Assembly (NCBI RefSeq): GCF_947492965.1
Contig: NZ_CANLOZ010000005.1
Coordinates: 1 to 64,000 of the forward strand
Reading direction: 5' to 3'
DNA from: an uncultured Aquimarina sp.
GTDB lineage: Bacteria > Bacteroidota > Bacteroidia > Flavobacteriales > Flavobacteriaceae
DNA length: 64,000 nucleotides
Positions within the stretch are counted from its first letter, which is position 1; each line of letters begins with the position of its first letter. The translations under genes and the position numbers were made by a program. Under the pieces are notes generated by a model that was not told the DNA's origin, did no database searches, and saw only the letters and a program-made list of their open reading frames with translations. Positions 1 to 64,000 of this stretch are shown here, piece by piece.

Positions 1-2
1 AT

Positions 3-37
3 AAAAAGGCAACAACCTTATCAAAAAGCTGCTGCCT
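3..37 (-). terminator. Rho-independent terminator of the RHS/immunity operon
   Basis: Arms AGGCAACA (7-14) and TGCTGCCT (30-37) pair with one mismatch. Read on the minus strand, the second arm runs straight into a T tract (TTTTTAT). It lies about 95 bp past the stop of the last minus-strand gene, the expected place for a terminator of the toxin operon. Only the 5 bases before it are visible, so a facing gene outside the window could share it. Confidence 0.6.
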
Positions 38-131
38 AATATTTTAACTTTTAACCCTTGATTTTATCATGGAAATCGAGGGCATTCCTCTTTCCTGAAA
101 TAGCTTATAAGTTCTATTAATTTCATCTTTA

Positions 132-470
132 TTATTCTTCTGTTATTTCAATAAGCATACTTTGCAAATCATCGTTCAGTCTTTGACCATTATATTCAAG
201 ATCAAAGTCATCTAATTGTCCCTCAAGCATTGAATTTCCATCTAAAATTCCAAAAATATTTGAAATAGTATCTATTTGTATTTGTTTAATTATCTTAAAT
301 AAAACTTGTCTTTTTGATTCATCAAGTCCTTGGTAAAATGTTAATACTTCCTTCCAATACAAATCTCTAGTTGAATCTTTATTGGTAGTGTTGAATAGGT
401 TTTTATATATCTCCAGATTCTCTTTTACTACTAAATCAACAATACTTTGAACGAATTCTTCTGGTGTCAT
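132..470 (-). CDS. Putative immunity protein for the RHS toxin
   Basis: This encodes a 112-residue acidic, mostly helical protein without signal peptide or membrane segment, so it is predicted cytoplasmic. I do not recognise the family. It starts 5 bp after the stop codon of the RHS gene on the same strand and is the last gene before a terminator. In polymorphic toxin loci the gene in this position is nearly always the cognate immunity protein that binds and blocks the C-terminal toxin. Small size, low pI (clusters such as LDDFDLE and a terminal EITEE) and tight linkage fit that role. The function is inferred from position; the alternative is an unrelated hypothetical protein. Confidence 0.6.
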   Translation of the reverse strand: MTPEEFVQSIVDLVVKENLEIYKNLFNTTNKDSTRDLYWKEVLTFYQGLDESKRQVLFKIIKQIQIDTISNIFGILDGNSMLEGQLDDFDLEYNGQRLNDDLQSMLIEITEE

Positions 471-475
471 ATTTT

Positions 476-3400
476 TTATTTATTTTTTAAAAATGATTGA
501 GGATACTTTTTCTTATTTAAATTTATTAAAGCCTCTAACGCGTAATTAGGTATGTCAGGATATACTCTACGTAACTCAAAAATATCCCTTGCTAATACTT
601 CTCTAGGATTTTTCAAACCTTTTGTACTTCTCTTTACAATCCCATTAGGTCCTTTTATAGTATGACCAACTTTAGGAACTAAAATTGATGGAGCTGTTTT
701 TCTATTATAGTTAGGAATCATTCTTTCCATTATAGCTGCCTGTCCAACATGATGAGCGTCTAACCCTGCAACAGTACCTCTTATTTCGTTATATGCTCCT
801 ACTCTCCATAGACCTGATTGTACGGAATTCCCTCCTTGAGCTAATTTACCTGCTCTTCCTATAGGAATAATACCTAATGTATTAAGATTTGCTTGAGTAG
901 TAGTCATGGGATTTCCAAGTCTATCGGTTCCATACTTGGCTTGGTAATAATTATCCGCCAACATGGCTATTGGATTATATTGGTTGATTTTATCCATCAC
1001 ATATAAGGAGTTATCGGCAAAACTACCACTACCATCTCCTCCATAATATCTATCATACCACTTAGTATTGTAAATTTGATTTACAATATTATTAACTCCA
1101 CCAACTCTCTCAAGAATATTATAAGCCGAATTATTTTCGGAATAACCAATATGTACTTCTCCTAAAGCACTCCTATTTCCCAAACTTTCCCAATTGGCAG
1201 GGCTAAACATCATCATAGCATCTTCATAGGTAAAATTCCATGAATGTCCAGCGCCTCCATTTGCATCATTATTAAACCAAACCATTCCCCCATTTACAGG
1301 AGCTGCATTCCAATCAATAATTATATTTTCGTGTAAACCTAGTGGATCATTAAATACTATTGGATTGTTATATCCATATCTAAATGGTGTTAAATGTGGT
1401 GATACTTCTGCTAATGGATCTGGTACTACAAAACGACCTAATACATTATCATAATGCCTAAAAGTCAATTCTGTCATGTTATACCCAAGAGATTGTTCTA
1501 ACTCCTGCCCATTGTACTTATACTGGTGTTCCTGTCCTGTAATCTGTGTATTATAGCCTTTGTGAGTAAGTCCAAACGGATAGTAGCTATTCTCTTGTAA
1601 AATCTCGTGGGCATAGTCTCCATCACCATCCAGATCGGTAGTATCATTTCTAAGAACGTCTATCTGACCATCGTGGTCTTTATCGCTATAATTTAAACGA
1701 TTGTTCCCCAAATGGTCTTTGTGTTGATAAATATAGGTAAAACTTCCATCACTTTCTGGTTCTATATACCCTTCCGAGTGATGAAAAAGTTTTAACTGCC
1801 CATTTTCATATACGTAGTTACCTGCGTAATCGGTGCGAGTTTCTAAATCCACACTTTCATCGATTATTTCTTTGCTAATCTTTATGCCTGTAGCATCATA
1901 TTTATAATCAATCTCTTTCACACCTGATGACGAAAAACTAATTGTTCCTGGCAAGTTTAAATGATTATACTGTATACTGGTAATGCCTTTATTACGATCT
2001 ATGGTCATATTACCATTTACATCGTATTCGTAATCATCATTGGTATTGGTACCGTCTTTAAAACCTTCATTTTTATAAACAGTTGTTATAGCCTCCCTAA
2101 CTTTTAACAGCTTATTGTTACTATAAGTATAATAGAGTTCATCAATGGTTTTAATAGCTCCACCTCCAGGTCTTCCATTTCTAGTGATTCTTCCAATATT
2201 TCCATTTTTATCATAGGCAATTCCCCAAATACTATAAGCATCTCCACTCATTAAGGTATTTCCTTTTAGACTGTTCGCGCTTGTAATTCTATCTAGGTCA
2301 TCATACTGATAAGAATAAGATCTTTTGATGTTATCGGTAGCACTTTTCCAAACAACTTGTGATATATTTCCGTTATACAGCGCTGGAACATCATAATATC
2401 CTTCTACTGTATGGTAATTAATTTTATAGCTAAACAAATCATCACCCATAGCATCAACATCATTAATATTTGTTAACCATCCACGGATATTATATGTATA
2501 ATCTACGGTTTGCAAAGGTGCTTGTTCTGCATTTCCTACTTTTTTCTGTACGAGCTGTCCTAAATCATCATATACCAACTGAGACAACAATTCTTCTGCC
2601 TGGTCATTTATTTGTTGTTTTTGGGTCAATAAACGTCCCATATGATCATAAGTAAATCTATCTATCGTAGTAATGGTTGTACCAGATTTAGTATGTCTAC
2701 TTAATGTTTTTAATACTTTTCCTGTAAAATCCAATTGATTCAACACCCAATCATCTGTACCCAAGTATTCATTTTTTACATGAGTTTCCCAGGCTCTTCC
2801 GCGCTCATCATAATAGGTTGCCGTTGTAATCCATTGATTCGTACCCAATACACGCACTTGTGCTACGGTTGGTAATCCTTTTACATTCGTTGTAGTGGTC
2901 ATTCCTTCCCAAGTACCACCGCCATTAGCAGGATTAAAAGTAACGATGTCACCCACCTCATAATCATCATAGTAATGGATAGTTAAAACCTGATGAATTC
3001 CTGTTGGAATAGCATCATTAGAATAGTATATAGATGTACCTGCAATAGTAGAGGCTGCAGATTGCTTAGTAACATATTGCGTATAATTTCCTGTGTCAGA
3101 AAATCCCTGCATGGTTACTCTTGAAACTGTTCCTGGATGCTTATGTATTCCTGTAAATGCCACTCTACCGAAAGCATCATATTTGGTAAATGACCATTCA
3201 TCTCGGGCACGTTGTTTTGCATCCTGCGTCATTACCGGTTGATCCAATTTGTTGTAGATGATATACTCCAAGCCTTTTCCAGGTATTCTCTTTTCGATCA
3301 ATCGGTTTCGGTCATCGTACTTATATTGGTAACACAGTTCGGTAAGCTCTGTAGCCGATACGCCATTATCGATAGTTACCTTTGGTGGTATAACATAGGT

Positions 3401-5257
3401 AAGGTTTCCAAAATCATCATATACATTATACGTATCATGTGCCTGTCCATTATTATAGGCTCTACTTAGTACTACATTTCCATTTTTATCGGTAAAGGTT
3501 TCAGAAGTTCTATTACTACCATCTGCCACGGTCCAATTTTCGTTTTTTACTACAGATTTTGATAATTGATTCTGTGTATAATGACCATTCTTTATTAAAG
3601 TAGGAATTCCATTTTCTAAACGTACATCAAAACGTACTACCTCATTTGCTTCATTTAGTTGATAAGATGCCTTAGTAGTATGATTTGTAGAATAACTTTC
3701 GGAATAATCACTAAGCACCTGTAATTGACTTAGATTATAGGTAACATCCATTGCTATCCCATTCGTTAATATTGGATTGGTAGTAGTAGGATCAATTACC
3801 AAGTGGTTGTCTTGTATATAGATATGATAATCGGTATCATTCCCATTTTTATCCTTAATCGTTCCTAAATCAAAATAAGAGATCATCGGATAAATATTCA
3901 TATAGCGCAGCTTACCAGTTTGTATGGTTGTTCCCCCAGATGTCTGATCTAGATCCGCCTCTAATCGGAGTTGATTATTTGCTATTTCTATGGTTAAGAA
4001 ATTTCTACCATCTATCAAAATAGGGTCGTTATCATCCGTAGGATCTCCAGAATCCGTACCATCATTATAGAAAATCTCATTAGCAAACCAAGTAGCACTA
4101 TAAGTAGCCGTATTGGGAAAAGGTACATATACTGGATCTTTGTACTCTTGGTTATTTTTACTGTATTGCCATGGAGTTCCTGGTGCAGCTGTTTCTAAAG
4201 ATCGACTTAATGGAGAGATTTCCGTTATGGTTTCGCTATAAGGATTTAATGTATTCTCATATTTTGGTGTATTATAAAACGCTTTTAATTCGCTCAAAGC
4301 ATCTGCATGTATATCGCCATTAGCTGTCTGATCAGAAGCATAAGGTAGATAGGATTTGGTTTGCCTGCCAAAATCATCATATTCATAATGCGTAATGATG
4401 TCTTTGGGTTTGGTCTGTTGTATTAACTCACTTACTGGCACTCCATTCCCATCAATCTTTGTCAATACTGGATTCCAAAAATACTGCCGTACGCTAGTAT
4501 CTGTAGCATAATAGAGATAACTTCTAAATCGTGAAGTGGTGGTATTATTTCTCCATTTAAAATCATTCGCTGTTCTTACTTTGTTACCATTAACATCATA
4601 TACCCCACTAATACCAGAATTATTGCCACTGTAGGTATGTGGATGTATGACTCCTACTAATAAATACCACTGATTAAGATTCGGCATATCTCCAGACCAG
4701 AAATAAGGGTTGTTATTTGCTGTACCATTAAGATTATCTACATTTTGTGTTCCATGATAGGTTTTACCATCTTGTGAACCTGTGCGTTTTACCCAAACGG
4801 TATATCTATACGCAACATCTTTATTCACAGGGATGTAATCTGTATTCCATCCGCCATCAGCATCATTATTACTATCATTTCCACATCTCCATAAAAGGGA
4901 TTGTTCTCCAAAAGGGTTGCTGTCAAATATTCTTTGATTATCAGAAGATTGACCGTTTAAATTAAACAAAGGGGTAGCTCCGGTACCTACTTTCCAATCA
5001 TCGGTCCAATCTAAGATATTCGTACCTTGTTGTTGGCCACCAGCTCTTACAGCGACGGATTGTTTAGGTCTTCCTAAATCATCATAATAATTTATTGATT
5101 CGATTTTATCACTCTCTAATACCTGAGATTGTTGTCCTTCTTGTACTTCGGTTTGATAGACCGTAGTTTTTACATAATTTTCTGTTGGTGTCTGTGCACT
5201 TACTATCGTAGCTACTAATACAGCAACTACACTTACGATTTTTTGTAATGTCTTCAT
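476..5257 (-). CDS. RHS repeat protein with C-terminal nuclease-like toxin domain
   Basis: This 1593-residue protein has a Sec signal peptide (residues 1-21, ending VSAQ). An N-terminal DUF6443-like region (YDDLGRP near residue 60, YEYDDFGRQ near 295) is interrupted by about 200 residues resembling a jelly-roll insert. Many YD/RHS repeats follow. The RHS core ends with NVLGRFVVPDPLAE and YGYNNPIVFNDPLGL near residue 1305, the usual self-cleavage and toxin boundary. The last ~290 residues are variable and end in a compact domain with DAHHVGQ near 1500 and VPKVGHTIKGPNG near 1530. A paired His in a small C-terminal RHS domain is typical of AHH/LHH-type HNH/EndoVII nucleases, so DNA or RNA cleavage is inferred. 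It follows another RHS gene by 12 bp and precedes a likely immunity gene. Export by T9SS or another route is not visible because no C-terminal sorting domain is present. Confidence 0.85.
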   Translation of the reverse strand: MKTLQKIVSVVAVLVATIVSAQTPTENYVKTTVYQTEVQEGQQSQVLESDKIESINYYDDLGRPKQSVAVRAGGQQQGTNILDWTDDWKVGTGATPLFNLNGQSSDNQRIFDSNPFGEQSLLWRCGNDSNNDADGGWNTDYIPVNKDVAYRYTVWVKRTGSQDGKTYHGTQNVDNLNGTANNNPYFWSGDMPNLNQWYLLVGVIHPHTYSGNNSGISGVYDVNGNKVRTANDFKWRNNTTTSRFRSYLYYATDTSVRQYFWNPVLTKIDGNGVPVSELIQQTKPKDIITHYEYDDFGRQTKSYLPYASDQTANGDIHADALSELKAFYNTPKYENTLNPYSETITEISPLSRSLETAAPGTPWQYSKNNQEYKDPVYVPFPNTATYSATWFANEIFYNDGTDSGDPTDDNDPILIDGRNFLTIEIANNQLRLEADLDQTSGGTTIQTGKLRYMNIYPMISYFDLGTIKDKNGNDTDYHIYIQDNHLVIDPTTTNPILTNGIAMDVTYNLSQLQVLSDYSESYSTNHTTKASYQLNEANEVVRFDVRLENGIPTLIKNGHYTQNQLSKSVVKNENWTVADGSNRTSETFTDKNGNVVLSRAYNNGQAHDTYNVYDDFGNLTYVIPPKVTIDNGVSATELTELCYQYKYDDRNRLIEKRIPGKGLEYIIYNKLDQPVMTQDAKQRARDEWSFTKYDAFGRVAFTGIHKHPGTVSRVTMQGFSDTGNYTQYVTKQSAASTIAGTSIYYSNDAIPTGIHQVLTIHYYDDYEVGDIVTFNPANGGGTWEGMTTTTNVKGLPTVAQVRVLGTNQWITTATYYDERGRAWETHVKNEYLGTDDWVLNQLDFTGKVLKTLSRHTKSGTTITTIDRFTYDHMGRLLTQKQQINDQAEELLSQLVYDDLGQLVQKKVGNAEQAPLQTVDYTYNIRGWLTNINDVDAMGDDLFSYKINYHTVEGYYDVPALYNGNISQVVWKSATDNIKRSYSYQYDDLDRITSANSLKGNTLMSGDAYSIWGIAYDKNGNIGRITRNGRPGGGAIKTIDELYYTYSNNKLLKVREAITTVYKNEGFKDGTNTNDDYEYDVNGNMTIDRNKGITSIQYNHLNLPGTISFSSSGVKEIDYKYDATGIKISKEIIDESVDLETRTDYAGNYVYENGQLKLFHHSEGYIEPESDGSFTYIYQHKDHLGNNRLNYSDKDHDGQIDVLRNDTTDLDGDGDYAHEILQENSYYPFGLTHKGYNTQITGQEHQYKYNGQELEQSLGYNMTELTFRHYDNVLGRFVVPDPLAEVSPHLTPFRYGYNNPIVFNDPLGLHENIIIDWNAAPVNGGMVWFNNDANGGAGHSWNFTYEDAMMMFSPANWESLGNRSALGEVHIGYSENNSAYNILERVGGVNNIVNQIYNTKWYDRYYGGDGSGSFADNSLYVMDKINQYNPIAMLADNYYQAKYGTDRLGNPMTTTQANLNTLGIIPIGRAGKLAQGGNSVQSGLWRVGAYNEIRGTVAGLDAHHVGQAAIMERMIPNYNRKTAPSILVPKVGHTIKGPNGIVKRSTKGLKNPREVLARDIFELRRVYPDIPNYALEALINLNKKKYPQSFLKNK

Positions 5258-5269
5258 CTTAGTACTGTA

Positions 5270-8200
5270 TTAGTTGTTTTTATAATTGTATTCATTGGCT
5301 GACAGGATATTCCCATCCTGATCTTTTACTTGTTTTAGTCTATGGAGACTATCATATTCGTAGTAGGCCGTTCTATTTCTAACATCCGTTGTACTGGTCA
5401 TACCGATCAAAGGATCGTAGGTGTAAGTAACCATCTGTGATGAAGCAAAGTAATTGTGATTCCTAAGATTTTGTAATGCCGTTCTTAATTGATTTTCAGA
5501 AGTAGCATCGGTGTCATTATCAGATGCTGCAATGGCAGTATTAATAAGACTCTGTACTGCTGAAGGCATTCCTGTATAGGATGCATTCGTAATGACAGCA
5601 ATAGGAGTGGTATAATTATATCCCCAAACATAAATAGTACGTATCCCCTCTCTAGCCGAGGTTTCTAAAGGATTCCCGTAATCATCATAACCATAAAAAA
5701 TTGTTTGATCTAAAAGTGGTGTATCTGCTTTAGCAGCTTGTAAAGATTGTGGAAGACACCTATCAGTATCCCATTCCTTAAAATTAACCAATGCCGTACT
5801 TTGCTTTTGATCTTTATAATAAGTCTCTGTTCGTACTGGAGCGGATATGCGATTACCATTTATCAATTTGGTATTATCTACCGATGGATGATATGGATAA
5901 AAGTATGCTACTTTATTGGTTTCGCCTTTAGAATCGGTAGTATGCTGTTCTACGAGTTGATTGTTATCATCATATTTAAAAGTTTGCTCGGTAATACTAA
6001 ACTCATCTGGATTTGTATCCGAATAGGTTTTGGTAGTGACTTTACTTCGTAAATATTGCACATTGGTTTCTTTATACTCTAATGTTGTATAGAATTCGTG
6101 CTTTACCTCTTCACTAAAACCAGAGGTTAATTGCCATCCGGGTAATGTTTCTACTTCTATATTACTCACTCCAACACCCATATACTTGATATAACTTCCT
6201 ACAGGACTGCCTCCATTAGCTCCCGTAGCACTTAATAAAGAGTTTACATATTGCTCAAATTCTTCTTGTGTTCCTTGGGTATACTTATAATCAAAATCTT
6301 CTAGTAAAATATCTGGAATATTTGATATTTGTCCTAGTTGTTTTAGTCGTACCATCCAATCTGGATAGTGCATTTCTCTTTTTAAACCGCTTTTAGAAAT
6401 TACCTTAATCCCATACGGATAATTAGCATCCATAGCGTTTCCGTAATCATCCGTTTCTAACGTTACTTCTTGGTATTCGTAGTTTTTTTCGGATATCAAC
6501 TCCTCTCTATTTACTAAGGATTTGTCTTTATTGTATTTATAAACTCTTGTAGAGCCAAGTCGAATTCCAGATTCCATTTGTCCTTTGGGCATACGATCAT
6601 AGTATTCTTTGGTACGGTAATCCAATTCTGAAGTAAAGAAATAAGGCTCTTCGAAGTTATACACCGTTCTTCCATTTTCAGAACCATCTTTAGAAGATCG
6701 TATCGATTCACTCACCTGACTATAATAAATAGGTACTCCTCGGTTTTCTACATAAAATGGATAGTCAAGGTTTATCAAATCTGTTCTGATCTCATTATTT
6801 ACGTCTTTCTCACGCGGTAATTCTTTCAAAACAGAATAGACTTTACTACTCGATTGATAAACATCTGTAGTGTAGCTATAAGCCTTAGTAGTGTGCTCTC
6901 CTGTATCTTGTGCTGTACTTTGTATACTCGATACTCTAATACCTCCATAAGGTCTATCGAAAACTTCCTTTCGGTACTTAGGTTGTTGCCCATAAATCAA
7001 TTCTATAGAAGCTTCTGTTCCTGTGCTGGTTTCTAAATAAAAAGTATAGGTGCCTGGTTGAATCGTAAATGTTTTACTTTTCTGTGTAAAAAAAGATGGA
7101 AATGATGGCCCATCCGTATCCAGACTTGCTTTAATATCAAGATCTAGATAAGGTGAAAAACTATTTTGATCCTGATCATAATATGGTGTTGTACTGGGAT
7201 TTCCTCCATGTTTTCGGATTAAGATCTTTAATGCCCCTTCAGCAGTGGTTTTTACCGCTCGGTGAGCAATTGTAATCGGAATCGCCGTATCAAATGTTCT
7301 GGTAATAGACTTCTTTTGAGAAGATCCGCTGCTGTTTCCTCCTACACTAGCTAGCTCAATATCATGACTGTAGTTATAGGAAGATGGAATATCAGGCATA
7401 TAATTAATTGTCCTTGGTAATATATTAGGTTCATACTTTATTTCTGAATACCCGCCACTTTTGTAATGAATTCTCTGTAATGCACCAGCAAGAGTAGCAT
7501 CAAAAACTGGTGAGTGACCTTCCTGACTTTGTAGTACATCTTCAATAGATGTTCTTCCCGTATAAAATCCCCAATAATCCATCTGATCATATACCTCATT
7601 CTGTTTATAAGAAAAATTTGGTATGGTATTGTTGTTATTTTGTAGATAATAATCAAAACTATAGGTCGTCTCTCCGTTAATTTTCAGGTCATTTAACAAG
7701 CGTCGATTTCCAGAAGTAGTAAGTGCATATGTATTGATTAGCTTATTATTAAAATCTTTTAGAAGAATCTCATCATATTGATGGTGTGCACCGCTGGGAA
7801 CAGTTTTCGTATTGAATTCTAAAGAACCTTCTGCAAATTGAATATTTCTTAGTACAGGTTTAGTAATGTTTACATCTAATCGAGTATGTGTATATACGGT
7901 AGGATCTTGTCCTTCTTCTAACTCTACATCTGGTTGTTGCCCAATAGGTACAATATCTGGTTGTTTAGTTAGTAAATCCACTAAAAACTCTGACTGCAAC
8001 CCTTTATAAGAATAAATTTTAGGTAAAAAAGCCTTGGTTTGAAAAAGATGATTATCGTAACTAAAAGTAATCTGTTGTGTCGTATTAGGTGGTTGTATAC
8101 TTGTTAAATACCAACTACGAGTAAATGGATAATTAGGTTCTATTGGCAAAAGAATCTGCTCACCATTAGGACCAGGTTTGAAAATATCATCTTCTGGTAT

Positions 8201-8902
8201 AGGAGTAAAAACCTCTTTAGCTGAAAAAATATAAAGTACACCTTCCGAATCAACAACTTCTATCTGATTCCAGCTAAATGTAACCTTAACATTATGATGA
8301 GATAGTAATACTGGCTCTAAATTTTCTCCCAGTTTAAAAGCAAAATTCAGATTTCCTGCACTTACTCTAAACAGGTCTGGTTCTCCATCTGCTAAACCTT
8401 GCGCCAATAAATAAGCATGATGCTCTTTGAGTACTTTTTTATTTCCCGTTTCAGGAAAAACTCCTATTGGTGACGACACACTAGAGCCTAGTGGACTAAA
8501 ATCATAGTAATCATCCAAATGCAATTGTTCTCTGATATTTTCAGATCCATGATAGCCTTTAGGATGATCATCTGGTAACCCTCTTACCTCTCTTGATACC
8601 ATTCCTGTTGCAGTCAAATTCCATCCTAACCCAATAGCAGAAGGTTCTTCCATGACTCTTAATCCTGCGTAATTATATTGCAGTCCTGTACTCCATGACA
8701 TTCCATTTTGTTCTATGGTATAAATGGGTATGTGCTTTTGTACCGCTCCGGTTGTTAGATTTACTGATGCATTTCTTCCTCCACTAATTTTAGCAGCAGT
8801 TGGTTTAGTAGTTGCTGATGGAGTGTATCCTCCATAATAGCTTTCTTGTGCTGTTGATAACATACTGAGAGTTATCATACATATTAAAAGAATTTTCCTC
8901 AT
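5270..8902 (-). CDS. RHS/YD-repeat secreted protein, upstream partner
   Basis: This 1210-residue protein has a signal peptide (residues 1-18, ending LSTAQ). The N-terminal part (SGGRNASVNLTTGAVQKHIPIY, GLQYNYAGLRV, GLGWNL) is the SpvB/TcB-like start seen in Bacteroidetes RHS proteins. The C-terminal third holds YD repeats (YGYDDYGNP, YYEYDSLHRLKQ). It has no RHS core and no toxin tail, so it does not deliver a toxin itself. It lies 12 bp upstream of the toxin-bearing RHS gene and is surely co-transcribed. Its 3' end stops just where YD repeats resume in the next gene, so the two proteins may form one chamber in two pieces, as TcB and TcC do. That assembly is inference. Confidence 0.8.
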   Translation of the reverse strand: MRKILLICMITLSMLSTAQESYYGGYTPSATTKPTAAKISGGRNASVNLTTGAVQKHIPIYTIEQNGMSWSTGLQYNYAGLRVMEEPSAIGLGWNLTATGMVSREVRGLPDDHPKGYHGSENIREQLHLDDYYDFSPLGSSVSSPIGVFPETGNKKVLKEHHAYLLAQGLADGEPDLFRVSAGNLNFAFKLGENLEPVLLSHHNVKVTFSWNQIEVVDSEGVLYIFSAKEVFTPIPEDDIFKPGPNGEQILLPIEPNYPFTRSWYLTSIQPPNTTQQITFSYDNHLFQTKAFLPKIYSYKGLQSEFLVDLLTKQPDIVPIGQQPDVELEEGQDPTVYTHTRLDVNITKPVLRNIQFAEGSLEFNTKTVPSGAHHQYDEILLKDFNNKLINTYALTTSGNRRLLNDLKINGETTYSFDYYLQNNNNTIPNFSYKQNEVYDQMDYWGFYTGRTSIEDVLQSQEGHSPVFDATLAGALQRIHYKSGGYSEIKYEPNILPRTINYMPDIPSSYNYSHDIELASVGGNSSGSSQKKSITRTFDTAIPITIAHRAVKTTAEGALKILIRKHGGNPSTTPYYDQDQNSFSPYLDLDIKASLDTDGPSFPSFFTQKSKTFTIQPGTYTFYLETSTGTEASIELIYGQQPKYRKEVFDRPYGGIRVSSIQSTAQDTGEHTTKAYSYTTDVYQSSSKVYSVLKELPREKDVNNEIRTDLINLDYPFYVENRGVPIYYSQVSESIRSSKDGSENGRTVYNFEEPYFFTSELDYRTKEYYDRMPKGQMESGIRLGSTRVYKYNKDKSLVNREELISEKNYEYQEVTLETDDYGNAMDANYPYGIKVISKSGLKREMHYPDWMVRLKQLGQISNIPDILLEDFDYKYTQGTQEEFEQYVNSLLSATGANGGSPVGSYIKYMGVGVSNIEVETLPGWQLTSGFSEEVKHEFYTTLEYKETNVQYLRSKVTTKTYSDTNPDEFSITEQTFKYDDNNQLVEQHTTDSKGETNKVAYFYPYHPSVDNTKLINGNRISAPVRTETYYKDQKQSTALVNFKEWDTDRCLPQSLQAAKADTPLLDQTIFYGYDDYGNPLETSAREGIRTIYVWGYNYTTPIAVITNASYTGMPSAVQSLINTAIAASDNDTDATSENQLRTALQNLRNHNYFASSQMVTYTYDPLIGMTSTTDVRNRTAYYEYDSLHRLKQVKDQDGNILSANEYNYKNN

Positions 8903-9152
8903 AAATAATACTCACGAATTAATAACTTACATTTTCCCATGACTAGCTAATCACAACTCGTCACTTTACAAGTATCTTCCATAAGGACTAAATATGTTAC
9001 TACCTTAATTTCATTTTTTTTATATTTTTTTAAAGTATTTGATTTTCAAAAACATAACACACCCTTAATTATTACAGGCTTTAAATATTTACCTGTGATT
9101 AGTGTTTATAGAAGAATGAATGTTAGTAGAATAGTATTTTATCTAGTCTACT

Positions 9153-10916
9153 CTATGAAAGTTTTGGTGCTAGCCATAAATATCCGAGGCAGCAAATTAA
9201 AAACACATATAATCCAATAGGATTTACAGGTGCTAACGGAGAAGTTGTTTTGGTATCTTTGAATAGAGAAGTTTCGAAATTCCTTTGGTTAGCCTGAATT
9301 CGATTATACTTACTATTGGATTGCCATGTAGTAGTATCTGTTACGTAGTAATTAAGAACCGTAGTGGTATCTTGTGGTGTTCTAATATGATTCCATCCCG
9401 TTTTTTTAGGATATATTTTTCCTTTCCATAAATTAGGAACGTCGATATTTCTTGCCATCGAAATTTGATATCCATTCTCAGTAATTACGTCAGGATTTGG
9501 TATAAAAGTTCTTAAAGTAAATTCATAAGGTTCATCCTTACGGATAGGTACCTCACCACCATCCCAATTAATCGCTTTATTATCTTTTTTACCAATTTTA
9601 TTGATAATATCTGACCATATTCTTTGGTAAGTAGCACTTTTCCCATTTAATACAAGCTCATAGGTTTCTTTCAATAAAGTAGTACTTACTTTACCCTTAC
9701 CTATATGTTTGCATCCAGAAACCATGGATTCATTAGCAGCAATATGAATAGGTTGAACCATCAATCCTTGTTGTATTGTAAATGGATATTTGCTCACCTT
9801 TGCACTAGTTTCACTATATAATCGAACTTCTGTAGATTTTTCTCGGCTTACATCAAAAGTCAGTAAGTTATTGTTTGTCCTAAAAAGACTTTCATCTGGT
9901 TGTATAAAAAGCCCTAATCCCTTAGTGCGTATTACGGTTTCTAAAGCTACTCTCGAATTCCTACTAAGATTCTTAGCCGTAAGAGCATCCAAAATCACTA
10001 AATCATAAGGTGCTAGATTTTTTTCTGTAAACCCTCCTATCGGAATCCGATCTGTATTAAAATATTCAAACTTATATTTACCCTTTGTTATTTTAGTTTT
10101 CACTAAAACTTTATGTCCTTTTTCACTGAGATAATTTTTGAGATATTTCGTTTCGAAAGTTGGAAAATCATTTACGATCAGTATTCTTAGACTTTTACGT
10201 TTTGCAACCTGAATAGGAATAGGATCTTTAGAAAGCAAAGTACCCAAGGAATCTTTCTCGGTAATTTTATAAGTATAGTTCCCAGCTATTTTTAGGGTAG
10301 CAGATAACTGAAATTTCCAGTTTTTATCAGTTTGTAATGTTACAGAATCTATTACATCTCCAGATGGTTCTTCTAAAAATAATTGCGCACCTTTTTTAGC
10401 ATTGTTATAAATCCCTTTGAATACTAGCTGCTCTCCGACAGTAGCTTTTTGATTATAGGTATATTTTATAATTCCAGAAGGTGTAGTACCATTTATATAA
10501 GTAACTTTCTGATTTTCTAACTGCCAAAAATCATAGGATGCTAACCCATTTCCAATCACAAAAATAGTATCAGAAGTATATATTCCTTTCAGAATTGTTT
10601 GGTTCTCCTGATAAATAATTGTGGTTATATTTCTATATTGATTTTTTAGACTATCCAACGTGCTTTTCTTATAGTCACCCGTAAGAATAACTACTTTGGC
10701 GTTTTTACGATGTATGGGTAATGCAGGTTGTAATGCAAGAATTCCCATCGTAAGAATTGCTAAAGAAGCTACGAGGCTACGAATCCAAAACTTTGGTTTT
10801 GAAAAATGATCCCATTCTTTCCAGATAAAGATACCCCAAATGATGAGACAACAAACTACAATAGGTATCATCCAATGGTTATGCAAAAAGGTAATCTCGT
10901 TATTCATTAATTTCAA
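9153..10916 (-). CDS. Membrane protein with GATase-like periplasmic domain (BatA operon)
   Basis: This 587-residue protein has two N-terminal membrane helices (about 14-33 and 45-65), a long extracytoplasmic part and a final helix (about 567-583). The middle part (LRILIVNDFPTFETKYLKNYL near 235, then YDLVILDAL) resembles the class-I glutamine-amidotransferase-like fold found in BatA-related membrane proteins, but I see no catalytic triad. It is the last gene of the MoxR-DUF58-BatA-DUF4175 run, and its start overlaps the DUF4175 gene by 17 bp, so the two are probably translationally coupled. A role in a MoxR-dependent envelope chaperone or metal-insertion complex is a family-level guess. Confidence 0.7.
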   Translation of the reverse strand: MKLMNNEITFLHNHWMIPIVVCCLIIWGIFIWKEWDHFSKPKFWIRSLVASLAILTMGILALQPALPIHRKNAKVVILTGDYKKSTLDSLKNQYRNITTIIYQENQTILKGIYTSDTIFVIGNGLASYDFWQLENQKVTYINGTTPSGIIKYTYNQKATVGEQLVFKGIYNNAKKGAQLFLEEPSGDVIDSVTLQTDKNWKFQLSATLKIAGNYTYKITEKDSLGTLLSKDPIPIQVAKRKSLRILIVNDFPTFETKYLKNYLSEKGHKVLVKTKITKGKYKFEYFNTDRIPIGGFTEKNLAPYDLVILDALTAKNLSRNSRVALETVIRTKGLGLFIQPDESLFRTNNNLLTFDVSREKSTEVRLYSETSAKVSKYPFTIQQGLMVQPIHIAANESMVSGCKHIGKGKVSTTLLKETYELVLNGKSATYQRIWSDIINKIGKKDNKAINWDGGEVPIRKDEPYEFTLRTFIPNPDVITENGYQISMARNIDVPNLWKGKIYPKKTGWNHIRTPQDTTTVLNYYVTDTTTWQSNSKYNRIQANQRNFETSLFKDTKTTSPLAPVNPIGLYVFLICCLGYLWLAPKLS

Positions 10917-13140
10917 GTTCTTTTAACAATAACTCATTGATTTCACTTAACGGTTGCTCTTTTTTGAAAGCATTTGGAGGCATTGCAGGAAGTGCCAGCA
11001 ACAATCCTTGTTGCAATTCGATCAAGGCTTCATAAGGGATCTCTACATCCTCTGATATCCATTTTAATTGCTGCAATGTTGCTAAATATTTTCCAGGCTT
11101 TTCGATTGCTTTTATGGCCAACTCATTTGCTGCTTCTCTAAACAGTTGCTTATCGGTTTCAGCAACTTCTATTTTTTCTCTTGCAGTGATTAATGTTTGT
11201 AACCTGTTTAATGCTAACCGTATGGATTTATAAGTATCTTCTTCTGTTATTTCGGCTGTTTTTCGAAACCCATGTACTTTATCAATCTCTCCCGTTAATC
11301 TCTTCTCTTCTTTTATGGGTGGAGGATCAAATCCTATACGATGTACATAAATGCGAGCACTATTCTTTATTTCCTGAATAAGCTTTAAAGCTCTATACTG
11401 ATACGGCAATGACTTTTCTGGTTTGTATAATCGTAGATACAATTCAGCATCCCACATTTCATTTAGTGCTTGTCGTAATTTACTTTTTAACGATTGTGTA
11501 AACAAAGTAGATTCTTCTGGATCATCATGATTGTGTAAATACTCTTCTAAAGGATCTTTCTCTTTTTTTTCTTCTTCCAGTACAAGGTTATGTTCGTTCT
11601 CATGATCATGTTTATGTGTATATTTCGCTAAAGGATCTTCTTCTTCATGATCTTCATGTTCATCGTGATCATGATCATGTTCTTCTTCATGATCGTGATC
11701 ATCCCCATCTCCCTCGGCTGCATGAACTTCTTCGGTTTCGTCTCCCATAAACTCAGCATACTTAATTCGCAATACTTTTTGATCAAAACCTAACTCATTA
11801 CTTCTTGACTTATATTCTTTGGCAGATAGTTTCGATTTATCTTTCAGTAATTTTTCGGTATCTATAATAAGCTGTCGCTGGCTTCTGAAATAATCTGGCA
11901 TCAAGTCTACTCCCATAGTTCCTTCTACTGCAAATGTATCAGAAACGGTATCTTTAATTGCGGCAAAATAGGTTTCGCTACGTGAAACATTCTTTTGAGG
12001 TCGTTTTTGATCTATAGCCTCTACATAAAAATACAATTCATCACCAGGTTCCATTTTCATCTTATCCAAATCAATTTCTTTAGATAAGTCCAAATCTTTA
12101 CTTCCTATTTGTAAATTACTAAACTTTAATTTTTCTTCTCTAAATTTCACAGACTCCCCAGAACCTTTACTTACTGTAGCAATAATGTAGGCGTCACCAA
12201 TTCCAAAATCATCTGTAATCTTGGTTCTAAAGGCAAGTTTTTTATCCTCTGAATATTCAAAAGATGTGAACTGCTTAATTCCTAGAATTTGTGTCTCGGG
12301 ACTCTTATCTTTTATAACTTCTATCGGATATAATTTAGAAACGTGAGCTTTATCGTCTAGATCAATAAACTTAAAATTATAAAAGCCTGAACTTCTCATT
12401 TCCGAACCACCAAAATAAATTCCATCAGTGAATTTCATTGCATAGCTATTTCCAGCACTTTCTACAAAAGCTTCCTTAATTTCTTTATCAAATTCTAGTC
12501 GCCATGTTACTTTAGTACCTTCTACCACTTTAATATCCATATCGGAAGTGATCACAGACTTTATTCTCGTATATGCCGGATATTTAATTTCTAATTCTTG
12601 TTTTATCAACTTCGGAGGAGCAGTTATTGCGGTACTGCTATCCGTTGCTATAAAAACAATTTCATCTGGCACATTTTGTGGTGATACTGGATTTTGAGAA
12701 AAGGGAAATATGCCAATAGTATTTAAAAACAATCCAATCCCAAGGCATAATGCAAAAAACAAGGCACTCCATTTAAGATGGCTAGGTGGTTGAACTGTTT
12801 TATATTTTTCAACTAGAATATTGCCTGCCCTATTTTGTTGGATTCTAGCCAATCCGGATAATTCATTTTCCGGAATTAGTATAAGACCTGTACTATACTC
12901 GATCGCATCCAAATGTTGATCCATATAACTGGCAGTGCTCTCCAAAGAAGGTTTCCATGGTTTCGTAAAAATTAGTAGTACTCCTACAATAAGGATAGCT
13001 ACTAAAACTGCCAACAGTATTTTTGAAAACAATGTGTATATCAGTATCGAAGTACCCACCCCGTACAAAAGGGTTTCTAACCAAAGTAGCACTTGCCATT
13101 TTCGTTTAAAACCTACTAATATGTTATATCCTGAGCTCAC
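10900..13140 (-). CDS. DUF4175 family membrane protein with His/Asp/Glu-rich segment
   Basis: This 746-residue protein has three N-terminal membrane helices (two between about 18 and 60, one near 124-145) followed by a large soluble domain and helical C-terminus, the layout of DUF4175 proteins of Bacteroidetes MoxR operons. The start is GTG, and its G is shared with the TAG stop of the upstream BatA-like gene (TAGTG), which fixes the start and implies coupling. Unusual is a stretch at about residues 468-548 almost made of His, Asp and Glu (HDHEEEHDHDHDEHED and two similar blocks beginning DPLAKYTHKHDH and DPLEEYLHNHDD). This could bind divalent metal. The molecular function of the family is not established. 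Confidence 0.85.
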   Translation of the reverse strand: MSSGYNILVGFKRKWQVLLWLETLLYGVGTSILIYTLFSKILLAVLVAILIVGVLLIFTKPWKPSLESTASYMDQHLDAIEYSTGLILIPENELSGLARIQQNRAGNILVEKYKTVQPPSHLKWSALFFALCLGIGLFLNTIGIFPFSQNPVSPQNVPDEIVFIATDSSTAITAPPKLIKQELEIKYPAYTRIKSVITSDMDIKVVEGTKVTWRLEFDKEIKEAFVESAGNSYAMKFTDGIYFGGSEMRSSGFYNFKFIDLDDKAHVSKLYPIEVIKDKSPETQILGIKQFTSFEYSEDKKLAFRTKITDDFGIGDAYIIATVSKGSGESVKFREEKLKFSNLQIGSKDLDLSKEIDLDKMKMEPGDELYFYVEAIDQKRPQKNVSRSETYFAAIKDTVSDTFAVEGTMGVDLMPDYFRSQRQLIIDTEKLLKDKSKLSAKEYKSRSNELGFDQKVLRIKYAEFMGDETEEVHAAEGDGDDHDHEEEHDHDHDEHEDHEEEDPLAKYTHKHDHENEHNLVLEEEKKEKDPLEEYLHNHDDPEESTLFTQSLKSKLRQALNEMWDAELYLRLYKPEKSLPYQYRALKLIQEIKNSARIYVHRIGFDPPPIKEEKRLTGEIDKVHGFRKTAEITEEDTYKSIRLALNRLQTLITAREKIEVAETDKQLFREAANELAIKAIEKPGKYLATLQQLKWISEDVEIPYEALIELQQGLLLALPAMPPNAFKKEQPLSEINELLLKELEINE

Positions 13141-14429
13141 TACTGTTTTCTATATTTTGCTATACAACGTTCTACTATTAATAATGTTCCAAATACCAAC
13201 CACAACCATTTAGAAATATCTAAAAATGCGAACTGCTTTTTTGCTGTTTGTTTTGAAGTTACTAGTGGTGTTATTTCAGAAACTTCTATCACTCGCCTAT
13301 CATGTTTTGCTATATCATTTTTTATATCTTGATAATCATCTAACACGTCTAAAAGCTGTTCTGAAAAATGTTGATCTATACTACGCTCTACAGTAAGTAG
13401 TTCCGTAAGGTGGAATATCTTAGATGCATCAGTAGTTTCTATACTTCTTTTTGCATATTCATCGGGTTTCAACACCAATAACTTTGAATTGGTATTAGGT
13501 GCAGGATCTGTAGACAACCAAATAATAAGATCAAAACCTGTAATGGTATCTGCAGTATTTGTATACTCTTTTATTTCAATAGTTCTATCAGTATACTTCG
13601 CAATGGCTTGTAATGAAGCTTTTATTAATCTTTTTTGATCTAAGAGACTTTCATCATAAAACAAGGCTACTTTTTTAGCACTAAAATTAGAAACAGGAAC
13701 TCGTTGTTTCAGATCATTTTTTGTAAAAACTATACTATCATTATTTTTTGAAAACTCAAGGTCTTCATTTGACACCTTTTCTTTTATAAAAGTTAATTGA
13801 TCCGAGTTACTCCTTAACATCAGGATTTGAGTGGTATCTTCTTTTCTAATAGCCTTAAGAGCATAGTTATTTGATTCTTTTATATCAAAAGAAATCCAAT
13901 TAATGTTTTTATGAATCGTTGGTCTAGCACCTTTAAGTCCAGATAAGAAAGCGCTGGTAAACACTACTACGCTATCTGTTTTTAAATTTTCCATTTCTTT
14001 GGCTAATTGCCAATAATTAGGAATCCTTTTTTGATCTATATCTAATTGATCTTTGTCTATGAGCGGAAACGTATTAGCCAATAACCGTAGCGACTCTCCT
14101 TCATCTATCGTATCCGAGATATTCATTACACGATCATGTTTCAGTAGAGAAGGTTCAAAAAGATAAGTAACAGGTACCGTTGTTTCTTTTTTATTAATTC
14201 GTATTCCGGAAATAAGTAATACAAATACACCCAATAGTAACATTCTTAGCAGCAATAAAAAGATCTCATTCAGTTGAATGCTTTTAGATTGTTTAGAATC
14301 TGATTCACTTAATAATTTAGTACTACCTACTTTTATTGTTTTTCCTTCTCTCTTACTCCAAAAATGGATTACTATCGGGATGATAAGTCCCAACAACGCC
14401 CAGAGATATGTAGGATATAAAAAAGACAT
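13140..14429 (-). CDS. BatA domain-containing membrane protein
   Basis: This 429-residue protein begins with the classic BatA N-terminal domain: FLYPTYLWALLGLIIPIVIH, then HFWSKREGKTIKVGSTKLL, then a second helix at about 57-78. The middle is extracytoplasmic without an obvious complete MIDAS motif, and a last helix lies near 402-422. BatA-like proteins accompany MoxR ATPases and DUF58 proteins in Bacteroidetes and affect envelope stress or aerotolerance; the exact reaction is unknown. It starts 1 bp after the DUF58 gene, and its stop overlaps the GTG of the DUF4175 gene, so it lies in a tightly packed operon. Confidence 0.85.
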   Translation of the reverse strand: MSFLYPTYLWALLGLIIPIVIHFWSKREGKTIKVGSTKLLSESDSKQSKSIQLNEIFLLLLRMLLLGVFVLLISGIRINKKETTVPVTYLFEPSLLKHDRVMNISDTIDEGESLRLLANTFPLIDKDQLDIDQKRIPNYWQLAKEMENLKTDSVVVFTSAFLSGLKGARPTIHKNINWISFDIKESNNYALKAIRKEDTTQILMLRSNSDQLTFIKEKVSNEDLEFSKNNDSIVFTKNDLKQRVPVSNFSAKKVALFYDESLLDQKRLIKASLQAIAKYTDRTIEIKEYTNTADTITGFDLIIWLSTDPAPNTNSKLLVLKPDEYAKRSIETTDASKIFHLTELLTVERSIDQHFSEQLLDVLDDYQDIKNDIAKHDRRVIEVSEITPLVTSKQTAKKQFAFLDISKWLWLVFGTLLIVERCIAKYRKQ

Positions 14430-14430
14430 C

Positions 14431-15327
14431 TCAGACTAGTTTATTTCGTTTTTTAAGGAATAAGCGAAGGGTCTCTTCAATAGGTTGATTCAGTTCACAT
14501 AAATGATAATCAACATCATTCATTAGCAAGGTGTTTTTTGCCTTTTTAATCATCTCTTCTAATGACGCTAAATACTGCTTTTTAGCGGTTTTAGTATCTA
14601 TCTTAAGCTTTGCACCTGTCTCTAAATCTTCAAAAGTAACTGTCCCTTTGTAATTAAAAGTAAGCTCGTTTTCTCCCATCAAATGCAATACAACCACTTC
14701 ATTCTTAGGAGTCTTAAGTCTTTTTATAAAATTGGTTAATTCTTCTGTATGTTCGTAGAGGTCTGTAATAAAAAAAATCAATTCCTTTTGATTTCTATTA
14801 TGAAGACTTTTAGAAGTATTCAAATTCTCAGGCCATTTCCCTTTGTTTTCTATCTGGGTCAGTTCTAACAAAAATCGATTGTAGTGCTGTTTTCGAATTC
14901 TAGGATATAAGTCATACAATTGATCTTCATTTAAACCAAACAATCCAATAGCATCTCCTTGGTTTTGACACAGATATCCCAAGGAAGCAACTAATACTCT
15001 TGCAAAATCCATTTTAGAAAAGGTATGTTCGGTATGCAACATGGATGCACTTGCGTCTATAATAAAGTTGACTGAGATATTAGTTTCTATTTCTGATTGT
15101 TTGATATAATATCTACCTGATCTGGCTAACATTTTCCAATCTAAAAGCCGCAAATCATCTCCTGGTTCATAATTCCGAAATTGATTAAATTCCATTCCGG
15201 TTCCTACGTTACGACTTCGGGTTAATCCAGATAAATATCCATCTACAATAATACGCGCTATAAGAGACAATCCAGATACGCTTTTGATCAATTCTGGTTT
15301 TAGTAATTGATGATAATCTTGTCTCAC
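14431..15327 (-). CDS. DUF58 domain-containing protein (VWA-like)
   Basis: This 298-residue protein carries the DUF58 hallmark (FRNYEPGDDLRLLDWKMLAR, about residues 47-66) followed by a von Willebrand A-like fold with a MIDAS-type DASAS motif (near 91-95). It has no membrane helix, so it is predicted cytoplasmic. DUF58 proteins are the usual partners of MoxR ATPases and probably act as adaptors or metal-binding clients. The gene sits 22 bp downstream of the MoxR gene and 1 bp upstream of the BatA-like gene. Length and motif order are normal for the family. Confidence 0.9.
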   Translation of the reverse strand: MRQDYHQLLKPELIKSVSGLSLIARIIVDGYLSGLTRSRNVGTGMEFNQFRNYEPGDDLRLLDWKMLARSGRYYIKQSEIETNISVNFIIDASASMLHTEHTFSKMDFARVLVASLGYLCQNQGDAIGLFGLNEDQLYDLYPRIRKQHYNRFLLELTQIENKGKWPENLNTSKSLHNRNQKELIFFITDLYEHTEELTNFIKRLKTPKNEVVVLHLMGENELTFNYKGTVTFEDLETGAKLKIDTKTAKKQYLASLEEMIKKAKNTLLMNDVDYHLCELNQPIEETLRLFLKKRNKLV

Positions 15328-15349
15328 GGCTACTTATATTAGTAATTCT

Positions 15350-16351
15350 TTATTTCCCTACCTGGATCTGCTCCAATAAGTGATTGGTAACTTCATCTGA
15401 TGTTATTCCTTCTGATTCCGCTCTAAAGTTCACAATTACTCTATGACGTAATACAGGAATCGCCACTTGTTTTAAATCTTCTAAGGTAACTGATAACCTT
15501 CCTTGTGCCAAGGCTCTGGCCTTCGCAGTTAATATCATCGCCTGCCCAGCTCTTGGTCCTGCTCCCCAGTTCACCCATTCTTTAACATAAGAAACGTTTG
15601 TTGTTTCTGGTCTGGTCGCTCTTATTACTTTACTAACAAAAGAGATAAGATCGTCACTAATAGGAACCTCTCGGACAAGCTGTTGTAATCGAATGATATC
15701 TTCTCCGGAGATCACTTTATTTAGCGTAGCTTTTTTTACTCCAGTTGTATTTTTTAAAATGGTGGTTTCATCAGATGCTGTTGGATACCCTATCTTGATA
15801 TATAATAAGAATCGATCTTGTTGTGCTTCCGGAAGCACAAAAGTTCCTGATTGTTCAATTGGGTTTTGCGTTGCCAGAATAAAAAATGGCTTATCCAACT
15901 CGTATGTTTTTCCAGAATACGTCACTTCGAACTCCTGCATTGCTTCTAACAGAGCTGCCTGGGTTTTTGGAGGTGTTCTATTAATTTCATCTGCCAAAAT
16001 GATATTTGAGAAAATTGGCCCTTTATTAAATTTAAAAAACTTCTTCCCAGTACTGTAATCTTCTTCCAATATTTCGGTACCTATAATATCAGAAGGCATT
16101 AAGTCTGGTGTAAACTGAATCCTTTTAAACTTGAGGTCTATCGCTTGCGCTAATGTTCGTATCATTAGGGTTTTTGCTAAACCTGGAACACCTTCTAATA
16201 ATGCGTGCCCGCCAGCTAAAAAAGTAATTAATAGCTGTTCGATAGTTTCTTCTTGTCCTGTAATTACCTTCGCGATTTCTTTACGTAAATTCTGTAATTT
16301 TTCTGTGAGCGTATCTATCTCTCGTTCTATACTAGCCAACTCTTTATTCAT
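15350..16351 (-). CDS. MoxR family AAA+ ATPase
   Basis: This 333-residue AAA+ ATPase has Walker A GVPGLAKT at about residue 53-60, Walker B IILADEINR at about 115-123, the arginine-rich sensor FVLPEAQQDRF and the lid domain ending near residue 325. GVPGLAKT in place of a standard P-loop is the MoxR signature. MoxR ATPases are chaperone-like enzymes that activate or assemble partner proteins, usually VWA proteins encoded next door, as here (DUF58 and BatA-like). It lies between the DUF4159 gene (14 bp upstream) and DUF58. The family assignment is secure; the client is not known. Confidence 0.95.
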   Translation of the reverse strand: MNKELASIEREIDTLTEKLQNLRKEIAKVITGQEETIEQLLITFLAGGHALLEGVPGLAKTLMIRTLAQAIDLKFKRIQFTPDLMPSDIIGTEILEEDYSTGKKFFKFNKGPIFSNIILADEINRTPPKTQAALLEAMQEFEVTYSGKTYELDKPFFILATQNPIEQSGTFVLPEAQQDRFLLYIKIGYPTASDETTILKNTTGVKKATLNKVISGEDIIRLQQLVREVPISDDLISFVSKVIRATRPETTNVSYVKEWVNWGAGPRAGQAMILTAKARALAQGRLSVTLEDLKQVAIPVLRHRVIVNFRAESEGITSDEVTNHLLEQIQVGK

Positions 16352-16365
16352 TTACATACATTATT

Positions 16366-16986
16366 TTAAGACGTCAATGCATACATAACAATGTTAACAC
16401 CAAATCGTGTATTATCTATTTTATACCAACGCTTGTTTCTAAAATCATAATCCCATTCGCATCCATAATCTTTATTACTGTATAAAACCCCTATTCTGCC
16501 ATTAATTTCTATTGCTTTTAGATAATCATGAACGATATCGTCTCCCCATCCATTTAATTCTTGAGAAGTGGTAGGAGGACCATCTTCAAACTCAAAAAAC
16601 ACTTTATACAACTCGTGATTATTTGGTATTTTTTTTAGTGCTTGTGGGCCAAAAATATCTGCCATCTGACGCTCAAAAGATTTTGAAAACAAACCATCAA
16701 TATCATGGTTACAATCATCTGCAAATACAAAACCTCCATTATTCACATATTTTTTAAAGTTTTCCCTTTCCTTTTTGGTAAATTGAACAAGCTTATGACC
16801 AGAGATGTAGCAAAATGGACTTTTAAAAATCTCGTCGCTACTTAATGAAATAATCTTCTCCTGTGTATCTACTTTTAATGTAGTATACTCTACTAACGAG
16901 TTCAACAAATTGGAAGGCATTCTTTGATCTACATCCCAATCTCCAGACTCATACTGTAATCGCGTAAAGAAAAACTTGGCACTCAA
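16366..16986 (-). CDS. DUF4159 domain-containing protein
   Basis: This 206-residue protein has the DUF4159 pattern: FFFTRLQYESGDWDVDQRMP at the start, YISGHKLVQFTKKERENFKKY in the middle and GGFVFADDCNHD near residue 110. The family has a GATase/ThuA-like fold that normally lacks the catalytic nucleophile. It has no convincing signal peptide in this start choice. The N-terminus MSAKFFFTRLQYE fits known family starts, which are often cytoplasmic in flavobacteria. It opens the MoxR part of the cluster, 14 bp upstream of moxR, and is separated from the TldE gene by 173 bp with an inverted repeat. Confidence 0.85.
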   Translation of the reverse strand: MSAKFFFTRLQYESGDWDVDQRMPSNLLNSLVEYTTLKVDTQEKIISLSSDEIFKSPFCYISGHKLVQFTKKERENFKKYVNNGGFVFADDCNHDIDGLFSKSFERQMADIFGPQALKKIPNNHELYKVFFEFEDGPPTTSQELNGWGDDIVHDYLKAIEINGRIGVLYSNKDYGCEWDYDFRNKRWYKIDNTRFGVNIVMYALTS

Positions 16987-17090
16987 TATTTAACTAACTA
17001 GGTAAAACAGCAATATAAACTATTACTTATGAAGATGATCTAAAATTAAAGTTAATTAGGATTCTATTACCAGAAATACATCAAAATAGC

Positions 17091-17137
17091 AAGTATAGTT
17101 GCCAAGTATTACTTTGTAACACCTAACAACTATACTT
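17091..17137 (-). terminator. 11-bp perfect inverted repeat between TldE and DUF4159 genes
   Basis: AAGTATAGTTG (17091-17101) is repeated exactly inverted as CAACTATACTT (17127-17137) with a 25-nt spacer. It lies 23 bp past the TldE stop codon on the minus strand. A terminator or 3' hairpin for the tldD-tldE transcript is the simplest reading, but no clear T tract follows. It may equally be an operator for the downstream DUF4159-moxR genes. Confidence 0.4.
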
Positions 17138-17159
17138 ATTTGATATATTGTGATATCCG

Positions 17160-18476
17160 TTATACAGCGTCCGAAAGGCTGGTAAAAGTAAAGTCTCTTA
17201 TTTTCATATAAGGCACCAAATTACCATCTATTCTTACTTGTTTTCCAAGAGTTTCAAGATTATTAAGCATGATAATCGGGCTCTCATTAAACCTAAAATT
17301 CTTTACAGGATGTTTGATTTTACCGTTTTCTATATAGAACGTTCCATCTCTGGTAAGACCCGTATATAATAAGGTTTGTGGATCTACACTTCTGATATAC
17401 CATAATCTGGTTACTAAAATTCCTTTTTTAGTTCCTTTGATTAGATCTTCGAGAGAAGCATCTCCTCCTTGCATAATAAATCCATTAGGAAAAGGTACTG
17501 GATCTACTCCTTTCTTTTGAGCCCAAAAACGACTATAGGCAAGGTTTTTCACCACACCATTTTCTATCCAGGTTGTCTTTTTCAAAGGTTGACCAGAACC
17601 ATTCCAAGTACCTGTTGGCACATCTGGGTTTAATGGATCAGACCAAATATTCACACGTTCATCTACAATTTTCTCTCCTAGTTTTGTTCCACCACCCTCT
17701 TTAGACATAAAACTCCTTCCTTCATCTGCAGTACGAGCATTGAATGCAAATGCCATATTTCCTAAAAGACCTACAGAAGCTGCTGGTTCTAAAATAACTG
17801 TATACTTACCAGGTTCTATAGCTTTTGCTTCTTTAGACATAACCGCTTTATCGATCGCTATTTTTGAAGCTTCCGCGGCATTAAATTTGGATACATCATT
17901 GTAATCACGTGTTACCCATCCAGATCCTGTACCATCGTTACTACGCATCGTTACTGTAAAACTGGCATTCGTAGATTGATTATAGGCAAATAAACCATTA
18001 GAATTCATCATTGCACTAAAACCTGATGAATCATTAAAAAAACCTGCTGCAGTTACATTTTTAGCCGCTGCTGGCCCAATACTACTATTAGCAACTTCAG
18101 CACGGTAATCAGGTGTTATCTTAGCAGTAGATTCTTTAAAAGTGATAGATTTATCATATTCTTGAGGACCTAATGGTGCCATAAATTCTGGATTTTCTGG
18201 AGAAAGTTTTGCTAACTCCTCTGCCCTCTTTACTACCTTCTTAAGTGACTCGTCATCAAACTCATCAATTGTTGCTGTACCTGATTTTTTTCCAAAACTA
18301 GATTGTACTACTAGTGTTTGGTTGGATCTATGTCCTGCAGTGGATACCGTATTTCTTGCATAGCGGATATTACCACTTTCGCTTCCACTTAAATTGATTT
18401 CGCACGTATCTGCAGTAGAAAAGCTTAAGGCCTTTTCCATGATCTGCTTTGCTTCTTCTTTCGTATATATTGCCAT
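17160..18476 (-). CDS. pmbA: TldD/PmbA family protein, TldE-like subunit
   Basis: This 438-residue protein is the TldE/PmbA half of the TldD-TldE heterodimeric metalloprotease. It has the family fold (SGSESGNIRYARNTVSTAG, ASVGLLGNMAFAFNARTADEG, FPNGFIMQGGDASLEDLI) but lacks the HExxxH zinc motif, as expected for the non-catalytic partner. In characterised bacteria the complex degrades unfolded peptides after entry into its central channel and matures some modified peptides. It lies 29 bp downstream of tldD. Unlike TldD here it carries no Tat signal. The assignment is secure at family level. Confidence 0.9.
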   Translation of the reverse strand: MAIYTKEEAKQIMEKALSFSTADTCEINLSGSESGNIRYARNTVSTAGHRSNQTLVVQSSFGKKSGTATIDEFDDESLKKVVKRAEELAKLSPENPEFMAPLGPQEYDKSITFKESTAKITPDYRAEVANSSIGPAAAKNVTAAGFFNDSSGFSAMMNSNGLFAYNQSTNASFTVTMRSNDGTGSGWVTRDYNDVSKFNAAEASKIAIDKAVMSKEAKAIEPGKYTVILEPAASVGLLGNMAFAFNARTADEGRSFMSKEGGGTKLGEKIVDERVNIWSDPLNPDVPTGTWNGSGQPLKKTTWIENGVVKNLAYSRFWAQKKGVDPVPFPNGFIMQGGDASLEDLIKGTKKGILVTRLWYIRSVDPQTLLYTGLTRDGTFYIENGKIKHPVKNFRFNESPIIMLNNLETLGKQVRIDGNLVPYMKIRDFTFTSLSDAV

Positions 18477-18505
18477 GATATTTTTATTTGTAATAAGACA
18501 GTGAT

Positions 18506-20146
18506 TTAAATTTTTCTACCTGTGTTGATCACATTTACACCATTAAAACGTGTAGTAGAACTTCCATGAGAAACAGCACTTATTTGCGAAGGCTGTCCTT
18601 TTCCGTCAAAGAATGATCCGAACATTCGATAATCATCTTTGTCACATATCTTAGCACAAGAATTCCAGAATTCCTGTGTATTAGATTGGTATGCTACATC
18701 ATCTAACATACCCACTATCTTTCCATTTTTGATTTCATAAAAAACGGTTCCACCGAATTGGAAATTATATCGTTGCTGATCAATAGAGTAAGAACCTCTA
18801 CCAGCTATATAAATTCCTTTCTCTACATCCTTAATCATATCATCTATAGAGTATTTCTCTTTTCCTGGTTCTAGAGAAACATTTGGCATTCTTTGGAATT
18901 GCACATCATTCCAGCTTTGGGAATAACAACATCCATGAGATTCTTTTTGATCAATCATATGAACTTGATCCCGTATTGCCTGATAATTGGTTAAAATACC
19001 ATTACGTACCAGATCCCATTTTTTAGTCTTTACTCCTTCATCATCGTAGCCTACTGCTCCAAGAGACCCCACTTGAGTTTTGTCGGCTACCAGATTAACA
19101 ATTTCGCTACCATATTTAAAGTTCTTTGTTTTCCATTTGTCTAACGTTGCAAAACTTGTTCCTGCGTAATTTGCTTCATAACCAAGTACTCTATCCAATT
19201 CTAAAGGATGACCTACAGATTCGTGAATAGTCAAACCAAGGTGATTTGGTTCTAATACCAAATCATACTTACCTGCTTCTACCGATTTAGCAGTTAACCT
19301 TTGCTTGGCTTGCTGAGCAGCTACAGTTGCATCCTCTACAATATCATAACTATTGCGATACAAGTTTAAGCCTTCTGGACCTTTTAGTTTTTCCGAAGCT
19401 AATCCATCCATATACTCATACCCCATTCCCATTGGAGCACTCATTGCCTGACGTGATTTAAACTTTCCTGTGCTTTTATCGATGGCAGTAACTGTAAATG
19501 TTGGCCAAATACGATGTACATCCTGATCTATATACGAACCATCTGTAGATGCAAAATACTTCTGCTCATTTACCATAAACAATCCAGAATTCACATAGTT
19601 TGCTCCGTTTTTTAAAGCTGCGGCATTTGCAGATAGTAACAGGTCTACCTTTTCGGAAACCGGAACATCTTTAAAATCCTTTTTAATCGGTGTTTTCCAG
19701 CTTACTTCTCCATGGGATGCTACTGGAGCTAATTTTACCTCTTCCTTTTGAATTTTAGAATTGGCTTTTGCGATAGCAACTGCTTGATCTGTTGCTTTCT
19801 TAATTCCATCTTCATTAACACTATTGGTAGATGCAAATCCCCAAGTGCCATTTACGATTACTCTAATACCTATACCAAAGGATTCCGTATTTACTACATT
19901 TTGCACTTTATCTTCTCTAGTAAACACATATTGGTTTAAATATCTACCGATTCGAGCATCGGCATAGGTAGCACCAAGCGATTTTGCTGTATTGAGGGCT
20001 ACATCAGCCATCCTCTTTTTAATGGCTATATCCATTCCTGGATTAAGTAAAGCCTCTGCCGAAATATCATTTCCTAACAGTAATGATGGCATCATTAAAG
20101 CTCCTGCACCTAATCCTGTGTATTGAATAAAATCTCTACGTTTCAT
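18506..20146 (-). CDS. tldD: TldD/PmbA family metalloprotease with Tat-type N-terminus
   Basis: This 546-residue protein is the catalytic TldD subunit. The zinc motif HESVGH is at about residues 306-311 within LTIHESVGHPLELDR. The N-terminus MKRRDFIQYTGLGAGALMMP is a twin-arginine-like signal, making this an exported variant; E. coli TldD is cytoplasmic and about 480 residues. The conserved end (SSTTRFNGVNVINTGRK) is present. It begins the minus-strand run that continues through pmbA and the MoxR genes. An odd point is that the signal is on TldD only, so TldE would have to be co-exported by hitchhiking or the signal is a retained anchor. Confidence 0.9.
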   Translation of the reverse strand: MKRRDFIQYTGLGAGALMMPSLLLGNDISAEALLNPGMDIAIKKRMADVALNTAKSLGATYADARIGRYLNQYVFTREDKVQNVVNTESFGIGIRVIVNGTWGFASTNSVNEDGIKKATDQAVAIAKANSKIQKEEVKLAPVASHGEVSWKTPIKKDFKDVPVSEKVDLLLSANAAALKNGANYVNSGLFMVNEQKYFASTDGSYIDQDVHRIWPTFTVTAIDKSTGKFKSRQAMSAPMGMGYEYMDGLASEKLKGPEGLNLYRNSYDIVEDATVAAQQAKQRLTAKSVEAGKYDLVLEPNHLGLTIHESVGHPLELDRVLGYEANYAGTSFATLDKWKTKNFKYGSEIVNLVADKTQVGSLGAVGYDDEGVKTKKWDLVRNGILTNYQAIRDQVHMIDQKESHGCCYSQSWNDVQFQRMPNVSLEPGKEKYSIDDMIKDVEKGIYIAGRGSYSIDQQRYNFQFGGTVFYEIKNGKIVGMLDDVAYQSNTQEFWNSCAKICDKDDYRMFGSFFDGKGQPSQISAVSHGSSTTRFNGVNVINTGRKI

Positions 20147-20685
20147 AAACCTCTATTTTGATTGAGTGAATATTATAATAAGTTTGATGAATTGATCTTG
20201 TAACAATATCTAAGTTCATCAATTACTAGAAGATATTCTTAAAGGATTGTTACAAGACTAACTTCTGTTAGCTTTAAAAGTAGAAAAATTATATCAAACA
20301 ACCATACAATAAAAACAGGTAAACCCATAACCTTAATGTGTAAAATTCCGCTTATCAAAGCAACACCACTAAACAAACTAAACACCTGATAAACAACAAC
20401 ATAAAAACCAAAAAAGAATTAAAAAATTCTCATCAAAACGATCCAAACTCAATAAAAAACGCACTAAAATTACATTTGCTTAAATTTTTGTTAAACTTTC
20501 AAGTTATTCTTTGGTAATTATTCAAATTATCGACTTAAGCCATATCATAAACAGTTGTTTTGCAAAAAAATACTGCCGAACGATATACCTAATGATACTA
20601 AAATTATGATTAAGCATCATAATTCTGGTATTCTTAAAGAGTATCTATATTATTTGTAATTTCAATTTTTATAATTCACTATTTT
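20147..20685. other. 539-bp intergenic region between divergent tldD and UDG genes
   Basis: No gene is visible. The stretch 20290-20480 is strongly skewed, rich in A and C and nearly free of G on the plus strand. The region must hold the promoters of two divergent genes, but I found no good TAnnTTTG element. A palindrome near 20602 is listed separately. Confidence 0.6.
20602..20624. promoter_or_regulatory. 9-bp palindrome upstream of the uracil-DNA glycosylase gene
   Basis: AATTATGAT and ATCATAATT form perfect arms around a 5-nt centre (TAAGC), 62 bp before the start codon of the glycosylase gene. The dyad length and AT content fit a dimeric repressor operator, but no T tract follows and no second copy was seen in the window. 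The role is inferred. Confidence 0.3.
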
Positions 20686-21261
20686 ATGGAAAGTTTGTTG
20701 TCTGATATTTCAAAATGTGATGTTTGCGCTTCTAAATTAGCATTGGGACCAAGGCCTGTAGTTTCTGCAAGCGAGCATAGTAAAATTGTTATTATCGGAC
20801 AGGCACCTGGTAGCGTTGTTCATAAGTCTGGCATTCCATGGGACGATAAAAGCGGGCAGAATCTACGGAGTTGGATGGGAATTGATAATGAGACCTTTTA
20901 TAATCCAGAAGTAGTAGCTCTTATTCCTATGGGGTTTTGTTATCCAGGAAAAGGAAAGTCTGGTGATTTACCTCCCACCAAAGAATGTGCTCCTCTATGG
21001 CATCCAAAATTATTAAATCAGATGTCTAATGTGCAACTTACCCTTTTAATAGGAGCGTATTCCCAAAATTATTATTTAGGTAATAGATTAAAGAGAACCC
21101 TTACTGAATCTGTTAAAAATTATAAAGAATACTTACCTGATTATTTTGTGCTTCCGCATCCTTCTCCAAGAAATAATATATGGCAAGCCAAAAACGAATG
21201 GTTTAAGAATGAAGTCCTACCAACATTACAACGGACAATTGAAAAGATTATAACTTCCTAA
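20686..21261 (+). CDS. Uracil-DNA glycosylase family protein (Fe-S type)
   Basis: This 191-residue protein belongs to the uracil-DNA glycosylase superfamily. Motif A is GQAPG (38-42), followed by SGIPWDDKSGQNLRSW, and the C-terminal leucine-loop motif is PHPSPRN (157-163). Cysteines C11, C14, C85 and C101 have the CxxC...C-x15-C spacing of the 4Fe-4S cluster of family-4/5 enzymes, so an iron-sulfur enzyme is expected. It would remove uracil or other deaminated bases in DNA. The gene is isolated, divergent from tldD and convergent with the DinB-like gene. The Glu of the usual family-4 motif (GEAPG) is Gln here, so substrate preference is uncertain. Confidence 0.85.
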   Translation: MESLLSDISKCDVCASKLALGPRPVVSASEHSKIVIIGQAPGSVVHKSGIPWDDKSGQNLRSWMGIDNETFYNPEVVALIPMGFCYPGKGKSGDLPPTKECAPLWHPKLLNQMSNVQLTLLIGAYSQNYYLGNRLKRTLTESVKNYKEYLPDYFVLPHPSPRNNIWQAKNEWFKNEVLPTLQRTIEKIITS

Positions 21262-21272
21262 TCTTTTCTGGT

Positions 21273-21791
21273 TTATAAATATCTTTCTTTTATAATATCC
21301 ATATGCCAAATCTCATGACCTATAATAGTAAATGCTGCTGCTCTTGCCGACATATCACCTCCGTTGGCATTTCCAATAAATTGAAGATCGTGATCTGAAA
21401 TACTGGCTAATACAGAAACTGAATTTTGTCTACATATGGTATATTCTTCAAGTAACTCATCTATTTGCTTATCCTTTGCTCCAGAAGGTTTGATATAAAT
21501 ATCTTGATCGAAACCTGCTAACGGAGTTTTATCTCTACGAGCAATTCGAAAACATCGATACATAAAAACTCTTTCTGTATCAATAAGATGTTGTAAAATC
21601 TCCTTTACTGTCCATTTATCATCATCATATTGATAATTATGTTTACTCCTTGGAATTGATTGAAAAAACGCGATAATATTTTCCTTTCCTATTTCAAAAC
21701 CTTCACGTAAATCCAAGCGTGACGATAATTTATCGATATATCTCTTGTAGTAGGAATCATATTCTTGTGTACTTAAGTCCGTAATAGTCAT
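21273..21791 (-). CDS. DinB family protein
   Basis: This 172-residue four-helix-bundle protein of the DinB/YfiT-like superfamily has the three metal-binding His in the expected places: H68 (EILQHLIDTER), H159 and H163 (GHEIWHMDII). DinB-like proteins bind a divalent metal and act as thiol-dependent transferases or hydrolases; most have unknown substrates. It converges with the glycosylase gene, stops 11 bp away, and has no terminator I can see. Its start codon ATG gives a normal family length. Confidence 0.85.
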   Translation of the reverse strand: MTITDLSTQEYDSYYKRYIDKLSSRLDLREGFEIGKENIIAFFQSIPRSKHNYQYDDDKWTVKEILQHLIDTERVFMYRCFRIARRDKTPLAGFDQDIYIKPSGAKDKQIDELLEEYTICRQNSVSVLASISDHDLQFIGNANGGDMSARAAAFTIIGHEIWHMDIIKERYL

Positions 21792-22226
21792 TGTAATTAT
21801 TTTGATACAATGATATTATTTATCTGTATATAGGTTGTAGTCCAGTTTTTGAATAACCGCTATTCCAGTTTCACTCGATACACTCTTAAATGAATTAAAA
21901 ATCAGATATGTACTAGTTAAGAATTAATAGGATAATCCATAGAGAATCAAGGAAAATAATTCACTACAAAAAAGATTAGGAAAGTAAGAAATTTCTCATT
22001 AAATTAGTTAAATCGTTAAAATTTATGATACGTTTTTTAATGAAATATTCTTTTTTATCAAAAGCTGTATCATTAACATTTATATTCTTATTAATTTCTG
22101 TTATTTATATGAGGATGTAAATGCCTATTTTTTTTATATATTTACGCCCGAAAATGTTAAGTTTGGGTACCAAATTTTAGAAAATATAACCTACTAAACA
22201 TTTTATTTTATACAAAATATTGAGTT
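21792..22226. other. 435-bp AT-rich intergenic region
   Basis: No gene is visible on either strand. It separates the divergent DinB-like gene and the small orphan at 22227. The only element I can point to is a TAAGTTTG box near its right end, listed separately. Confidence 0.5.
22158..22165 (+). promoter_or_regulatory. Candidate Bacteroidetes -7 element for the small orphan gene
   Basis: TAAGTTTG matches the TAnnTTTG -7 consensus of the Bacteroidetes primary sigma factor and lies 61 bp before the ATG at 22227. No TTG is found at the expected -33 position, so support is partial. Confidence 0.35.
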
Positions 22227-22448
22227 ATGGAATTAATGGAGAAAGCAAGGGAGTTTGAGAACAGGAGTATGAGCAATATGTCCACTAGTGATAGAGTTGA
22301 AGCATCAAGAGAAGCTAAAGATCTTGTCTTAAGTCTTAATGAAATTTATAAGCAAAATAAAGATCCTGAAATAATGGATATGATGAAAATCATTACTGCT
22401 AAAAAGCAAAAAATCGAAAAAAGACTTAAAGGTAGACCAGAAATATAA
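22227..22448 (+). CDS. Small hypothetical protein, highly charged
   Basis: This 73-residue protein is helical, with alternating charges and no membrane helix (MEKAREFENRSMSN, then KIITAKKQKIEKRLKGRPE). I do not recognise the family. A candidate promoter lies 61 bp upstream, and the codon use is like that of neighbouring genes, which favours a real gene. It converges with the histidine kinase gene, with 9 bp between stops. The start could also be the Met at codon 4. Function is unknown; small flavobacterial proteins of this type are often strain-variable. Confidence 0.6.
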   Translation: MELMEKAREFENRSMSNMSTSDRVEASREAKDLVLSLNEIYKQNKDPEIMDMMKIITAKKQKIEKRLKGRPEI

Positions 22449-22457
22449 AAGTCTAGT

Positions 22458-24344
22458 CTACAAATCGATTTTTATCCCAGATTTATCTAATAGTATATTT
22501 TCCTTCTTAGGAATAGTGAAGTAAAAGGTAGTTCCTTTTCCTTCTTCTGATTCTAGCCATATATTACCACCGTGAGATTCGATTATCTTTTTACAGTGTG
22601 CCAGCCCTATACCTGTACCTTGATATTGTTCTCTAGAATGTAATCTTTGAAAAATAGCGAATATCCTATCCTGATGTTTTTTGGGTATACCGATTCCGTT
22701 ATCCTTTACTGAAAATTCCCAAAATGTTTCTGTCTGACTATTGATTGGTACGTTCTTGGTAGTCACATTAATATGAATTTCCGGTATCGTCTCTTTATCT
22801 GTAAATTTTATACCATTACTAATTAAATTTTGTAATAAGAGTCTTAACTCTATTGGATTTCCAAATACTACGGGTAATTTTACTGAATGTATTTTTGCGT
22901 TTGTTCTTTCTAATACGTTTCTAAAGTCCTCTTTAATTTCCTGTAAAATAGTTTCCATACCAGTATCCACAAAGTCAGTAGATCTGCCTAATCTGGAGTA
23001 TTCTAATAATGAATCGATCAGTTTTTTCATTCTAATACTTGCATCACTGATATAATTCAAACTTTCTTTTCCTACCTCGTCAAAACTGTCACCATAATCC
23101 TCTGATATCAATCCTATAAAACTAGATATCGTATTAAGAGGTTCTTGTAGATCATGACTAGCGATATATGCAAACTGCTCTAACTCCTTATTTTTAGATT
23201 CCAGATCCAAAGATTGCTCATGAATTTCTTTATTCTTCGCTTGTAAAACTTTATTCAACTTCTTTTTATTGAGATAACTTCTATACACAAAGAAACCACC
23301 TATGAGAATTAGAGAAATTAATGCAATAAGATACCAGTTAATCGTTTTTTGATCTTCGATTTCCCCTCGTTGCCTGTCTAAAATACTTTCTTGTTCCTTA
23401 ATCTGTTTATTCTGTTCCTTTAAATAACGTTGCTTCTCCTCTATTTCGACTACGCTCTGTTTAATTCTTTCCTCTTGAGCTTTGATAAAAGTAACCTGCT
23501 CCTGAATATTTTTCTCTAATTCTTTTTCTATCAGAAGCTTCTCTTCATATTTCTTTTCCTGAATTTGATTTTGATTAGATAATTCTTTTATCCATTGATT
23601 ATTCTCAACAATTTTTTCCTGAATATTATCAAGAGTTTTAGATTGATTTTCAATCTTCTTTTCTTGTTGTTTTAACTGATCATTTTTACTTTTAATTTCT
23701 GCTTTCTGCTCTTCATTTTCATTCAAAGCATTCACTAAAGATTGTTCTGTGGATTTAAATAACCCTTTCCATTTTTGTGAAGAAGTTACTGCGTATTGTT
23801 TTAAAGAAGGTGCGATCACAAACCCTTCTCTTTCTATTCTATTTTCATTGATTTCGTATTCGAAAGAATCTCCAACATTCACCATATTAATCATCGAAGA
23901 ATTATAAAAATAATCCTCTGAAACTAATAGTATATTTTTTTTAGAAATTTTACGTAAGATATAGGCTATGTCATAATTGTACTTATTGTGTACGTAAAGC
24001 AATTGAATATCTTTAATATTTTTCACAAACTGATATCGAACAACCTCTATCGGTTTTCCAAAAATCTTTCGTTTTTGTGCGATCGCCTTTAAATCTATTA
24101 CCGTACGGTCAGGACCTAAAACTCCTATCTTAAAAGTTTCTAGTTCTGCTATTTGTGGCCATCCTATTTGTTGGGCAAAATTGTAAATAAAAATCGTTCG
24201 CTGTGCTCTTTTTACCTCTTCATTTCCAAGATCTTGTCCTTCCACCCTTTGTATATTACCAAGAACAAGGAATAATATCAATATACCTATAGTATATCGC
24301 CTGCCCAATTTAGTATTAAAAAGATGTTGGTGGAAGATCCTCAT
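22458..24344 (-). CDS. Sensor histidine kinase with YfiR-like (DUF4154) sensor domain
   Basis: This 628-residue protein has a signal or anchor (about 15-36), a YfiR/DUF4154-like periplasmic domain (about 40-190; FIYNFAQQIGWP, FKIGVLG, ILLVSEDYF), a long Gln/Glu/Lys coiled coil (about 200-335), a membrane helix (about 335-356), a HisKA dimer domain with IASHDLQEP (phospho-acceptor His near 396) and a HATPase domain with N box (LLQNLISNGIKF), DNGIGIP and GTGIGL. All kinase residues look intact. Its ATG overlaps the TAA of the TonB receptor (TAATG), so the two are translationally coupled. No receiver is fused, and four separate receivers are encoded upstream in the same direction. YfiR domains elsewhere repress or sense envelope signals; here sensing may relate to the receptor. 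Confidence 0.9.
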   Translation of the reverse strand: MRIFHQHLFNTKLGRRYTIGILILFLVLGNIQRVEGQDLGNEEVKRAQRTIFIYNFAQQIGWPQIAELETFKIGVLGPDRTVIDLKAIAQKRKIFGKPIEVVRYQFVKNIKDIQLLYVHNKYNYDIAYILRKISKKNILLVSEDYFYNSSMINMVNVGDSFEYEINENRIEREGFVIAPSLKQYAVTSSQKWKGLFKSTEQSLVNALNENEEQKAEIKSKNDQLKQQEKKIENQSKTLDNIQEKIVENNQWIKELSNQNQIQEKKYEEKLLIEKELEKNIQEQVTFIKAQEERIKQSVVEIEEKQRYLKEQNKQIKEQESILDRQRGEIEDQKTINWYLIALISLILIGGFFVYRSYLNKKKLNKVLQAKNKEIHEQSLDLESKNKELEQFAYIASHDLQEPLNTISSFIGLISEDYGDSFDEVGKESLNYISDASIRMKKLIDSLLEYSRLGRSTDFVDTGMETILQEIKEDFRNVLERTNAKIHSVKLPVVFGNPIELRLLLQNLISNGIKFTDKETIPEIHINVTTKNVPINSQTETFWEFSVKDNGIGIPKKHQDRIFAIFQRLHSREQYQGTGIGLAHCKKIIESHGGNIWLESEEGKGTTFYFTIPKKENILLDKSGIKIDL

Positions 24345-27055
24345 TATAACCGTAACAATAATCGAAGATAGTAATTCGCGCCATTAACTCCGAATTGTTG
24401 CACTCTTCTGCTGTAAACGAAATTACCATCACTCGTATTTGCTGAATGTGTATGCTCATCTGGATACACATTAAAAATATTATTCCCGCCTATAGTACAT
24501 TTTACGTAATCATTAAATTGATAGGAAACTGCTAGATCTGTAGTTAGTTTAGGAGAAAAGGTTTGGTCACGTGATTCTACTACTCCGGTAAATTCATTTA
24601 GCACCCAATTTGCAGCGTCTCCATCATCAGGATGTACAAATTCCACTTCGCCAAATAGAGAATTCATCATTTGCAATCTGAATTTATCGAATTCGTAGGA
24701 TATTCCAGAATTAATTTTATAATTAGGTTGAGAAGATTCTACTCTTGCAATTTCCTCTCTATTAAACAAGACATTCTCCTGTCCAATAAGCGATGGAGAT
24801 ACTTTGATGCCTCCTTTTACTTTAGTATTCGTAACATTTGCTCCTAGCGATGCATTTAATTCGCCAGTACCGAGTATTGTTTTGTATGCAACTGCAAAAT
24901 CACCACCAGAAGTTCTGGAATCAATTGCATTGGTAAAAAACTGTGCCGCACCAACTCCAAAAGGTTCTAATATGGTCTCATATCCTTCTGCAAATCTACC
25001 AGAAAGAACAATTCTGTCATCTATATTAATTAAATAATAGTCAAAAGCGAAGGTAAATTTATCATTTAGCTTTCCGCTAATACCAGCACTAAAATGTGTC
25101 GACAGTTCTGGTTTTAAACGTCCAATCTGAAATGCTTCGGCAGTAACTGCACTTTCATTATTAAAAGTTCCTACTTGGATGCTTTCGCCATTTACAAATT
25201 GAGTACTTATATTTTGAAAAAACACCTGATGCAAAGAAGGTGCTCTAAAACCAGTAGAAAAACTAGCTCTTACACTGATATCGTCCTTTACTATATAACG
25301 TCCTGAGAGTTTCCAAATACCTTGACCACCAAAATCATTATACGCTTCATACCGTCCTGCTGCTTTTACCAATAACTTTTCTGAAATATTGGTTTCAACG
25401 TCTAAGTATGCTGAACTATTGGTTCTAAAACGATTTAATTCGTTTTCTGGTCGAAACCCTGGAAAAACTTGTGCTCCTACTGCTCTTGGAAGTTCTTGAC
25501 CAGAAGTATCAAAATAGGTGCTACCACCATCTATATAAGACGCTTCTTCTCCCGCTATAATCTGATAATTCTCCACTCGTAACTCTGCTCCAAAAGCAAT
25601 ACTTACTCCACTTAACCAATCAAAAGATTTAGATAAATCTAAATTTGTGGTATTCTGCTGGTATTCAAATCCACCTGCATAAAATGTTCTTGGCGAGGCT
25701 ACACCGAGAGACGCATTATTAGAGTTATTTACTGTATAGTCTAAATGATTGATTCCTATTGAGTGACTAAAATCAATATTCCATCCATTCTTAATACCTT
25801 TAATTCCTCCGGCAATTACATCGTCTCTAATATCTGTTAATATCTGAGGTGAGAAACCATTAGGAAATAGCTCTGGAACTACTCTATCCTGATCTTTTGG
25901 GAAACGATAAAATCCAGCGGACATTCCTTCTCTGTAATTTCTACCTCCTTGTAAGTAAAAGGTAGCATTATCTGACATTTTTATCTCTCCGTTAATTCCT
26001 AAAGCCAAGTTTTGCGTCTCTGCACTTCCTATTTCCATGACACGACGATCATCATAACCTGTTTGACCAAAAAAATTATTCTCCTGAATTAAACTTTCAT
26101 CCTCAACCGCATCATCGGTATACACTGTTCCTGTGTAATCACCAGCTCTATTTACCGATTCTCTATTCCTGTATTCTGCGGTTACGTTTACAAACCCTTC
26201 TTCCCTAATTTTTAACCCAAAATTGGCTGATGAATATGTAGTAAAACCGTCTCCCTCTGTAGTGATTCCTACTCTATTATCTACCTGTATTACTTCAGTC
26301 TGTTTTTTCAGTATGATATTAATTACACCTGCAATTGCATCTGATCCATACTGAGAAGTAGCACCATCTCTAAGAATTTCTATTCGCTCAATAGCAGAAA
26401 TTGGTATTGCATTAAAATCTGTTCCTACAGTACCTCTACCTACGGTACCATTTACATTTAGTAATGAGCTATTATGTCTTCGCTTTCCATTAATAAGCAC
26501 TAACACCTGATCTGGTCCTAATCCTCTTAATGTGGCAGGATCAATATGATCCGTTCCATCGGCAATGGTTTGATGTGTAGAGTGAAAGGAAGGTACTAAA
26601 TAGTGTAAAATATGGCTTAGCTCTATTTGGGAGGCATTTGTAATTTCTTGTGGAGATATAATATCAACCGGAGCAGTAGTTTTTAGAGAAGATCTAGGTT
26701 TGGCTCTGGATCCAACGGCAATGGGTTGGTCTATAGAAAAACCTGTTTCTAATATAAAGTCTACGGTTACCGTTTCTCCTACCTTAACTGTAACAGTCTT
26801 AGAAATGGAAGTATACATAACAAAAGCTGCTGTTAGCACATATTCTCCTTCCTCTACATCAAAGCTATAACTTCCATTTACATCTGTAGTTGTAACTTTA
26901 TTTGTTCCTTCGATACTAATTTTTGCTCCAGGCAAACTACCAAATTGATCAGATACATTACCTGATATAACTCCTCTGGACTGAGCAACAACATTTCCTA
27001 TAGTACTAAAAAAGAATAACAAAGCGATACAGGCTACATATTGTAATCTGACCAT
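24344..27055 (-). CDS. TonB-dependent receptor with carboxypeptidase-like regulatory domain
   Basis: This 903-residue outer-membrane protein has a signal peptide (1-25, ending VVAQ), a CarboxypepD-regulatory-like Ig-fold domain (about 27-100; GVISGNVSDQFGSLPGAKIS), a plug (about 115-235; VLVLINGKRRHNSSL, IERIEILRDGATSQYGSDAIAGVINI) and a 22-strand barrel to the end. It would take up an unidentified ligand in a TonB/ExbBD-dependent way. No SusD gene is adjacent, so it is not a SusC-type glycan importer; iron complexes or small organics are more likely. It overlaps the histidine kinase gene by TAATG and follows four receiver genes after 118 bp. Confidence 0.92.
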   Translation of the reverse strand: MVRLQYVACIALLFFFSTIGNVVAQSRGVISGNVSDQFGSLPGAKISIEGTNKVTTTDVNGSYSFDVEEGEYVLTAAFVMYTSISKTVTVKVGETVTVDFILETGFSIDQPIAVGSRAKPRSSLKTTAPVDIISPQEITNASQIELSHILHYLVPSFHSTHQTIADGTDHIDPATLRGLGPDQVLVLINGKRRHNSSLLNVNGTVGRGTVGTDFNAIPISAIERIEILRDGATSQYGSDAIAGVINIILKKQTEVIQVDNRVGITTEGDGFTTYSSANFGLKIREEGFVNVTAEYRNRESVNRAGDYTGTVYTDDAVEDESLIQENNFFGQTGYDDRRVMEIGSAETQNLALGINGEIKMSDNATFYLQGGRNYREGMSAGFYRFPKDQDRVVPELFPNGFSPQILTDIRDDVIAGGIKGIKNGWNIDFSHSIGINHLDYTVNNSNNASLGVASPRTFYAGGFEYQQNTTNLDLSKSFDWLSGVSIAFGAELRVENYQIIAGEEASYIDGGSTYFDTSGQELPRAVGAQVFPGFRPENELNRFRTNSSAYLDVETNISEKLLVKAAGRYEAYNDFGGQGIWKLSGRYIVKDDISVRASFSTGFRAPSLHQVFFQNISTQFVNGESIQVGTFNNESAVTAEAFQIGRLKPELSTHFSAGISGKLNDKFTFAFDYYLINIDDRIVLSGRFAEGYETILEPFGVGAAQFFTNAIDSRTSGGDFAVAYKTILGTGELNASLGANVTNTKVKGGIKVSPSLIGQENVLFNREEIARVESSQPNYKINSGISYEFDKFRLQMMNSLFGEVEFVHPDDGDAANWVLNEFTGVVESRDQTFSPKLTTDLAVSYQFNDYVKCTIGGNNIFNVYPDEHTHSANTSDGNFVYSRRVQQFGVNGANYYLRLLLRL

Positions 27056-27173
27056 AAGGGGTAATTTTAGTTTAATTCCTATTTAAAGAATGTATTTGCG
27101 TTCTATTTATGTCTGAAAGATAAAAAAATTAACGTGAAATCTTTTAAAAAGTACAACAAACACAAGTATGTCT

Positions 27174-27587
27174 TTATGATTGTAGTATAGCAAATTCTTC
27201 TTGATAATGCTTTCTCATAATATCATCCATAACAATCCGAGAAAGCATCTTACCCTGAAATTCTTTTATCTGTGGAAAAGACAGTATCCTATCCTTATCC
27301 TCATTTGATAAAGGTGCTCCTATCATTAAAACGATAATGGTATTTTCTAAGGCATTGTTCAAATTTTTAAATTCTTCTAAAAATTCCCATCCATTCATAA
27401 CAGGCATATTAATATCTAAAAATATGATATCGGGAACTACTCCTGATCTAATGATAGTTAATGCTTCTAAACCATTTTTTGCAGCCAATATCTCATCGAC
27501 ATATCCTGTTTTGGAAAGTATGGTTTTATTAAAAAAAGTTGTAGCATCACTATCATCCACTAAAAGAACCGTTCTTATTTTTTTCAT
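27174..27587 (-). CDS. Single-domain response regulator (subtype A)
   Basis: This 137-residue CheY-like receiver has acidic pocket D11-D12, phospho-acceptor D58 (IIFLDINMPVMNGWEF) and no output domain. The conserved Thr/Ser of strand 4 is Gly (G90 in VLMIGA), and the KP motif of strand 5 is KM (QGKMLS). It matches the receiver at 28158 more closely than its immediate neighbour (shared DATTFFNKTI). Its start lies inside the 3' end of the next receiver (35-bp overlap). It would receive phosphate from a histidine kinase, plausibly the one at 22458, and signal by protein contact. With both switch residues altered, its activation may differ from CheY. Confidence 0.88.
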   Translation of the reverse strand: MKKIRTVLLVDDSDATTFFNKTILSKTGYVDEILAAKNGLEALTIIRSGVVPDIIFLDINMPVMNGWEFLEEFKNLNNALENTIIVLMIGAPLSNEDKDRILSFPQIKEFQGKMLSRIVMDDIMRKHYQEEFAILQS

Positions 27588-28005
27588 AACTGTGGGGTGT
27601 TAAAAAATGTTTATTGATTACACTATTTAATATGGGTAACGATAACGGTTTATTAATTAAATCTGTAACTAGATCGTTGGATTTTGATTTTTCAATATCT
27701 CTATGATCTGAGGAGGTAGTAAGTATAATTACGGTAATATCGTTGGTTAAACTAGGGTTTAGTCCTTCATATTCTATAAGAAACTCCCATCCGTTCATAG
27801 CCGGCATATTCAGATCTAAAAAGATTAACCTAGGTTTTATTGCATTACCTTTTTCGACCTCTGACAAGTATTCTAAAGCAGCCTTCCCACTTTGTTTGAT
27901 GAGTATTTTATCAAAGCTTTTATGCTTAGCCAAAACGGTACTATTAAAGAAGTTAGTAGCCTTACTATCATCTATTAACAATACACAGTCAACAACATTA
28001 TCCAT
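27553..28005 (-). CDS. Single-domain response regulator (subtype B)
   Basis: This 150-residue CheY-like receiver has D12-D13, phospho-acceptor D64 (LIFLDLNMPAMNGWEF), a normal switch Thr in VIILTTSS and a normal KP motif (LINKPLSLP). It is a complete, canonical receiver without an output domain. It pairs by similarity with the receiver at 28606 (shared SGKAALEYL, NKPLSL). The 3' end overlaps the next receiver gene by 35 bp. Proteins like this usually serve as phosphorelay or diffusible output components. Its partner kinase is not proven. Confidence 0.88.
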   Translation of the reverse strand: MDNVVDCVLLIDDSKATNFFNSTVLAKHKSFDKILIKQSGKAALEYLSEVEKGNAIKPRLIFLDLNMPAMNGWEFLIEYEGLNPSLTNDITVIILTTSSDHRDIEKSKSNDLVTDLINKPLSLPILNSVINKHFLTPHSYEKNKNGSFSG

Positions 28006-28157
28006 AATATATCTTTGTTGGTTGGCGCAAAAGAAATAGATACAGTATTAAAAAGGTGTATTTACCCGAGAATCAATCTAAATTTATAGATAAAATACAA
28101 CTAAACACGATAAAATGCATTAGCTGTTTAGAATTGAATATAATTTGGAAGGTTTTA

Positions 28158-28568
28158 TTAGGGTTTTGAGGATACTTCTTGCGCAAAATATTTCTGAATA
28201 ATTTCTTCTAAGACTTTTTTAGATAACATTTTATCTCTGAACTCTACCACTTGAGAAAAAGATAAAAGTCTTTCTCGTTCTTCTTTGCCTATTTCTGCCC
28301 CAAGCATGACAACGATTTTTGAATTCTGGAATGGATTCGAAGGATGATGATAAGCGTCTAAAAACTCCCATCCGTTCATGACAGGCATATTTAAATCTAA
28401 GAAAATTAGTTCTGGAGTACTATCTGACTGCAGACTATCCAACGCTTCTTTTCCATTATAAGCAACAGCAATTTCTTCGACAACCTCCGTTTTTAAAATA
28501 ATCGTTTTATTAAAAAATGTCGTTGCTTTGCTGTCGTCAATTAAAAGAAAACGCTTCAACTTTCTCAT
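28158..28568 (-). CDS. Single-domain response regulator (subtype A)
   Basis: This 136-residue receiver has D11-D12 and D58 (LIFLDLNMPVMNGWEF). As in the subtype A paralogue at 27174, the strand-4 Thr is Gly (G90 in VVMLGA), and strand 5 has DKMLSK where KP is usual. The same two changes in both paralogues argue for a conserved functional variant over random decay. It lies 152 bp from the previous receiver and 37 bp from the next. No output domain is present. Confidence 0.88.
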   Translation of the reverse strand: MRKLKRFLLIDDSKATTFFNKTIILKTEVVEEIAVAYNGKEALDSLQSDSTPELIFLDLNMPVMNGWEFLDAYHHPSNPFQNSKIVVMLGAEIGKEERERLLSFSQVVEFRDKMLSKKVLEEIIQKYFAQEVSSKP

Positions 28569-28605
28569 AAGCTCTTAAAATAATCCACAAAATAAGTAAT
28601 TCAAT

Positions 28606-29049
28606 TTACTTATCTGCGGGAACGGTATTATTTGAGAAATGTTTTTTGATCACATTATCTAACAGATCCAATGATAGCGGTTTATTTATAAAATCATCTA
28701 CAGAATGATTTTTTATAGACTCATTAACATCATCAGGATTAGAAGACGTAGATAATAAAATGACTTTTATACCTTCGGTAAGGCTTTTTTTCAACTTAGC
28801 AAATTCTATTAAAAACTCCCACCCATTCATAGCAGGCATATTAATATCCAAGAAAATAAGATCTGGTTTTATTGCCAATTCATTTTCCACATTAGCAAGA
28901 TATTCCAGCGCAGCTTTCCCACTCTGCACCGTATTTACATTATCAAAACTATTGTGCTTAGTAACTACTCGTTCATTAAAGAAGTTAATGGCTCTATCAT
29001 CATCGATTAAGAGCACACAAGTGATTGATTTCCCCATAAGACTTTCCAA
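28606..29049 (-). CDS. Single-domain response regulator (subtype B)
   Basis: This 147-residue receiver has D16-D17-D18 and phospho-acceptor D68 (LIFLDINMPAMNGWEF), with a normal Ser in the switch position (VILLSTSS) and a normal KP motif (FINKPLSLD). It is the first gene of the receiver series on the minus strand. The start may be Met-5 (MGKSITCVLL), giving 143 residues. The similarity to the receiver at 27553 shows that a subtype B plus subtype A pair was duplicated. Confidence 0.88.
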   Translation of the reverse strand: MESLMGKSITCVLLIDDDRAINFFNERVVTKHNSFDNVNTVQSGKAALEYLANVENELAIKPDLIFLDINMPAMNGWEFLIEFAKLKKSLTEGIKVILLSTSSNPDDVNESIKNHSVDDFINKPLSLDLLDNVIKKHFSNNTVPADK

Positions 29050-29251
29050 TTACACCCAAAAAAAGTAAACTTATTTGACATATGCACCATAAAATCAGAC
29101 TTTTCGAATGAGTTTTCGTTCAAAAACATCATTTAAACGACAAAATAACTTTAAATGTTTTTCCGTAAATAAATTACGGCTACAAAACACTAAAAAAATC
29201 GATTCTATCAAAATTGAGAAGGGTTTAACAAACTGCTAATAAAATTAAATG

Positions 29252-29259
29252 TAAATTTG
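29252..29259 (+). promoter_or_regulatory. Candidate -7 element that decides the FemAB-like start
   Basis: TAAATTTG matches TAnnTTTG and would start transcription near 29266. A longer reading frame could open at a TTG at 29257, inside this box. The ATG at 29305, with AAGGGA just upstream, is therefore the likelier start. No -33 TTG is seen. Confidence 0.4.
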
Positions 29260-29304
29260 ATATTATTTCCTAGGGGCTACACGAAAAATATTTGTAAGGG
29301 ATTT

Positions 29305-30492
29305 ATGCTTAACAAAATAAAAAACAGGTGCAAAGGTACCTCGCTTCAATATTCGATATTTACCAATACTTCGGAGATTCCAATTAATGAATGGAATGCT
29401 ATAAATGAACAGCATAATCTGTTTTTATCCTTATCATATCTTCGAACTTTAGAAAATACCTTGGCAGATACCATCGATTTTCGTTATATCATTTTTTATC
29501 GGAGAGACGATGCCGTTGGTATCGCTGTAAATCAATTGATAAAATTTAATCCTCAGGATCTAAAACTACAGGAATTTCCTTGTCGCATTAGTGATACTAT
29601 TAAAAATACTCTAATTAAAAGTATGGACGTTCGCGTACTGATATGTGGCAATTTATTTTCTTGTGGAGAACATGGTTTTGTGTATTCCGATCAAATTACG
29701 GATCAAGAAGCTTTCGAAAATTTATCAGAAGCGCTCAAAGAAATACGAAAAACCGAAAAAGCCGACAAGCCTTCTTTCATTTTACTAAAAGAATTCTGGC
29801 CTTCTTCTTTTACTAAGGGTGATTACATCAAGAAACAAGATTTTAGAGAGTTTAGTATTGATGTAAATATGGTATTAGAGGTTCAAAAAGATTGGACAAG
29901 TTTTAATGACTACTTAGCTAGCATGAAAACAAAATTTAGAACCAGAGCAAAAAAAGTACTTAAAAAATCAAAGGAATTAGTTATCAAAGATTTTACAGCC
30001 AATGACATTGAAATACACCAAGAAATTATTGATGCTTTATACCTTTCTGTTTTAGATAAAGCAGATTTCAAAATAGGGAAATTGAATGCCATTACATTTA
30101 AGAACTTAAAAGAAACTCTTAGCGACTCATTTGTTTTTAAAGGATATTTTCTTGAAGGTTCTCTGGTTGGTTTTACAACCGCTTTTATTCTGGATAATAT
30201 CGTAGAAGCTAATCATATTGGAATTGATTATTCTTACAATAAGTCTCATGATATCTACCAGAGAATGCTATATGATTATGTGAATCTTGCCATTAGTTGC
30301 AAGGTCGGCGAATTAAGATTAGGAAGAACTGCAGAAATCATTAAAAGTTCTGTGGGAGCTAAACCCGTGGAAATGAAGTTATATGCACGACATGGAAATT
30401 CCCTTTCTAATCAATTAATAAAACCGTTGATAGAACTTATTTCTCCCAGTGAATATGAAATTCGTAATCCTTTTAAGCTACAATTAGGATAG
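29305..30492 (+). CDS. GNAT-fold protein of the FemAB/peptidoglycan-biosynthesis-like family
   Basis: This encodes 395 residues from the ATG chosen here; a TTG 48 bp upstream would add 16 but overlaps a promoter-like box. The C-terminal part (KTKFRTRAKKVLKKSKEL, FVFKGYFLEGSLVGFTTAF, NHIGIDYSYNKSHDIYQRMLYDYV, LRLGRTAEIIKSSVGA) resembles the FemAB_like/DUF482 acyltransferase group with a GNAT fold. Such proteins transfer amino-acyl or acyl groups, often to cell-wall or lipid substrates. The substrate here is unknown. It is followed after 1 bp by the YdjM-like gene, so the two form an operon. Confidence 0.75.
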   Translation: MLNKIKNRCKGTSLQYSIFTNTSEIPINEWNAINEQHNLFLSLSYLRTLENTLADTIDFRYIIFYRRDDAVGIAVNQLIKFNPQDLKLQEFPCRISDTIKNTLIKSMDVRVLICGNLFSCGEHGFVYSDQITDQEAFENLSEALKEIRKTEKADKPSFILLKEFWPSSFTKGDYIKKQDFREFSIDVNMVLEVQKDWTSFNDYLASMKTKFRTRAKKVLKKSKELVIKDFTANDIEIHQEIIDALYLSVLDKADFKIGKLNAITFKNLKETLSDSFVFKGYFLEGSLVGFTTAFILDNIVEANHIGIDYSYNKSHDIYQRMLYDYVNLAISCKVGELRLGRTAEIIKSSVGAKPVEMKLYARHGNSLSNQLIKPLIELISPSEYEIRNPFKLQLG

Positions 30493-30493
30493 T

Positions 30494-31507
30494 ATGGATT
30501 CATTAACCCAAATTGTATTAGGAGCCGCCGTTGGTGAGGCTGTTATTGGTAGAAAAGTTGGTAACAAGGCCATGTTATGGGGTGCTATTGCTGGAACTAT
30601 TCCTGATTTAGATGTAATTGCTAAATGGTTTTTTGATCCCGTAACTGCCAATGAGTTGCATAGAGGTTTTTCCCATTCAATACTCTTTAGCGTTCTGATG
30701 GCTCCAATACTCGGTTGGCTTGTGAGCAAAATTTACAGAAACAAAGAAGCCGATTGGAAAGACTGGACTAAACTCATGTTTTTAGGGCTCTTTACACATC
30801 CGATACTCGATGCTTTTACTACCTGGGGAACACAATTATTCTGGCCATTTGGTAACAGATTAGCTTTTAATAATATTTTTGTTGTTGATCCACTATATAC
30901 AGTCCCCTTTCTCATATTTGTAATCATTGCGATGTTTTACAAACGAACGAATCCCAAAAGGAGACGTGTTAATAATATTGGGTTATACATAAGCTCCACA
31001 TATCTTTTACTTACCTTGGTTTTGCAAAAAGGAGCTAGCTCAAATTTTATTACCAATTTGGAGAATCAGCATATTCAATATCAAGATATACAAACGCGTC
31101 CTACACCGCTTAATAGTATTCTATGGACTGCTAATATAAAAACAGATAATTCCTTTCTTATCGGATATTATTCCTATCTCGATGAACCTGATGTTATTGA
31201 TTTTTTAGAGTTTCCTCAAAATCATCATTTATTAGGTGAGATGAAAGACGATCCACTTGTACAACGTCTCATAAAGTTATCTCATGGCTGGTACACCATA
31301 GAAAAAACTGAGAACAACATATATTTTAATGATCTTAGATTTGGTTTGTTAGGGTTAGGAAAAAGTGCAAAGCGCTTTGTTTTTAGCTACGAGCTTTTTT
31401 ACGATACTTCCGGAAAATTGCAAGCCAAGGAGCGAGAGCGAGATATGCAAGAAGCTGGTCCAATGTTAGAAAAACTGTTTGCTCGAGTATTTGGAAATAA
31501 ATCATAA
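30494..31507 (+). CDS. YdjM/DUF457-like inner-membrane metal-dependent hydrolase
   Basis: This 337-residue protein carries the YdjM/LexA-binding-type membrane hydrolase signature: GTIPDLDVI with D38 and D40, ELHRGFSHS with H56 and H61, and HPILDAFTTWGTQLFWPF. About four helices in the first 170 residues place it in the inner membrane, with a soluble C-terminal domain. The acidic and His residues suggest metal binding and hydrolysis of a lipid-like or phosphate ester substrate, but no substrate is known. It starts 1 bp after the FemAB-like stop and ends at a two-way terminator. Confidence 0.85.
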   Translation: MDSLTQIVLGAAVGEAVIGRKVGNKAMLWGAIAGTIPDLDVIAKWFFDPVTANELHRGFSHSILFSVLMAPILGWLVSKIYRNKEADWKDWTKLMFLGLFTHPILDAFTTWGTQLFWPFGNRLAFNNIFVVDPLYTVPFLIFVIIAMFYKRTNPKRRRVNNIGLYISSTYLLLTLVLQKGASSNFITNLENQHIQYQDIQTRPTPLNSILWTANIKTDNSFLIGYYSYLDEPDVIDFLEFPQNHHLLGEMKDDPLVQRLIKLSHGWYTIEKTENNIYFNDLRFGLLGLGKSAKRFVFSYELFYDTSGKLQAKERERDMQEAGPMLEKLFARVFGNKS

Positions 31508-31537
31508 AAAAAGGGATCGCTATGGTATCCCTCTTTT
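31504..31537. terminator. Bidirectional terminator between convergent genes
   Basis: AGGGAT (31512-31517) and ATCCCT (31527-31532) form a stem flanked by an A run on the left and CTTTT on the right. It lies between the convergent stops of the YdjM-like gene (plus) and the DUF1761 gene (minus). Confidence 0.6.
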
Positions 31538-31556
31538 GTGTATTTAAAAAAGAATA

Positions 31557-32057
31557 TTAAGCAAACTGACAAATAACACCTCCCATTAATGCTAGACATA
31601 CCGTACAGTAACCTACATTAATAGCAATATACTTAAAGCCCTTTCTCTCGAACATTGCATTGGTTCCTAAAATTGGTAACGCTACTAATATTCCCATCAT
31701 TGTTCCATGCAGAGCGCCATGTTTAAAGGTTCTGAAATTATCTCCATGATCCGCCATAAAATCCTGAGCATATTTGTATGCTTCTGTTCCTTCTACTAGA
31801 ACATCAGGATTCTCCATAAGAACTTGGAAAACACCGAACTGGTGAATTACATACGTTTGTACAAAACTTGCAAGAAAAAAACTGAGTACGTAGCTAAGGA
31901 TAAAAATTAACGCCATATTGCCTCCTTTGAGATCTTCTTCGGTAAAACCACAAACATTCATCCACGCAGTTCCAAAAACCTTTGGGTTATACCATATAAA
32001 TCCTAATACCATAGGGATAAGAGCGGCAAGTGCCGTAATCACTAAATTAAATTCCAT
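31557..32057 (-). CDS. DUF1761 family membrane protein
   Basis: This 166-residue protein has about four membrane helices. The N-terminus with GFIWYNPKVFGTAWMNVCGF and the spaced helices LIFILSYVLSFFLASFV and GALHGTMMGILVALPIL are typical of DUF1761. Function is unknown. A CAAATATA box (32084-32091), the reverse of TATATTTG, lies 27 bp upstream and gives a plausible promoter. It is therefore probably a one-gene unit, separate from the LysE-like gene. Confidence 0.85.
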   Translation of the reverse strand: MEFNLVITALAALIPMVLGFIWYNPKVFGTAWMNVCGFTEEDLKGGNMALIFILSYVLSFFLASFVQTYVIHQFGVFQVLMENPDVLVEGTEAYKYAQDFMADHGDNFRTFKHGALHGTMMGILVALPILGTNAMFERKGFKYIAINVGYCTVCLALMGGVICQFA

Positions 32058-32083
32058 ATTGGTTCGTTTTTAAAGTTGTTACT

Positions 32084-32091
32084 CAAATATA
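32084..32091 (-). promoter_or_regulatory. Candidate -7 element for the DUF1761 gene
   Basis: The minus strand reads TATATTTG, a full match to TAnnTTTG, 27 bp before the ATG of the DUF1761 gene. No -33 TTG was found at the usual spacing. Confidence 0.4.
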
Positions 32092-32113
32092 GCGAAAATC
32101 TAAAGTATCATTT

Positions 32114-32713
32114 TCACCATACCAAATACAATAACCGAAACGAAAAGATTAACAGCACTGCACCCGTAATTCTAAAAAATACTTTTAACCTATCCACGGA
32201 AATAAATCTCTTAAGTTTATCAGAGAGGAATACTTTTAACAAATCAGTTGTTAATATTCCCATAAGTACCGCACTTAAAAACATGTATAATTCTAATGTT
32301 TCGAAATATTTCTGAGAACCATATTTAAAAACTCCAATCCAAACTACAAATACAAAAGGATTAAAAAAATTAACGCTGAATCCTTTTATAAAAAAAGTAC
32401 TACCCTTTTTTGAGTTAATCGCAAGATCATTGGTAATATGTGGTTTTTTTAAAAGATAGTTGATGCCTAATCCAAAAAGAATACTACTTCCTATAACACC
32501 TATCCAAAATTGATTATTTGAAGCTGTTATAAACTTTGATATTCCGTAATAACATAGTATTACACAAACAATATCACTAACAATAATACCCAAAGCAACA
32601 GATATCCCCGCTTTCATGCCGTATTGAAAGCTACTATTGAGTAACAAAAAGAATACTGGTCCAACAAAAATTACCATTGCCAAACCAATCAAAAACCCTT
32701 CTATAAATGACAT
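32114..32713 (-). CDS. LysE family exporter
   Basis: This encodes 199 residues with six predicted membrane helices. The start MSFIEGFLIGLAMVIFVGP and the segment GPVFFLLLNSSFQYGMKAGISVALGIIVSD are the LysE/RhtB signature. LysE-type carriers export amino acids or related small molecules by proton antiport; the substrate cannot be read from sequence. A longer frame begins at 32779, but a TATATTTG promoter box at 32733-32740 lies inside that extension and 20 bp before the chosen ATG. The shorter form is therefore preferred. The gene stands alone. Confidence 0.85.
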   Translation of the reverse strand: MSFIEGFLIGLAMVIFVGPVFFLLLNSSFQYGMKAGISVALGIIVSDIVCVILCYYGISKFITASNNQFWIGVIGSSILFGLGINYLLKKPHITNDLAINSKKGSTFFIKGFSVNFFNPFVFVVWIGVFKYGSQKYFETLELYMFLSAVLMGILTTDLLKVFLSDKLKRFISVDRLKVFFRITGAVLLIFSFRLLYLVW

Positions 32714-32732
32714 ATGTATGATTGTTGCTAGG

Positions 32733-32740
32733 CAAATATA
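32733..32740 (-). promoter_or_regulatory. Candidate -7 element for the LysE-like gene
   Basis: The minus strand reads TATATTTG, identical to the box of the DUF1761 gene, 20 bp before the ATG at 32713. It supports the shorter LysE start. Confidence 0.4.
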
Positions 32741-32811
32741 GTTTTTATATCTACAGCTTTGTACCAAACATATCTTCACATACGATTCAATCTCTTATCT
32801 AATCAAAAAAG

Positions 32812-32839
32812 AAAACCATCCGCCTAGGCAGATGGTTTT
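32812..32839 (-). terminator. Terminator of the BspA-repeat gene
   Basis: AAAACCATC (32812-32820) and GATGGTTTT (32831-32839) are perfect inverted arms around a GCCTAGGC core. On the minus strand the hairpin runs into a T tract (TTTTCTTTTTTG). It lies 73 bp past the stop of the 2433-residue gene. Confidence 0.8.
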
Positions 32840-32911
32840 GTTTGGCAAACTTCCATGTTCCAACCCCTTAACTTTGTAACACTTCCTTTTTGCCGATGAT
32901 TATTTAGTATT

Positions 32912-35900
32912 CTAATTCTTCATCAATCGCATCGTTTGATTGATATTATTCTGTTGGATCGTAATTAAATACACTCCTTCTGATAAATCTCTTGTAGAAA
33001 TCGCTTGATCGTTCATCACTTTTATTGTGCGTAATATGCGACCATTGATATCTGAAATCGTTACTTCTGCTTCACCTTGTAATCCAGTGATCCAAACCTG
33101 ATCTTTCGCTGGATTTGGATATATAGTGAACAGATACTCTTCATTTTCTTCTACACTCAATATGCCAGATACGGTAATCGTAAAAGAAATTGTTTCTATA
33201 TTCGAGTTATCATCTGTTGCTGTAAGTGTAATTAAATGATCACCTGCTCCTAGCAGTGTACCTGCTACCGGACTCTGCGTAATCGTAGTGGCCAATGCCC
33301 TTCTGTTGCTATCACAATTGTCAGTTACCACTACATCTGTAGTAAAATCAGCCAACGCATACATATCACCAGTATCAAAAGGCACTTCCATATCCGTAGG
33401 TACTGTGGTTATATCGAATTCTGGAGAAATGTTATCTTCTACCGTAACAGTAGCCATACACATTTCTATATTTCCATGAGCATCAATAACCGTTAGGGTT
33501 ACCATGTTATCTCCAATGTTAGTACAATCAAAATCTGTTATATCAATAGCAATTGAGGCTATGCCTGAAAGATCTGCAGAACCATTATCGATCATAGCAG
33601 CGGTAATACTAGCATTCCCTGTATCATCTAATTGTACGGTTATATTTTGGCATACCACAGTAGGATTGGTAGTATCTACCACCTCTACTGTTCGGAATAC
33701 TGTGGAACTATTACCATAGGCGTCTGCTGCAAAATACATGGCAGAATATGTACCTACATCACTAACTAGGAGATTAATATTAGTATCTAGAGTAACTGGA
33801 CTCCCATCATCGGTGGTTGCTCCCAACTCTACGTACGGATCTCCTAATTCTATGATTTGTGGATTTGGCCCGTTTAAGGTAATTACTGGAGCAGTCGTAT
33901 CTACCACCTCTACCGTTCTGAATACTATTGAACTATTACCATAGTCATCGATAGCAAAATACATTGCCGTATATGTGCCTACATCACTAACAAAGAGATA
34001 AATATTAGTATCAAAAGTGATAGTACTACCATCATCGGTTGTGGCTCCCAACTCTACGTACGGATCTCCTAATTCTATGATTTGTGGATTTGGCCCGTTT
34101 AAGGTAATTACGGGTGCTGTAGTATCAACAACCTCTACTGTTCTGAATACTGTCGAACTATTACCATAGGCATCTGCTGCAAAATACGTGGCAGAATAAG
34201 TGCCTACATTACTAACTAGGAGAGAAATATTAGTATCAAGGGTAACAGGACTACCGTCATCGGTTGTTGCTCCCTGTTCTACATACGGATCTCCTAGTTC
34301 TATGATTTGTGGATTTGGTCCGTTTAAGGTAATTACAGGTGCTGTAGTATCTACCACTTCTACCATTCTGGTTACTTGTGTTGCGGTAGCTCCAGAAACC
34401 GTATTTGTAGCATCATAAGTAACGGTATAGCTACCTACCACATCTGTATCCACAGAAGTTGCATTGATTGTTACTATTGCTCCATAGGTAACGTCAACAC
34501 CTAACTCTGTATAAGCATCGCCCTTCTCAATAGTCTGAGGATTATCTCCTATTAAAGTAATTATTGGGTCAATACATCCAAGTCCTCCATCGGTAATGCT
34601 CCAATTATACGGAGCAGATAGTAAAGTATTTCTGGCTGCCTCTGCAAGACAATAGGTAGCATCTGCTACTAAATCAATGCCAGTAGGAATTTGTGTTTCT
34701 CCAGCTTCTAAAGTGGCCCAACCAATCAAGGTATTATCATAGTTTTCTTGAGACAGTGCCGTTCCAACGAAAATTTCGTCTAAACCAGTTGTGAGACTAC
34801 TTAAATCCCAACTTGTAAGGTTCTGGTTAAAAGATGAAGCTCCCTTAAACATATCCGCAGCTCTTACAAGATTAGACATATCCCAATTAGAAATATCCTG
34901 ATTAAAAGATAAAGCATTGGAGAATGTATTTGTTGTACTTGTTAGATTATCAAATGACCAAGTACTTATATCTTCATTAAAAACGGAACAATTAAAAAAC
35001 ATAAATGATATATCCTGAACCTGAGACATATCCCAATTCCCTATTTGATCTTTTAGATCCTCAAAATTAGTACAGCCATTAAACATAGAACCTATATCTT
35101 CTGTTGATACTACTGATAAATCAGGTGTGTCATCTGCATTCAATTTTAGATTAGTACATCCCGCAAATCCTGCATTTAGATATTCCCATTTCTGATTTCC
35201 CCATTGCTCTATAGTTTGTAAACTTTCTTTGGTGGTATTATCTGCAATACCAAAAAATATAGTAGGCATATTTCCTGTTATACTAACCGTATAGGTTCCA
35301 CCAGAAGTATATGTATGAGATGTAGAAGAGGTATTTCCTATACTGAAAGTTCCATCACCCCAATCTACGTTATAATTATGCGCAATAAACATTGAAAAGT
35401 TCGGAATTGTAATTTGACCACCATCAGCTACCGTCCATGTGGTTATAAAAGCATCTGTAGGAGCACATCCTAATCCATCATCAGAAATGATCCAATTTAA
35501 CCCGCTAGCATCTGTTAATATATTTCTAGCAGCTTCTCCTAAACAATACGCTGCACTGGCATCAAATGTGATATCACTGGGTATTTGTGTTTCTCCAGCT
35601 TCTAAAGTAGCCCAACCGATTAGGGTCTTATCGTAATTTTCAGAAGACATTCCAGCGTCTACCAACATATTGTCCATCGTATTGGCAGCACTGATGTCCC
35701 AACTTCCTAAGCTTTGATTAAAAGCAGTTGCAGACTGAAACATAGCATTCATAGTTCTTACATTAGTTACATTCCAATCACTAATAACTTCGTTGAATAG
35801 GCTACAGTTCTCGAACATTGACCTAGTATCGATCACAGCACTCATATCCCAATCATTCATTTTATCTTGTAGGTCTTCTAGATTCGTACATCCTTGGAAC

Positions 35901-38900
35901 ATACGTTGTGTAGAGCTTACGGATGATAAATCAGGAACATCATCGGCATTTAACTTGAGGTTAATACAACCATTAAATGCATCTTCCATAGAAGTCCAGA
36001 AGTTCGGTCCCCATTGCTCAATGGTTACTATTTTTTCGCTTGATGGATATCCATCAAAATTGATACGATTGAAGTCTCCTAAAATACGCATGGTATACGT
36101 TCCTGCATTTTCATAGGTATGATACGCTTCTTGAGTTTCAAAAGTAACGGTACCATCGCCCCAATCTACCACAAAATCCAGTCCCGATCCTACCACAGGA
36201 AGTGTGATAAATTCAAAATCGGTAGCAATATTCCATGTAGTAATAAAGAGATCCTCATTAGGACATCCCAGTCCTCCATCATCGATAGTCCAATCATATG
36301 GAGCATTTAGTAAGGTGTTTTTGGCATTTACTCCTAAACAATAGGTAGCATCAACTTCTAAATCAACATTCGAAGGTATTTGTGTTTCCCCCGAAGCAGT
36401 GTCTAAAGTAGCCCAACCGATTAGGGTTTTGTCATAATTTTCTTCCGACATGGAAGTAAATTGTAGCATCGATTCCATAGTTTGTGCGCTGCTAATATCC
36501 CAAGCCGATAAATCTTGATCAAAAGCAGTCGCCCCTACAAACATAAATCCAAAGGTGGTGGCTTCGCTTACATCCCAATTCACAATACTACTACTGTTAA
36601 ATGCTACCGCATCCGCAAATGCCCATGTAAAATCTTGAATACCACTCGTATCCCAACCCGAAAAATCAACGGGAAAATCTTTATCTAAAGAACTACATTG
36701 GGCAAACATATATGCAAGAGAAGTAACATTTGATAAATCGGGGCTGTCTGTTGCTTTTACTTCTAAATTGGTACATCCTCTGAAAGCATCCTCCATAGAG
36801 GTCCATGTATTACTTCCCCACTGTTCGATGGTTAGTATTTTATCACTATCTGCATTATCATTAAAACGTAATCGATTAAAATTCCCTAAAATACGAATGG
36901 TATAGGTTCCTGCATTTGCATAGGTATGATAAGCTTCTTCTATTTCATTGGTAATAGTACCATCACCCCAATCTACTATAAAATCAAGTCCGGTATCTGG
37001 AATAGGGAATGATATCTCTTCATTATTAGAATTGATTCGCCAGGTAGTGATGAACGCTTCTGTTAAATCACAAGCAGTACCATCATCTGTAATATTCCAA
37101 TTGAATCCAGTAGGATCCGTTAGTGTATTTCTAGCGTCCGTTCCGAAACAATAGGTAAGATTAGACGCTCCAAGATCTAATCCACTTGGTGTATTACTAT
37201 TTCCTACCCAACCAATCAAAGTAGTGTCATAGTTTTCTGTGGATAATCCTGATTGATCAAGCATATTCGAAATTGAACTGACGTTGCCAATATCCCAATC
37301 TCCCAAAGTTTGATTAAATCTCGATGCCCTTAAAAACATCAATCTCATATTTGACACTTCACTCACATCCCAGAGGTTTAATGGTTGGTTAAAATTATCT
37401 GCCTCATTAAACATACCAAGCATATTTGTCACTTTACTAACGTTCCAATTATTCAATGGACTATTAAATACTCTTGTTCTTGCAAACATTTCACTCATGT
37501 TAATTGTTCCAGTAACACGTTCTCCAATATTCCAATCATTTAGATTTTGATTAAAGTTATACGCACTATCAAACATAGAGGTAAAATTAGTGACGCTACC
37601 CACATCCCAATTACCAATGTCTTCATCAAAATCAATAGCTACCCTAAACATATAAGACATATCAGTGATGGTGCTTACATCCCAGTTTCCAATGGTATCC
37701 TTACGATCGATAAATTTAACAGCGCCCCAAAACATTCGCGATAGATTCGTTGTAGCAGATAAATCAGGGGTATCATCCGCATTTAATTCTAAACTATTAC
37801 AACCATAAAAAGCTCTTTCCATAGAAGTCCATGAAATCGATCCCCATTGCTCAATGGTTCGAATTCTATTTTTATAACCTCCTCCATTATTAAAATAAAT
37901 TCTTGGAAAATCACCAATAATTCTAACCGTATGGATTCCTGCAGTAGCATATGAGTGTGATGCATTACCTGTAAATCCAGTTTGGATAGTACCATCTCCC
38001 CAATCTACCGAATAATCATATCCATTTCCTGTAGTTGGAAAGGTAATACTCTGATTATTCACAGTAGTTTCCCAAGTGGTAATAAAGAAATCTGCGGTGG
38101 CACATGCAGCTCCATCATCGGTAATGTTCCAATTGAATCCAGTAGGATCAGTTAGCGTATTTCTAGCCTCTGTTCCAAAACAGTATTGACTGCCTAAGAA
38201 ACTAATATTAATATTGGAAGGTATCATCTCTCCAGTATCTTGAGTAGCCCAACCGATTAAAGTAGCATCATAATTAGCGGTAGAGAGTCCTGAATTATTG
38301 AACATAGATACCATCGCATTTGCACTACTAATATCCCAGGATCCTAAAGATTGATTAAATGCTGTAGCGCCAGAAAACATATTCTGAAATTTCTCTACTT
38401 TACTTACATTCCAATTACTTAGATCCCTATTAAATGAAGTAGCAGATTGAAACATCCCATTCATTCTCGTGATATTATCGGTATTCCAATCACTTAGATC
38501 TTGATCAAATTGAGTAGCGCCGGAAAACATTTGTGTTGTAGTTGTAGCGCTATTCAGTCTCCAATTATTTAATGGTTGGTTAAAATTTGTTGCTGATTGA
38601 AACATCCCATAAAAAGATCCTACATTTCTTACATCCCAGTTATTTATGTTTTCATTAAATGATGAATTTCTGAAGGTAGTATTCATGTCTTCTACTGCAC
38701 TTACGTTCCAGTCACCAATTCCACCTCCATTATCAGAAATGCTTCTACACTCATTAAACATTCCTCTCATGCTGGTGACACCTGTTAAATCGGGTGTATC
38801 CGTAGCATCTATGACCACATTAATACAGTTAGAAAAAGCATATTCCATACTGGTCCATTGCTGTGATCCCCATTGCTTGATGGATTGTAATTTACTCGCA

Positions 38901-40213
38901 TTCTCATTATTACTCAAAAAGCCAAAATAAATTCTTGGAAAATCTCCTATAATTTTAACCTCATATGATCCAGCTGTAGTATATGTATGTGTTGCATTAC
39001 CTATTTCTGAAGTAATTGCAGTTCCATCTCCCCAATCCACTAGATAATCATATCCAGCACCTGTGGTGGGTATTATAATGTTTTCATTAGCCCCTGTAGT
39101 TTGCCAAGTGGTAGTAAATGCTCTATTAAAATTACAGATCTGTCCTCCATCAGAGATATCCCAACTGTAAGGAGCAGAAGTTAATTTATTTCTTGCGTTT
39201 GTGGATAGGCAATATCCGGAATTTGCTCTAAAAGAAATATTTTCAGGTATATCTGTACTATCTGTTGCCCAACCAATTAGTGTGGCATCATAATTTCCTA
39301 TAGAAAGATTAGTTCCATCCAGCATAGACGACATATCGTTAACGCTAGAAATATCCCAATCTCCCAAAGCTTGATTAAACCTCCATGCCGAAAAAAACAT
39401 AAATTTCATATTTGTCACTTCACCCACATCCCAGAGGTTTAATGGTTGGTTAAAGCCATGTGCATTATCAAACATAGATTCCATGTTTATCACTTTACTT
39501 ACATCCCAATTATTCAATGGACCATTAAATTTCGTTGAAGATCGAAACATTTTATTCATTACAATTGTTCCGATAACACGTTCCCCTATATTCCAATTGT
39601 TTAGGTTTTGATTAAAGTCAGAAGCATCCTCAAACATGGACGAAAAATCAGTAACACTACCTACATCCCAAACTCCAATATTTTCATTAAAATCAGGGGC
39701 TAATTGAAACATACTAGACATATCGGTGATTGTATTTACATCCCAGTTCTCTATATTATTCTTACGATCAACTAATGAAAAGGCATTCCTAAACATTTGC
39801 GATAGACTAGTTACAGCAGAAAAATCAGGAGTATCATCCGCATCCAATTCTAAACGATCGCATCCATAAAAAGCAGCTTCCATACTAGACCATGAGATCG
39901 TACCCCATTGTTCTACGGTTCTAATTTTACTTTTATCACCTCTATTATTGAAATAAATTCTTGGAAAATCACCCGTGATAGTAACCGTATGCATTCCTGA
40001 AGAAGCATATGTGTGAGAAGCATCTCCGATAAAACCGGTTTCAATAGTTCCATCACCCCAATCAACCGTATAATTGTATCCTGATCCTATAGTGGGAATG
40101 GTAATACTCTCATTAACTGTTGTAGTTTGCCAAGTGGTAATAAATTCACTTTGAGCAAATCCAGCAGTAAAAAAACTAACAATAAAAAATAGTGTAATGT
40201 AAAAGTGTTTCAT
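32912..40213 (-). CDS. Giant BspA/DUF285-repeat surface protein with T9SS sorting domain
   Basis: This 2433-residue protein has a signal peptide (1-20, ending GFAQ). Six modules follow, each with a PKD-like domain (VDWGDGT near residues 55, 398, 741, 1085, 1354 and 1621) and a run of BspA/DUF285 repeats (WDVSxVTNMxxMF type), closing with YDxTLIGWA and a Cys-containing tail. Modules 1-3 are about 343 residues and modules 4-6 about 265. Next come four DUF5011-like Ig domains (about 1883-2184; three nearly identical), two HYR-like domains (about 2187-2350) and a T9SS type A sorting domain (YPNPAKDQVWI, then GVYLITIQQN, to 2433). It should be exported by T9SS and bound at the cell surface, likely as an adhesin; BspA-type repeats bind host or matrix proteins in other bacteria. 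The ligand is unknown. Confidence 0.92.
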   Translation of the reverse strand: MKHFYITLFFIVSFFTAGFAQSEFITTWQTTTVNESITIPTIGSGYNYTVDWGDGTIETGFIGDASHTYASSGMHTVTITGDFPRIYFNNRGDKSKIRTVEQWGTISWSSMEAAFYGCDRLELDADDTPDFSAVTSLSQMFRNAFSLVDRKNNIENWDVNTITDMSSMFQLAPDFNENIGVWDVGSVTDFSSMFEDASDFNQNLNNWNIGERVIGTIVMNKMFRSSTKFNGPLNNWDVSKVINMESMFDNAHGFNQPLNLWDVGEVTNMKFMFFSAWRFNQALGDWDISSVNDMSSMLDGTNLSIGNYDATLIGWATDSTDIPENISFRANSGYCLSTNARNKLTSAPYSWDISDGGQICNFNRAFTTTWQTTGANENIIIPTTGAGYDYLVDWGDGTAITSEIGNATHTYTTAGSYEVKIIGDFPRIYFGFLSNNENASKLQSIKQWGSQQWTSMEYAFSNCINVVIDATDTPDLTGVTSMRGMFNECRSISDNGGGIGDWNVSAVEDMNTTFRNSSFNENINNWDVRNVGSFYGMFQSATNFNQPLNNWRLNSATTTTQMFSGATQFDQDLSDWNTDNITRMNGMFQSATSFNRDLSNWNVSKVEKFQNMFSGATAFNQSLGSWDISSANAMVSMFNNSGLSTANYDATLIGWATQDTGEMIPSNINISFLGSQYCFGTEARNTLTDPTGFNWNITDDGAACATADFFITTWETTVNNQSITFPTTGNGYDYSVDWGDGTIQTGFTGNASHSYATAGIHTVRIIGDFPRIYFNNGGGYKNRIRTIEQWGSISWTSMERAFYGCNSLELNADDTPDLSATTNLSRMFWGAVKFIDRKDTIGNWDVSTITDMSYMFRVAIDFDEDIGNWDVGSVTNFTSMFDSAYNFNQNLNDWNIGERVTGTINMSEMFARTRVFNSPLNNWNVSKVTNMLGMFNEADNFNQPLNLWDVSEVSNMRLMFLRASRFNQTLGDWDIGNVSSISNMLDQSGLSTENYDTTLIGWVGNSNTPSGLDLGASNLTYCFGTDARNTLTDPTGFNWNITDDGTACDLTEAFITTWRINSNNEEISFPIPDTGLDFIVDWGDGTITNEIEEAYHTYANAGTYTIRILGNFNRLRFNDNADSDKILTIEQWGSNTWTSMEDAFRGCTNLEVKATDSPDLSNVTSLAYMFAQCSSLDKDFPVDFSGWDTSGIQDFTWAFADAVAFNSSSIVNWDVSEATTFGFMFVGATAFDQDLSAWDISSAQTMESMLQFTSMSEENYDKTLIGWATLDTASGETQIPSNVDLEVDATYCLGVNAKNTLLNAPYDWTIDDGGLGCPNEDLFITTWNIATDFEFITLPVVGSGLDFVVDWGDGTVTFETQEAYHTYENAGTYTMRILGDFNRINFDGYPSSEKIVTIEQWGPNFWTSMEDAFNGCINLKLNADDVPDLSSVSSTQRMFQGCTNLEDLQDKMNDWDMSAVIDTRSMFENCSLFNEVISDWNVTNVRTMNAMFQSATAFNQSLGSWDISAANTMDNMLVDAGMSSENYDKTLIGWATLEAGETQIPSDITFDASAAYCLGEAARNILTDASGLNWIISDDGLGCAPTDAFITTWTVADGGQITIPNFSMFIAHNYNVDWGDGTFSIGNTSSTSHTYTSGGTYTVSITGNMPTIFFGIADNTTKESLQTIEQWGNQKWEYLNAGFAGCTNLKLNADDTPDLSVVSTEDIGSMFNGCTNFEDLKDQIGNWDMSQVQDISFMFFNCSVFNEDISTWSFDNLTSTTNTFSNALSFNQDISNWDMSNLVRAADMFKGASSFNQNLTSWDLSSLTTGLDEIFVGTALSQENYDNTLIGWATLEAGETQIPTGIDLVADATYCLAEAARNTLLSAPYNWSITDGGLGCIDPIITLIGDNPQTIEKGDAYTELGVDVTYGAIVTINATSVDTDVVGSYTVTYDATNTVSGATATQVTRMVEVVDTTAPVITLNGPNPQIIELGDPYVEQGATTDDGSPVTLDTNISLLVSNVGTYSATYFAADAYGNSSTVFRTVEVVDTTAPVITLNGPNPQIIELGDPYVELGATTDDGSTITFDTNIYLFVSDVGTYTAMYFAIDDYGNSSIVFRTVEVVDTTAPVITLNGPNPQIIELGDPYVELGATTDDGSPVTLDTNINLLVSDVGTYSAMYFAADAYGNSSTVFRTVEVVDTTNPTVVCQNITVQLDDTGNASITAAMIDNGSADLSGIASIAIDITDFDCTNIGDNMVTLTVIDAHGNIEMCMATVTVEDNISPEFDITTVPTDMEVPFDTGDMYALADFTTDVVVTDNCDSNRRALATTITQSPVAGTLLGAGDHLITLTATDDNSNIETISFTITVSGILSVEENEEYLFTIYPNPAKDQVWITGLQGEAEVTISDINGRILRTIKVMNDQAISTRDLSEGVYLITIQQNNINQTMRLMKN
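33665..34345. repeat. Three near-identical 225-bp tandem repeats (DUF5011 domains)
   Basis: Nearly identical DNA recurs with exact 225-bp (75-residue) spacing. One example is the segment TTTGTGGATTTGG at 33856, 34081 and 34306. Each unit encodes one Ig-like domain with LNGPNPQIIELGDPYVE. High DNA identity implies recent expansion or gene conversion. Confidence 0.85.
34560..40130. repeat. Six divergent PKD + BspA modules
   Basis: Six copies of an about 0.8-1.0 kb coding module lie in tandem, marked by the VDWGDGT codons at plus positions near 40046, 39020, 37990, 36958, 36150 and 35349. The three copies nearest the gene start are spaced about 1030 bp; the others are about 800-870 bp. They are similar at protein level, less so as DNA. 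Confidence 0.8.
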
Positions 40214-40353
40214 CTGTTGCTTGTATAAGGTTTATCAGCCAGATGGAATTCGCCAATAGTAATGATCAGTTCAATAAAAATCATTTTAACGGCTCATTTC
40301 ATAAGGGGCTTTTTATTAAAAAAAGAGTTGAAATAAATTCTTAAAATCGAGTG

Positions 40354-40382
40354 CAAAATTAACAGGATTTTAAGGGTTACAA
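40354..40382 (-). promoter_or_regulatory. Candidate promoter of the BspA-repeat gene
   Basis: On the minus strand TTG (40382-40380) and TAATTTTG (40361-40354) are separated by 18 bp, close to the Bacteroidetes TTG-N19-TAnnTTTG consensus. The start codon is about 140 bp downstream, giving a long 5' leader. The same TAATTTTG box precedes the adhesin gene at 45563. Confidence 0.55.
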
Positions 40383-40390
40383 AGAATTTA

Positions 40391-40434
40391 GGGGTTGCAA
40401 AAGGGTTGCAACGAGGTGTTTTTGGGGTTGCAGG
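40391..40434 (+). promoter_or_regulatory. 11-bp phased direct repeats upstream of the BspA-repeat gene
   Basis: Four 9-bp sites lie at exactly 11-bp steps on the plus strand: GGGTTGCAA (40392), GGGTTGCAA (40403), AGGTGTTTT (40414, degenerate) and GGGTTGCAG (40425). The first begins 31 bp upstream of the TAATTTTG box. An extra out-of-phase GGGTTACAA at 40374 overlaps the -33 TTG. Same-face spacing of one helical turn suggests cooperative protein binding. Confidence 0.6.
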
Positions 40435-40542
40435 TTTATTTTTCTTTTCTTTATGGGCTATATCGGTCCCTTCGAGAACTTGAGCGTGGGCTTAGGCTCT
40501 CGAAGCCCTACATGATGAAGACTAGAATTGGTTCTCGATACA

Positions 40543-40560
40543 TCCCGATATACATCGGGA
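40543..40560. repeat. Palindromic REP-like element
   Basis: TCCCGAT and ATCGGGA are perfect arms around ATAC, flanked by GGTTCTCGATAC on the left and CACTCGAACTGACG on the right. It is an imperfect larger palindrome of the dispersed intergenic kind seen in flavobacteria. A second hairpin lies at 40471-40504. Confidence 0.5.
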
Positions 40561-40727
40561 CACTCGAACTGACGATATGTTATATTCAAAATTTGACCTT
40601 TTGAGTAATTAAGGGGCCACACACATCGAGGGCTGAGGTTCTGGAAGCCAAAAAAGGGAAGTTCTAAAGTTATACTTCGACAGGCCCAGTATGACATCAT
40701 AACTCCTGCAGTAAAATTATGGACTAA

Positions 40728-42368
40728 TTAAATATTGGAATTCTTAATAAACTCGATAATATCTTGTTTAGAATCTACTCCTATTTTTTTACGAATACGA
40801 GAGCGTGCAGATTTAATAGCAGAAACGGTATTGTTTTGTAGTTTGCTAATTTCTGTGGCATTAAGTCCTAAGGTCATTAAACATAGTAGCTCTTTTTCTT
40901 TTTCTTTTAAATCGGGAAATTTATTATCCAAAATCACTTTAAAATCCATACTTACCGTATCTATATAAGATTTTAAATCCGTGATATTAGTTTTTGTTGC
41001 TTTTTCCGACAGTAAGGATGCTGATAATGATTGTAAGGCAGTTTTACGTTCTTTTTCGTTTTCTAGTTTGATAATCTCCTTAATATCGCCCAAGGTTTTA
41101 CTCAATACTTCTTGTCGTAAAGAATTTTCTATAACCGCATTTTTCAATTCTTTTTCTTTGGTAACTAATGCCAATTCTGCTTTTACCTTTTCCAATTGCT
41201 CAGTTGCTAACTCTTCATTCGATAAGGCTATTCGTTGCTTCGCGTTTTTACGTGTCAACCAGAAAATAATACCTCCCAAGATGGTGGCAATTACAAAAAG
41301 TAATAAGTACAATTGCTTCTTAGATGTTTCATTTTCCAATCTTAATTCACTTGCTTGCTTTTCTTTATCAAATTTATAATTGAGTTCTAATTCTGTAATA
41401 CGCTTGGTTTTTTCTGTATTATTAATAGAATCATTATACATTTTATAGATCTTGTAATCTTGTAACGCTTGCTCATACGCTCCTCTAGTTTCATTCAGAT
41501 TACTTTTGCTATAATATTGTGTTCTTAATAGTCCATTATTTTTAATCTTTTTAGCTTCTGCAATAGCACTATCTAAATATGGAACCGCAGTGTCATATTG
41601 TTGTAAAGCATTGTATAACACTGCTACATTTAAATAACTTACGCTTAACTCATTCAAATCTTTTGCTTTTTTAGAAATACTTATGTTTTCCTTATAGATC
41701 TGAATGGCTTTATCATATTCTTTATTTGAGTAATATAATAATGCTAAACTTCCATTCGCTTTTGATTTTCGAAGATCAGAACAGGGTAAATCTTTTACTA
41801 TAGCTATATGGAACCTGCAAGAATCTAATTGTTTATTTTGATAATAAGTAACTGCCAACATGTGATGAGAAAGCGCAAGATCTTCCACATCCACCAGGTT
41901 TTCTTTGATGTGTATAGATTTCTTCAGATATTGTTTTGCTTTATTATATTCTTTTTGACGTCTATAAAACATTCCTAAGTTGTGAAATGTTAATCCAATA
42001 TTTGTAGAATCTTGCAAGTTCTGACTGAGATCTAAAGCTTCCAAATATGATGCCAATGCCTCTTCTGTTTTACTTTCCTTAGTATCCAAAATACCAAGAT
42101 AATTTAGTGCAGCGGCTTTAGCACTTTGATAGTAAACCCCTTTTTTCGTTTTAACGGTTCGCAATACATCTTTGAGGATAATCCTTGTAGTATCTACATT
42201 AGATGCAAGTAATTGTTTTGCCAAGTCTATTTGAAAGCGAAGTCGAGTAGAATCAGTAGTCGCATTTTCGATCTTATCCTTTAATTGATTTGCTATACTA
42301 TCATGAGATTGAGCATAGCTCTGCATCATACAAAGAAAGAAAAAAATAATAGGGTATAGTAGTTTCAA
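40728..42368 (-). CDS. Membrane TPR protein with C-terminal LuxR-like HTH
   Basis: This 546-residue protein has a signal peptide (1-19, ending SYAQ), about seven tetratricopeptide repeats (about 30-330; ALASYLEALDLSQNLQD, AKQYLKKSIHIKENL, DKAIQIYKENISISKKA), one membrane helix (about 351-371), a coiled coil and a C-terminal helix-turn-helix (about 489-534; KEKELLCLMTLGLNATEISK, then VSAIKSARSRIRKKIG). The layout, with periplasmic TPRs, a membrane helix and a cytoplasmic LuxR-like DNA-binding domain, is common in Flavobacteriia. It would sense something outside or in the envelope and bind DNA while membrane-bound. It lies between two T9SS surface-protein genes, and all three have the same phased operator. 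Control of itself and its neighbours is inferred. Confidence 0.9.
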   Translation of the reverse strand: MKLLYPIIFFFLCMMQSYAQSHDSIANQLKDKIENATTDSTRLRFQIDLAKQLLASNVDTTRIILKDVLRTVKTKKGVYYQSAKAAALNYLGILDTKESKTEEALASYLEALDLSQNLQDSTNIGLTFHNLGMFYRRQKEYNKAKQYLKKSIHIKENLVDVEDLALSHHMLAVTYYQNKQLDSCRFHIAIVKDLPCSDLRKSKANGSLALLYYSNKEYDKAIQIYKENISISKKAKDLNELSVSYLNVAVLYNALQQYDTAVPYLDSAIAEAKKIKNNGLLRTQYYSKSNLNETRGAYEQALQDYKIYKMYNDSINNTEKTKRITELELNYKFDKEKQASELRLENETSKKQLYLLLFVIATILGGIIFWLTRKNAKQRIALSNEELATEQLEKVKAELALVTKEKELKNAVIENSLRQEVLSKTLGDIKEIIKLENEKERKTALQSLSASLLSEKATKTNITDLKSYIDTVSMDFKVILDNKFPDLKEKEKELLCLMTLGLNATEISKLQNNTVSAIKSARSRIRKKIGVDSKQDIIEFIKNSNI

Positions 42369-42415
42369 AGGGAGTATCAGGTTTTAATAGTATGTGACAA
42401 AAGGTTTATTAGTTT

Positions 42416-42423
42416 CAAAAATA
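42416..42423 (-). promoter_or_regulatory. Candidate -7 element of the TPR-HTH gene
   Basis: The minus strand reads TATTTTTG, a full TAnnTTTG match, 48 bp before the ATG. At the -33 position the first phased repeat supplies TGG where TTG is usual. Confidence 0.5.
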
Positions 42424-42436
42424 CAAGATAATTTAT

Positions 42437-42478
42437 TTGCTACCACAATGAAACCCTTTTGACACCTTTTTGCTACCC
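42437..42478 (-). promoter_or_regulatory. Four 11-bp phased direct repeats upstream of the TPR-HTH gene
   Basis: On the minus strand, in order toward the gene, the sites are GGGTAGCAA (42478-42470), AGGTGTCAA (42467-42459), GGGTTTCAT (42456-42448) and TGGTAGCAA (42445-42437). All four are exactly 11 bp apart and fit RGGTNNCAA with at most one deviation. The array starts 13 bp upstream of the -7 box, so the nearest site covers the -33 region. Autoregulation is a natural inference. Confidence 0.65.
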
Positions 42479-42501
42479 CATTTCTAATTCTTTCATAAAA
42501 A

Positions 42502-42528
42502 ATCCCGATACATATTCGGTATCGGGAT
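42502..42528 (-). terminator. Terminator of the hexapeptide-repeat adhesin gene
   Basis: ATCCCGATAC (42502-42511) and GTATCGGGAT (42519-42528) are perfect 10-bp arms with a 7-nt loop. On the minus strand the hairpin is followed by TTTTTTATG. It lies 24 bp past the adhesin stop codon. Confidence 0.8.
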
Positions 42529-42551
42529 CAAGATATCATAATTATTTTTTC

Positions 42552-45500
42552 TTAGTTGATTACCATTTTTCTAGTATCTACTTTTTTGTTATCGGTAAAT
42601 AACGTGTAAAAATAAGTTCCAGAAGCAAGTCCATCGCTATTGATATGCAATTCTCCTTCTCCCACTTCTCCAATCTCAATGGTGGAAACAACTTGCCCAC
42701 TCGTATTACTGAACACAATTGAAGCCTTGCGTACATTTGTTGGAATATAATATTTTATGGAAGACGTAGCATCAAAAGGATTAGGAATGTTTTGGTATAA
42801 CACTGCCTTTTGATTTGCTCTTCCTCCTACATCACCTATTCCTAAAGTATGTTCCAAATTGCTCAACCTAGTTTCTATATCTGTCAATAATGGAGATAAA
42901 TCTACCGTTACTGAAGCACCATTTTGAATTTCTATAGTAAGATCTGTACCGCTTAGACTAGCAGAAGTTAAATCTTGTCCATCTGTATTTACAAAGGCTG
43001 AAAAATCCACTGTATTTCCATTGCTGATACTTAAGGTGCTATCAGTTAAATCCAAAATTTGACTATCAGTTCCGGTTCCATCTTGCAATGCAGAAAGATC
43101 AACCGTATTTCCATTACTAATGCTTAGCGTAGCATCAGTTAAATTTAATGTTTGGCTATCGGTTCCCGTTCCATCTTGTAGAGCAGATAAATCCACTGAA
43201 TTTCCATTACTAATACTTAAAGTATTATCAGTTAAATCCAAAGTTTGATTATCAGTTCCTGTTCCATCCTGTAACGAGGATAGATCTACTGTATTTCCTC
43301 CAGAAATTGATAAATCTGTTTCATTTAAACTTAACCGCTGACTATCGGTATTATCTAAATAACCGGAAAGATCAACCGTAGAGGCATTACCCGAAATGCT
43401 TAAAGTATTGGTGGCTAATGATAATGCTTGCGCATCCGTATTATCTAAATATCCTGATAAATCTATTGAAGTTGCATCATTTGTTAAACTCAACGTATTA
43501 TCTGTTAGCGTTAAATCCTGACTGTCTGTATTGTCCAAATAACCCGAAAGATCAACCGTAGAGGCATTACCAGAAATACTTAAGGTATTGGTGGCTAATG
43601 ATAATGCTTGCGCATCCGTATTATCTAAATATCCTGATAAGTCTATTGAAGTTGCATCATTTGTTAAACTTAGAGTATTATCTGTTAGCGTTAAATCCTG
43701 ACTGTCTGTATTGTCCAAATAACCTGAAAGATCAATCGTAGATGCATTACCAGAAATACTTAAGGTATTCGTTGCTAATGATAATGCTTGCGCATCCGTA
43801 TTATCTAAATATCCTGATAAGTCTATTGAAGTCGCATCATTTGTTAAACTCAACGTATTATCTGTTAGTGTTAAATCCTGACTGTCTGTATTGTCCAAAT
43901 AACCCGAAAGATCAATAGTCGATGCATTACCAGAAATACTTAAGGTATTCGTTACCAATGACAACTCTTGCGCATCTGTATTATCTAAATATCCTGATAA
44001 ATCTACAGTTTTAGTTGCCTCAGCATCATCTTGTAACGATAATTCAAGAACATTATCATTTAATTGAAAAACGTCAATGATTTGGTCGTCGGTATCCGTG
44101 TCAACATCTTGAGTAGAATTTATCCATCCCGTACCATTCCATATAAAAATAGATGATAAATCTGTATCATATACCAATAATCCTGCATCTGTAGTGGTTA
44201 ATGCATTTCCACTAGCAGCTGTTGTTACCATAGCGTTACGTTGCGCTGTAGTAAGTCTATTGACTAAAAACCCTTTATCTGTATCTGCTAACTCTAAAGA
44301 TGCATTTTGATTGGCTGCTACCGTACCGATACCCACACTTAGTCTATTAGTAGCTGTATTACCGCCAAGTGCCATGGTATTGGGGGTAGTAATGTTCACA
44401 TTATGGCCTAGAGCCACCGAGTATTGTTGGTTAACTTTACTAAACGCGCCAATTACAATCGCTCCTGTATTTCTTCCTGTAGATTCTGCCTCATGTCCTA
44501 TAACTACCTTCTCTGTTCCTTGTATATTTACTGAACTTCCCATAAACACATTCCGTTCATTTCGTATACTCCCCGATGACCCGACTTCTAAAAAATCTGC
44601 ATTCCAACCAATCCCTACATTGTCCGAACCATATCGATTTGTTCCCCCTGCGGTAGCTCCTAGATATGTATTTCTGTTAGAACCGTTAGTTCCTCCTACT
44701 CTATCATTCTCGAAACCTGCTCCATAACCGACAAAAGTGTTTCCATGAGCATTATCGCTATTTGCTCCAGCAGCAAACCCTAAAAAAGTATTGGCACCAC
44801 CCGAAGTATTATCAAGACCTGATCCTGCACCCAAAAAAGTATTTCCAATCCCTGTAGTATTGGTTTCTCCACTAGAAGCATTACGATAATATATATCATA
44901 AGAAGTATCAATAAGCGCTAATTCGGTATCGACATTACTCGGAGCTTTACCTCCGACAAACGTATTCCCTGATGCTGCAATATTATTATACCCTGCTCGT
45001 CTTCCTATAAATACATTATCAGATCCGGTAGTGGTATTTCTACCTGTATCTTCTCCCATAAATACATTACGATCACCTTCTGTAAGTTTCCAACCTGCCT
45101 CTTCACCTATAATCGTGTTGTCATAACCTCCTGTTAGATCTTTACCTGCCTCTGTCCCAATAACTACATTGTCGTTACCTATGTTATATCGGGCTACAGA
45201 GTTACCTATATAGACATTATCATAGCTATTTGTTGTTTGGTCTGCAGCAAACATCCCTATAATGGTATTGTCATAATCACTATTATCTAGACTTGCTCCT
45301 GCCAAACCTCCAATCAATATATTTCTATAACCAGTAGTTAAGTATCCACCAGCGCCCGGACCAAAAATAAGATTCCAATCCCCTGAGCTTATTTGTGAAC
45401 CCGGAGTATATGATTCACTTCGATCATAAGGTGCAGGAGTATGAGTACTAATATCCTCCTCAGGAATTATACTTGCTCCGCTAACCTGATTATTGGTCTG

Positions 45501-45563
45501 TGCTTGAAATTGAACTGTGTAAAATATAAAGATTGTTGCTGTAAAGTGTAAAAGTCTTTTCAT
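42552..45563 (-). CDS. Hexapeptide-repeat adhesin with T9SS sorting domain
   Basis: The protein is 1003 residues from the chosen ATG, which starts MKRLLHFTATIF; a Met 7 codons upstream is less signal-like. After a signal peptide come imperfect repeats of a trimeric-adhesin head type (about 60-380; DNVVIGTEAG, NVFIGRRAG, NTFLGAGSG). A linker with LLVYDTDLSSIFIWNGTGWI follows, then a long stalk of 30-residue repeats (about 470-890; LSLATNTLSISGNAS, SIDLSGYLDNTD), a short coiled coil (LLTDIETRLSNLE) and a T9SS type A sorting domain (about 930-1003; YQNIPNPFDATSSIKYYIP, GTYFYTLFTDNKK). It is likely a surface fibre or adhesin. The gene has its own promoter and phased repeats and ends at a strong terminator. 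Confidence 0.88.
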   Translation of the reverse strand: MKRLLHFTATIFIFYTVQFQAQTNNQVSGASIIPEEDISTHTPAPYDRSESYTPGSQISSGDWNLIFGPGAGGYLTTGYRNILIGGLAGASLDNSDYDNTIIGMFAADQTTNSYDNVYIGNSVARYNIGNDNVVIGTEAGKDLTGGYDNTIIGEEAGWKLTEGDRNVFMGEDTGRNTTTGSDNVFIGRRAGYNNIAASGNTFVGGKAPSNVDTELALIDTSYDIYYRNASSGETNTTGIGNTFLGAGSGLDNTSGGANTFLGFAAGANSDNAHGNTFVGYGAGFENDRVGGTNGSNRNTYLGATAGGTNRYGSDNVGIGWNADFLEVGSSGSIRNERNVFMGSSVNIQGTEKVVIGHEAESTGRNTGAIVIGAFSKVNQQYSVALGHNVNITTPNTMALGGNTATNRLSVGIGTVAANQNASLELADTDKGFLVNRLTTAQRNAMVTTAASGNALTTTDAGLLVYDTDLSSIFIWNGTGWINSTQDVDTDTDDQIIDVFQLNDNVLELSLQDDAEATKTVDLSGYLDNTDAQELSLVTNTLSISGNASTIDLSGYLDNTDSQDLTLTDNTLSLTNDATSIDLSGYLDNTDAQALSLATNTLSISGNASTIDLSGYLDNTDSQDLTLTDNTLSLTNDATSIDLSGYLDNTDAQALSLATNTLSISGNASTVDLSGYLDNTDSQDLTLTDNTLSLTNDATSIDLSGYLDNTDAQALSLATNTLSISGNASTVDLSGYLDNTDSQRLSLNETDLSISGGNTVDLSSLQDGTGTDNQTLDLTDNTLSISNGNSVDLSALQDGTGTDSQTLNLTDATLSISNGNTVDLSALQDGTGTDSQILDLTDSTLSISNGNTVDFSAFVNTDGQDLTSASLSGTDLTIEIQNGASVTVDLSPLLTDIETRLSNLEHTLGIGDVGGRANQKAVLYQNIPNPFDATSSIKYYIPTNVRKASIVFSNTSGQVVSTIEIGEVGEGELHINSDGLASGTYFYTLFTDNKKVDTRKMVIN
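43335..44010. repeat. 180-bp tandem repeats in the adhesin stalk
   Basis: Near-identical DNA recurs every 180 bp (two 30-residue units). The segment ending GCATTAC(C/A)(C/A)GAAAT is found near 43377, 43557, 43737 and 43917. The most similar copies differ at only a few positions, so copy number is likely variable between strains. A shorter related 90-bp unit continues at 43010-43330. Confidence 0.85.
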
Positions 45564-45586
45564 ACTAGGGCTTTTAAATTGCACGA

Positions 45587-45594
45587 CAAAATTA
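45587..45594 (-). promoter_or_regulatory. Candidate -7 element of the adhesin gene
   Basis: The minus strand reads TAATTTTG, identical to the box of the BspA-repeat gene, 24 bp before the ATG at 45563. No -33 TTG is found, so activator dependence is plausible. Confidence 0.5.
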
Positions 45595-45625
45595 TAGTAA
45601 CAGCTTAGAAAAATAATGTGAAATG

Positions 45626-45645
45626 GGGTTGCAAAAAGGTGTCAA
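45626..45645 (+). promoter_or_regulatory. Phased repeat pair upstream of the adhesin gene
   Basis: GGGTTGCAA (45626-45634) and AGGTGTCAA (45637-45645) are 11 bp apart, 32 bp upstream of the TAATTTTG box. The surrounding 26 bp match the array of the TPR-HTH gene at all but one position over the two distal sites, but in opposite orientation to the gene. The pair also lies in the leader of the divergent carboxylase operon (start 45853). Confidence 0.6.
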
Positions 45646-45852
45646 ACTTGATTTTTGTTGGGGGATTATGTAACTAAACTATCTCTACAGATACAATCAA
45701 AATAGAAAAGCAATCAAACTCATAATGAAAGTCTTTATTTTTTCATTTTCTTAGAAAAGATACCCTTTATGAAACAATTTTTAAAAATTTCACAAGAAAT
45801 CCCTATGCTGAATATAAATACCTATATTTATCCACCAAATGAATGATTATTT

Positions 45853-46338
45853 ATGAATGCAACATATAAGGTAAAAGTAAATAAGGATTTTGAATATACT
45901 ATAGACCAGGAAGAAGTCTCCAAAACGGATATGATCCAGACTTCTGATTCAAAATTTCATCTTCTCTATAAGAACAAATCGTATCATAGCGAGATCATCC
46001 AATCAGATTTCAACAATAAAAAATACAGCATAAAGGTAAACTCCAATACGTATGAAGTGGACATTGCTGACTCATTGGATTTGATGATTGCAGAAATGGG
46101 ATTTTCTGTGGGTGCTTCTAAACAAGTAAACTCTATCAAATCTCCAATGCCAGGATTAATTATTGATATTCAGGTAGCGGTTGGACAAACGGTTGAAGAG
46201 GAAGACTATCTATTAGTTTTGGAAGCTATGAAAATGGAAAATATCATTACTTCGCCAAGAGCAGGAACTATTAAATCCATCGAAGTCTCAAAAGGCGATG
46301 CTGTGGATAAAGGAAAATTATTAATCGAGTTCGAATAA
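45853..46338 (+). CDS. Biotin carboxyl carrier subunit of acyl-CoA carboxylase
   Basis: This 161-residue protein has a C-terminal biotinyl domain (about 92-161) with the biotinylation motif EAMKMEN, Lys-127 being the acceptor, and the hammerhead IKSPMPGLIIDIQVAVGQTV. The N-terminal 85 residues form a small beta-rich domain typical of stand-alone carriers in Bacteroidetes propionyl-CoA carboxylase operons. It carries the carboxyl group from biotin carboxylase to the transferase. It is followed by the carboxylase gene after 145 bp containing a REP-like hairpin. Confidence 0.9.
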   Translation: MNATYKVKVNKDFEYTIDQEEVSKTDMIQTSDSKFHLLYKNKSYHSEIIQSDFNNKKYSIKVNSNTYEVDIADSLDLMIAEMGFSVGASKQVNSIKSPMPGLIIDIQVAVGQTVEEEDYLLVLEAMKMENIITSPRAGTIKSIEVSKGDAVDKGKLLIEFE

Positions 46339-46366
46339 GTAGCTAGTGGCAAAAAATAAATTTCTA

Positions 46367-46437
46367 TGTCAAACTGAGCTTGTCGAAGTTTTTATACACT
46401 TCAATTATTAAAGTTCTTCGACAAGCTCAGAATGACA
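46367..46437. repeat. REP-like long inverted repeat inside the carboxylase operon
   Basis: The 22-bp arms at 46367-46388 and 46416-46437 both contain CTGAGCTTGTCGAAG or its complement and differ only by an AA/TT pair. The same arm occurs at 62732-62803 and partly at 40672-40694. It can fold into a strong hairpin and may tune expression between the carrier and carboxylase genes. Confidence 0.75.
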
Positions 46438-46483
46438 ACTTAGATGTCATGTTTTTTGTCTTTTAAAGAAAGTCTAAACGATT

Positions 46484-47926
46484 ATGAAAAAAATATTGGT
46501 CGCTAATAGAGGCGAGATTGCTATACGGGTAATGAAAACGGCTAGCAAAATGGGGATTAAAACGGTAGCTATCTATTCTACTATAGATAGGAATTCACCT
46601 CACGTGGCATTTGCCGATGAAGCCGTTTGTGTTGGTGAAGCTCCTTCTAGTGAATCTTATTTATTAGGAAATAAGATTATTGAAATCGCCAAAGAATTAA
46701 ACGTGGATGCCATACATCCTGGATATGGATTCTTAAGTGAAAATGCGGAATTCGCTTCGGAAGTAGAAAAGAATGATATCATTTTTATTGGACCTAAGTC
46801 CAAAGCGATTGAAGTTATGGGAAGTAAGCTAGCGGCAAAAGAAGCGGTTAAAGCATATGACATCCCTATGGTACCAGGTATCGAAGAAGCGATCACAGAT
46901 CCTGAAAAAGCTAAAGAAATTGCCAGAGAAATAGGGTTTCCTATTTTGATCAAAGCTTCTGCTGGTGGTGGTGGAAAAGGAATGCGTGTAGTAGAAAAAG
47001 AAGAAGACTTAGAATCTCAAATGCAACGTGCCATTAGTGAGGCTGTTTCTGCCTTTGGTGATGGTTCTGTTTTTATCGAAAAATATGTAGGTTCTCCAAG
47101 ACATATCGAGATTCAGGTGATGGCTGATACGCATGGAAATGTATTACACTTTTTTGAAAGAGAATGTAGTGTACAAAGAAGACACCAAAAAGTAGTGGAA
47201 GAAGCTCCTTCTGCTGTACTAAGTCCAGAATTAAGAACTAAAATGGGAGAAGCTGCGGTTAGAGTAGCCAAAGCTTGTGATTATGTTGGTGCGGGAACAG
47301 TAGAATTTTTATTGGATGAGCAACATAATTTCTACTTCCTGGAAATGAATACACGTTTACAGGTAGAACATCCTGTTACTGAATTGATCACTGAAGTAGA
47401 TCTTGTAGAACTACAGATCAAAGTTGCCAGAGGTGAAAAGTTAAACATCAAACAGGAAGATTTAACCATTAAAGGACATGCATTAGAATTAAGAGTCTAT
47501 GCAGAAGACCCTATGAATGATTTCTTACCAAGTGTTGGAAATCTGGAAACCTATCAAATACCCGTTGGTGATGGTATTCGTGTAGATAATGGGTACGCAG
47601 AAGGAATGGATATTCCTATTTACTATGATCCAATGCTATCCAAACTAATCACGTATGGAGAAACACGAGAAGAAGCAATCGAATTAATGATCAAAGCTAT
47701 TGATCACTATCAAGTAAAAGGTGTACAGACTACCTTATCCTTTGGAAAATTTGTATGCCAACACGAAGCCTTTAGATCAGGAAATTTCGATACTCATTTT
47801 GTAAAGAAATATTATACTGCTGATGCTCTGAAAACAGAAATGGAAGAAGAAGCCAGAATTGCTGCATTGATAGCATTACGACAATATCAAGAAGATCAAA
47901 AACAATTAAGATTACCAACACACTAG
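46484..47926 (+). CDS. accC: Biotin carboxylase subunit of acyl-CoA carboxylase
   Basis: This 480-residue protein has an ATP-grasp fold with [16 protein letters not shown] at the start, the glycine-rich loop [15 protein letters not shown] (about 162-176), [16 protein letters not shown] (about 203-218) and [14 protein letters not shown] (about 289-302). It carboxylates biotin with ATP and bicarbonate. Length fits AccC/PccA-type stand-alone subunits without fused biotinyl domain. The transferase gene starts 2 bp after its stop, so the complex is one operon. Confidence 0.95.
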
Positions 47927-47928
47927 AT

Positions 47929-49470
47929 ATGGACTCAAAAATAAAAGTTTTACAAGAAAAAATTGATCAGGCACATCTTGGTGGTGGTAAACAACGTATC
48001 GAAAAACAACACCAAAAAAAGAAACTAACCGCCAGAGAACGTATTGCATACTTCTTGGATGAAGGGTCATTTGAAGAAATTGGTATTCTGGTTACTCACA
48101 GAACTACTGATTTTGGTATGCAAGATGAAGTATACTACGGTGATGGTGTCGTTACCGGTTATGGAACTGTAAACGGACGATTAGTCTATGTTTTTGCACA
48201 AGATTTCACCGTATTTGGAGGAGCACTATCCGAAACACATGCCGAGAAAATCTGTAAGGTTATGGACTTAGCAGTTAACGTGGGAGCGCCAATTATTGGA
48301 CTAAATGATTCTGGAGGTGCTAGAATTCAGGAAGGAGTACGATCTTTGGGTGGATATGCAGACATTTTCCATAGAAACGTACAAGCTTCTGGTGTTATTC
48401 CTCAGATCTCTGCCATTATGGGACCTTGTGCTGGTGGTGCCGTATATTCTCCTGCAATTACTGATTTCACATTAATGGTAGAAGATACTAGTTACATGTT
48501 TGTAACAGGACCTAATGTAGTAAAAACTGTGACTAATGAAGAAGTAACTTCTGAAGAATTAGGAGGCGCAAGCACACATTCTACAAAATCTGGTGTAGCA
48601 CATATCACTTCTTCTAATGACATTCAGTGTTTAGAAGATCTTAAAACATTACTAAGTTATTTACCACAAAACAATAAAGAAACAACAAAAGCATTACCGT
48701 ATACCTTAGGTGACGAGAAAAGAGCTGTTCTAGCTGATATCATTCCGGACAATCCTAACAAGCCTTATGATATGCATGAGGTGATTGGTGGAATTATTGA
48801 TGAAGATTCTTTCTTTGAAATTCATAAAAACTACGCCGAAAATATTATTGTAGGTTTTGCCAGAATTGGAGGTAAAAGTGTTGGTATTGTGGCGAATCAA
48901 CCTATGTTTTTAGCAGGTGTTTTAGATGTAAATAGTTCTAAAAAAGCTGCTCGTTTTACACGTTTCTGTGATTGTTTCAATATTCCTTTATTGGTACTAG
49001 TGGATGTTCCAGGATTTTTACCTGGAACTGATCAGGAATGGAATGGAATTATTGTCCATGGAGCTAAATTATTATATGCCTTAAGCGAAGCTTCTGTTCC
49101 TAAGGTAACCGTAATTACGAGAAAAGCCTACGGAGGAGCTTATGACGTAATGAATTCTAAACACATTGGCGCAGATCTTAATTTTGCTTGGCCAACTGCC
49201 GAAATAGCGGTTATGGGTGCCAAAGGAGCTAGTGAAATTATCTTTAGAAAAGAAATCAAAGCTGCGGATGATCCAGCGGCAAAATTAGCAGAAAAAGAAA
49301 CTGAGTATGCAGATACCTTTGCGAATCCCTACAGAGCCGCACAGCGCGGATTTGTAGATGAAGTGATCTTACCAGAAGATACCAGAAGAAAATTGATCAA
49401 AGGATTTAGCATGCTGGAAAATAAGGAGATCCATCAGCCAAAAAGAAAACACGGTAATATTCCTTTATAA
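47929..49470 (+). CDS. pccB: Acyl-CoA carboxylase beta subunit, propionyl-CoA type
   Basis: This 513-residue carboxyltransferase has the crotonase-like double domain: [57 protein letters not shown], and in the second half [19 protein letters not shown] and [21 protein letters not shown]. The pattern and length are those of propionyl-CoA carboxylase beta or the related methylmalonyl-CoA decarboxylase alpha. With the separate carrier and biotin carboxylase genes it forms the full enzyme, converting propionyl-CoA to methylmalonyl-CoA. Acetyl-CoA as alternative substrate cannot be excluded. Confidence 0.9.
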
Positions 49471-49499
49471 ATAAATTTCTTGGGGAGAAGTCACGAACA

Positions 49500-49535
49500 T
49501 TTTCCTATTTTTACGATAAAGTAATTATAGGAAAA
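49500..49535. promoter_or_regulatory. 9-bp inverted repeat upstream of the small membrane protein
   Basis: TTTTCCTAT (49500-49508) and ATAGGAAAA (49527-49535) are perfect inverted arms with an 18-nt spacer, ending 7 bp before the ATG. It could be an operator or an mRNA hairpin that masks the start. No function is shown. Confidence 0.3.
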
Positions 49536-49542
49536 TGCCCCC

Positions 49543-49896
49543 ATGAATAATAGACAACTCACTAAATTTGCGATCTATGCCATTGCTGTTCTTTGCGCAG
49601 CTTTGATTAACGAATTTGTTATTAAACTTGTAAAAAAACAAATTCATGAACAAGGCTATCTTTTGGTGCTCATCGATATGCTAATCGTAGTATTGATTTT
49701 TGCACCTGCTTTTGCTTTAGTTTCTAAATACACTAAAAAATTATCCAAAGCTTATTTAAAAACTTCCAAAAAGGTATCCAGTAGTAAAAATGGAAACTTA
49801 TTAGGGTTTACCGTAGCTATGATTATTTTATTTGTTCTTTTCGCGTATTTACGCCATAATATTAATGTTATTCAGGATCTAAAAACCATCATTTAG
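49543..49896 (+). CDS. Small membrane protein, unknown function
   Basis: This 117-residue protein has three predicted membrane helices (about 8-28, 38-61 and 88-108) separated by a basic loop (KYTKKLSKAYLKTSKKV). I do not recognise the family. It lies 72 bp after the carboxylase operon on the same strand, with an inverted repeat between, so co-transcription is possible but not certain. No motif suggests an enzymatic role. Confidence 0.7.
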   Translation: MNNRQLTKFAIYAIAVLCAALINEFVIKLVKKQIHEQGYLLVLIDMLIVVLIFAPAFALVSKYTKKLSKAYLKTSKKVSSSKNGNLLGFTVAMIILFVLFAYLRHNINVIQDLKTII

Positions 49897-50324
49897 CAAC
49901 AAAGGTGTAACCGAAGTGGTTTAAACTGCATTCAAAAAGTTAAAATATTAAGTTTTTTTCACCAACTAGGGGTACTTGTTAAGTACCCTCCCTCTACTTC
50001 TGAAGTCCCCTCTCCCTACCTCATTACTAAGATGGTCGAAGCTAAAAGGGAAGTCTCACTTTCCTCTAAGCTTAGTGTCACTTTGCTTTTTACTAGGTTG
50101 CACCAAGCTCTAAGGTACCCTAACCCACTATTGGAAGTACCCCTCATAATCCTTTCACAAACAATGCCCCACCTATATAAGTACCCCTTTGTATTATATC
50201 TTACATGAAACCCATACCTATATATATACCCTCTCCCCACTTAGATAAGTGGGTATTTAGCCATTTGAGTCTGTTTTTGTTAAAAAAATATTAAGGATTG
50301 ATCTATTCTAGTACGATCAAAAAA
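49897..50324. other. 428-bp C-rich intergenic region with short repeated blocks
   Basis: No gene is credible here; a 74-codon minus frame (50016-50240) has atypical composition. The stretch is unusually rich in C on the plus strand and repeats blocks such as AAGTACCC, GGTACCC and AAGTACCCC about five times. Hairpins are GGGTACTT with AAGTACCC (49970-49988) and CCCACTTA with TAAGTGGG (50236-50253). Confidence 0.5.
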
Positions 50325-51215
50325 TTATACATCACATATTAGTATTCCCTCTTTTAGAGCTGCAAGATTATCCTCATAAGTAGGGATAAATTCTTGGGCT
50401 ACATATCCTTTGAATCCAGTATCCACAATTGCTTTCAAAATTGCAGGATAATTTAATTCTTGTGAGTCATTTATTTCATGTCGTCCCGGCACACCTCCTG
50501 TATGATAGTGCGCTATATACTCTTTGTACTTTCTAATGGTAGCAATAATATCTCCTTCCATAATTTGCATGTGATAGATATCGTATAACAATTTAAAGCT
50601 ATCAGAACCTATCTTATCCACCAATTGAACACCCCAAGGAGTATGATCACATTGGTAATCTACATGATCAACCTTACTATTTAACAATTCCATGATTAAC
50701 GTAATATTATTCTTCTCCGCATGCTTCACCAAAGGTGCTAATCCTTTAGCACATTGCTCCCATCCTTCTTCATCAGAGATCCCATTCTTATTTCCTGAAA
50801 ACACAATCACCTGTTGTACTCCTACATGAGAAGCTTTGGAAATAAGCTCTATATATTGCTTTTGTAATTTTGCATGATTCTTCTCATCATTAAAACCCTC
50901 TGTAATACTAGCAAATGTATCCGTAGCTACAGAACAAGAAAGTCCTTTTTTTTGCACTACTTCCCATTCTTCCGGTTTTAAAAGATCAATAGCCTTGATC
51001 CCAATGCTTTTACACTTTTCTGCGAATTCTTCTAATGGTATACTCTGATAACACCATCTACAAACTGCATGATTTACATTTCCTTTTAATCTATCCGAAA
51101 AAGTTCTCGAAAAATCTTGTGACATCGTTCTTCCAAACGCTGAACCACTGATACTCAATGCTCCAAAACCCAGAGACATATTCTGAATTGCTTTTCTTCT
51201 ATTTAGCTTAGCCAT
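50325..51215 (-). CDS. Tat-exported sugar isomerase-like TIM-barrel protein
   Basis: This encodes 296 residues from the ATG that gives a twin-arginine signal (LNRRKAIQNMSLGFGALS); ten codons upstream is another ATG. The body is an AP-endonuclease-2-type TIM barrel of the hydroxypyruvate-isomerase-like group, with metal-site motifs IMELLNSKVDH, LYDIYHMQIMEGD, IAHYHTGGVPGRHE and VAQEFIP. It would act in the periplasm on a sugar or keto acid. It is divergent from the GMC dehydrogenase cluster and shares its 336-bp intergenic region, so it likely belongs to the same pathway. The substrate is unknown. Confidence 0.8.
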   Translation of the reverse strand: MAKLNRRKAIQNMSLGFGALSISGSAFGRTMSQDFSRTFSDRLKGNVNHAVCRWCYQSIPLEEFAEKCKSIGIKAIDLLKPEEWEVVQKKGLSCSVATDTFASITEGFNDEKNHAKLQKQYIELISKASHVGVQQVIVFSGNKNGISDEEGWEQCAKGLAPLVKHAEKNNITLIMELLNSKVDHVDYQCDHTPWGVQLVDKIGSDSFKLLYDIYHMQIMEGDIIATIRKYKEYIAHYHTGGVPGRHEINDSQELNYPAILKAIVDTGFKGYVAQEFIPTYEDNLAALKEGILICDV

Positions 51216-51431
51216 AACCCCAAAATTGAATAGTTCATAAAACACAGCTAATTTAATTAATGATTTGTTAATTTTATTGTTAATACAGAAACAAACTTCT
51301 TATATTAGAAGCGAAATTGTGCAAACAATAGCAATTGAATTATGAAATTCTAATTTTTCATTTTTCAAAACACCTTTCTTCGAGAACAAGAAGAAAACAG
51401 ACAAACAAAAAACTACTATCAGAGCGTACTC

Positions 51432-51455
51432 AATCAAGCAATGATCGGCTTGATT
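51432..51455 (+). promoter_or_regulatory. Inverted repeat in the leader of the GMC operon
   Basis: AATCAAGC and GCTTGATT are perfect 8-bp arms with an 8-nt centre, 97 bp before the GMC start codon. It fits an operator for a dimeric regulator or the first hairpin of a leader RNA. Confidence 0.4.
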
Positions 51456-51480
51456 CGAGATTAATTTATTTTAACATAAA

Positions 51481-51512
51481 ATGAGAAGATTGATCGCAAT
51501 CTCTCATCTTTT
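51481..51512 (+). terminator. Terminator-like hairpin in the leader of the GMC operon
   Basis: ATGAG and AGATTG pair with CAATCT and CTCAT around an ATCG loop, with one bulged A, and are followed by CTTTT on the plus strand. No gene lies upstream on this strand, so it would act on a short leader RNA 40 bp before the GMC start: an attenuator or a small RNA end. Confidence 0.4.
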
Positions 51513-51551
51513 AATGTAACGTATAGACTGTCTGTAAACATCAAAAAAAGT

Positions 51552-53243
51552 ATGGAACAAGAACCTCAATTTGACGCTATTGTCGTTGGAACAGGAATTA
51601 GTGGTGGCTGGGCTGCTAAAGAACTTTGTGAAAAAGGTTTAAAAACACTCGTATTAGAAAGAGGTCGTATGGTAACGCATATCGACGATTACACCACTGC
51701 TAATGATGATCCGTGGGATTACGAATTTAAAGGAGAACCCTCTCGAGAAGAAATTGCCGAACAACCTAAACAACATCGAACAGGGTATGTTACTGATAAA
51801 GCACACCGTCACTTTTTTGTAAATGATCTTAAACACCCATACAATGAAATTAAACGTTTTGACTGGATTAGAGGATATCATGTTGGTGGAAGATCACTCA
51901 TGTGGGGAAGACAAAGTTATAGACTGTGTGATTTTGATTTTGAAGCCAATAAGAAAGAAGGAATTGCTGTAGATTGGCCAGTACGCTATAAAGATATTGC
52001 ACCTTGGTATGATAAAGTAGAAGAGTTTATTGGTGTTAGTGGAGAAAAATTAGGTTTGGAACAATTACCCGACGGACAATTTTTGCCACCCATGGAATTA
52101 AACTGCGTAGAAGAGCATCTAAAAAAGAATATTGCAGAGAATTATGAAGATCGCTTACTTACTATTGGTAGAACCGCTCATATTACCGGAACCAAGACTT
52201 TTGAGGGCAGAATGAACTGCCAATATCGTAATCGATGTATGCGTGGATGCCCATTTGGAGCTTATTTTAGCAGTAATTCATCCACTTTACCAGCTGCAGA
52301 AAGAACAGGTAATATGACTTTGCGACCCAATTCTATCGTACATCAAGTACTCTATGATGATAAAACTGGAAAAGCTACCGGAGTAGAAGTCATTGATACA
52401 CTTACTAAGGAGAAAATGCAATTTACTGCAAAAGTTATTTTCTTATGTGCTTCAGCCATTGCTTCGGCAAGTATATTAATGCAATCAAAATCAGAACGTT
52501 TTCCGAATGGAATGGGAAATGATTCTGGAGAATTAGGGCATAATATTATGGATCATCATTTTAAAGCTGGAGCTGTTGGAAAATATGATGGCTATAAAGA
52601 CAAGTTTTATAAAGGAAGAAGACCTAATGGTATTTACATTCCACGTTTTAGAAACATTGGTGGCGAAACAGATCAAGAGAATTTTAAAAGAGGTTATGGA
52701 TATCAAGGCGGAGCTAGCAGATCCAACTGGGAAGAAACTATTGCTGAGCTTGGTTATGGTGCCGAATTAAAAGAAAAAATATTAGAACCTGGAGGATGGC
52801 GATTCGGACTAATGGGATTTGGTGAGTGTCTACCCTATCACGAAAATAAAATGACGCTCGATTATGATAATCTAGACGAATGGGGATTACCTACCGTAAC
52901 ATTTGATGCCGAGTTTAAAGAAAATGAGCTAGAGATGCGTAAGGATATGATACAACAGGCAATGGATATGCTTTCTAAAGCAGGATTTACAGATATACAG
53001 CCTTGGGATGATATTGGAGCACCTGGTTTAGGAATTCATGAAATGGGAACAGCTCGTATGGGAAGAGATCCTAAAACGTCTGTACTTAATGGAAATAACC
53101 AAATTCACGCAGTTCCTAATGTTTATGTTACCGACGGCTCTTTTATGACCTCAGCGAGTTGTGTAAATCCATCACTTACGTACATGGCTTTTACGGCTCG
53201 TGCAGCAAATCATGCCGCAGAACAAATTCAAAAAAACGCTTAA
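51552..53243 (+). CDS. GMC family FAD oxidoreductase, glycoside 3-dehydrogenase-like large subunit
   Basis: This 563-residue flavoenzyme has the FAD-binding VVGTGISGGW (12-21), the motif HVGGRSLMWGRQSYR, and the catalytic pair His near 496 (GIHEMGTARMG) and Asn near 538 (SCVNPSLTYMAF). A cysteine cluster, NCQYRNRCMRGCPFGA (about 222-237), resembles the iron-sulfur site of FAD-dependent glucose and glucoside 3-dehydrogenases. No signal peptide is seen; the small subunit next door carries a twin-arginine signal, so export as a complex is expected. It would oxidise the C3 hydroxyl of sugars or glycosides and pass electrons to a periplasmic or quinone acceptor. The exact sugar is unknown. Confidence 0.88.
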   Translation: MEQEPQFDAIVVGTGISGGWAAKELCEKGLKTLVLERGRMVTHIDDYTTANDDPWDYEFKGEPSREEIAEQPKQHRTGYVTDKAHRHFFVNDLKHPYNEIKRFDWIRGYHVGGRSLMWGRQSYRLCDFDFEANKKEGIAVDWPVRYKDIAPWYDKVEEFIGVSGEKLGLEQLPDGQFLPPMELNCVEEHLKKNIAENYEDRLLTIGRTAHITGTKTFEGRMNCQYRNRCMRGCPFGAYFSSNSSTLPAAERTGNMTLRPNSIVHQVLYDDKTGKATGVEVIDTLTKEKMQFTAKVIFLCASAIASASILMQSKSERFPNGMGNDSGELGHNIMDHHFKAGAVGKYDGYKDKFYKGRRPNGIYIPRFRNIGGETDQENFKRGYGYQGGASRSNWEETIAELGYGAELKEKILEPGGWRFGLMGFGECLPYHENKMTLDYDNLDEWGLPTVTFDAEFKENELEMRKDMIQQAMDMLSKAGFTDIQPWDDIGAPGLGIHEMGTARMGRDPKTSVLNGNNQIHAVPNVYVTDGSFMTSASCVNPSLTYMAFTARAANHAAEQIQKNA

Positions 53244-53253
53244 TCTAAGTATT

Positions 53254-53892
53254 ATGAACAGAAGACAAGCATTAAGAAATATTGGACTATCAGCAGGATA
53301 TATCGCTGCTACTCCCACCCTTTTCAGTCTATTGCAAAGCTGTAAAAAAGAGTACATATTGGATTGGACACCAGAACTATTATCTGTGGATGAAGGAAAA
53401 GCCTTAGATCACATCGTGGATCTTATCTTACCAGCTACAGATATTCCTGGTGCAAAAGCATTACACATCCCAATGTTTATTGATAAATTTATCAATAGGG
53501 GTATCGAAGAAGCTGAAGAAACACAGATGTTTAAATACGGTGCTGGTGTGATCATGAAAGAATTAGGGGTTAGCGAAGAAAAAAATATCGACGATGTTAC
53601 CACAGAAGAATATGATGCCTTGTTAGCGAAATACTTAAAACTTCCTAAAGAAACCCGAAAAGCGCACTGGGAAGAAATTTCTAAAGTAAAAACTCCTGAG
53701 GATTTAGAAAATGTATCTCGAGAAGCCATATCATTTATTTTCTTATCTTCAGTAAGAGATATTTCTATTTTAGGATTTAAAACCTCAAAAGAAATTGGCA
53801 AAAACGTATTAAACTACCTCCCTGTTCCTGGAGAATATATCGGTTGTGATTCTGTTCAAAATCTTACCGGTGGAAAGGACTGGGCTTTATAA
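53254..53892 (+). CDS. Gluconate 2-dehydrogenase subunit 3 family protein (small subunit)
   Basis: This encodes 212 residues from the ATG used here; an earlier Met in the same frame overlaps the GMC gene and lacks a signal. The N-terminus MNRRQALRNIGLSAGYIAA is a Tat-type signal, with SLLQSC after it. The body (GKALDHIVDLILPATDIPGA, IPMFIDKFI) is the Gluconate_2-dh3 domain. In FAD-dependent sugar dehydrogenases this subunit chaperones and exports the GMC subunit. It starts 10 bp after the GMC stop, which supports a heterodimer. Confidence 0.88.
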   Translation: MNRRQALRNIGLSAGYIAATPTLFSLLQSCKKEYILDWTPELLSVDEGKALDHIVDLILPATDIPGAKALHIPMFIDKFINRGIEEAEETQMFKYGAGVIMKELGVSEEKNIDDVTTEEYDALLAKYLKLPKETRKAHWEEISKVKTPEDLENVSREAISFIFLSSVRDISILGFKTSKEIGKNVLNYLPVPGEYIGCDSVQNLTGGKDWAL

Positions 53893-53917
53893 TTATTACC
53901 TAACTAAATTTAAAATT

Positions 53918-54904
53918 ATGTACAAAACAATCTTTAAGGGGCTTATATGTATGCTTATTATTAGTTCCTGCAAGAATACCTCTAAAGAAACTACCATAAC
54001 CGAAACCCAAGAAGAAGAAACCATACAAGAACCGCCGAAGGAACCAGAACCTATCTTTGAGTTATCCTTAGCACAGTGGTCGCTTCATAAAGAAATCCAA
54101 TCCGGAAAATTAGATCCTATGGATTTTGCAAAAAAAGCAAAAGAACTTGGTTTTACCGGTATTGAGTATGTAAGCCAGTTATATACTCATCTATATAAAG
54201 ATGCAGGCGACCCAGAGAAGGAATTACATGAGATTCTAAATGCGCTAAAAAATAAAAGTGATCAGTACAATGTCCAAAATCTACTTATCATGGTAGATGG
54301 AGAAGGTGATCTAGCCGTTCTTGGTGAAAAAGAAAGAAACCAAACCGTAGAAAACCACAAGAAATGGGTAGATGCTGCTCAGTTTTTAGGATGTCATTCA
54401 ATACGAGTAAATCTATTTGGCATCAATGATCCTGAAAAATGGGTAGAAGTAGCAACTGATGGATTAAAGAAATTATCGGAGTACGCAGCTACTAAGGGTA
54501 TCAATGTAATTGTAGAAAATCATGGCTATTTATCATCTGATGCATCTTTATTAGTAAAAGTGATGCAAAATGTAAACATGAAAAACTGCGGAACACTTCC
54601 GGATTTTGGAAACTTCTGTTTGGAGCGTGAAGGCGGTGCACGATGGGGTGCCAAATGTGTAAAAGAATATCCAAAATATAAAGGTATCGAAGAAATGATG
54701 CCTTTTGCCAAAGGAGTGAGTGCTAAATCCTATGATTTTGATGCAGATGGAAATGAAACTACTATCGACTTTAAAAAAATGATGGATATCATCAAAACTG
54801 CAGGATATCAAGGATATATTGGGGTTGAATATGAAGGAGAACGACTAAGCGAAATTGATGGCATCATTGCCACCAGAGATCTATTAATAAAGCTATCTAA
54901 GTAA
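53918..54904 (+). CDS. Lipoprotein sugar isomerase/epimerase-like TIM barrel
   Basis: This encodes 328 residues from the ATG that gives a lipoprotein signal (MYKTIFKGLICMLIISSC, lipid on Cys-18), followed by an acidic Glu/Pro/Thr-rich linker and an AP-endonuclease-2 TIM barrel. Typical residues are seen in LSLAQWSLHK, LGFTGIEYVSQ, CHSIRVNLFG, IVENHGYLSSD, GTLPDFGNF and IGVEYEGE. It would be membrane-anchored in the periplasm. TIM barrels of this kind in oxidative glycan clusters act as isomerases, epimerases or 3-keto-glycoside lyases. It lies 25 bp after the small dehydrogenase subunit, so a lyase or isomerase step on the oxidised product is the best guess. Confidence 0.85.
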   Translation: MYKTIFKGLICMLIISSCKNTSKETTITETQEEETIQEPPKEPEPIFELSLAQWSLHKEIQSGKLDPMDFAKKAKELGFTGIEYVSQLYTHLYKDAGDPEKELHEILNALKNKSDQYNVQNLLIMVDGEGDLAVLGEKERNQTVENHKKWVDAAQFLGCHSIRVNLFGINDPEKWVEVATDGLKKLSEYAATKGINVIVENHGYLSSDASLLVKVMQNVNMKNCGTLPDFGNFCLEREGGARWGAKCVKEYPKYKGIEEMMPFAKGVSAKSYDFDADGNETTIDFKKMMDIIKTAGYQGYIGVEYEGERLSEIDGIIATRDLLIKLSK

Positions 54905-54925
54905 CCTGGTAATCGTTCTTAAATT

Positions 54926-56158
54926 ATGAAGAAATTTATTCAATTTCAGTTATCTCTAATGATGTTTTTAGAGTTCTTTATCTGGGGTGGTTGGTTTGTT
55001 ACTATGGGAATCTATTTACCTAACTCTCTCGATACTAGTGGTGGTGAAATTGCGATGGCCTATTCTACACAATCGTGGGGCGCTATCATTGCTCCTTTCA
55101 TTATCGGGCTTATTGCTGATCGTTTTTTTAACGCAGAACGTATTTTGGGAGTACTACATCTCATCGGAGCATTGCTAATGTATCAAATGTCTAACGCTAC
55201 TGATTTTTCGGTATTCTTTCCCTATGTTTTGGGATATATGATTGTATATATGCCAACATTGGCATTGGTAAATTCTGTATCGTTTAACCAAATGACAGAT
55301 CCGGCGAAACAATTCTCTTTTGTAAGAGTATTTGGAACTGTTGGATGGATTGTTGCGGGCTTAGTCATTAGTTATGTTTTTCATTGGGATTCTCCAGAAG
55401 GTGTAGCTAATGGAATGCTGAAAAACACCTTTTTAATGACAGCAATTGCATCTGCAATTCTAGGAGTTTTTAGTTTTACATTACCCAAAACACCTCCAAA
55501 GGTTGGAAAAGATCAGAAAGTAACTATTTCTGACATTTTAGGGCTGGAGGCAATCAAACTGCTAAAAGACAGAAACTTTCTCATGTTTTTCTTAGCCTCG
55601 ATATTAATCTGTATTCCTCTTGCATTCTATTATCAACATGCTGGACAATTCTTAGGTGAAATTGGTGTTAGCAATCCTGCTGGTAAAATGACTATTGGTC
55701 AAATATCCGAAGTACTGTTCATGTTACTTTTACCGTTTTTCTTTAAACGTTTTGGTTTCAAGAAAACATTAATCGTTGGAATGTTAGCTTGGGGAGTACG
55801 ATATCTATTATTCGCCTACGGAAATTCGGGCGAACTTGCATTTATGCTCATTGTTGGAATTGCGCTACATGGTATTTGCTATGATTTCTTTTTTGTATCT
55901 GGACAAATCTATACAGACTCTAAAGCAGGAGAAAAATTTAAAAGTGCTGCACAAGGTTTAATTACACTAGCGACTTATGGATTAGGAATGCTTATTGGGT
56001 TTTATGTAGCTGGAAAAATTACGGATGCTAATGTAATCGCAGATGGAGAACATAACTGGAATAGCATTTGGATATTCCCAGCAATTTTTGCAGCTGCAGT
56101 AATGCTATTATTTGCTATCTTCTTCAAAAATGAAAAAATAGAATATAAAGAAAGCTAA
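54926..56158 (+). CDS. MFS transporter, nucleoside:H+ symporter family type
   Basis: This 410-residue protein has about 12 membrane helices and the Nuc_H_symport start LSLMMFLEFFIWGGWFVTMG, followed by IIGLIADRFFNAERILG and FVRVFGTVGWIVAGL. Bacteroidetes sugar-oxidation clusters often contain this transporter next to Gfo/Idh and TIM-barrel genes, where it probably imports a keto-sugar or related monosaccharide by proton symport and not nucleosides. It starts 21 bp after the lipoprotein gene and 2 bp before the oxidoreductase. Confidence 0.88.
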   Translation: MKKFIQFQLSLMMFLEFFIWGGWFVTMGIYLPNSLDTSGGEIAMAYSTQSWGAIIAPFIIGLIADRFFNAERILGVLHLIGALLMYQMSNATDFSVFFPYVLGYMIVYMPTLALVNSVSFNQMTDPAKQFSFVRVFGTVGWIVAGLVISYVFHWDSPEGVANGMLKNTFLMTAIASAILGVFSFTLPKTPPKVGKDQKVTISDILGLEAIKLLKDRNFLMFFLASILICIPLAFYYQHAGQFLGEIGVSNPAGKMTIGQISEVLFMLLLPFFFKRFGFKKTLIVGMLAWGVRYLLFAYGNSGELAFMLIVGIALHGICYDFFFVSGQIYTDSKAGEKFKSAAQGLITLATYGLGMLIGFYVAGKITDANVIADGEHNWNSIWIFPAIFAAAVMLLFAIFFKNEKIEYKES

Positions 56159-56160
56159 CT

Positions 56161-57306
56161 ATGACTAAACTTAAAATGGGAATGGTCGGTGGCGGAACAG
56201 GATCCTTTATTGGAGATGTGCATCGCAAGGCCGCCAGTATTGATGGAATGGTTGATTTAGTTTGTGGTGCATTTTCTTCTAGTAAAGAAAAAAGTCTTGC
56301 TTCTGGGAAAGAACTAGGAATCCCTAATGAACGAGTGTATGGCAGTTTTGAAGAAATGATCCTGGAAGAGGCAAAACTTCCTGAAGAGGAACGAATGGAT
56401 TTTGTATCTATCGTAACTCCTAATCATATGCACTTCCCTCCTGCTAAAATCGCTCTAGAATATGGGTTTCATGTGATTTGTGATAAGCCACTGTCCTTAA
56501 CTTTAGAAGAAGCTGTCGAATTAGAAAAAGTAGTTGCATCTACTGGAAAAATATTTGCGCTAACTCATAATTACACAGGATATCCTATGGTAAAACAGGC
56601 AAAAGCCATGATCGCCAAAGGAGACTTAGGAACCATTCGAAAAATAAACGCTCACTATCTGCAAGGCTGGCTTTCTACTTCGGTAGAAAAAACTGGTCAA
56701 AAACAAGCTGCATGGCGAGTAGATCCAAAGAGATCAGGAATTGGAGGTGCTTTGGGTGATATCGGCACACATGCTGAAAACTTGATTGAATATATTACAG
56801 ATATAAAAATTGAAGCACTTGCGGCAGATTTAACCGCTTTTGGCGAAGGTCGTAGTCTCGATGATGATGGTAATATATTAGTACGTTTCGACAATGGAGC
56901 TAAAGGAATCATCTCTTTTTCTCAAATAGCAACGGGAGAAGAAAATAATCTGGGTGTTAAAATTTATGGTACCAAAGGAAGTGTAGAATGGTATCAAGAG
57001 AATCCAAATCAGTTAATTGTTAAATGGTTAGACCAACCCAAACAGATCTATACTCCTGGTGGAAACGGAACGTATCCTGAATCTTCTGACTATGTAAGAA
57101 TCCCTGCAGGACATCCCGAAGGATATTTAGAAGGGTTTGCTACTATTTATAGAAGTTTTGCCAAAGAAGTCCTTGCGTTTAAAAATGGAAACTCTATTTC
57201 AGATCAATTAGATTTTCCAACCGTAGCAGATGGGGTGCGTGGAATGAAATTCATTTATGCTGCCGTAGAAAGTAGTAGTAATAATGCCGCTTGGGTAACA
57301 TTATGA
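56161..57306 (+). CDS. Gfo/Idh/MocA family oxidoreductase
   Basis: This 381-residue NAD(P)-dependent enzyme has a Rossmann start MGMVGGGTGSFIGDVHRKAA, the family EKP-like CDKPLSL (near 115) with the following helix, and the C-terminal beta-sheet domain. No signal peptide is present, so it is cytoplasmic. It would reduce an imported 3-keto-sugar back to a hexose or oxidise a related polyol. It begins 2 bp after the transporter stop and is followed by a third TIM-barrel gene after 55 bp. Confidence 0.9.
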   Translation: MTKLKMGMVGGGTGSFIGDVHRKAASIDGMVDLVCGAFSSSKEKSLASGKELGIPNERVYGSFEEMILEEAKLPEEERMDFVSIVTPNHMHFPPAKIALEYGFHVICDKPLSLTLEEAVELEKVVASTGKIFALTHNYTGYPMVKQAKAMIAKGDLGTIRKINAHYLQGWLSTSVEKTGQKQAAWRVDPKRSGIGGALGDIGTHAENLIEYITDIKIEALAADLTAFGEGRSLDDDGNILVRFDNGAKGIISFSQIATGEENNLGVKIYGTKGSVEWYQENPNQLIVKWLDQPKQIYTPGGNGTYPESSDYVRIPAGHPEGYLEGFATIYRSFAKEVLAFKNGNSISDQLDFPTVADGVRGMKFIYAAVESSSNNAAWVTL

Positions 57307-57361
57307 TCCTAGTAAAACGTTTAATGAACCAATCACACACATATACCACCACTAAAAACTT

Positions 57362-58420
57362 ATGACAATGAAGACAATAAAAGGGCCTGCAGTATTTCTT
57401 GCACAATTTATGGATGACAAAGCTCCTTTTAACTCACTTGATGGATTATGCAAATGGGCCTCTGATTTAGGATATAAAGGTATTCAAATCCCTACTTGGG
57501 AGACCAGACTTATTGATCTGGATACTGCTGCAGAAAGTCAAACCTATTGTGATGAACTCAAAGGTAAGATTGCAGATTACGGATTAGAAATCACAGAATT
57601 ATCTACGCATCTGCAGGGACAATTGGTGGCAGTACATCCTGCATATGATTTGATGTTTGATAATTTTGCTCCTGACGATTGCAAAAACAATCCTAAAAAA
57701 CGAACAGAATGGGCGATAACTCAAGTAAAAAATGCTGCAACCGCTAGTAACCACTTAGGAATTAGTGCGCATGGCACCTTCTCTGGTTCTCTTTTATGGC
57801 ATACGATGCATCCTTGGCCACAACGTCCTGCCGGATTGGTAGAAATGGGATTCGAAGAATTAGCAAAAAGATGGCTACCCATTTTGAATCATTTTGACGA
57901 GCAAGGTGTTGATGTTTGTTATGAAATTCATCCAGGAGAAGATTTGCATGATGGTGTTACTTTTGAACGTTTTCTAGAAGCTACAGGAAATCACAAAAGA
58001 GTAAACATACTGTATGACCCGAGTCATTTTGTTTTACAACAATTGGATTATATCGAATATATTGATCATTATCATGAATTTATCAAAGCTTTTCATGTGA
58101 AGGATTCTGAATTTAATCCCACTGGAAAAAAAGGTGCGTTTGGTGGATATAGTGATTGGATAGATCGTGCAGGAAGATATCGTTCTCCAGGAGATGGACA
58201 AATAGATTTTAAGACTATTTTCTCTAAGCTTACCCAATACGGATGTGATGTTTGGGCGGTAATGGAATGGGAATGTTGTATCAAATCTCCAGAACAAGGT
58301 GCCCGAGAAGGTGCTCCGTTCATTCAAAGTCATATTATTGAAGCCACGCAAAAGGCATTTGATGATTTTGCTGGTGCTGATATTGACAAAGAACAACTTA
58401 AAAAAATATTAGGATTATAA
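57362..58420 (+). CDS. Cytoplasmic sugar phosphate isomerase/epimerase-like TIM barrel
   Basis: This encodes 352 residues, with ATG at 57362 or two codons later at 57368. The AP-endonuclease-2 barrel has likely metal ligands in VCYEIHPGED, LYDPSHFVLQ, KAFHVKDSEF and AVMEWECCIKS. The sequence LGISAHGTFSGSLLWHTMHP is characteristic of the larger members found with Gfo/Idh oxidoreductases. No signal peptide is seen, so it acts inside the cell, likely isomerising or epimerising the product of the neighbouring oxidoreductase. It is 55 bp after that gene and 15 bp before the DUF1080 gene. Confidence 0.88.
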   Translation: MTMKTIKGPAVFLAQFMDDKAPFNSLDGLCKWASDLGYKGIQIPTWETRLIDLDTAAESQTYCDELKGKIADYGLEITELSTHLQGQLVAVHPAYDLMFDNFAPDDCKNNPKKRTEWAITQVKNAATASNHLGISAHGTFSGSLLWHTMHPWPQRPAGLVEMGFEELAKRWLPILNHFDEQGVDVCYEIHPGEDLHDGVTFERFLEATGNHKRVNILYDPSHFVLQQLDYIEYIDHYHEFIKAFHVKDSEFNPTGKKGAFGGYSDWIDRAGRYRSPGDGQIDFKTIFSKLTQYGCDVWAVMEWECCIKSPEQGAREGAPFIQSHIIEATQKAFDDFAGADIDKEQLKKILGL

Positions 58421-58435
58421 TCTAAAAAACTCAAA

Positions 58436-59242
58436 ATGAAGAACCTTATCTATTTTCTTATTATTGGCTGTGTGTTATATGCTTGTGATACGAAACAAAA
58501 AGAGACAACTACTATTGCTGAGGAAAACAAGATTGAAGAAGAGATGGAAGAAACTCCTACTCCCACAAAAGAAATTACAGACCCTAAGGAAACTGAAGTT
58601 TGGGATCCAGAACCAAAAGCCATTTCTTTTGATTCGATGAATGTTCCATCTGATGCTATTGTACTTTTTAATGGAACAGATTTAGAGCAATGGATTGCGA
58701 CCAAAGATTCTACACAAGCTGGTTGGACCATCAATCCTGATAAAACCATGACGGTAAAACCCGGAACAGGAGATATACAAACTAAAAGAAATTTTGGTAG
58801 TGTTCAATTACACTTAGAATGGAAAGCGCCAGATGTCTTGGTAGGTGATGGACAAGGAAGAGGAAATAGCGGTGTATTTTTTCAGAATAGATATGAAGTA
58901 CAGATTTTAGATAGTTATCAAAATCGTACGTATGCTAATGGACAAGCTACTGCTATATATAAACAGCACATTCCTTTGGCCAATGCTACCAAGCCCAATG
59001 ATCAGTGGCAGACTTATGACATCATATTCCATCAACCTGAATTTGAGAATGGTAAAAAGAAAACATCAGGATCTTTTACGGTAATTCATAATGGTGTATT
59101 GGTACAAGATAATGTAGAGATTTTAGGAACTACAGAGTATATAGGTCCGCCGAAGAATATTCCTCATGGAGAAGGTCCCATAAAATTACAAGATCATAGC
59201 AATCCAGTACATTATCGCAATATATGGATACGCGAATTATAG
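58436..59242 (+). CDS. DUF1080 (3-keto-disaccharide hydrolase family) lipoprotein
   Basis: This 268-residue protein has a lipoprotein signal (lipid on Cys-17 in VLYACDT), an acidic Glu/Thr/Pro linker to about residue 60, and a concanavalin-like DUF1080 domain (about 65-268; ALFN-like IVLFNGTDLEQWI, LHLEWKAP, GNSGVFFQNRYEVQILDSY, IKLQDHSNPVHYRNIWIREL). Members of this family cleave 3-keto-glycosides, so with the GMC dehydrogenase it would open the glycosidic bond after C3 oxidation. It is the last gene of the operon, and the hypothetical gene converging on it stops 22 bp away. Confidence 0.9.
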   Translation: MKNLIYFLIIGCVLYACDTKQKETTTIAEENKIEEEMEETPTPTKEITDPKETEVWDPEPKAISFDSMNVPSDAIVLFNGTDLEQWIATKDSTQAGWTINPDKTMTVKPGTGDIQTKRNFGSVQLHLEWKAPDVLVGDGQGRGNSGVFFQNRYEVQILDSYQNRTYANGQATAIYKQHIPLANATKPNDQWQTYDIIFHQPEFENGKKKTSGSFTVIHNGVLVQDNVEILGTTEYIGPPKNIPHGEGPIKLQDHSNPVHYRNIWIREL

Positions 59243-59264
59243 AAAATTAACCTAGAAATAAAAA

Positions 59265-59936
59265 TCAGTTTATTGATAAACTACGATTACCAAACCAATT
59301 TTCTCCAGTATATCGAAATACTGGTTTAATTTTTCTAATTTCTTGATTTAATCTTTCAACCTGATTTTTTTTAACGAAAATTAATCCATCATCCCTTACT
59401 ACAACATAACCATCTTTATTACGAAGTATTCCTTGAAACCTTAGAGTATTTGAAAAATCATAAATAAATGTCAAAACCACATTAAAATCTTTATCAATAA
59501 CCTCAAAACCAGTTAGATCAAAATTCCAAGTAAAATAATTATCTTTATTCAATAAGAATTGATTGTCTTCAATTATACCGATAAGTTCTCCATTCTTGTC
59601 GTAAAGTTTAGCAGAAATAAGCAAACGATCTGTTGAGTTAATTCTGTAACGAAAATTACAATTATAATCTAACTCTTTAAAAATAAATAAACATTGAAAA
59701 TCATCACTATAATTCGCAGGGATAGTTGATATTTTAACATCTGAATCTGCAACCCCAAAACTCAAACTTATTCTCCCTTTTTCGTTAAGTTTAGCATTAT
59801 CAAGCAGAATTCCTCTTACGTTACCATCTTCATTTGAAACAATATATTTATCTGGTGAGAATAAATTCATGATAATTTGAAAAGCATCGGGTACATCAAC
59901 AATAGCTGATGAAAAACCTAATATCAAAGTCACCAC
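59265..59936 (-). pseudogene. Hypothetical protein gene, probably frameshifted at its 5' end
   Basis: The open frame has 223 codons starting at a GTG at 59936 with no ATG and no good ribosome site. Upstream, a run of nine T (59959-59967 on plus) separates two frames. The other frame reads GKLIFSIANSIEKK, and with one more base the two join into SIEKKKIFNWRTGVVTLILG, a plausible membrane anchor. The body is beta-rich (LISAKLYDKNGELIGIIEDN, YVVVRDDGLIFVKKNQ) and not recognised. Either the gene is damaged, or the homopolymer is a sequencing or phase-variation site. Function is unknown. Confidence 0.5.
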
Positions 59937-60245
59937 ACCTGTTCTCCAGTTAAAAATCTTTTTTTTTCAATGCTGTTTGCAATAGAAAAAATTAGTTTTC
60001 CGAAGGCATCTCTTTCCTTTCTTGGTTTTTGCTCTACAATTCCCTCTCAAATTATAAAATGTTTTGTTAAATCTCAATTTAAGAAATCAAAAATAGCAAA
60101 ATAAAAAACTATTTTTTCCCCAAAAATTAAATATAATAATATTGTCTACAATCATATTCCAAATGCTATTTATTTCGTTAATTATTGAAGAAATAAAATG
60201 CTAATTTCTAATTCAAATCATTGGTCACTAAATAAAAGCTATCAG
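59937..60245. other. 309-bp region upstream of the damaged gene
   Basis: It contains the likely lost 5' part of the hypothetical gene (59937 to about 60040). The remainder is AT-rich with no recognised element. The downstream end of the PfkB kinase gene lies at its right edge. Confidence 0.4.
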
Positions 60246-61127
60246 CTATTGAGCATTTATAAATGCTTGAATCTCTTTATCCGTAAAAACGGGATTCGCT
60301 CCTTCGCTACCTGCTACCATAGCACCAATAGCGCATGCATAATCTATGGCTGTTTGCGGATTGATTTGTTGGATTAGCTTCGAAATCAAAGTGCCTAAAA
60401 AGGAATCCCCTGCTCCTACCGTATCTATTACCTTTACTTCGTATCCAGAATTATTGTAAAAACTATTATTATAAAATAAGGTAGCGCCTTTTCCTCCTTT
60501 GGTAATACAAATTTGGGAAGTTTCTGTATATTTTGCTAAAGCTTTTACTTGATCTTCAACTGTGTTTTCTTGTATGTTGAAATAAGTACAGATTTCATCC
60601 AATTCTTCATCATTGAGTTTTATAAAATCAGCCTTTTGCATCAGTTCTAAAAGTAAAGCTGCATCATAATGTGGTGGGCGAAGATTAACATCCAATATTT
60701 TAAACTTGGCAAGCTCTAACAGCTCCAACAAAGTCTTTCTAGAAACATCATTTCTAGCAGCTAAACTCCCATAAATAAATGCATCCGAAGTGGCTACTTC
60801 CTTTTTGAGAGCTTCAGAATTCTCAATAAAGTCCCATGCCACCGGTCTGCTAATCTCATAAGAAGCCGTACCTTTTTCATCCAGTATTACTAAAACTTCT
60901 CCCGTTTTATATTCTTGATCCTTCTGAACCGTATCAATAGAAAGACCTTTTTCTAAAATATAAGAAGTAATATGATCTCCTAATTCGTCATCACCGACTC
61001 TGGTAATAATAGTGGTATCAATTCCCATAGTTTTTAGACGCAATGCCACATTCAGTGGTGCGCCTCCTATTTTTTTATGAGAAGGAAATATATCCCAAAG
61101 TACTTCTCCGAAACAACTTATTTTCAC
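60246..61127 (-). CDS. PfkB family carbohydrate kinase, fructokinase-like
   Basis: This 293-residue kinase has an N-terminal GEVLWDIFPSHKKIGGAPLNVA (substrate-binding) and the C-terminal PfkB signature DTVGAGDSFLGT (about 237-248). Length and motifs match bacterial fructokinases and related hexose or ribose kinases. It would phosphorylate a free hexose in the cytoplasm. It lies near the sugar cluster but on the other strand and is preceded by its own upstream region after a terminator. A link to that pathway is possible but not shown. Confidence 0.9.
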   Translation of the reverse strand: MKISCFGEVLWDIFPSHKKIGGAPLNVALRLKTMGIDTTIITRVGDDELGDHITSYILEKGLSIDTVQKDQEYKTGEVLVILDEKGTASYEISRPVAWDFIENSEALKKEVATSDAFIYGSLAARNDVSRKTLLELLELAKFKILDVNLRPPHYDAALLLELMQKADFIKLNDEELDEICTYFNIQENTVEDQVKALAKYTETSQICITKGGKGATLFYNNSFYNNSGYEVKVIDTVGAGDSFLGTLISKLIQQINPQTAIDYACAIGAMVAGSEGANPVFTDKEIQAFINAQ

Positions 61128-61208
61128 ACGTTTAGATTTTAATATTTTTTAATCATTACAAAGTATACACTAAGATATCAATAATTAAGCTTTTCATACA
61201 AAAAACAA

Positions 61209-61239
61209 CCCTCAGCGGTTAACTACTCCTCTGAGGGTC
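61209..61239 (-). terminator. Terminator of the argininosuccinate lyase gene
   Basis: ACCCTCAG (61209-61216) and CTGAGGGT (61232-61239) are perfect arms. On the minus strand the hairpin is followed by TGTTTTTTG. It lies 133 bp past the argH stop and 82 bp before the kinase start. Confidence 0.65.
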
Positions 61240-61371
61240 TAGGTTGGAGCGAAAAAATTAAACTAACTCAACTTACACTCAATTAACAGCTCCAACTTCT
61301 CTTATATATCTTATGTTTCTTTATCTAAAATGGATTCCAACCTGTGCTTGAATAACTAGATAATATTGTTT

Positions 61372-62649
61372 TTATACTGAATTTAATTTCTCTTTAATCC
61401 TATCAATACACGGATTGTTAATACTTCCTATATGTGTATGTTTTGTGTTCTTTTCAGGCTTGTAATTTCCTTTTTCGATATCCTGTCCAATTTTCACGTA
61501 GGCATCTCTAAAAGACATCCCTTCCATTACCAACGCATTCAACGTATCTACACTAAACAAATAATCATATTTGGTATCTTCTAAAATACTTTCGTTTACT
61601 TTCACATTCTTTAGTGCGTAAATTGCCATCTCTAAAGACGCTTTTAAATCCTGAATTGCTGGTACGATGCCTTCTTTCAATAATTGTAAATCTCTATGAT
61701 ATCCACTGGGTAAGTTATTCATAAGCAAACTCAACTCGTATGGTAAGGCCTGAATCTTATTACACTTTCCTCTTATTAACTCAAATACATCAGGATTCTT
61801 TTTATGTGGCATAATACTAGAGCCTGTTGTAAATTCTGAAGGAATACTCATAAAGTCAAAATTCTGACTCATATACAAGCAAACGTCCATTGCTAATTTG
61901 GATAAGGTACCTGCCACGCTACTCATAGCAAAAGCAGTAGATTTTTCAGATTTCCCTCTACTCATCTGAGCAGCAACTACATTGTATTTCAATGTTTCAA
62001 AATCTAACTCTTTTGTAGTGAACTCTCTATCTATTGGAAATGAACTTCCATATCCAGCTGCACTTCCTAATGGATTCTGATCTACTACCTTAATTGCAGC
62101 ATTTACAAAATAAAGGTCATCCACAAAGCTCTCTGCGTATGCAGAAAACCATAATCCAAATGAGGATGGCATGGCAATCTGAAGATGTGTATATCCAGGT
62201 AGCAACACCTCTTTATACTGCTTTGCTGACTTTAATAAATTTTCAGACAGCTCCTTTACTTGATCTTTTATCTGTTGCAACTCATCTTTTAGATATAAAT
62301 GCATTGCCACTAACACCTGATCATTTCTAGATCTGGCAGTATGGATTCGTTTACCAGCATCTCCAATTTTTTGAGTAAGCTCAAACTCTATTTTAGAATG
62401 CACGTCTTCAAACTGATCTTCAATTACAAAAGTCCCTTGCTCAATTTGTTGTGCCAAGACATCGAGTTCTTTTTCGATGGCAACGATATCTTCATTTGAG
62501 AGCAACTGAATTTTATGTAACATTTTAGCGTGTGCTAACGTTGCTTTTACATCATATTTAGCAATTACCAAATCTAATTGTCTATCGTTACCTACGGTAA
62601 ACACATCTATCTTTTGATCGGTTGGTAATCCTTTATCCCACAGTTTCAT
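61372..62649 (-). CDS. argH: Argininosuccinate lyase
   Basis: This 425-residue enzyme of the fumarase/aspartase superfamily has the signature GSSIMPHKKNPDVFELIR (about 282-299), the upstream conserved HTARSRNDQV (about 103-112) and the catalytic-loop region before it. It cleaves argininosuccinate to arginine and fumarate in the last step of arginine synthesis. Length is slightly short, as usual in Bacteroidetes. The M20 deacetylase upstream, on the same strand, supplies an earlier step. A REP-like repeat separates the two genes. Confidence 0.95.
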   Translation of the reverse strand: MKLWDKGLPTDQKIDVFTVGNDRQLDLVIAKYDVKATLAHAKMLHKIQLLSNEDIVAIEKELDVLAQQIEQGTFVIEDQFEDVHSKIEFELTQKIGDAGKRIHTARSRNDQVLVAMHLYLKDELQQIKDQVKELSENLLKSAKQYKEVLLPGYTHLQIAMPSSFGLWFSAYAESFVDDLYFVNAAIKVVDQNPLGSAAGYGSSFPIDREFTTKELDFETLKYNVVAAQMSRGKSEKSTAFAMSSVAGTLSKLAMDVCLYMSQNFDFMSIPSEFTTGSSIMPHKKNPDVFELIRGKCNKIQALPYELSLLMNNLPSGYHRDLQLLKEGIVPAIQDLKASLEMAIYALKNVKVNESILEDTKYDYLFSVDTLNALVMEGMSFRDAYVKIGQDIEKGNYKPEKNTKHTHIGSINNPCIDRIKEKLNSV

Positions 62650-62731
62650 TTCGTTTTAGTTATAGTTCTGAGTAGTTAGTTATTAGCCTTTCTAATTTTA
62701 TATTTAATGTCTTTAAGTTAAGTGTTCTTAT

Positions 62732-62803
62732 TGTCAGTCTGAGCTTGTCGAAGACCTCTAAAAGCTTGATTTTCAATTTCACTTCGACAAGCTCTGTGTG
62801 ACA
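62732..62803. repeat. REP-like long inverted repeat between M20 and argH genes
   Basis: The arms at 62732-62753 and 62782-62803 share CTGAGCTTGTCGAAG or its complement with four mismatched positions elsewhere. It is the same family as 46367-46437. It can form a strong hairpin in the arginine mRNA. Confidence 0.75.
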
Positions 62804-62861
62804 AAAAACATAATATCATTTAACTTAACAACATTGATTTTCAATTTATAATTTTACATTT

Positions 62862-63944
62862 TTAGATGATACCTTCTAATATCTTGATATATAAGGCGAC
62901 TCCTTCTTTGATTTCTTCTACATAGATAAACTCATTTGCAGAATGCGATCTTGTAGAATCTCCAGGTCCCAACTTTAGCGATGGACAACTTAATACCGAT
63001 TGATCCGAAAGTGTTGGAGATCCATAAGTGGTTCTTCCTAATGAAATTCCGGAGGTAACAATTGGATGGTCCTTTGGTATAGATGACGACCCTAAATGCA
63101 GTGATCTTGGTTTTACCTCAACATGCTGCGGCAAAGAGTTTTTAACTAATTCTAAGACTTCTTCATTTTTATATTTATCATTCACTCTAATATCTACAAC
63201 CAAATTACAATGAGATGGCACCACATTATGTTGATTACCCGCGTTAATCTGAGTCACAGTCATTTTTACATCTCCCAATGTTTCTGAACTCTTTTCGAAT
63301 TTGTAATCCTTAAACCATTGAATTACCTTAAGCGTATTATATATTGCATTATCATCATTAGGATGTGCAGCATGACTGGCAGTCCCTTTTACCGAAACAT
63401 CTAATACCAATAATCCTTTTTCAGCAATTGCTAGTTGCATCAATGTAGGCTCTCCCACAATAGCAAACTCTACATTTTTTAGATATTTCAGAATACTTTT
63501 TAATCCTAACGGACCACTACTTTCCTCTTCTGCCGTGGCTGCTATTACAAAATTGTAATTCAGATCTTGTTTGTTATAAAAATAGGTGAAAGTTGCTATT
63601 AGAGATACCAAACATCCACCGGCATCGTTACTTCCTAAGCCATATAACTTTCCATCTTCTACAAAAGCCTTAAATGGATCGTTGGTATAATTACCGTTAG
63701 GTTTTACAGTATCATGATGAGAATTCAAAAGAATTGTAGGTTTTGCTTCATCAAAATTCTTATTATATGCCCAAATGTTATTGTTCTCTCTTTCAAAAGG
63801 TATTTCATATTGATGGAACCAATTTTCTATCAATAAAGCTGTTCCTTCTTCTTCTGAAGAAAAAGATTGAGTTTCTATTAACTGATGCAACAGATCTATT
63901 GCTTTTTCAGTTAATTCAGGAATACTTAAAGCTGAATTATTCAT
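62862..63944 (-). CDS. M20 family deacetylase, acetylornithine/acetylcitrulline deacetylase-like
   Basis: This 360-residue zinc amidohydrolase has the M20 ligands H76 and D78 (NSHHDTV), D107 (GSNDAGGC), a Glu pair near 137 (TAEEESSG), GEPT, and a C-terminal His in GDSTRSHSANEFIYVEE. Its position before argH points to arginine synthesis. In Bacteroidetes this step removes an acyl group from N-acyl-ornithine or N-acyl-citrulline. The start is set at MNNSALS; an ATG at 63998 would add 18 residues of unusual sequence, and the frame could run beyond the window edge. Confidence 0.85.
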   Translation of the reverse strand: MNNSALSIPELTEKAIDLLHQLIETQSFSSEEEGTALLIENWFHQYEIPFERENNNIWAYNKNFDEAKPTILLNSHHDTVKPNGNYTNDPFKAFVEDGKLYGLGSNDAGGCLVSLIATFTYFYNKQDLNYNFVIAATAEEESSGPLGLKSILKYLKNVEFAIVGEPTLMQLAIAEKGLLVLDVSVKGTASHAAHPNDDNAIYNTLKVIQWFKDYKFEKSSETLGDVKMTVTQINAGNQHNVVPSHCNLVVDIRVNDKYKNEEVLELVKNSLPQHVEVKPRSLHLGSSSIPKDHPIVTSGISLGRTTYGSPTLSDQSVLSCPSLKLGPGDSTRSHSANEFIYVEEIKEGVALYIKILEGII

Positions 63945-64000
63945 AGTAGTATGGTTGTCTATCACATTTGTATTTATGTTATTATCTTCTTTCTCCATGA

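Follow-up and report, generated by a model that had tools for sequence, protein, structure and literature searches.

Phased arrays of short boxes lie in front of three neighbouring genes in the window (the whole 64,000-nucleotide stretch of Aquimarina DNA analysed here) and are predicted to be operators for the product of the middle gene, a TPR-HTH protein and one-component membrane regulator that would activate the surface-protein genes and repress itself; judging from the sequence, we put the probability of this reading at about 0.8. The arrangement recurs in related marine bacteria, with a different box for each regulator lineage.

The phased 11-bp arrays reported in the initial annotation are confirmed by direct reading of the DNA (Table 1), as well as by the shuffles and genome counts given below. 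The TPR-HTH promoter carries GGTNNCA on the minus strand at 42438, 42449, 42460 and 42471, in exact 11-bp steps, the BspA-type promoter carries GGTTGCA on the plus strand at 40393, 40404 and 40426 with a degenerate GGTGTTT at 40415, and the boxes of the adhesin promoter start at 45627 and 45638 on the plus strand. In the direction of the gene, the boxes of both surface-protein promoters have the sequence TTGNNACC, and 31 or 32 nt separate their end from a Bacteroidetes -7 element; the inverted array of the TPR-HTH gene reaches between -33 and -7. As the BspA-type, TPR-HTH and adhesin genes all lie on the minus strand, box orientation at the regulator promoter is opposite to that of both neighbours. 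This opposite orientation is absent from the initial annotation. The box of BspA-type promoters that is offset by 18 bp probably overlaps the -33 element.

Table 1. Genes, boxes and promoter elements of the three-gene region (positions in the window)
Feature	Position	Strand	Remarks
Target gene 1, 2433-aa surface protein	32912..40213	-	DUF285 (BspA-type) repeats, PKD and Ig-like domains, C-terminal T9SS sorting domain
BspA-type gene, -7 element TAATTTTG (coding strand)	40354..40361	-	match start of composite pattern
BspA-type promoter, extra box TTGTAACC	40375..40382	-	18 bp from next box; overlaps expected -33 position
BspA-type gene, operator pair TTGCAACC	40393-40400 and 40404-40411	-	31 nt from -7 element
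BspA-type promoter, boxes three (degenerate, 40415) and four (CTGCAACC, 40426-40433)	40415..40433	-	in phase, poorly conserved
TPR-HTH regulator, 546 aa	40728..42368	-	hydrophobic N-terminus, TPR repeats, transmembrane helix at about residues 353-371, C-terminal NarL/LuxR-type HTH
TPR-HTH gene, -7 element TATTTTTG (coding strand)	42416..42423	-	direct reading and comparison with relatives' promoters
TPR-HTH gene, own four-box array	42438..42477	-	coding strand reads GGTNNCA, orientation opposite to that at targets; 14 nt between end of nearest box and -7 element
Target gene 2, 1010-aa adhesin-like protein with T9SS sorting domain	42552..45584	-	probable start ATG at about 45560
Adhesin gene, -7 element TAATTTTG (coding strand)	45587..45594	-	composite pattern match
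Adhesin gene, operator pair TTGCAACC (45627-45634) and TTGACACC (45638-45645)	45627..45645	-	32 nt from -7 element

Exact GGTNNCA pairs at 11 bp occur five times in the 5.54-Mb genome, all inside the three arrays; a reversed-pattern control gives four matches, so the plain count does not exceed the control, and it is the clustering of all five pairs within 5.3 kb of 5.54 Mb, not their number, that is remarkable. The objection foreseen in the initial annotation, a motif at background frequency across the genome, thus finds no exact 11-bp pair elsewhere to rest on. In the window, where a first-order Markov model predicts 0.04 exact pairs on average (at most 1 in 200 simulations), there are five, and eight matches with at most one mismatch compare with a shuffle mean of 1.46 (largest 5; eight reached in 0 of 100 shuffles), counts on which a chance origin of the arrays was rejected. 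Within the 1.5-kb flanks of 17 paralog loci of the same genome, some of them overlapping, no TGNNACC pair at 7-34 bp was found. A genome-wide regulon in this strain was rejected as well, the pattern matches being limited to the three promoters; the expected enrichment in front of T9SS genes does not hold in this genome, whose regulon looks confined to these promoters, and appears across the genus.

Homologous promoters in related species keep the phase, supporting the earlier proposal of regulator sites spaced by one helical turn. At least one 11-bp pair is present at each of 12 orthologous Aquimarina loci and also at loci of two other genera, and distances between TGNNACC sites on one strand, taken over the 12 clade-A loci, concentrate at 11 bp (32 cases), 22 bp (14), 33 bp (9), 18 bp (7) and 29 bp (7), with 0-3 cases at each remaining spacing from 7 to 34 bp. 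In intergenic DNA, pattern-free scans detected 11-bp repeats in 19 clade-A regions (Markov mean 3.6) and 10-bp repeats in 19 clade-C regions (Markov mean 2.6). Only some relatives retain the distal (fourth) BspA box (L064, L055; off phase in L067), and the array in front of the regulator gene is weaker than those of the target genes, with exact 11-bp pairs in 5/12 clade-A loci, degenerate ones in others and none in L072. In A. brevivitae, whose HTH is 45% identical, both boxes at two promoters now read TTGATACC, and in other genera, with proteins 41-42% identical, pairs of TTGATACC or TGCTACC at 11 bp precede the regulator-adjacent gene. Array-like sites also exist away from the regulator (L093, L095).

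The distance to the promoter element is also fixed. In 34 of 62 distinct pairs (38 loci), a count that leaves out loci chosen by the 31/32-nt pattern, TAnn[TA]TTG lies 31-33 nt from the proximal box, and elsewhere between 0 and 77 nt only four more occurrences are seen. The -7 element of the BspA-type gene is kept in 13/13 anchored promoters of relatives, which follows from how the anchor was built, and at L072, L111 and L112 strict TAnn[TA]TTG is absent, with look-alikes judged by eye. A composite pattern of array plus promoter element gave 48 matches in a sample of 52 Aquimarina genomes and 0 in the reversed control; 47 are intergenic (at most 60 nt inside an ORF of at least 150 aa) and 26 have a TPR-HTH match no more than 1.5 kb away, such a match being defined by tblastn at E <= 1e-8 from a set of nine query proteins, so that some TPR-HTH matches could rest on TPRs alone. 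Among the other 22, a few look unrelated (L120/L124/L131, one repeated sequence; L132, inside a gene). For other genera (family samples of 299 and 397 genomes), the composite pattern produced 28 non-own matches vs 6 in the control in 397 genomes, 18 of them intergenic and nine, all intergenic, adjoining a TPR-HTH match. These unbiased counts cover every match, the 48 in the genus as well as the 28 non-own ones in the family; 20 regions chosen by eye from the composite matches serve as illustration only.

Pfam identifies only TPRs in the full regulator at E <= 0.001 (TPR_12, 3e-23), and the transmembrane helix was placed at the hydropathy maximum. At E <= 5 the C-terminus matches GerE, Sigma70_r4_2 and unrelated weak families, GerE (PF00196) reaching 21.7 bits on the last 67 aa, below its cut-off of 23.5, and 18.6 bits on 200 aa. 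Against PDB profiles, the HTH region matches VraR, NarL, RcsB and LiaR best (E from 1.2e-05), in which, in contrast to our protein, this HTH is the C-terminal domain of response regulators without a TPR-transmembrane part. No kinase domain was found, and the Pfam search gave no receiver or OmpR-type domain. Both target proteins carry a T9SS type A sorting domain by TIGR04183 (cut-off 23), with 44.7 bits for the BspA-type protein (DUF285 4e-226, Por_Secre_tail 5.3e-12) and 29.4 bits for the adhesin-like one, whose Por_Secre_tail score of 24.2 bits is below Pfam's 27.

The periplasmic TPRs would form the sensor of a one-component inner-membrane regulator with a cytoplasmic NarL/LuxR-type HTH, and HTH monomers may occupy neighbouring TTGNNACC boxes in head-to-tail order along the same helix face. 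Two boxes of each target promoter, with centres near -47 and -58, would allow contact with RNA polymerase and activation of the surface-protein genes, while the inverted array in front of the regulator gene, its last box falling between -33 and -7, would block transcription (negative autoregulation). Activation and repression are read here from geometry alone, and the sign is not certain from sequence: the same regulator might repress the surface-protein genes through the upstream boxes and use the inverted array to activate itself or a divergent neighbour, the more so as its array in L065 and L069 also faces a divergent carboxylase-subunit gene. We regard this opposite sign as doubtful, since activators usually bind upstream of the -33 region, where the target boxes lie, and repressors between -33 and -7, where the regulator's array has its last box.

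The TPR-HTH neighbour is most likely the protein that reads the boxes. Alternatively, the arrays could be operators of another DNA-binding protein, such as a NarL-type response regulator encoded elsewhere, with the TPR-HTH gene a co-regulated passenger of the cassette. The arrays without an intact clade-A TPR-HTH gene alongside in three genomes (L096, L097, L206) speak for such a protein; these orphans, however, look like leftovers, as the HTH region survives only as a fragment in L206, and at the site of the missing cassette in L096/L097 there remain 55 bp that share 89% identity with the operator of the regulator gene. Strict pairs (the bare 19-base pattern) exceed the reversed control in the 10 genomes with an ortholog (27 vs 4) and stay near it in the 42 without (19 vs 14). 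Box sequence and period, moreover, change together with the HTH lineage, both within clade C and from genus to genus. Paralogous TPR-HTH lineages have boxes of their own, spaced by 10 or 11 bp and in most cases with 31-33 nt to the -7 element, the characteristic period being 11 bp in clades A and B1 and 10 bp in clade C. Among 12 Aquimarina clade-C loci, the C2a HTH goes with TGACACC (7/8 vs 0/4), the C2b HTH with TTGCCAC (3/3 vs 0/9) and the C1 HTH with TGAAACTTTTTGTAACC (7/7 vs 0/5); the Fisher values of 0.010, 0.0045 and 0.012 overstate independence, because the loci are related. The two loci with two HTH lineages (L081, L092) have both box types and single-lineage loci that lineage's type, with exceptions in a C2a locus without its box (L089) and in L067, which has a C2b HTH without a strict TTGCCAC pair. 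These observations make a separate binding protein improbable, and adjacency, the change of box with HTH lineage and the excess of strict pairs alongside an ortholog support the TPR-HTH protein, already the candidate of the initial annotation.

The view that clade B wholly lacks arrays was rejected once T was allowed at the last box letter, which gave an 11-bp pair in 3/5 B1 loci (one of the other two is a 3.4-kb contig); clade B2 still shows none, and no array was found at the L078 locus. Both the window and relatives show, next to a TPR-HTH gene, TTGNNAC[CT] pairs with a period of 10 or 11 bp and a distance of 31-33 nt to a -7 element downstream.

That the boxes are recombination, phase-variation or mobile-element repeats, or chance, is hardly credible: short tandem-like units do adjoin large repetitive surface proteins and an array can remain after cassette loss, but conservation is confined to the box letters while spacers vary, no further copies occur in the genome, chance is excluded, and the promoter-element distance is constant across unrelated genes, on which ground mobile or phase-variation elements were rejected.

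SARPs are cytoplasmic proteins of actinomycetes and have an N-terminal DNA-binding domain, whereas here a C-terminal GerE/NarL-like HTH follows a transmembrane helix. The likeness to SARP and SARP-LAL regulators (PimR, AfsR) lies in heptamer repeats at 11 or 10 bp, an upstream operator and, for AfsR, the TPRs; direct heptamer repeats at 11 or 22 bp, by which SARP-type operators are recognised, are present here, and Pfam does not find the SARP combination of OmpR-type DNA-binding domain and BTA domain in the TPR-HTH protein. In the Streptomyces SARP-LAL PimR operator, directly repeated heptamers are separated by 4 nt (11 bp), in a secondary one by 3 nt (10 bp), and the PimR operator lies upstream of -35, consistent with class I activation; AfsR carries TPRs too (PMC5930380, PMC10936776). 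In SARP operators the 3' repeat is 8 bp from the -10 element (PMC10936776), in contrast to the 31-33 nt separating our boxes from the -7 element. PhoB/PhoP boxes are direct repeats of 7 bp separated by 4 bp, to which a cooperative dimer binds head-to-tail (PMC4832192); these OmpR-type proteins are winged-helix response regulators under a histidine kinase, unlike the TPR-HTH protein with its lack of receiver and OmpR-type domains in Pfam. FimS/FimR likewise controls adhesive surface structures, Porphyromonas gingivalis FimR binding and activating the mfa1 promoter directly (PMC1974823), and NCBIfam FimS is the best match of our TPR part, its 50.4 bits lying far below the equivalog cut-off of 600; FimS/FimR, however, is a kinase and a regulator in two proteins, and here sensor and HTH share one chain. 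The BT3442 family (NCBIfam NF053779) matches residues 87-534, comprising TPRs and HTH region, with 41.1 bits (equivalog cut-off 940), and the one paper found to mention BT_3442 terms it a multi-domain TPR protein and makes no regulatory proposal (PMC2954219). The array period resembles that of SARP and PhoB sites, precedents that the initial annotation does not give; regulator, box code and geometry we did not find described in the literature searched, nor did we find there regulation of T9SS surface proteins in Flavobacteriaceae by a TPR-HTH type.

With less assurance, we lean towards a Flavobacteriaceae family of membrane-spanning TPR-HTH regulators forming self-addressed surface-protein cassettes, in which each lineage would have its own TTGNNAC[CT] box, set by the recognition helix, and a 10- or 11-bp period, along with fixed promoter position and self-repression through an inverted array, code and period switch being readable from sequence. 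A private box and characteristic period for each lineage would let several such regulators coexist without cross-talk. If this reading holds, operators could be assigned to regulators by sequence and targets predicted genome by genome, the switch between 10 and 11 bp in related proteins would offer a natural test of how NarL-type HTHs pack head-to-tail on DNA, and a first regulatory handle would be at hand for many uncharacterised giant surface proteins.

In the window, the adhesin-like gene, the gene of the TPR-HTH protein (the proposed regulator) and the DUF285/BspA-type gene follow each other in this order on the - strand, each preceded by short boxes repeated once per helix turn; re-reading the sequence at all three places confirmed the array positions of the initial annotation exactly. 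On the coding strand, both surface-protein promoters contain TTGNNACC pairs (type TTGCAACC-ttt/ctt-TTGCAACC), and the regulator promoter contains four GGTNNCA boxes, that is, the surface-gene box inverted. A third TTGNNACC box (40375-40382), located 18 bp from the pair at the BspA-type promoter and kept in several relatives too, probably overlaps the -33 element there.

Genes preceded by the phased arrays
Feature	Coordinates	Strand	Remark
Adhesin-like gene	42552-45584	-	T9SS sorting domain
TPR-HTH regulator gene	40728-42368	-	middle of three genes
DUF285/BspA-type gene, 2433 aa	32912-40213	-	T9SS sorting domain

These arrays are not a product of chance and they are local in the genome. All five exact matches to GGTNNCANNNNGGTNNCA in the 5.54 Mb genome lie within the three arrays (reversed pattern: four matches), and a 19-base version with up to three mismatches retrieved the three arrays plus one further site (three mismatches), compared with two control sites. 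In the window alone, five exact pairs stand against a Markov mean of 0.04. The candidate regulon in this genome thus comprises three promoters.

Among 51 further Aquimarina genomes in the sample, nine contain regulator orthologs (45-86% identity), which gives, with the window and two loci from named records (L055, L056), a set of 12 loci. Same-strand TGNNACC spacings in this set were 11 bp (32 cases), 22 bp (14), 33 bp (9), 18 bp (7) and 29 bp (7), those of 22, 29 and 33 bp being partly sums of others; any other spacing from 7 to 34 bp occurred zero to three times. All 12 loci contain at least one 11-bp pair, and the phase is thus conserved at promoters of related species, an outcome in favour of the initial annotation. 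Among BspA-type promoters aligned by the -7 element, 12 of 13 retain the pair (L068 has one box), and the box region averages 1.22 bits per column versus 0.36 just upstream. The duplicated BspA-type gene of L066 and L055 has its own array.

The -7 and -33 motifs of Bacteroidetes have been described as TAnnTTTG and TTTG (PMC2483708). From the proximal box end to TAnnTTTG we counted 31 nt in the BspA type (32 in L056) and 32 nt in the adhesin type. For 62 distinct pairs from 38 loci, which were not selected by this distance, TAnn[TA]TTG lies at 31-33 nt in 34, and in the whole range of 0-77 nt it occurs only four more times. Of the 28 pairs left over, many are regulators' own arrays read in reverse, and others without the strict element belong to L072, L111, L112, L115 and the loci of B1, a paralogous lineage. 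The regulator's own promoter retains TATTTTTG in 11/11 anchored loci, 14 nt downstream of the end of the nearest box; the array there has exact pairs in five of the 12 orthologous loci and is degenerate in others, none being detected at L072.

A composite pattern that combines the -7 element, a gap of 31-32 nt and two boxes with a 10- or 11-bp period gave 28 + 20 matches in 52 Aquimarina genomes and 0 + 0 for the reversed control; 47 of the 48 are intergenic (not more than 60 nt inside an ORF of 150 aa or more) and 26 have a TPR-HTH match (tblastn E <= 1e-8, nine query proteins) within 1.5 kb. Across 397 family genomes, 5 + 25 matches (two being the window's own) compare with 1 + 5 for the control, and of the 28 others 18 are intergenic and nine, from seven genomes, adjoin a TPR-HTH match. 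The bare 11-bp pair occurs 27 times versus 4 control matches in the ten Aquimarina genomes with an ortholog, and is hardly enriched in the 42 without (19 versus 14).

Paralogous TPR-HTH genes in Aquimarina, likewise adjoining T9SS-type genes, have arrays of period 10, namely TGACACCTTTTGACACC with lineage C2a (7/8 loci versus 0/4 without it), TTGCCACTTTTTGCCACC with C2b (3/3 versus 0/9) and TGAAACTTTTTGTAACC with C1 (7/7 versus 0/5). The C1 arrays lie 32 nt from TAcc/ctATTG in six loci, the seventh being masked, and the genes behind them are mostly inside masked stretches. A repeat scan without a given motif returned an 11-bp signal in clade A (the window's regulator and orthologs) and a 10-bp signal in clade C. 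In clade B1, TGATACTCTTTTGCTACC is repeated at 11 bp upstream of a 550-aa gene in three of five loci; in L076, L077 and L079 the B1 TPR-HTH genes adjoin this gene, which by eye ends in an AraC-like stretch and is preceded by a TGATACT/TGCTACC pair at 11 bp. In other genera, regulators sharing 41-42% identity are accompanied by TGCTACC and TTGATACC pairs with 11-bp spacing, and L113, L114 and L115 contain pairs spaced by 10 bp. A further TPR-HTH lineage and its adjoining gene share a GGGGTGACAAARGGGTKACA array in four genomes (L194, L195, L196, L205), the adjoining gene having, by eye, a lipoprotein-like start in L194 and L195. At L203:8023 (G259), two GGTTACA boxes spaced by 11 bp, which may be due to chance, lie between what by eye resembles a SusC-type receptor gene start and a large protein whose TPR-HTH match is distant.

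In L096:6878 (G043) and the L097:6888 (G025) region, from two genomes that share 95% identity along the compared stretch, the whole regulator/surface-protein cassette is absent between LysE-type and biotin-carrier genes; a four-box array is left, in which 55 bp match the regulator operator of the window at 89% identity. In a third genome, the decayed locus L206:7620-7990 (G040) has an adhesin-type array beside an HTH-region fragment only. These arrays look like scars of cassette loss. Array-like sites also occur away from the regulator, one ahead of the start of a BspA-type gene (L093) and one ahead of that of an adhesin-like gene (L095), which agrees with a factor acting in trans.

In the regulator, a hydrophobic N-terminus is followed by TPRs, a strong transmembrane segment (residues ~353-371), a linker and a C-terminal HTH closest to NarL/LuxR types. 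Within the presumed recognition region, R522, R524 and R526-K528 are invariant among 25 aligned family members, and the neighbouring residues vary along with the box; the former would read the outer TTG..ACC letters and the latter the two middle ones. The paired boxes, which lie directly upstream of -33 and share one helix face at a distance of one turn, fit a putative activator touching RNA polymerase, and the inverted array extending between -33 and -7 fits putative self-repression.

In their 11-bp period the arrays resemble operators of SARP-LAL regulators (heptamer repeats, plus a 10-bp secondary operator; PMC5930380), SARPs (repeats at 11/22 bp; PMC10936776) and PhoP (7+4-bp repeats; PMC4832192). 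The period itself is therefore already known. The accessible parts of the retrieved literature contain no description of use by membrane-spanning TPR-HTH proteins, lineage-specific boxes or a fixed 31-32-nt placement, and these three features look new.
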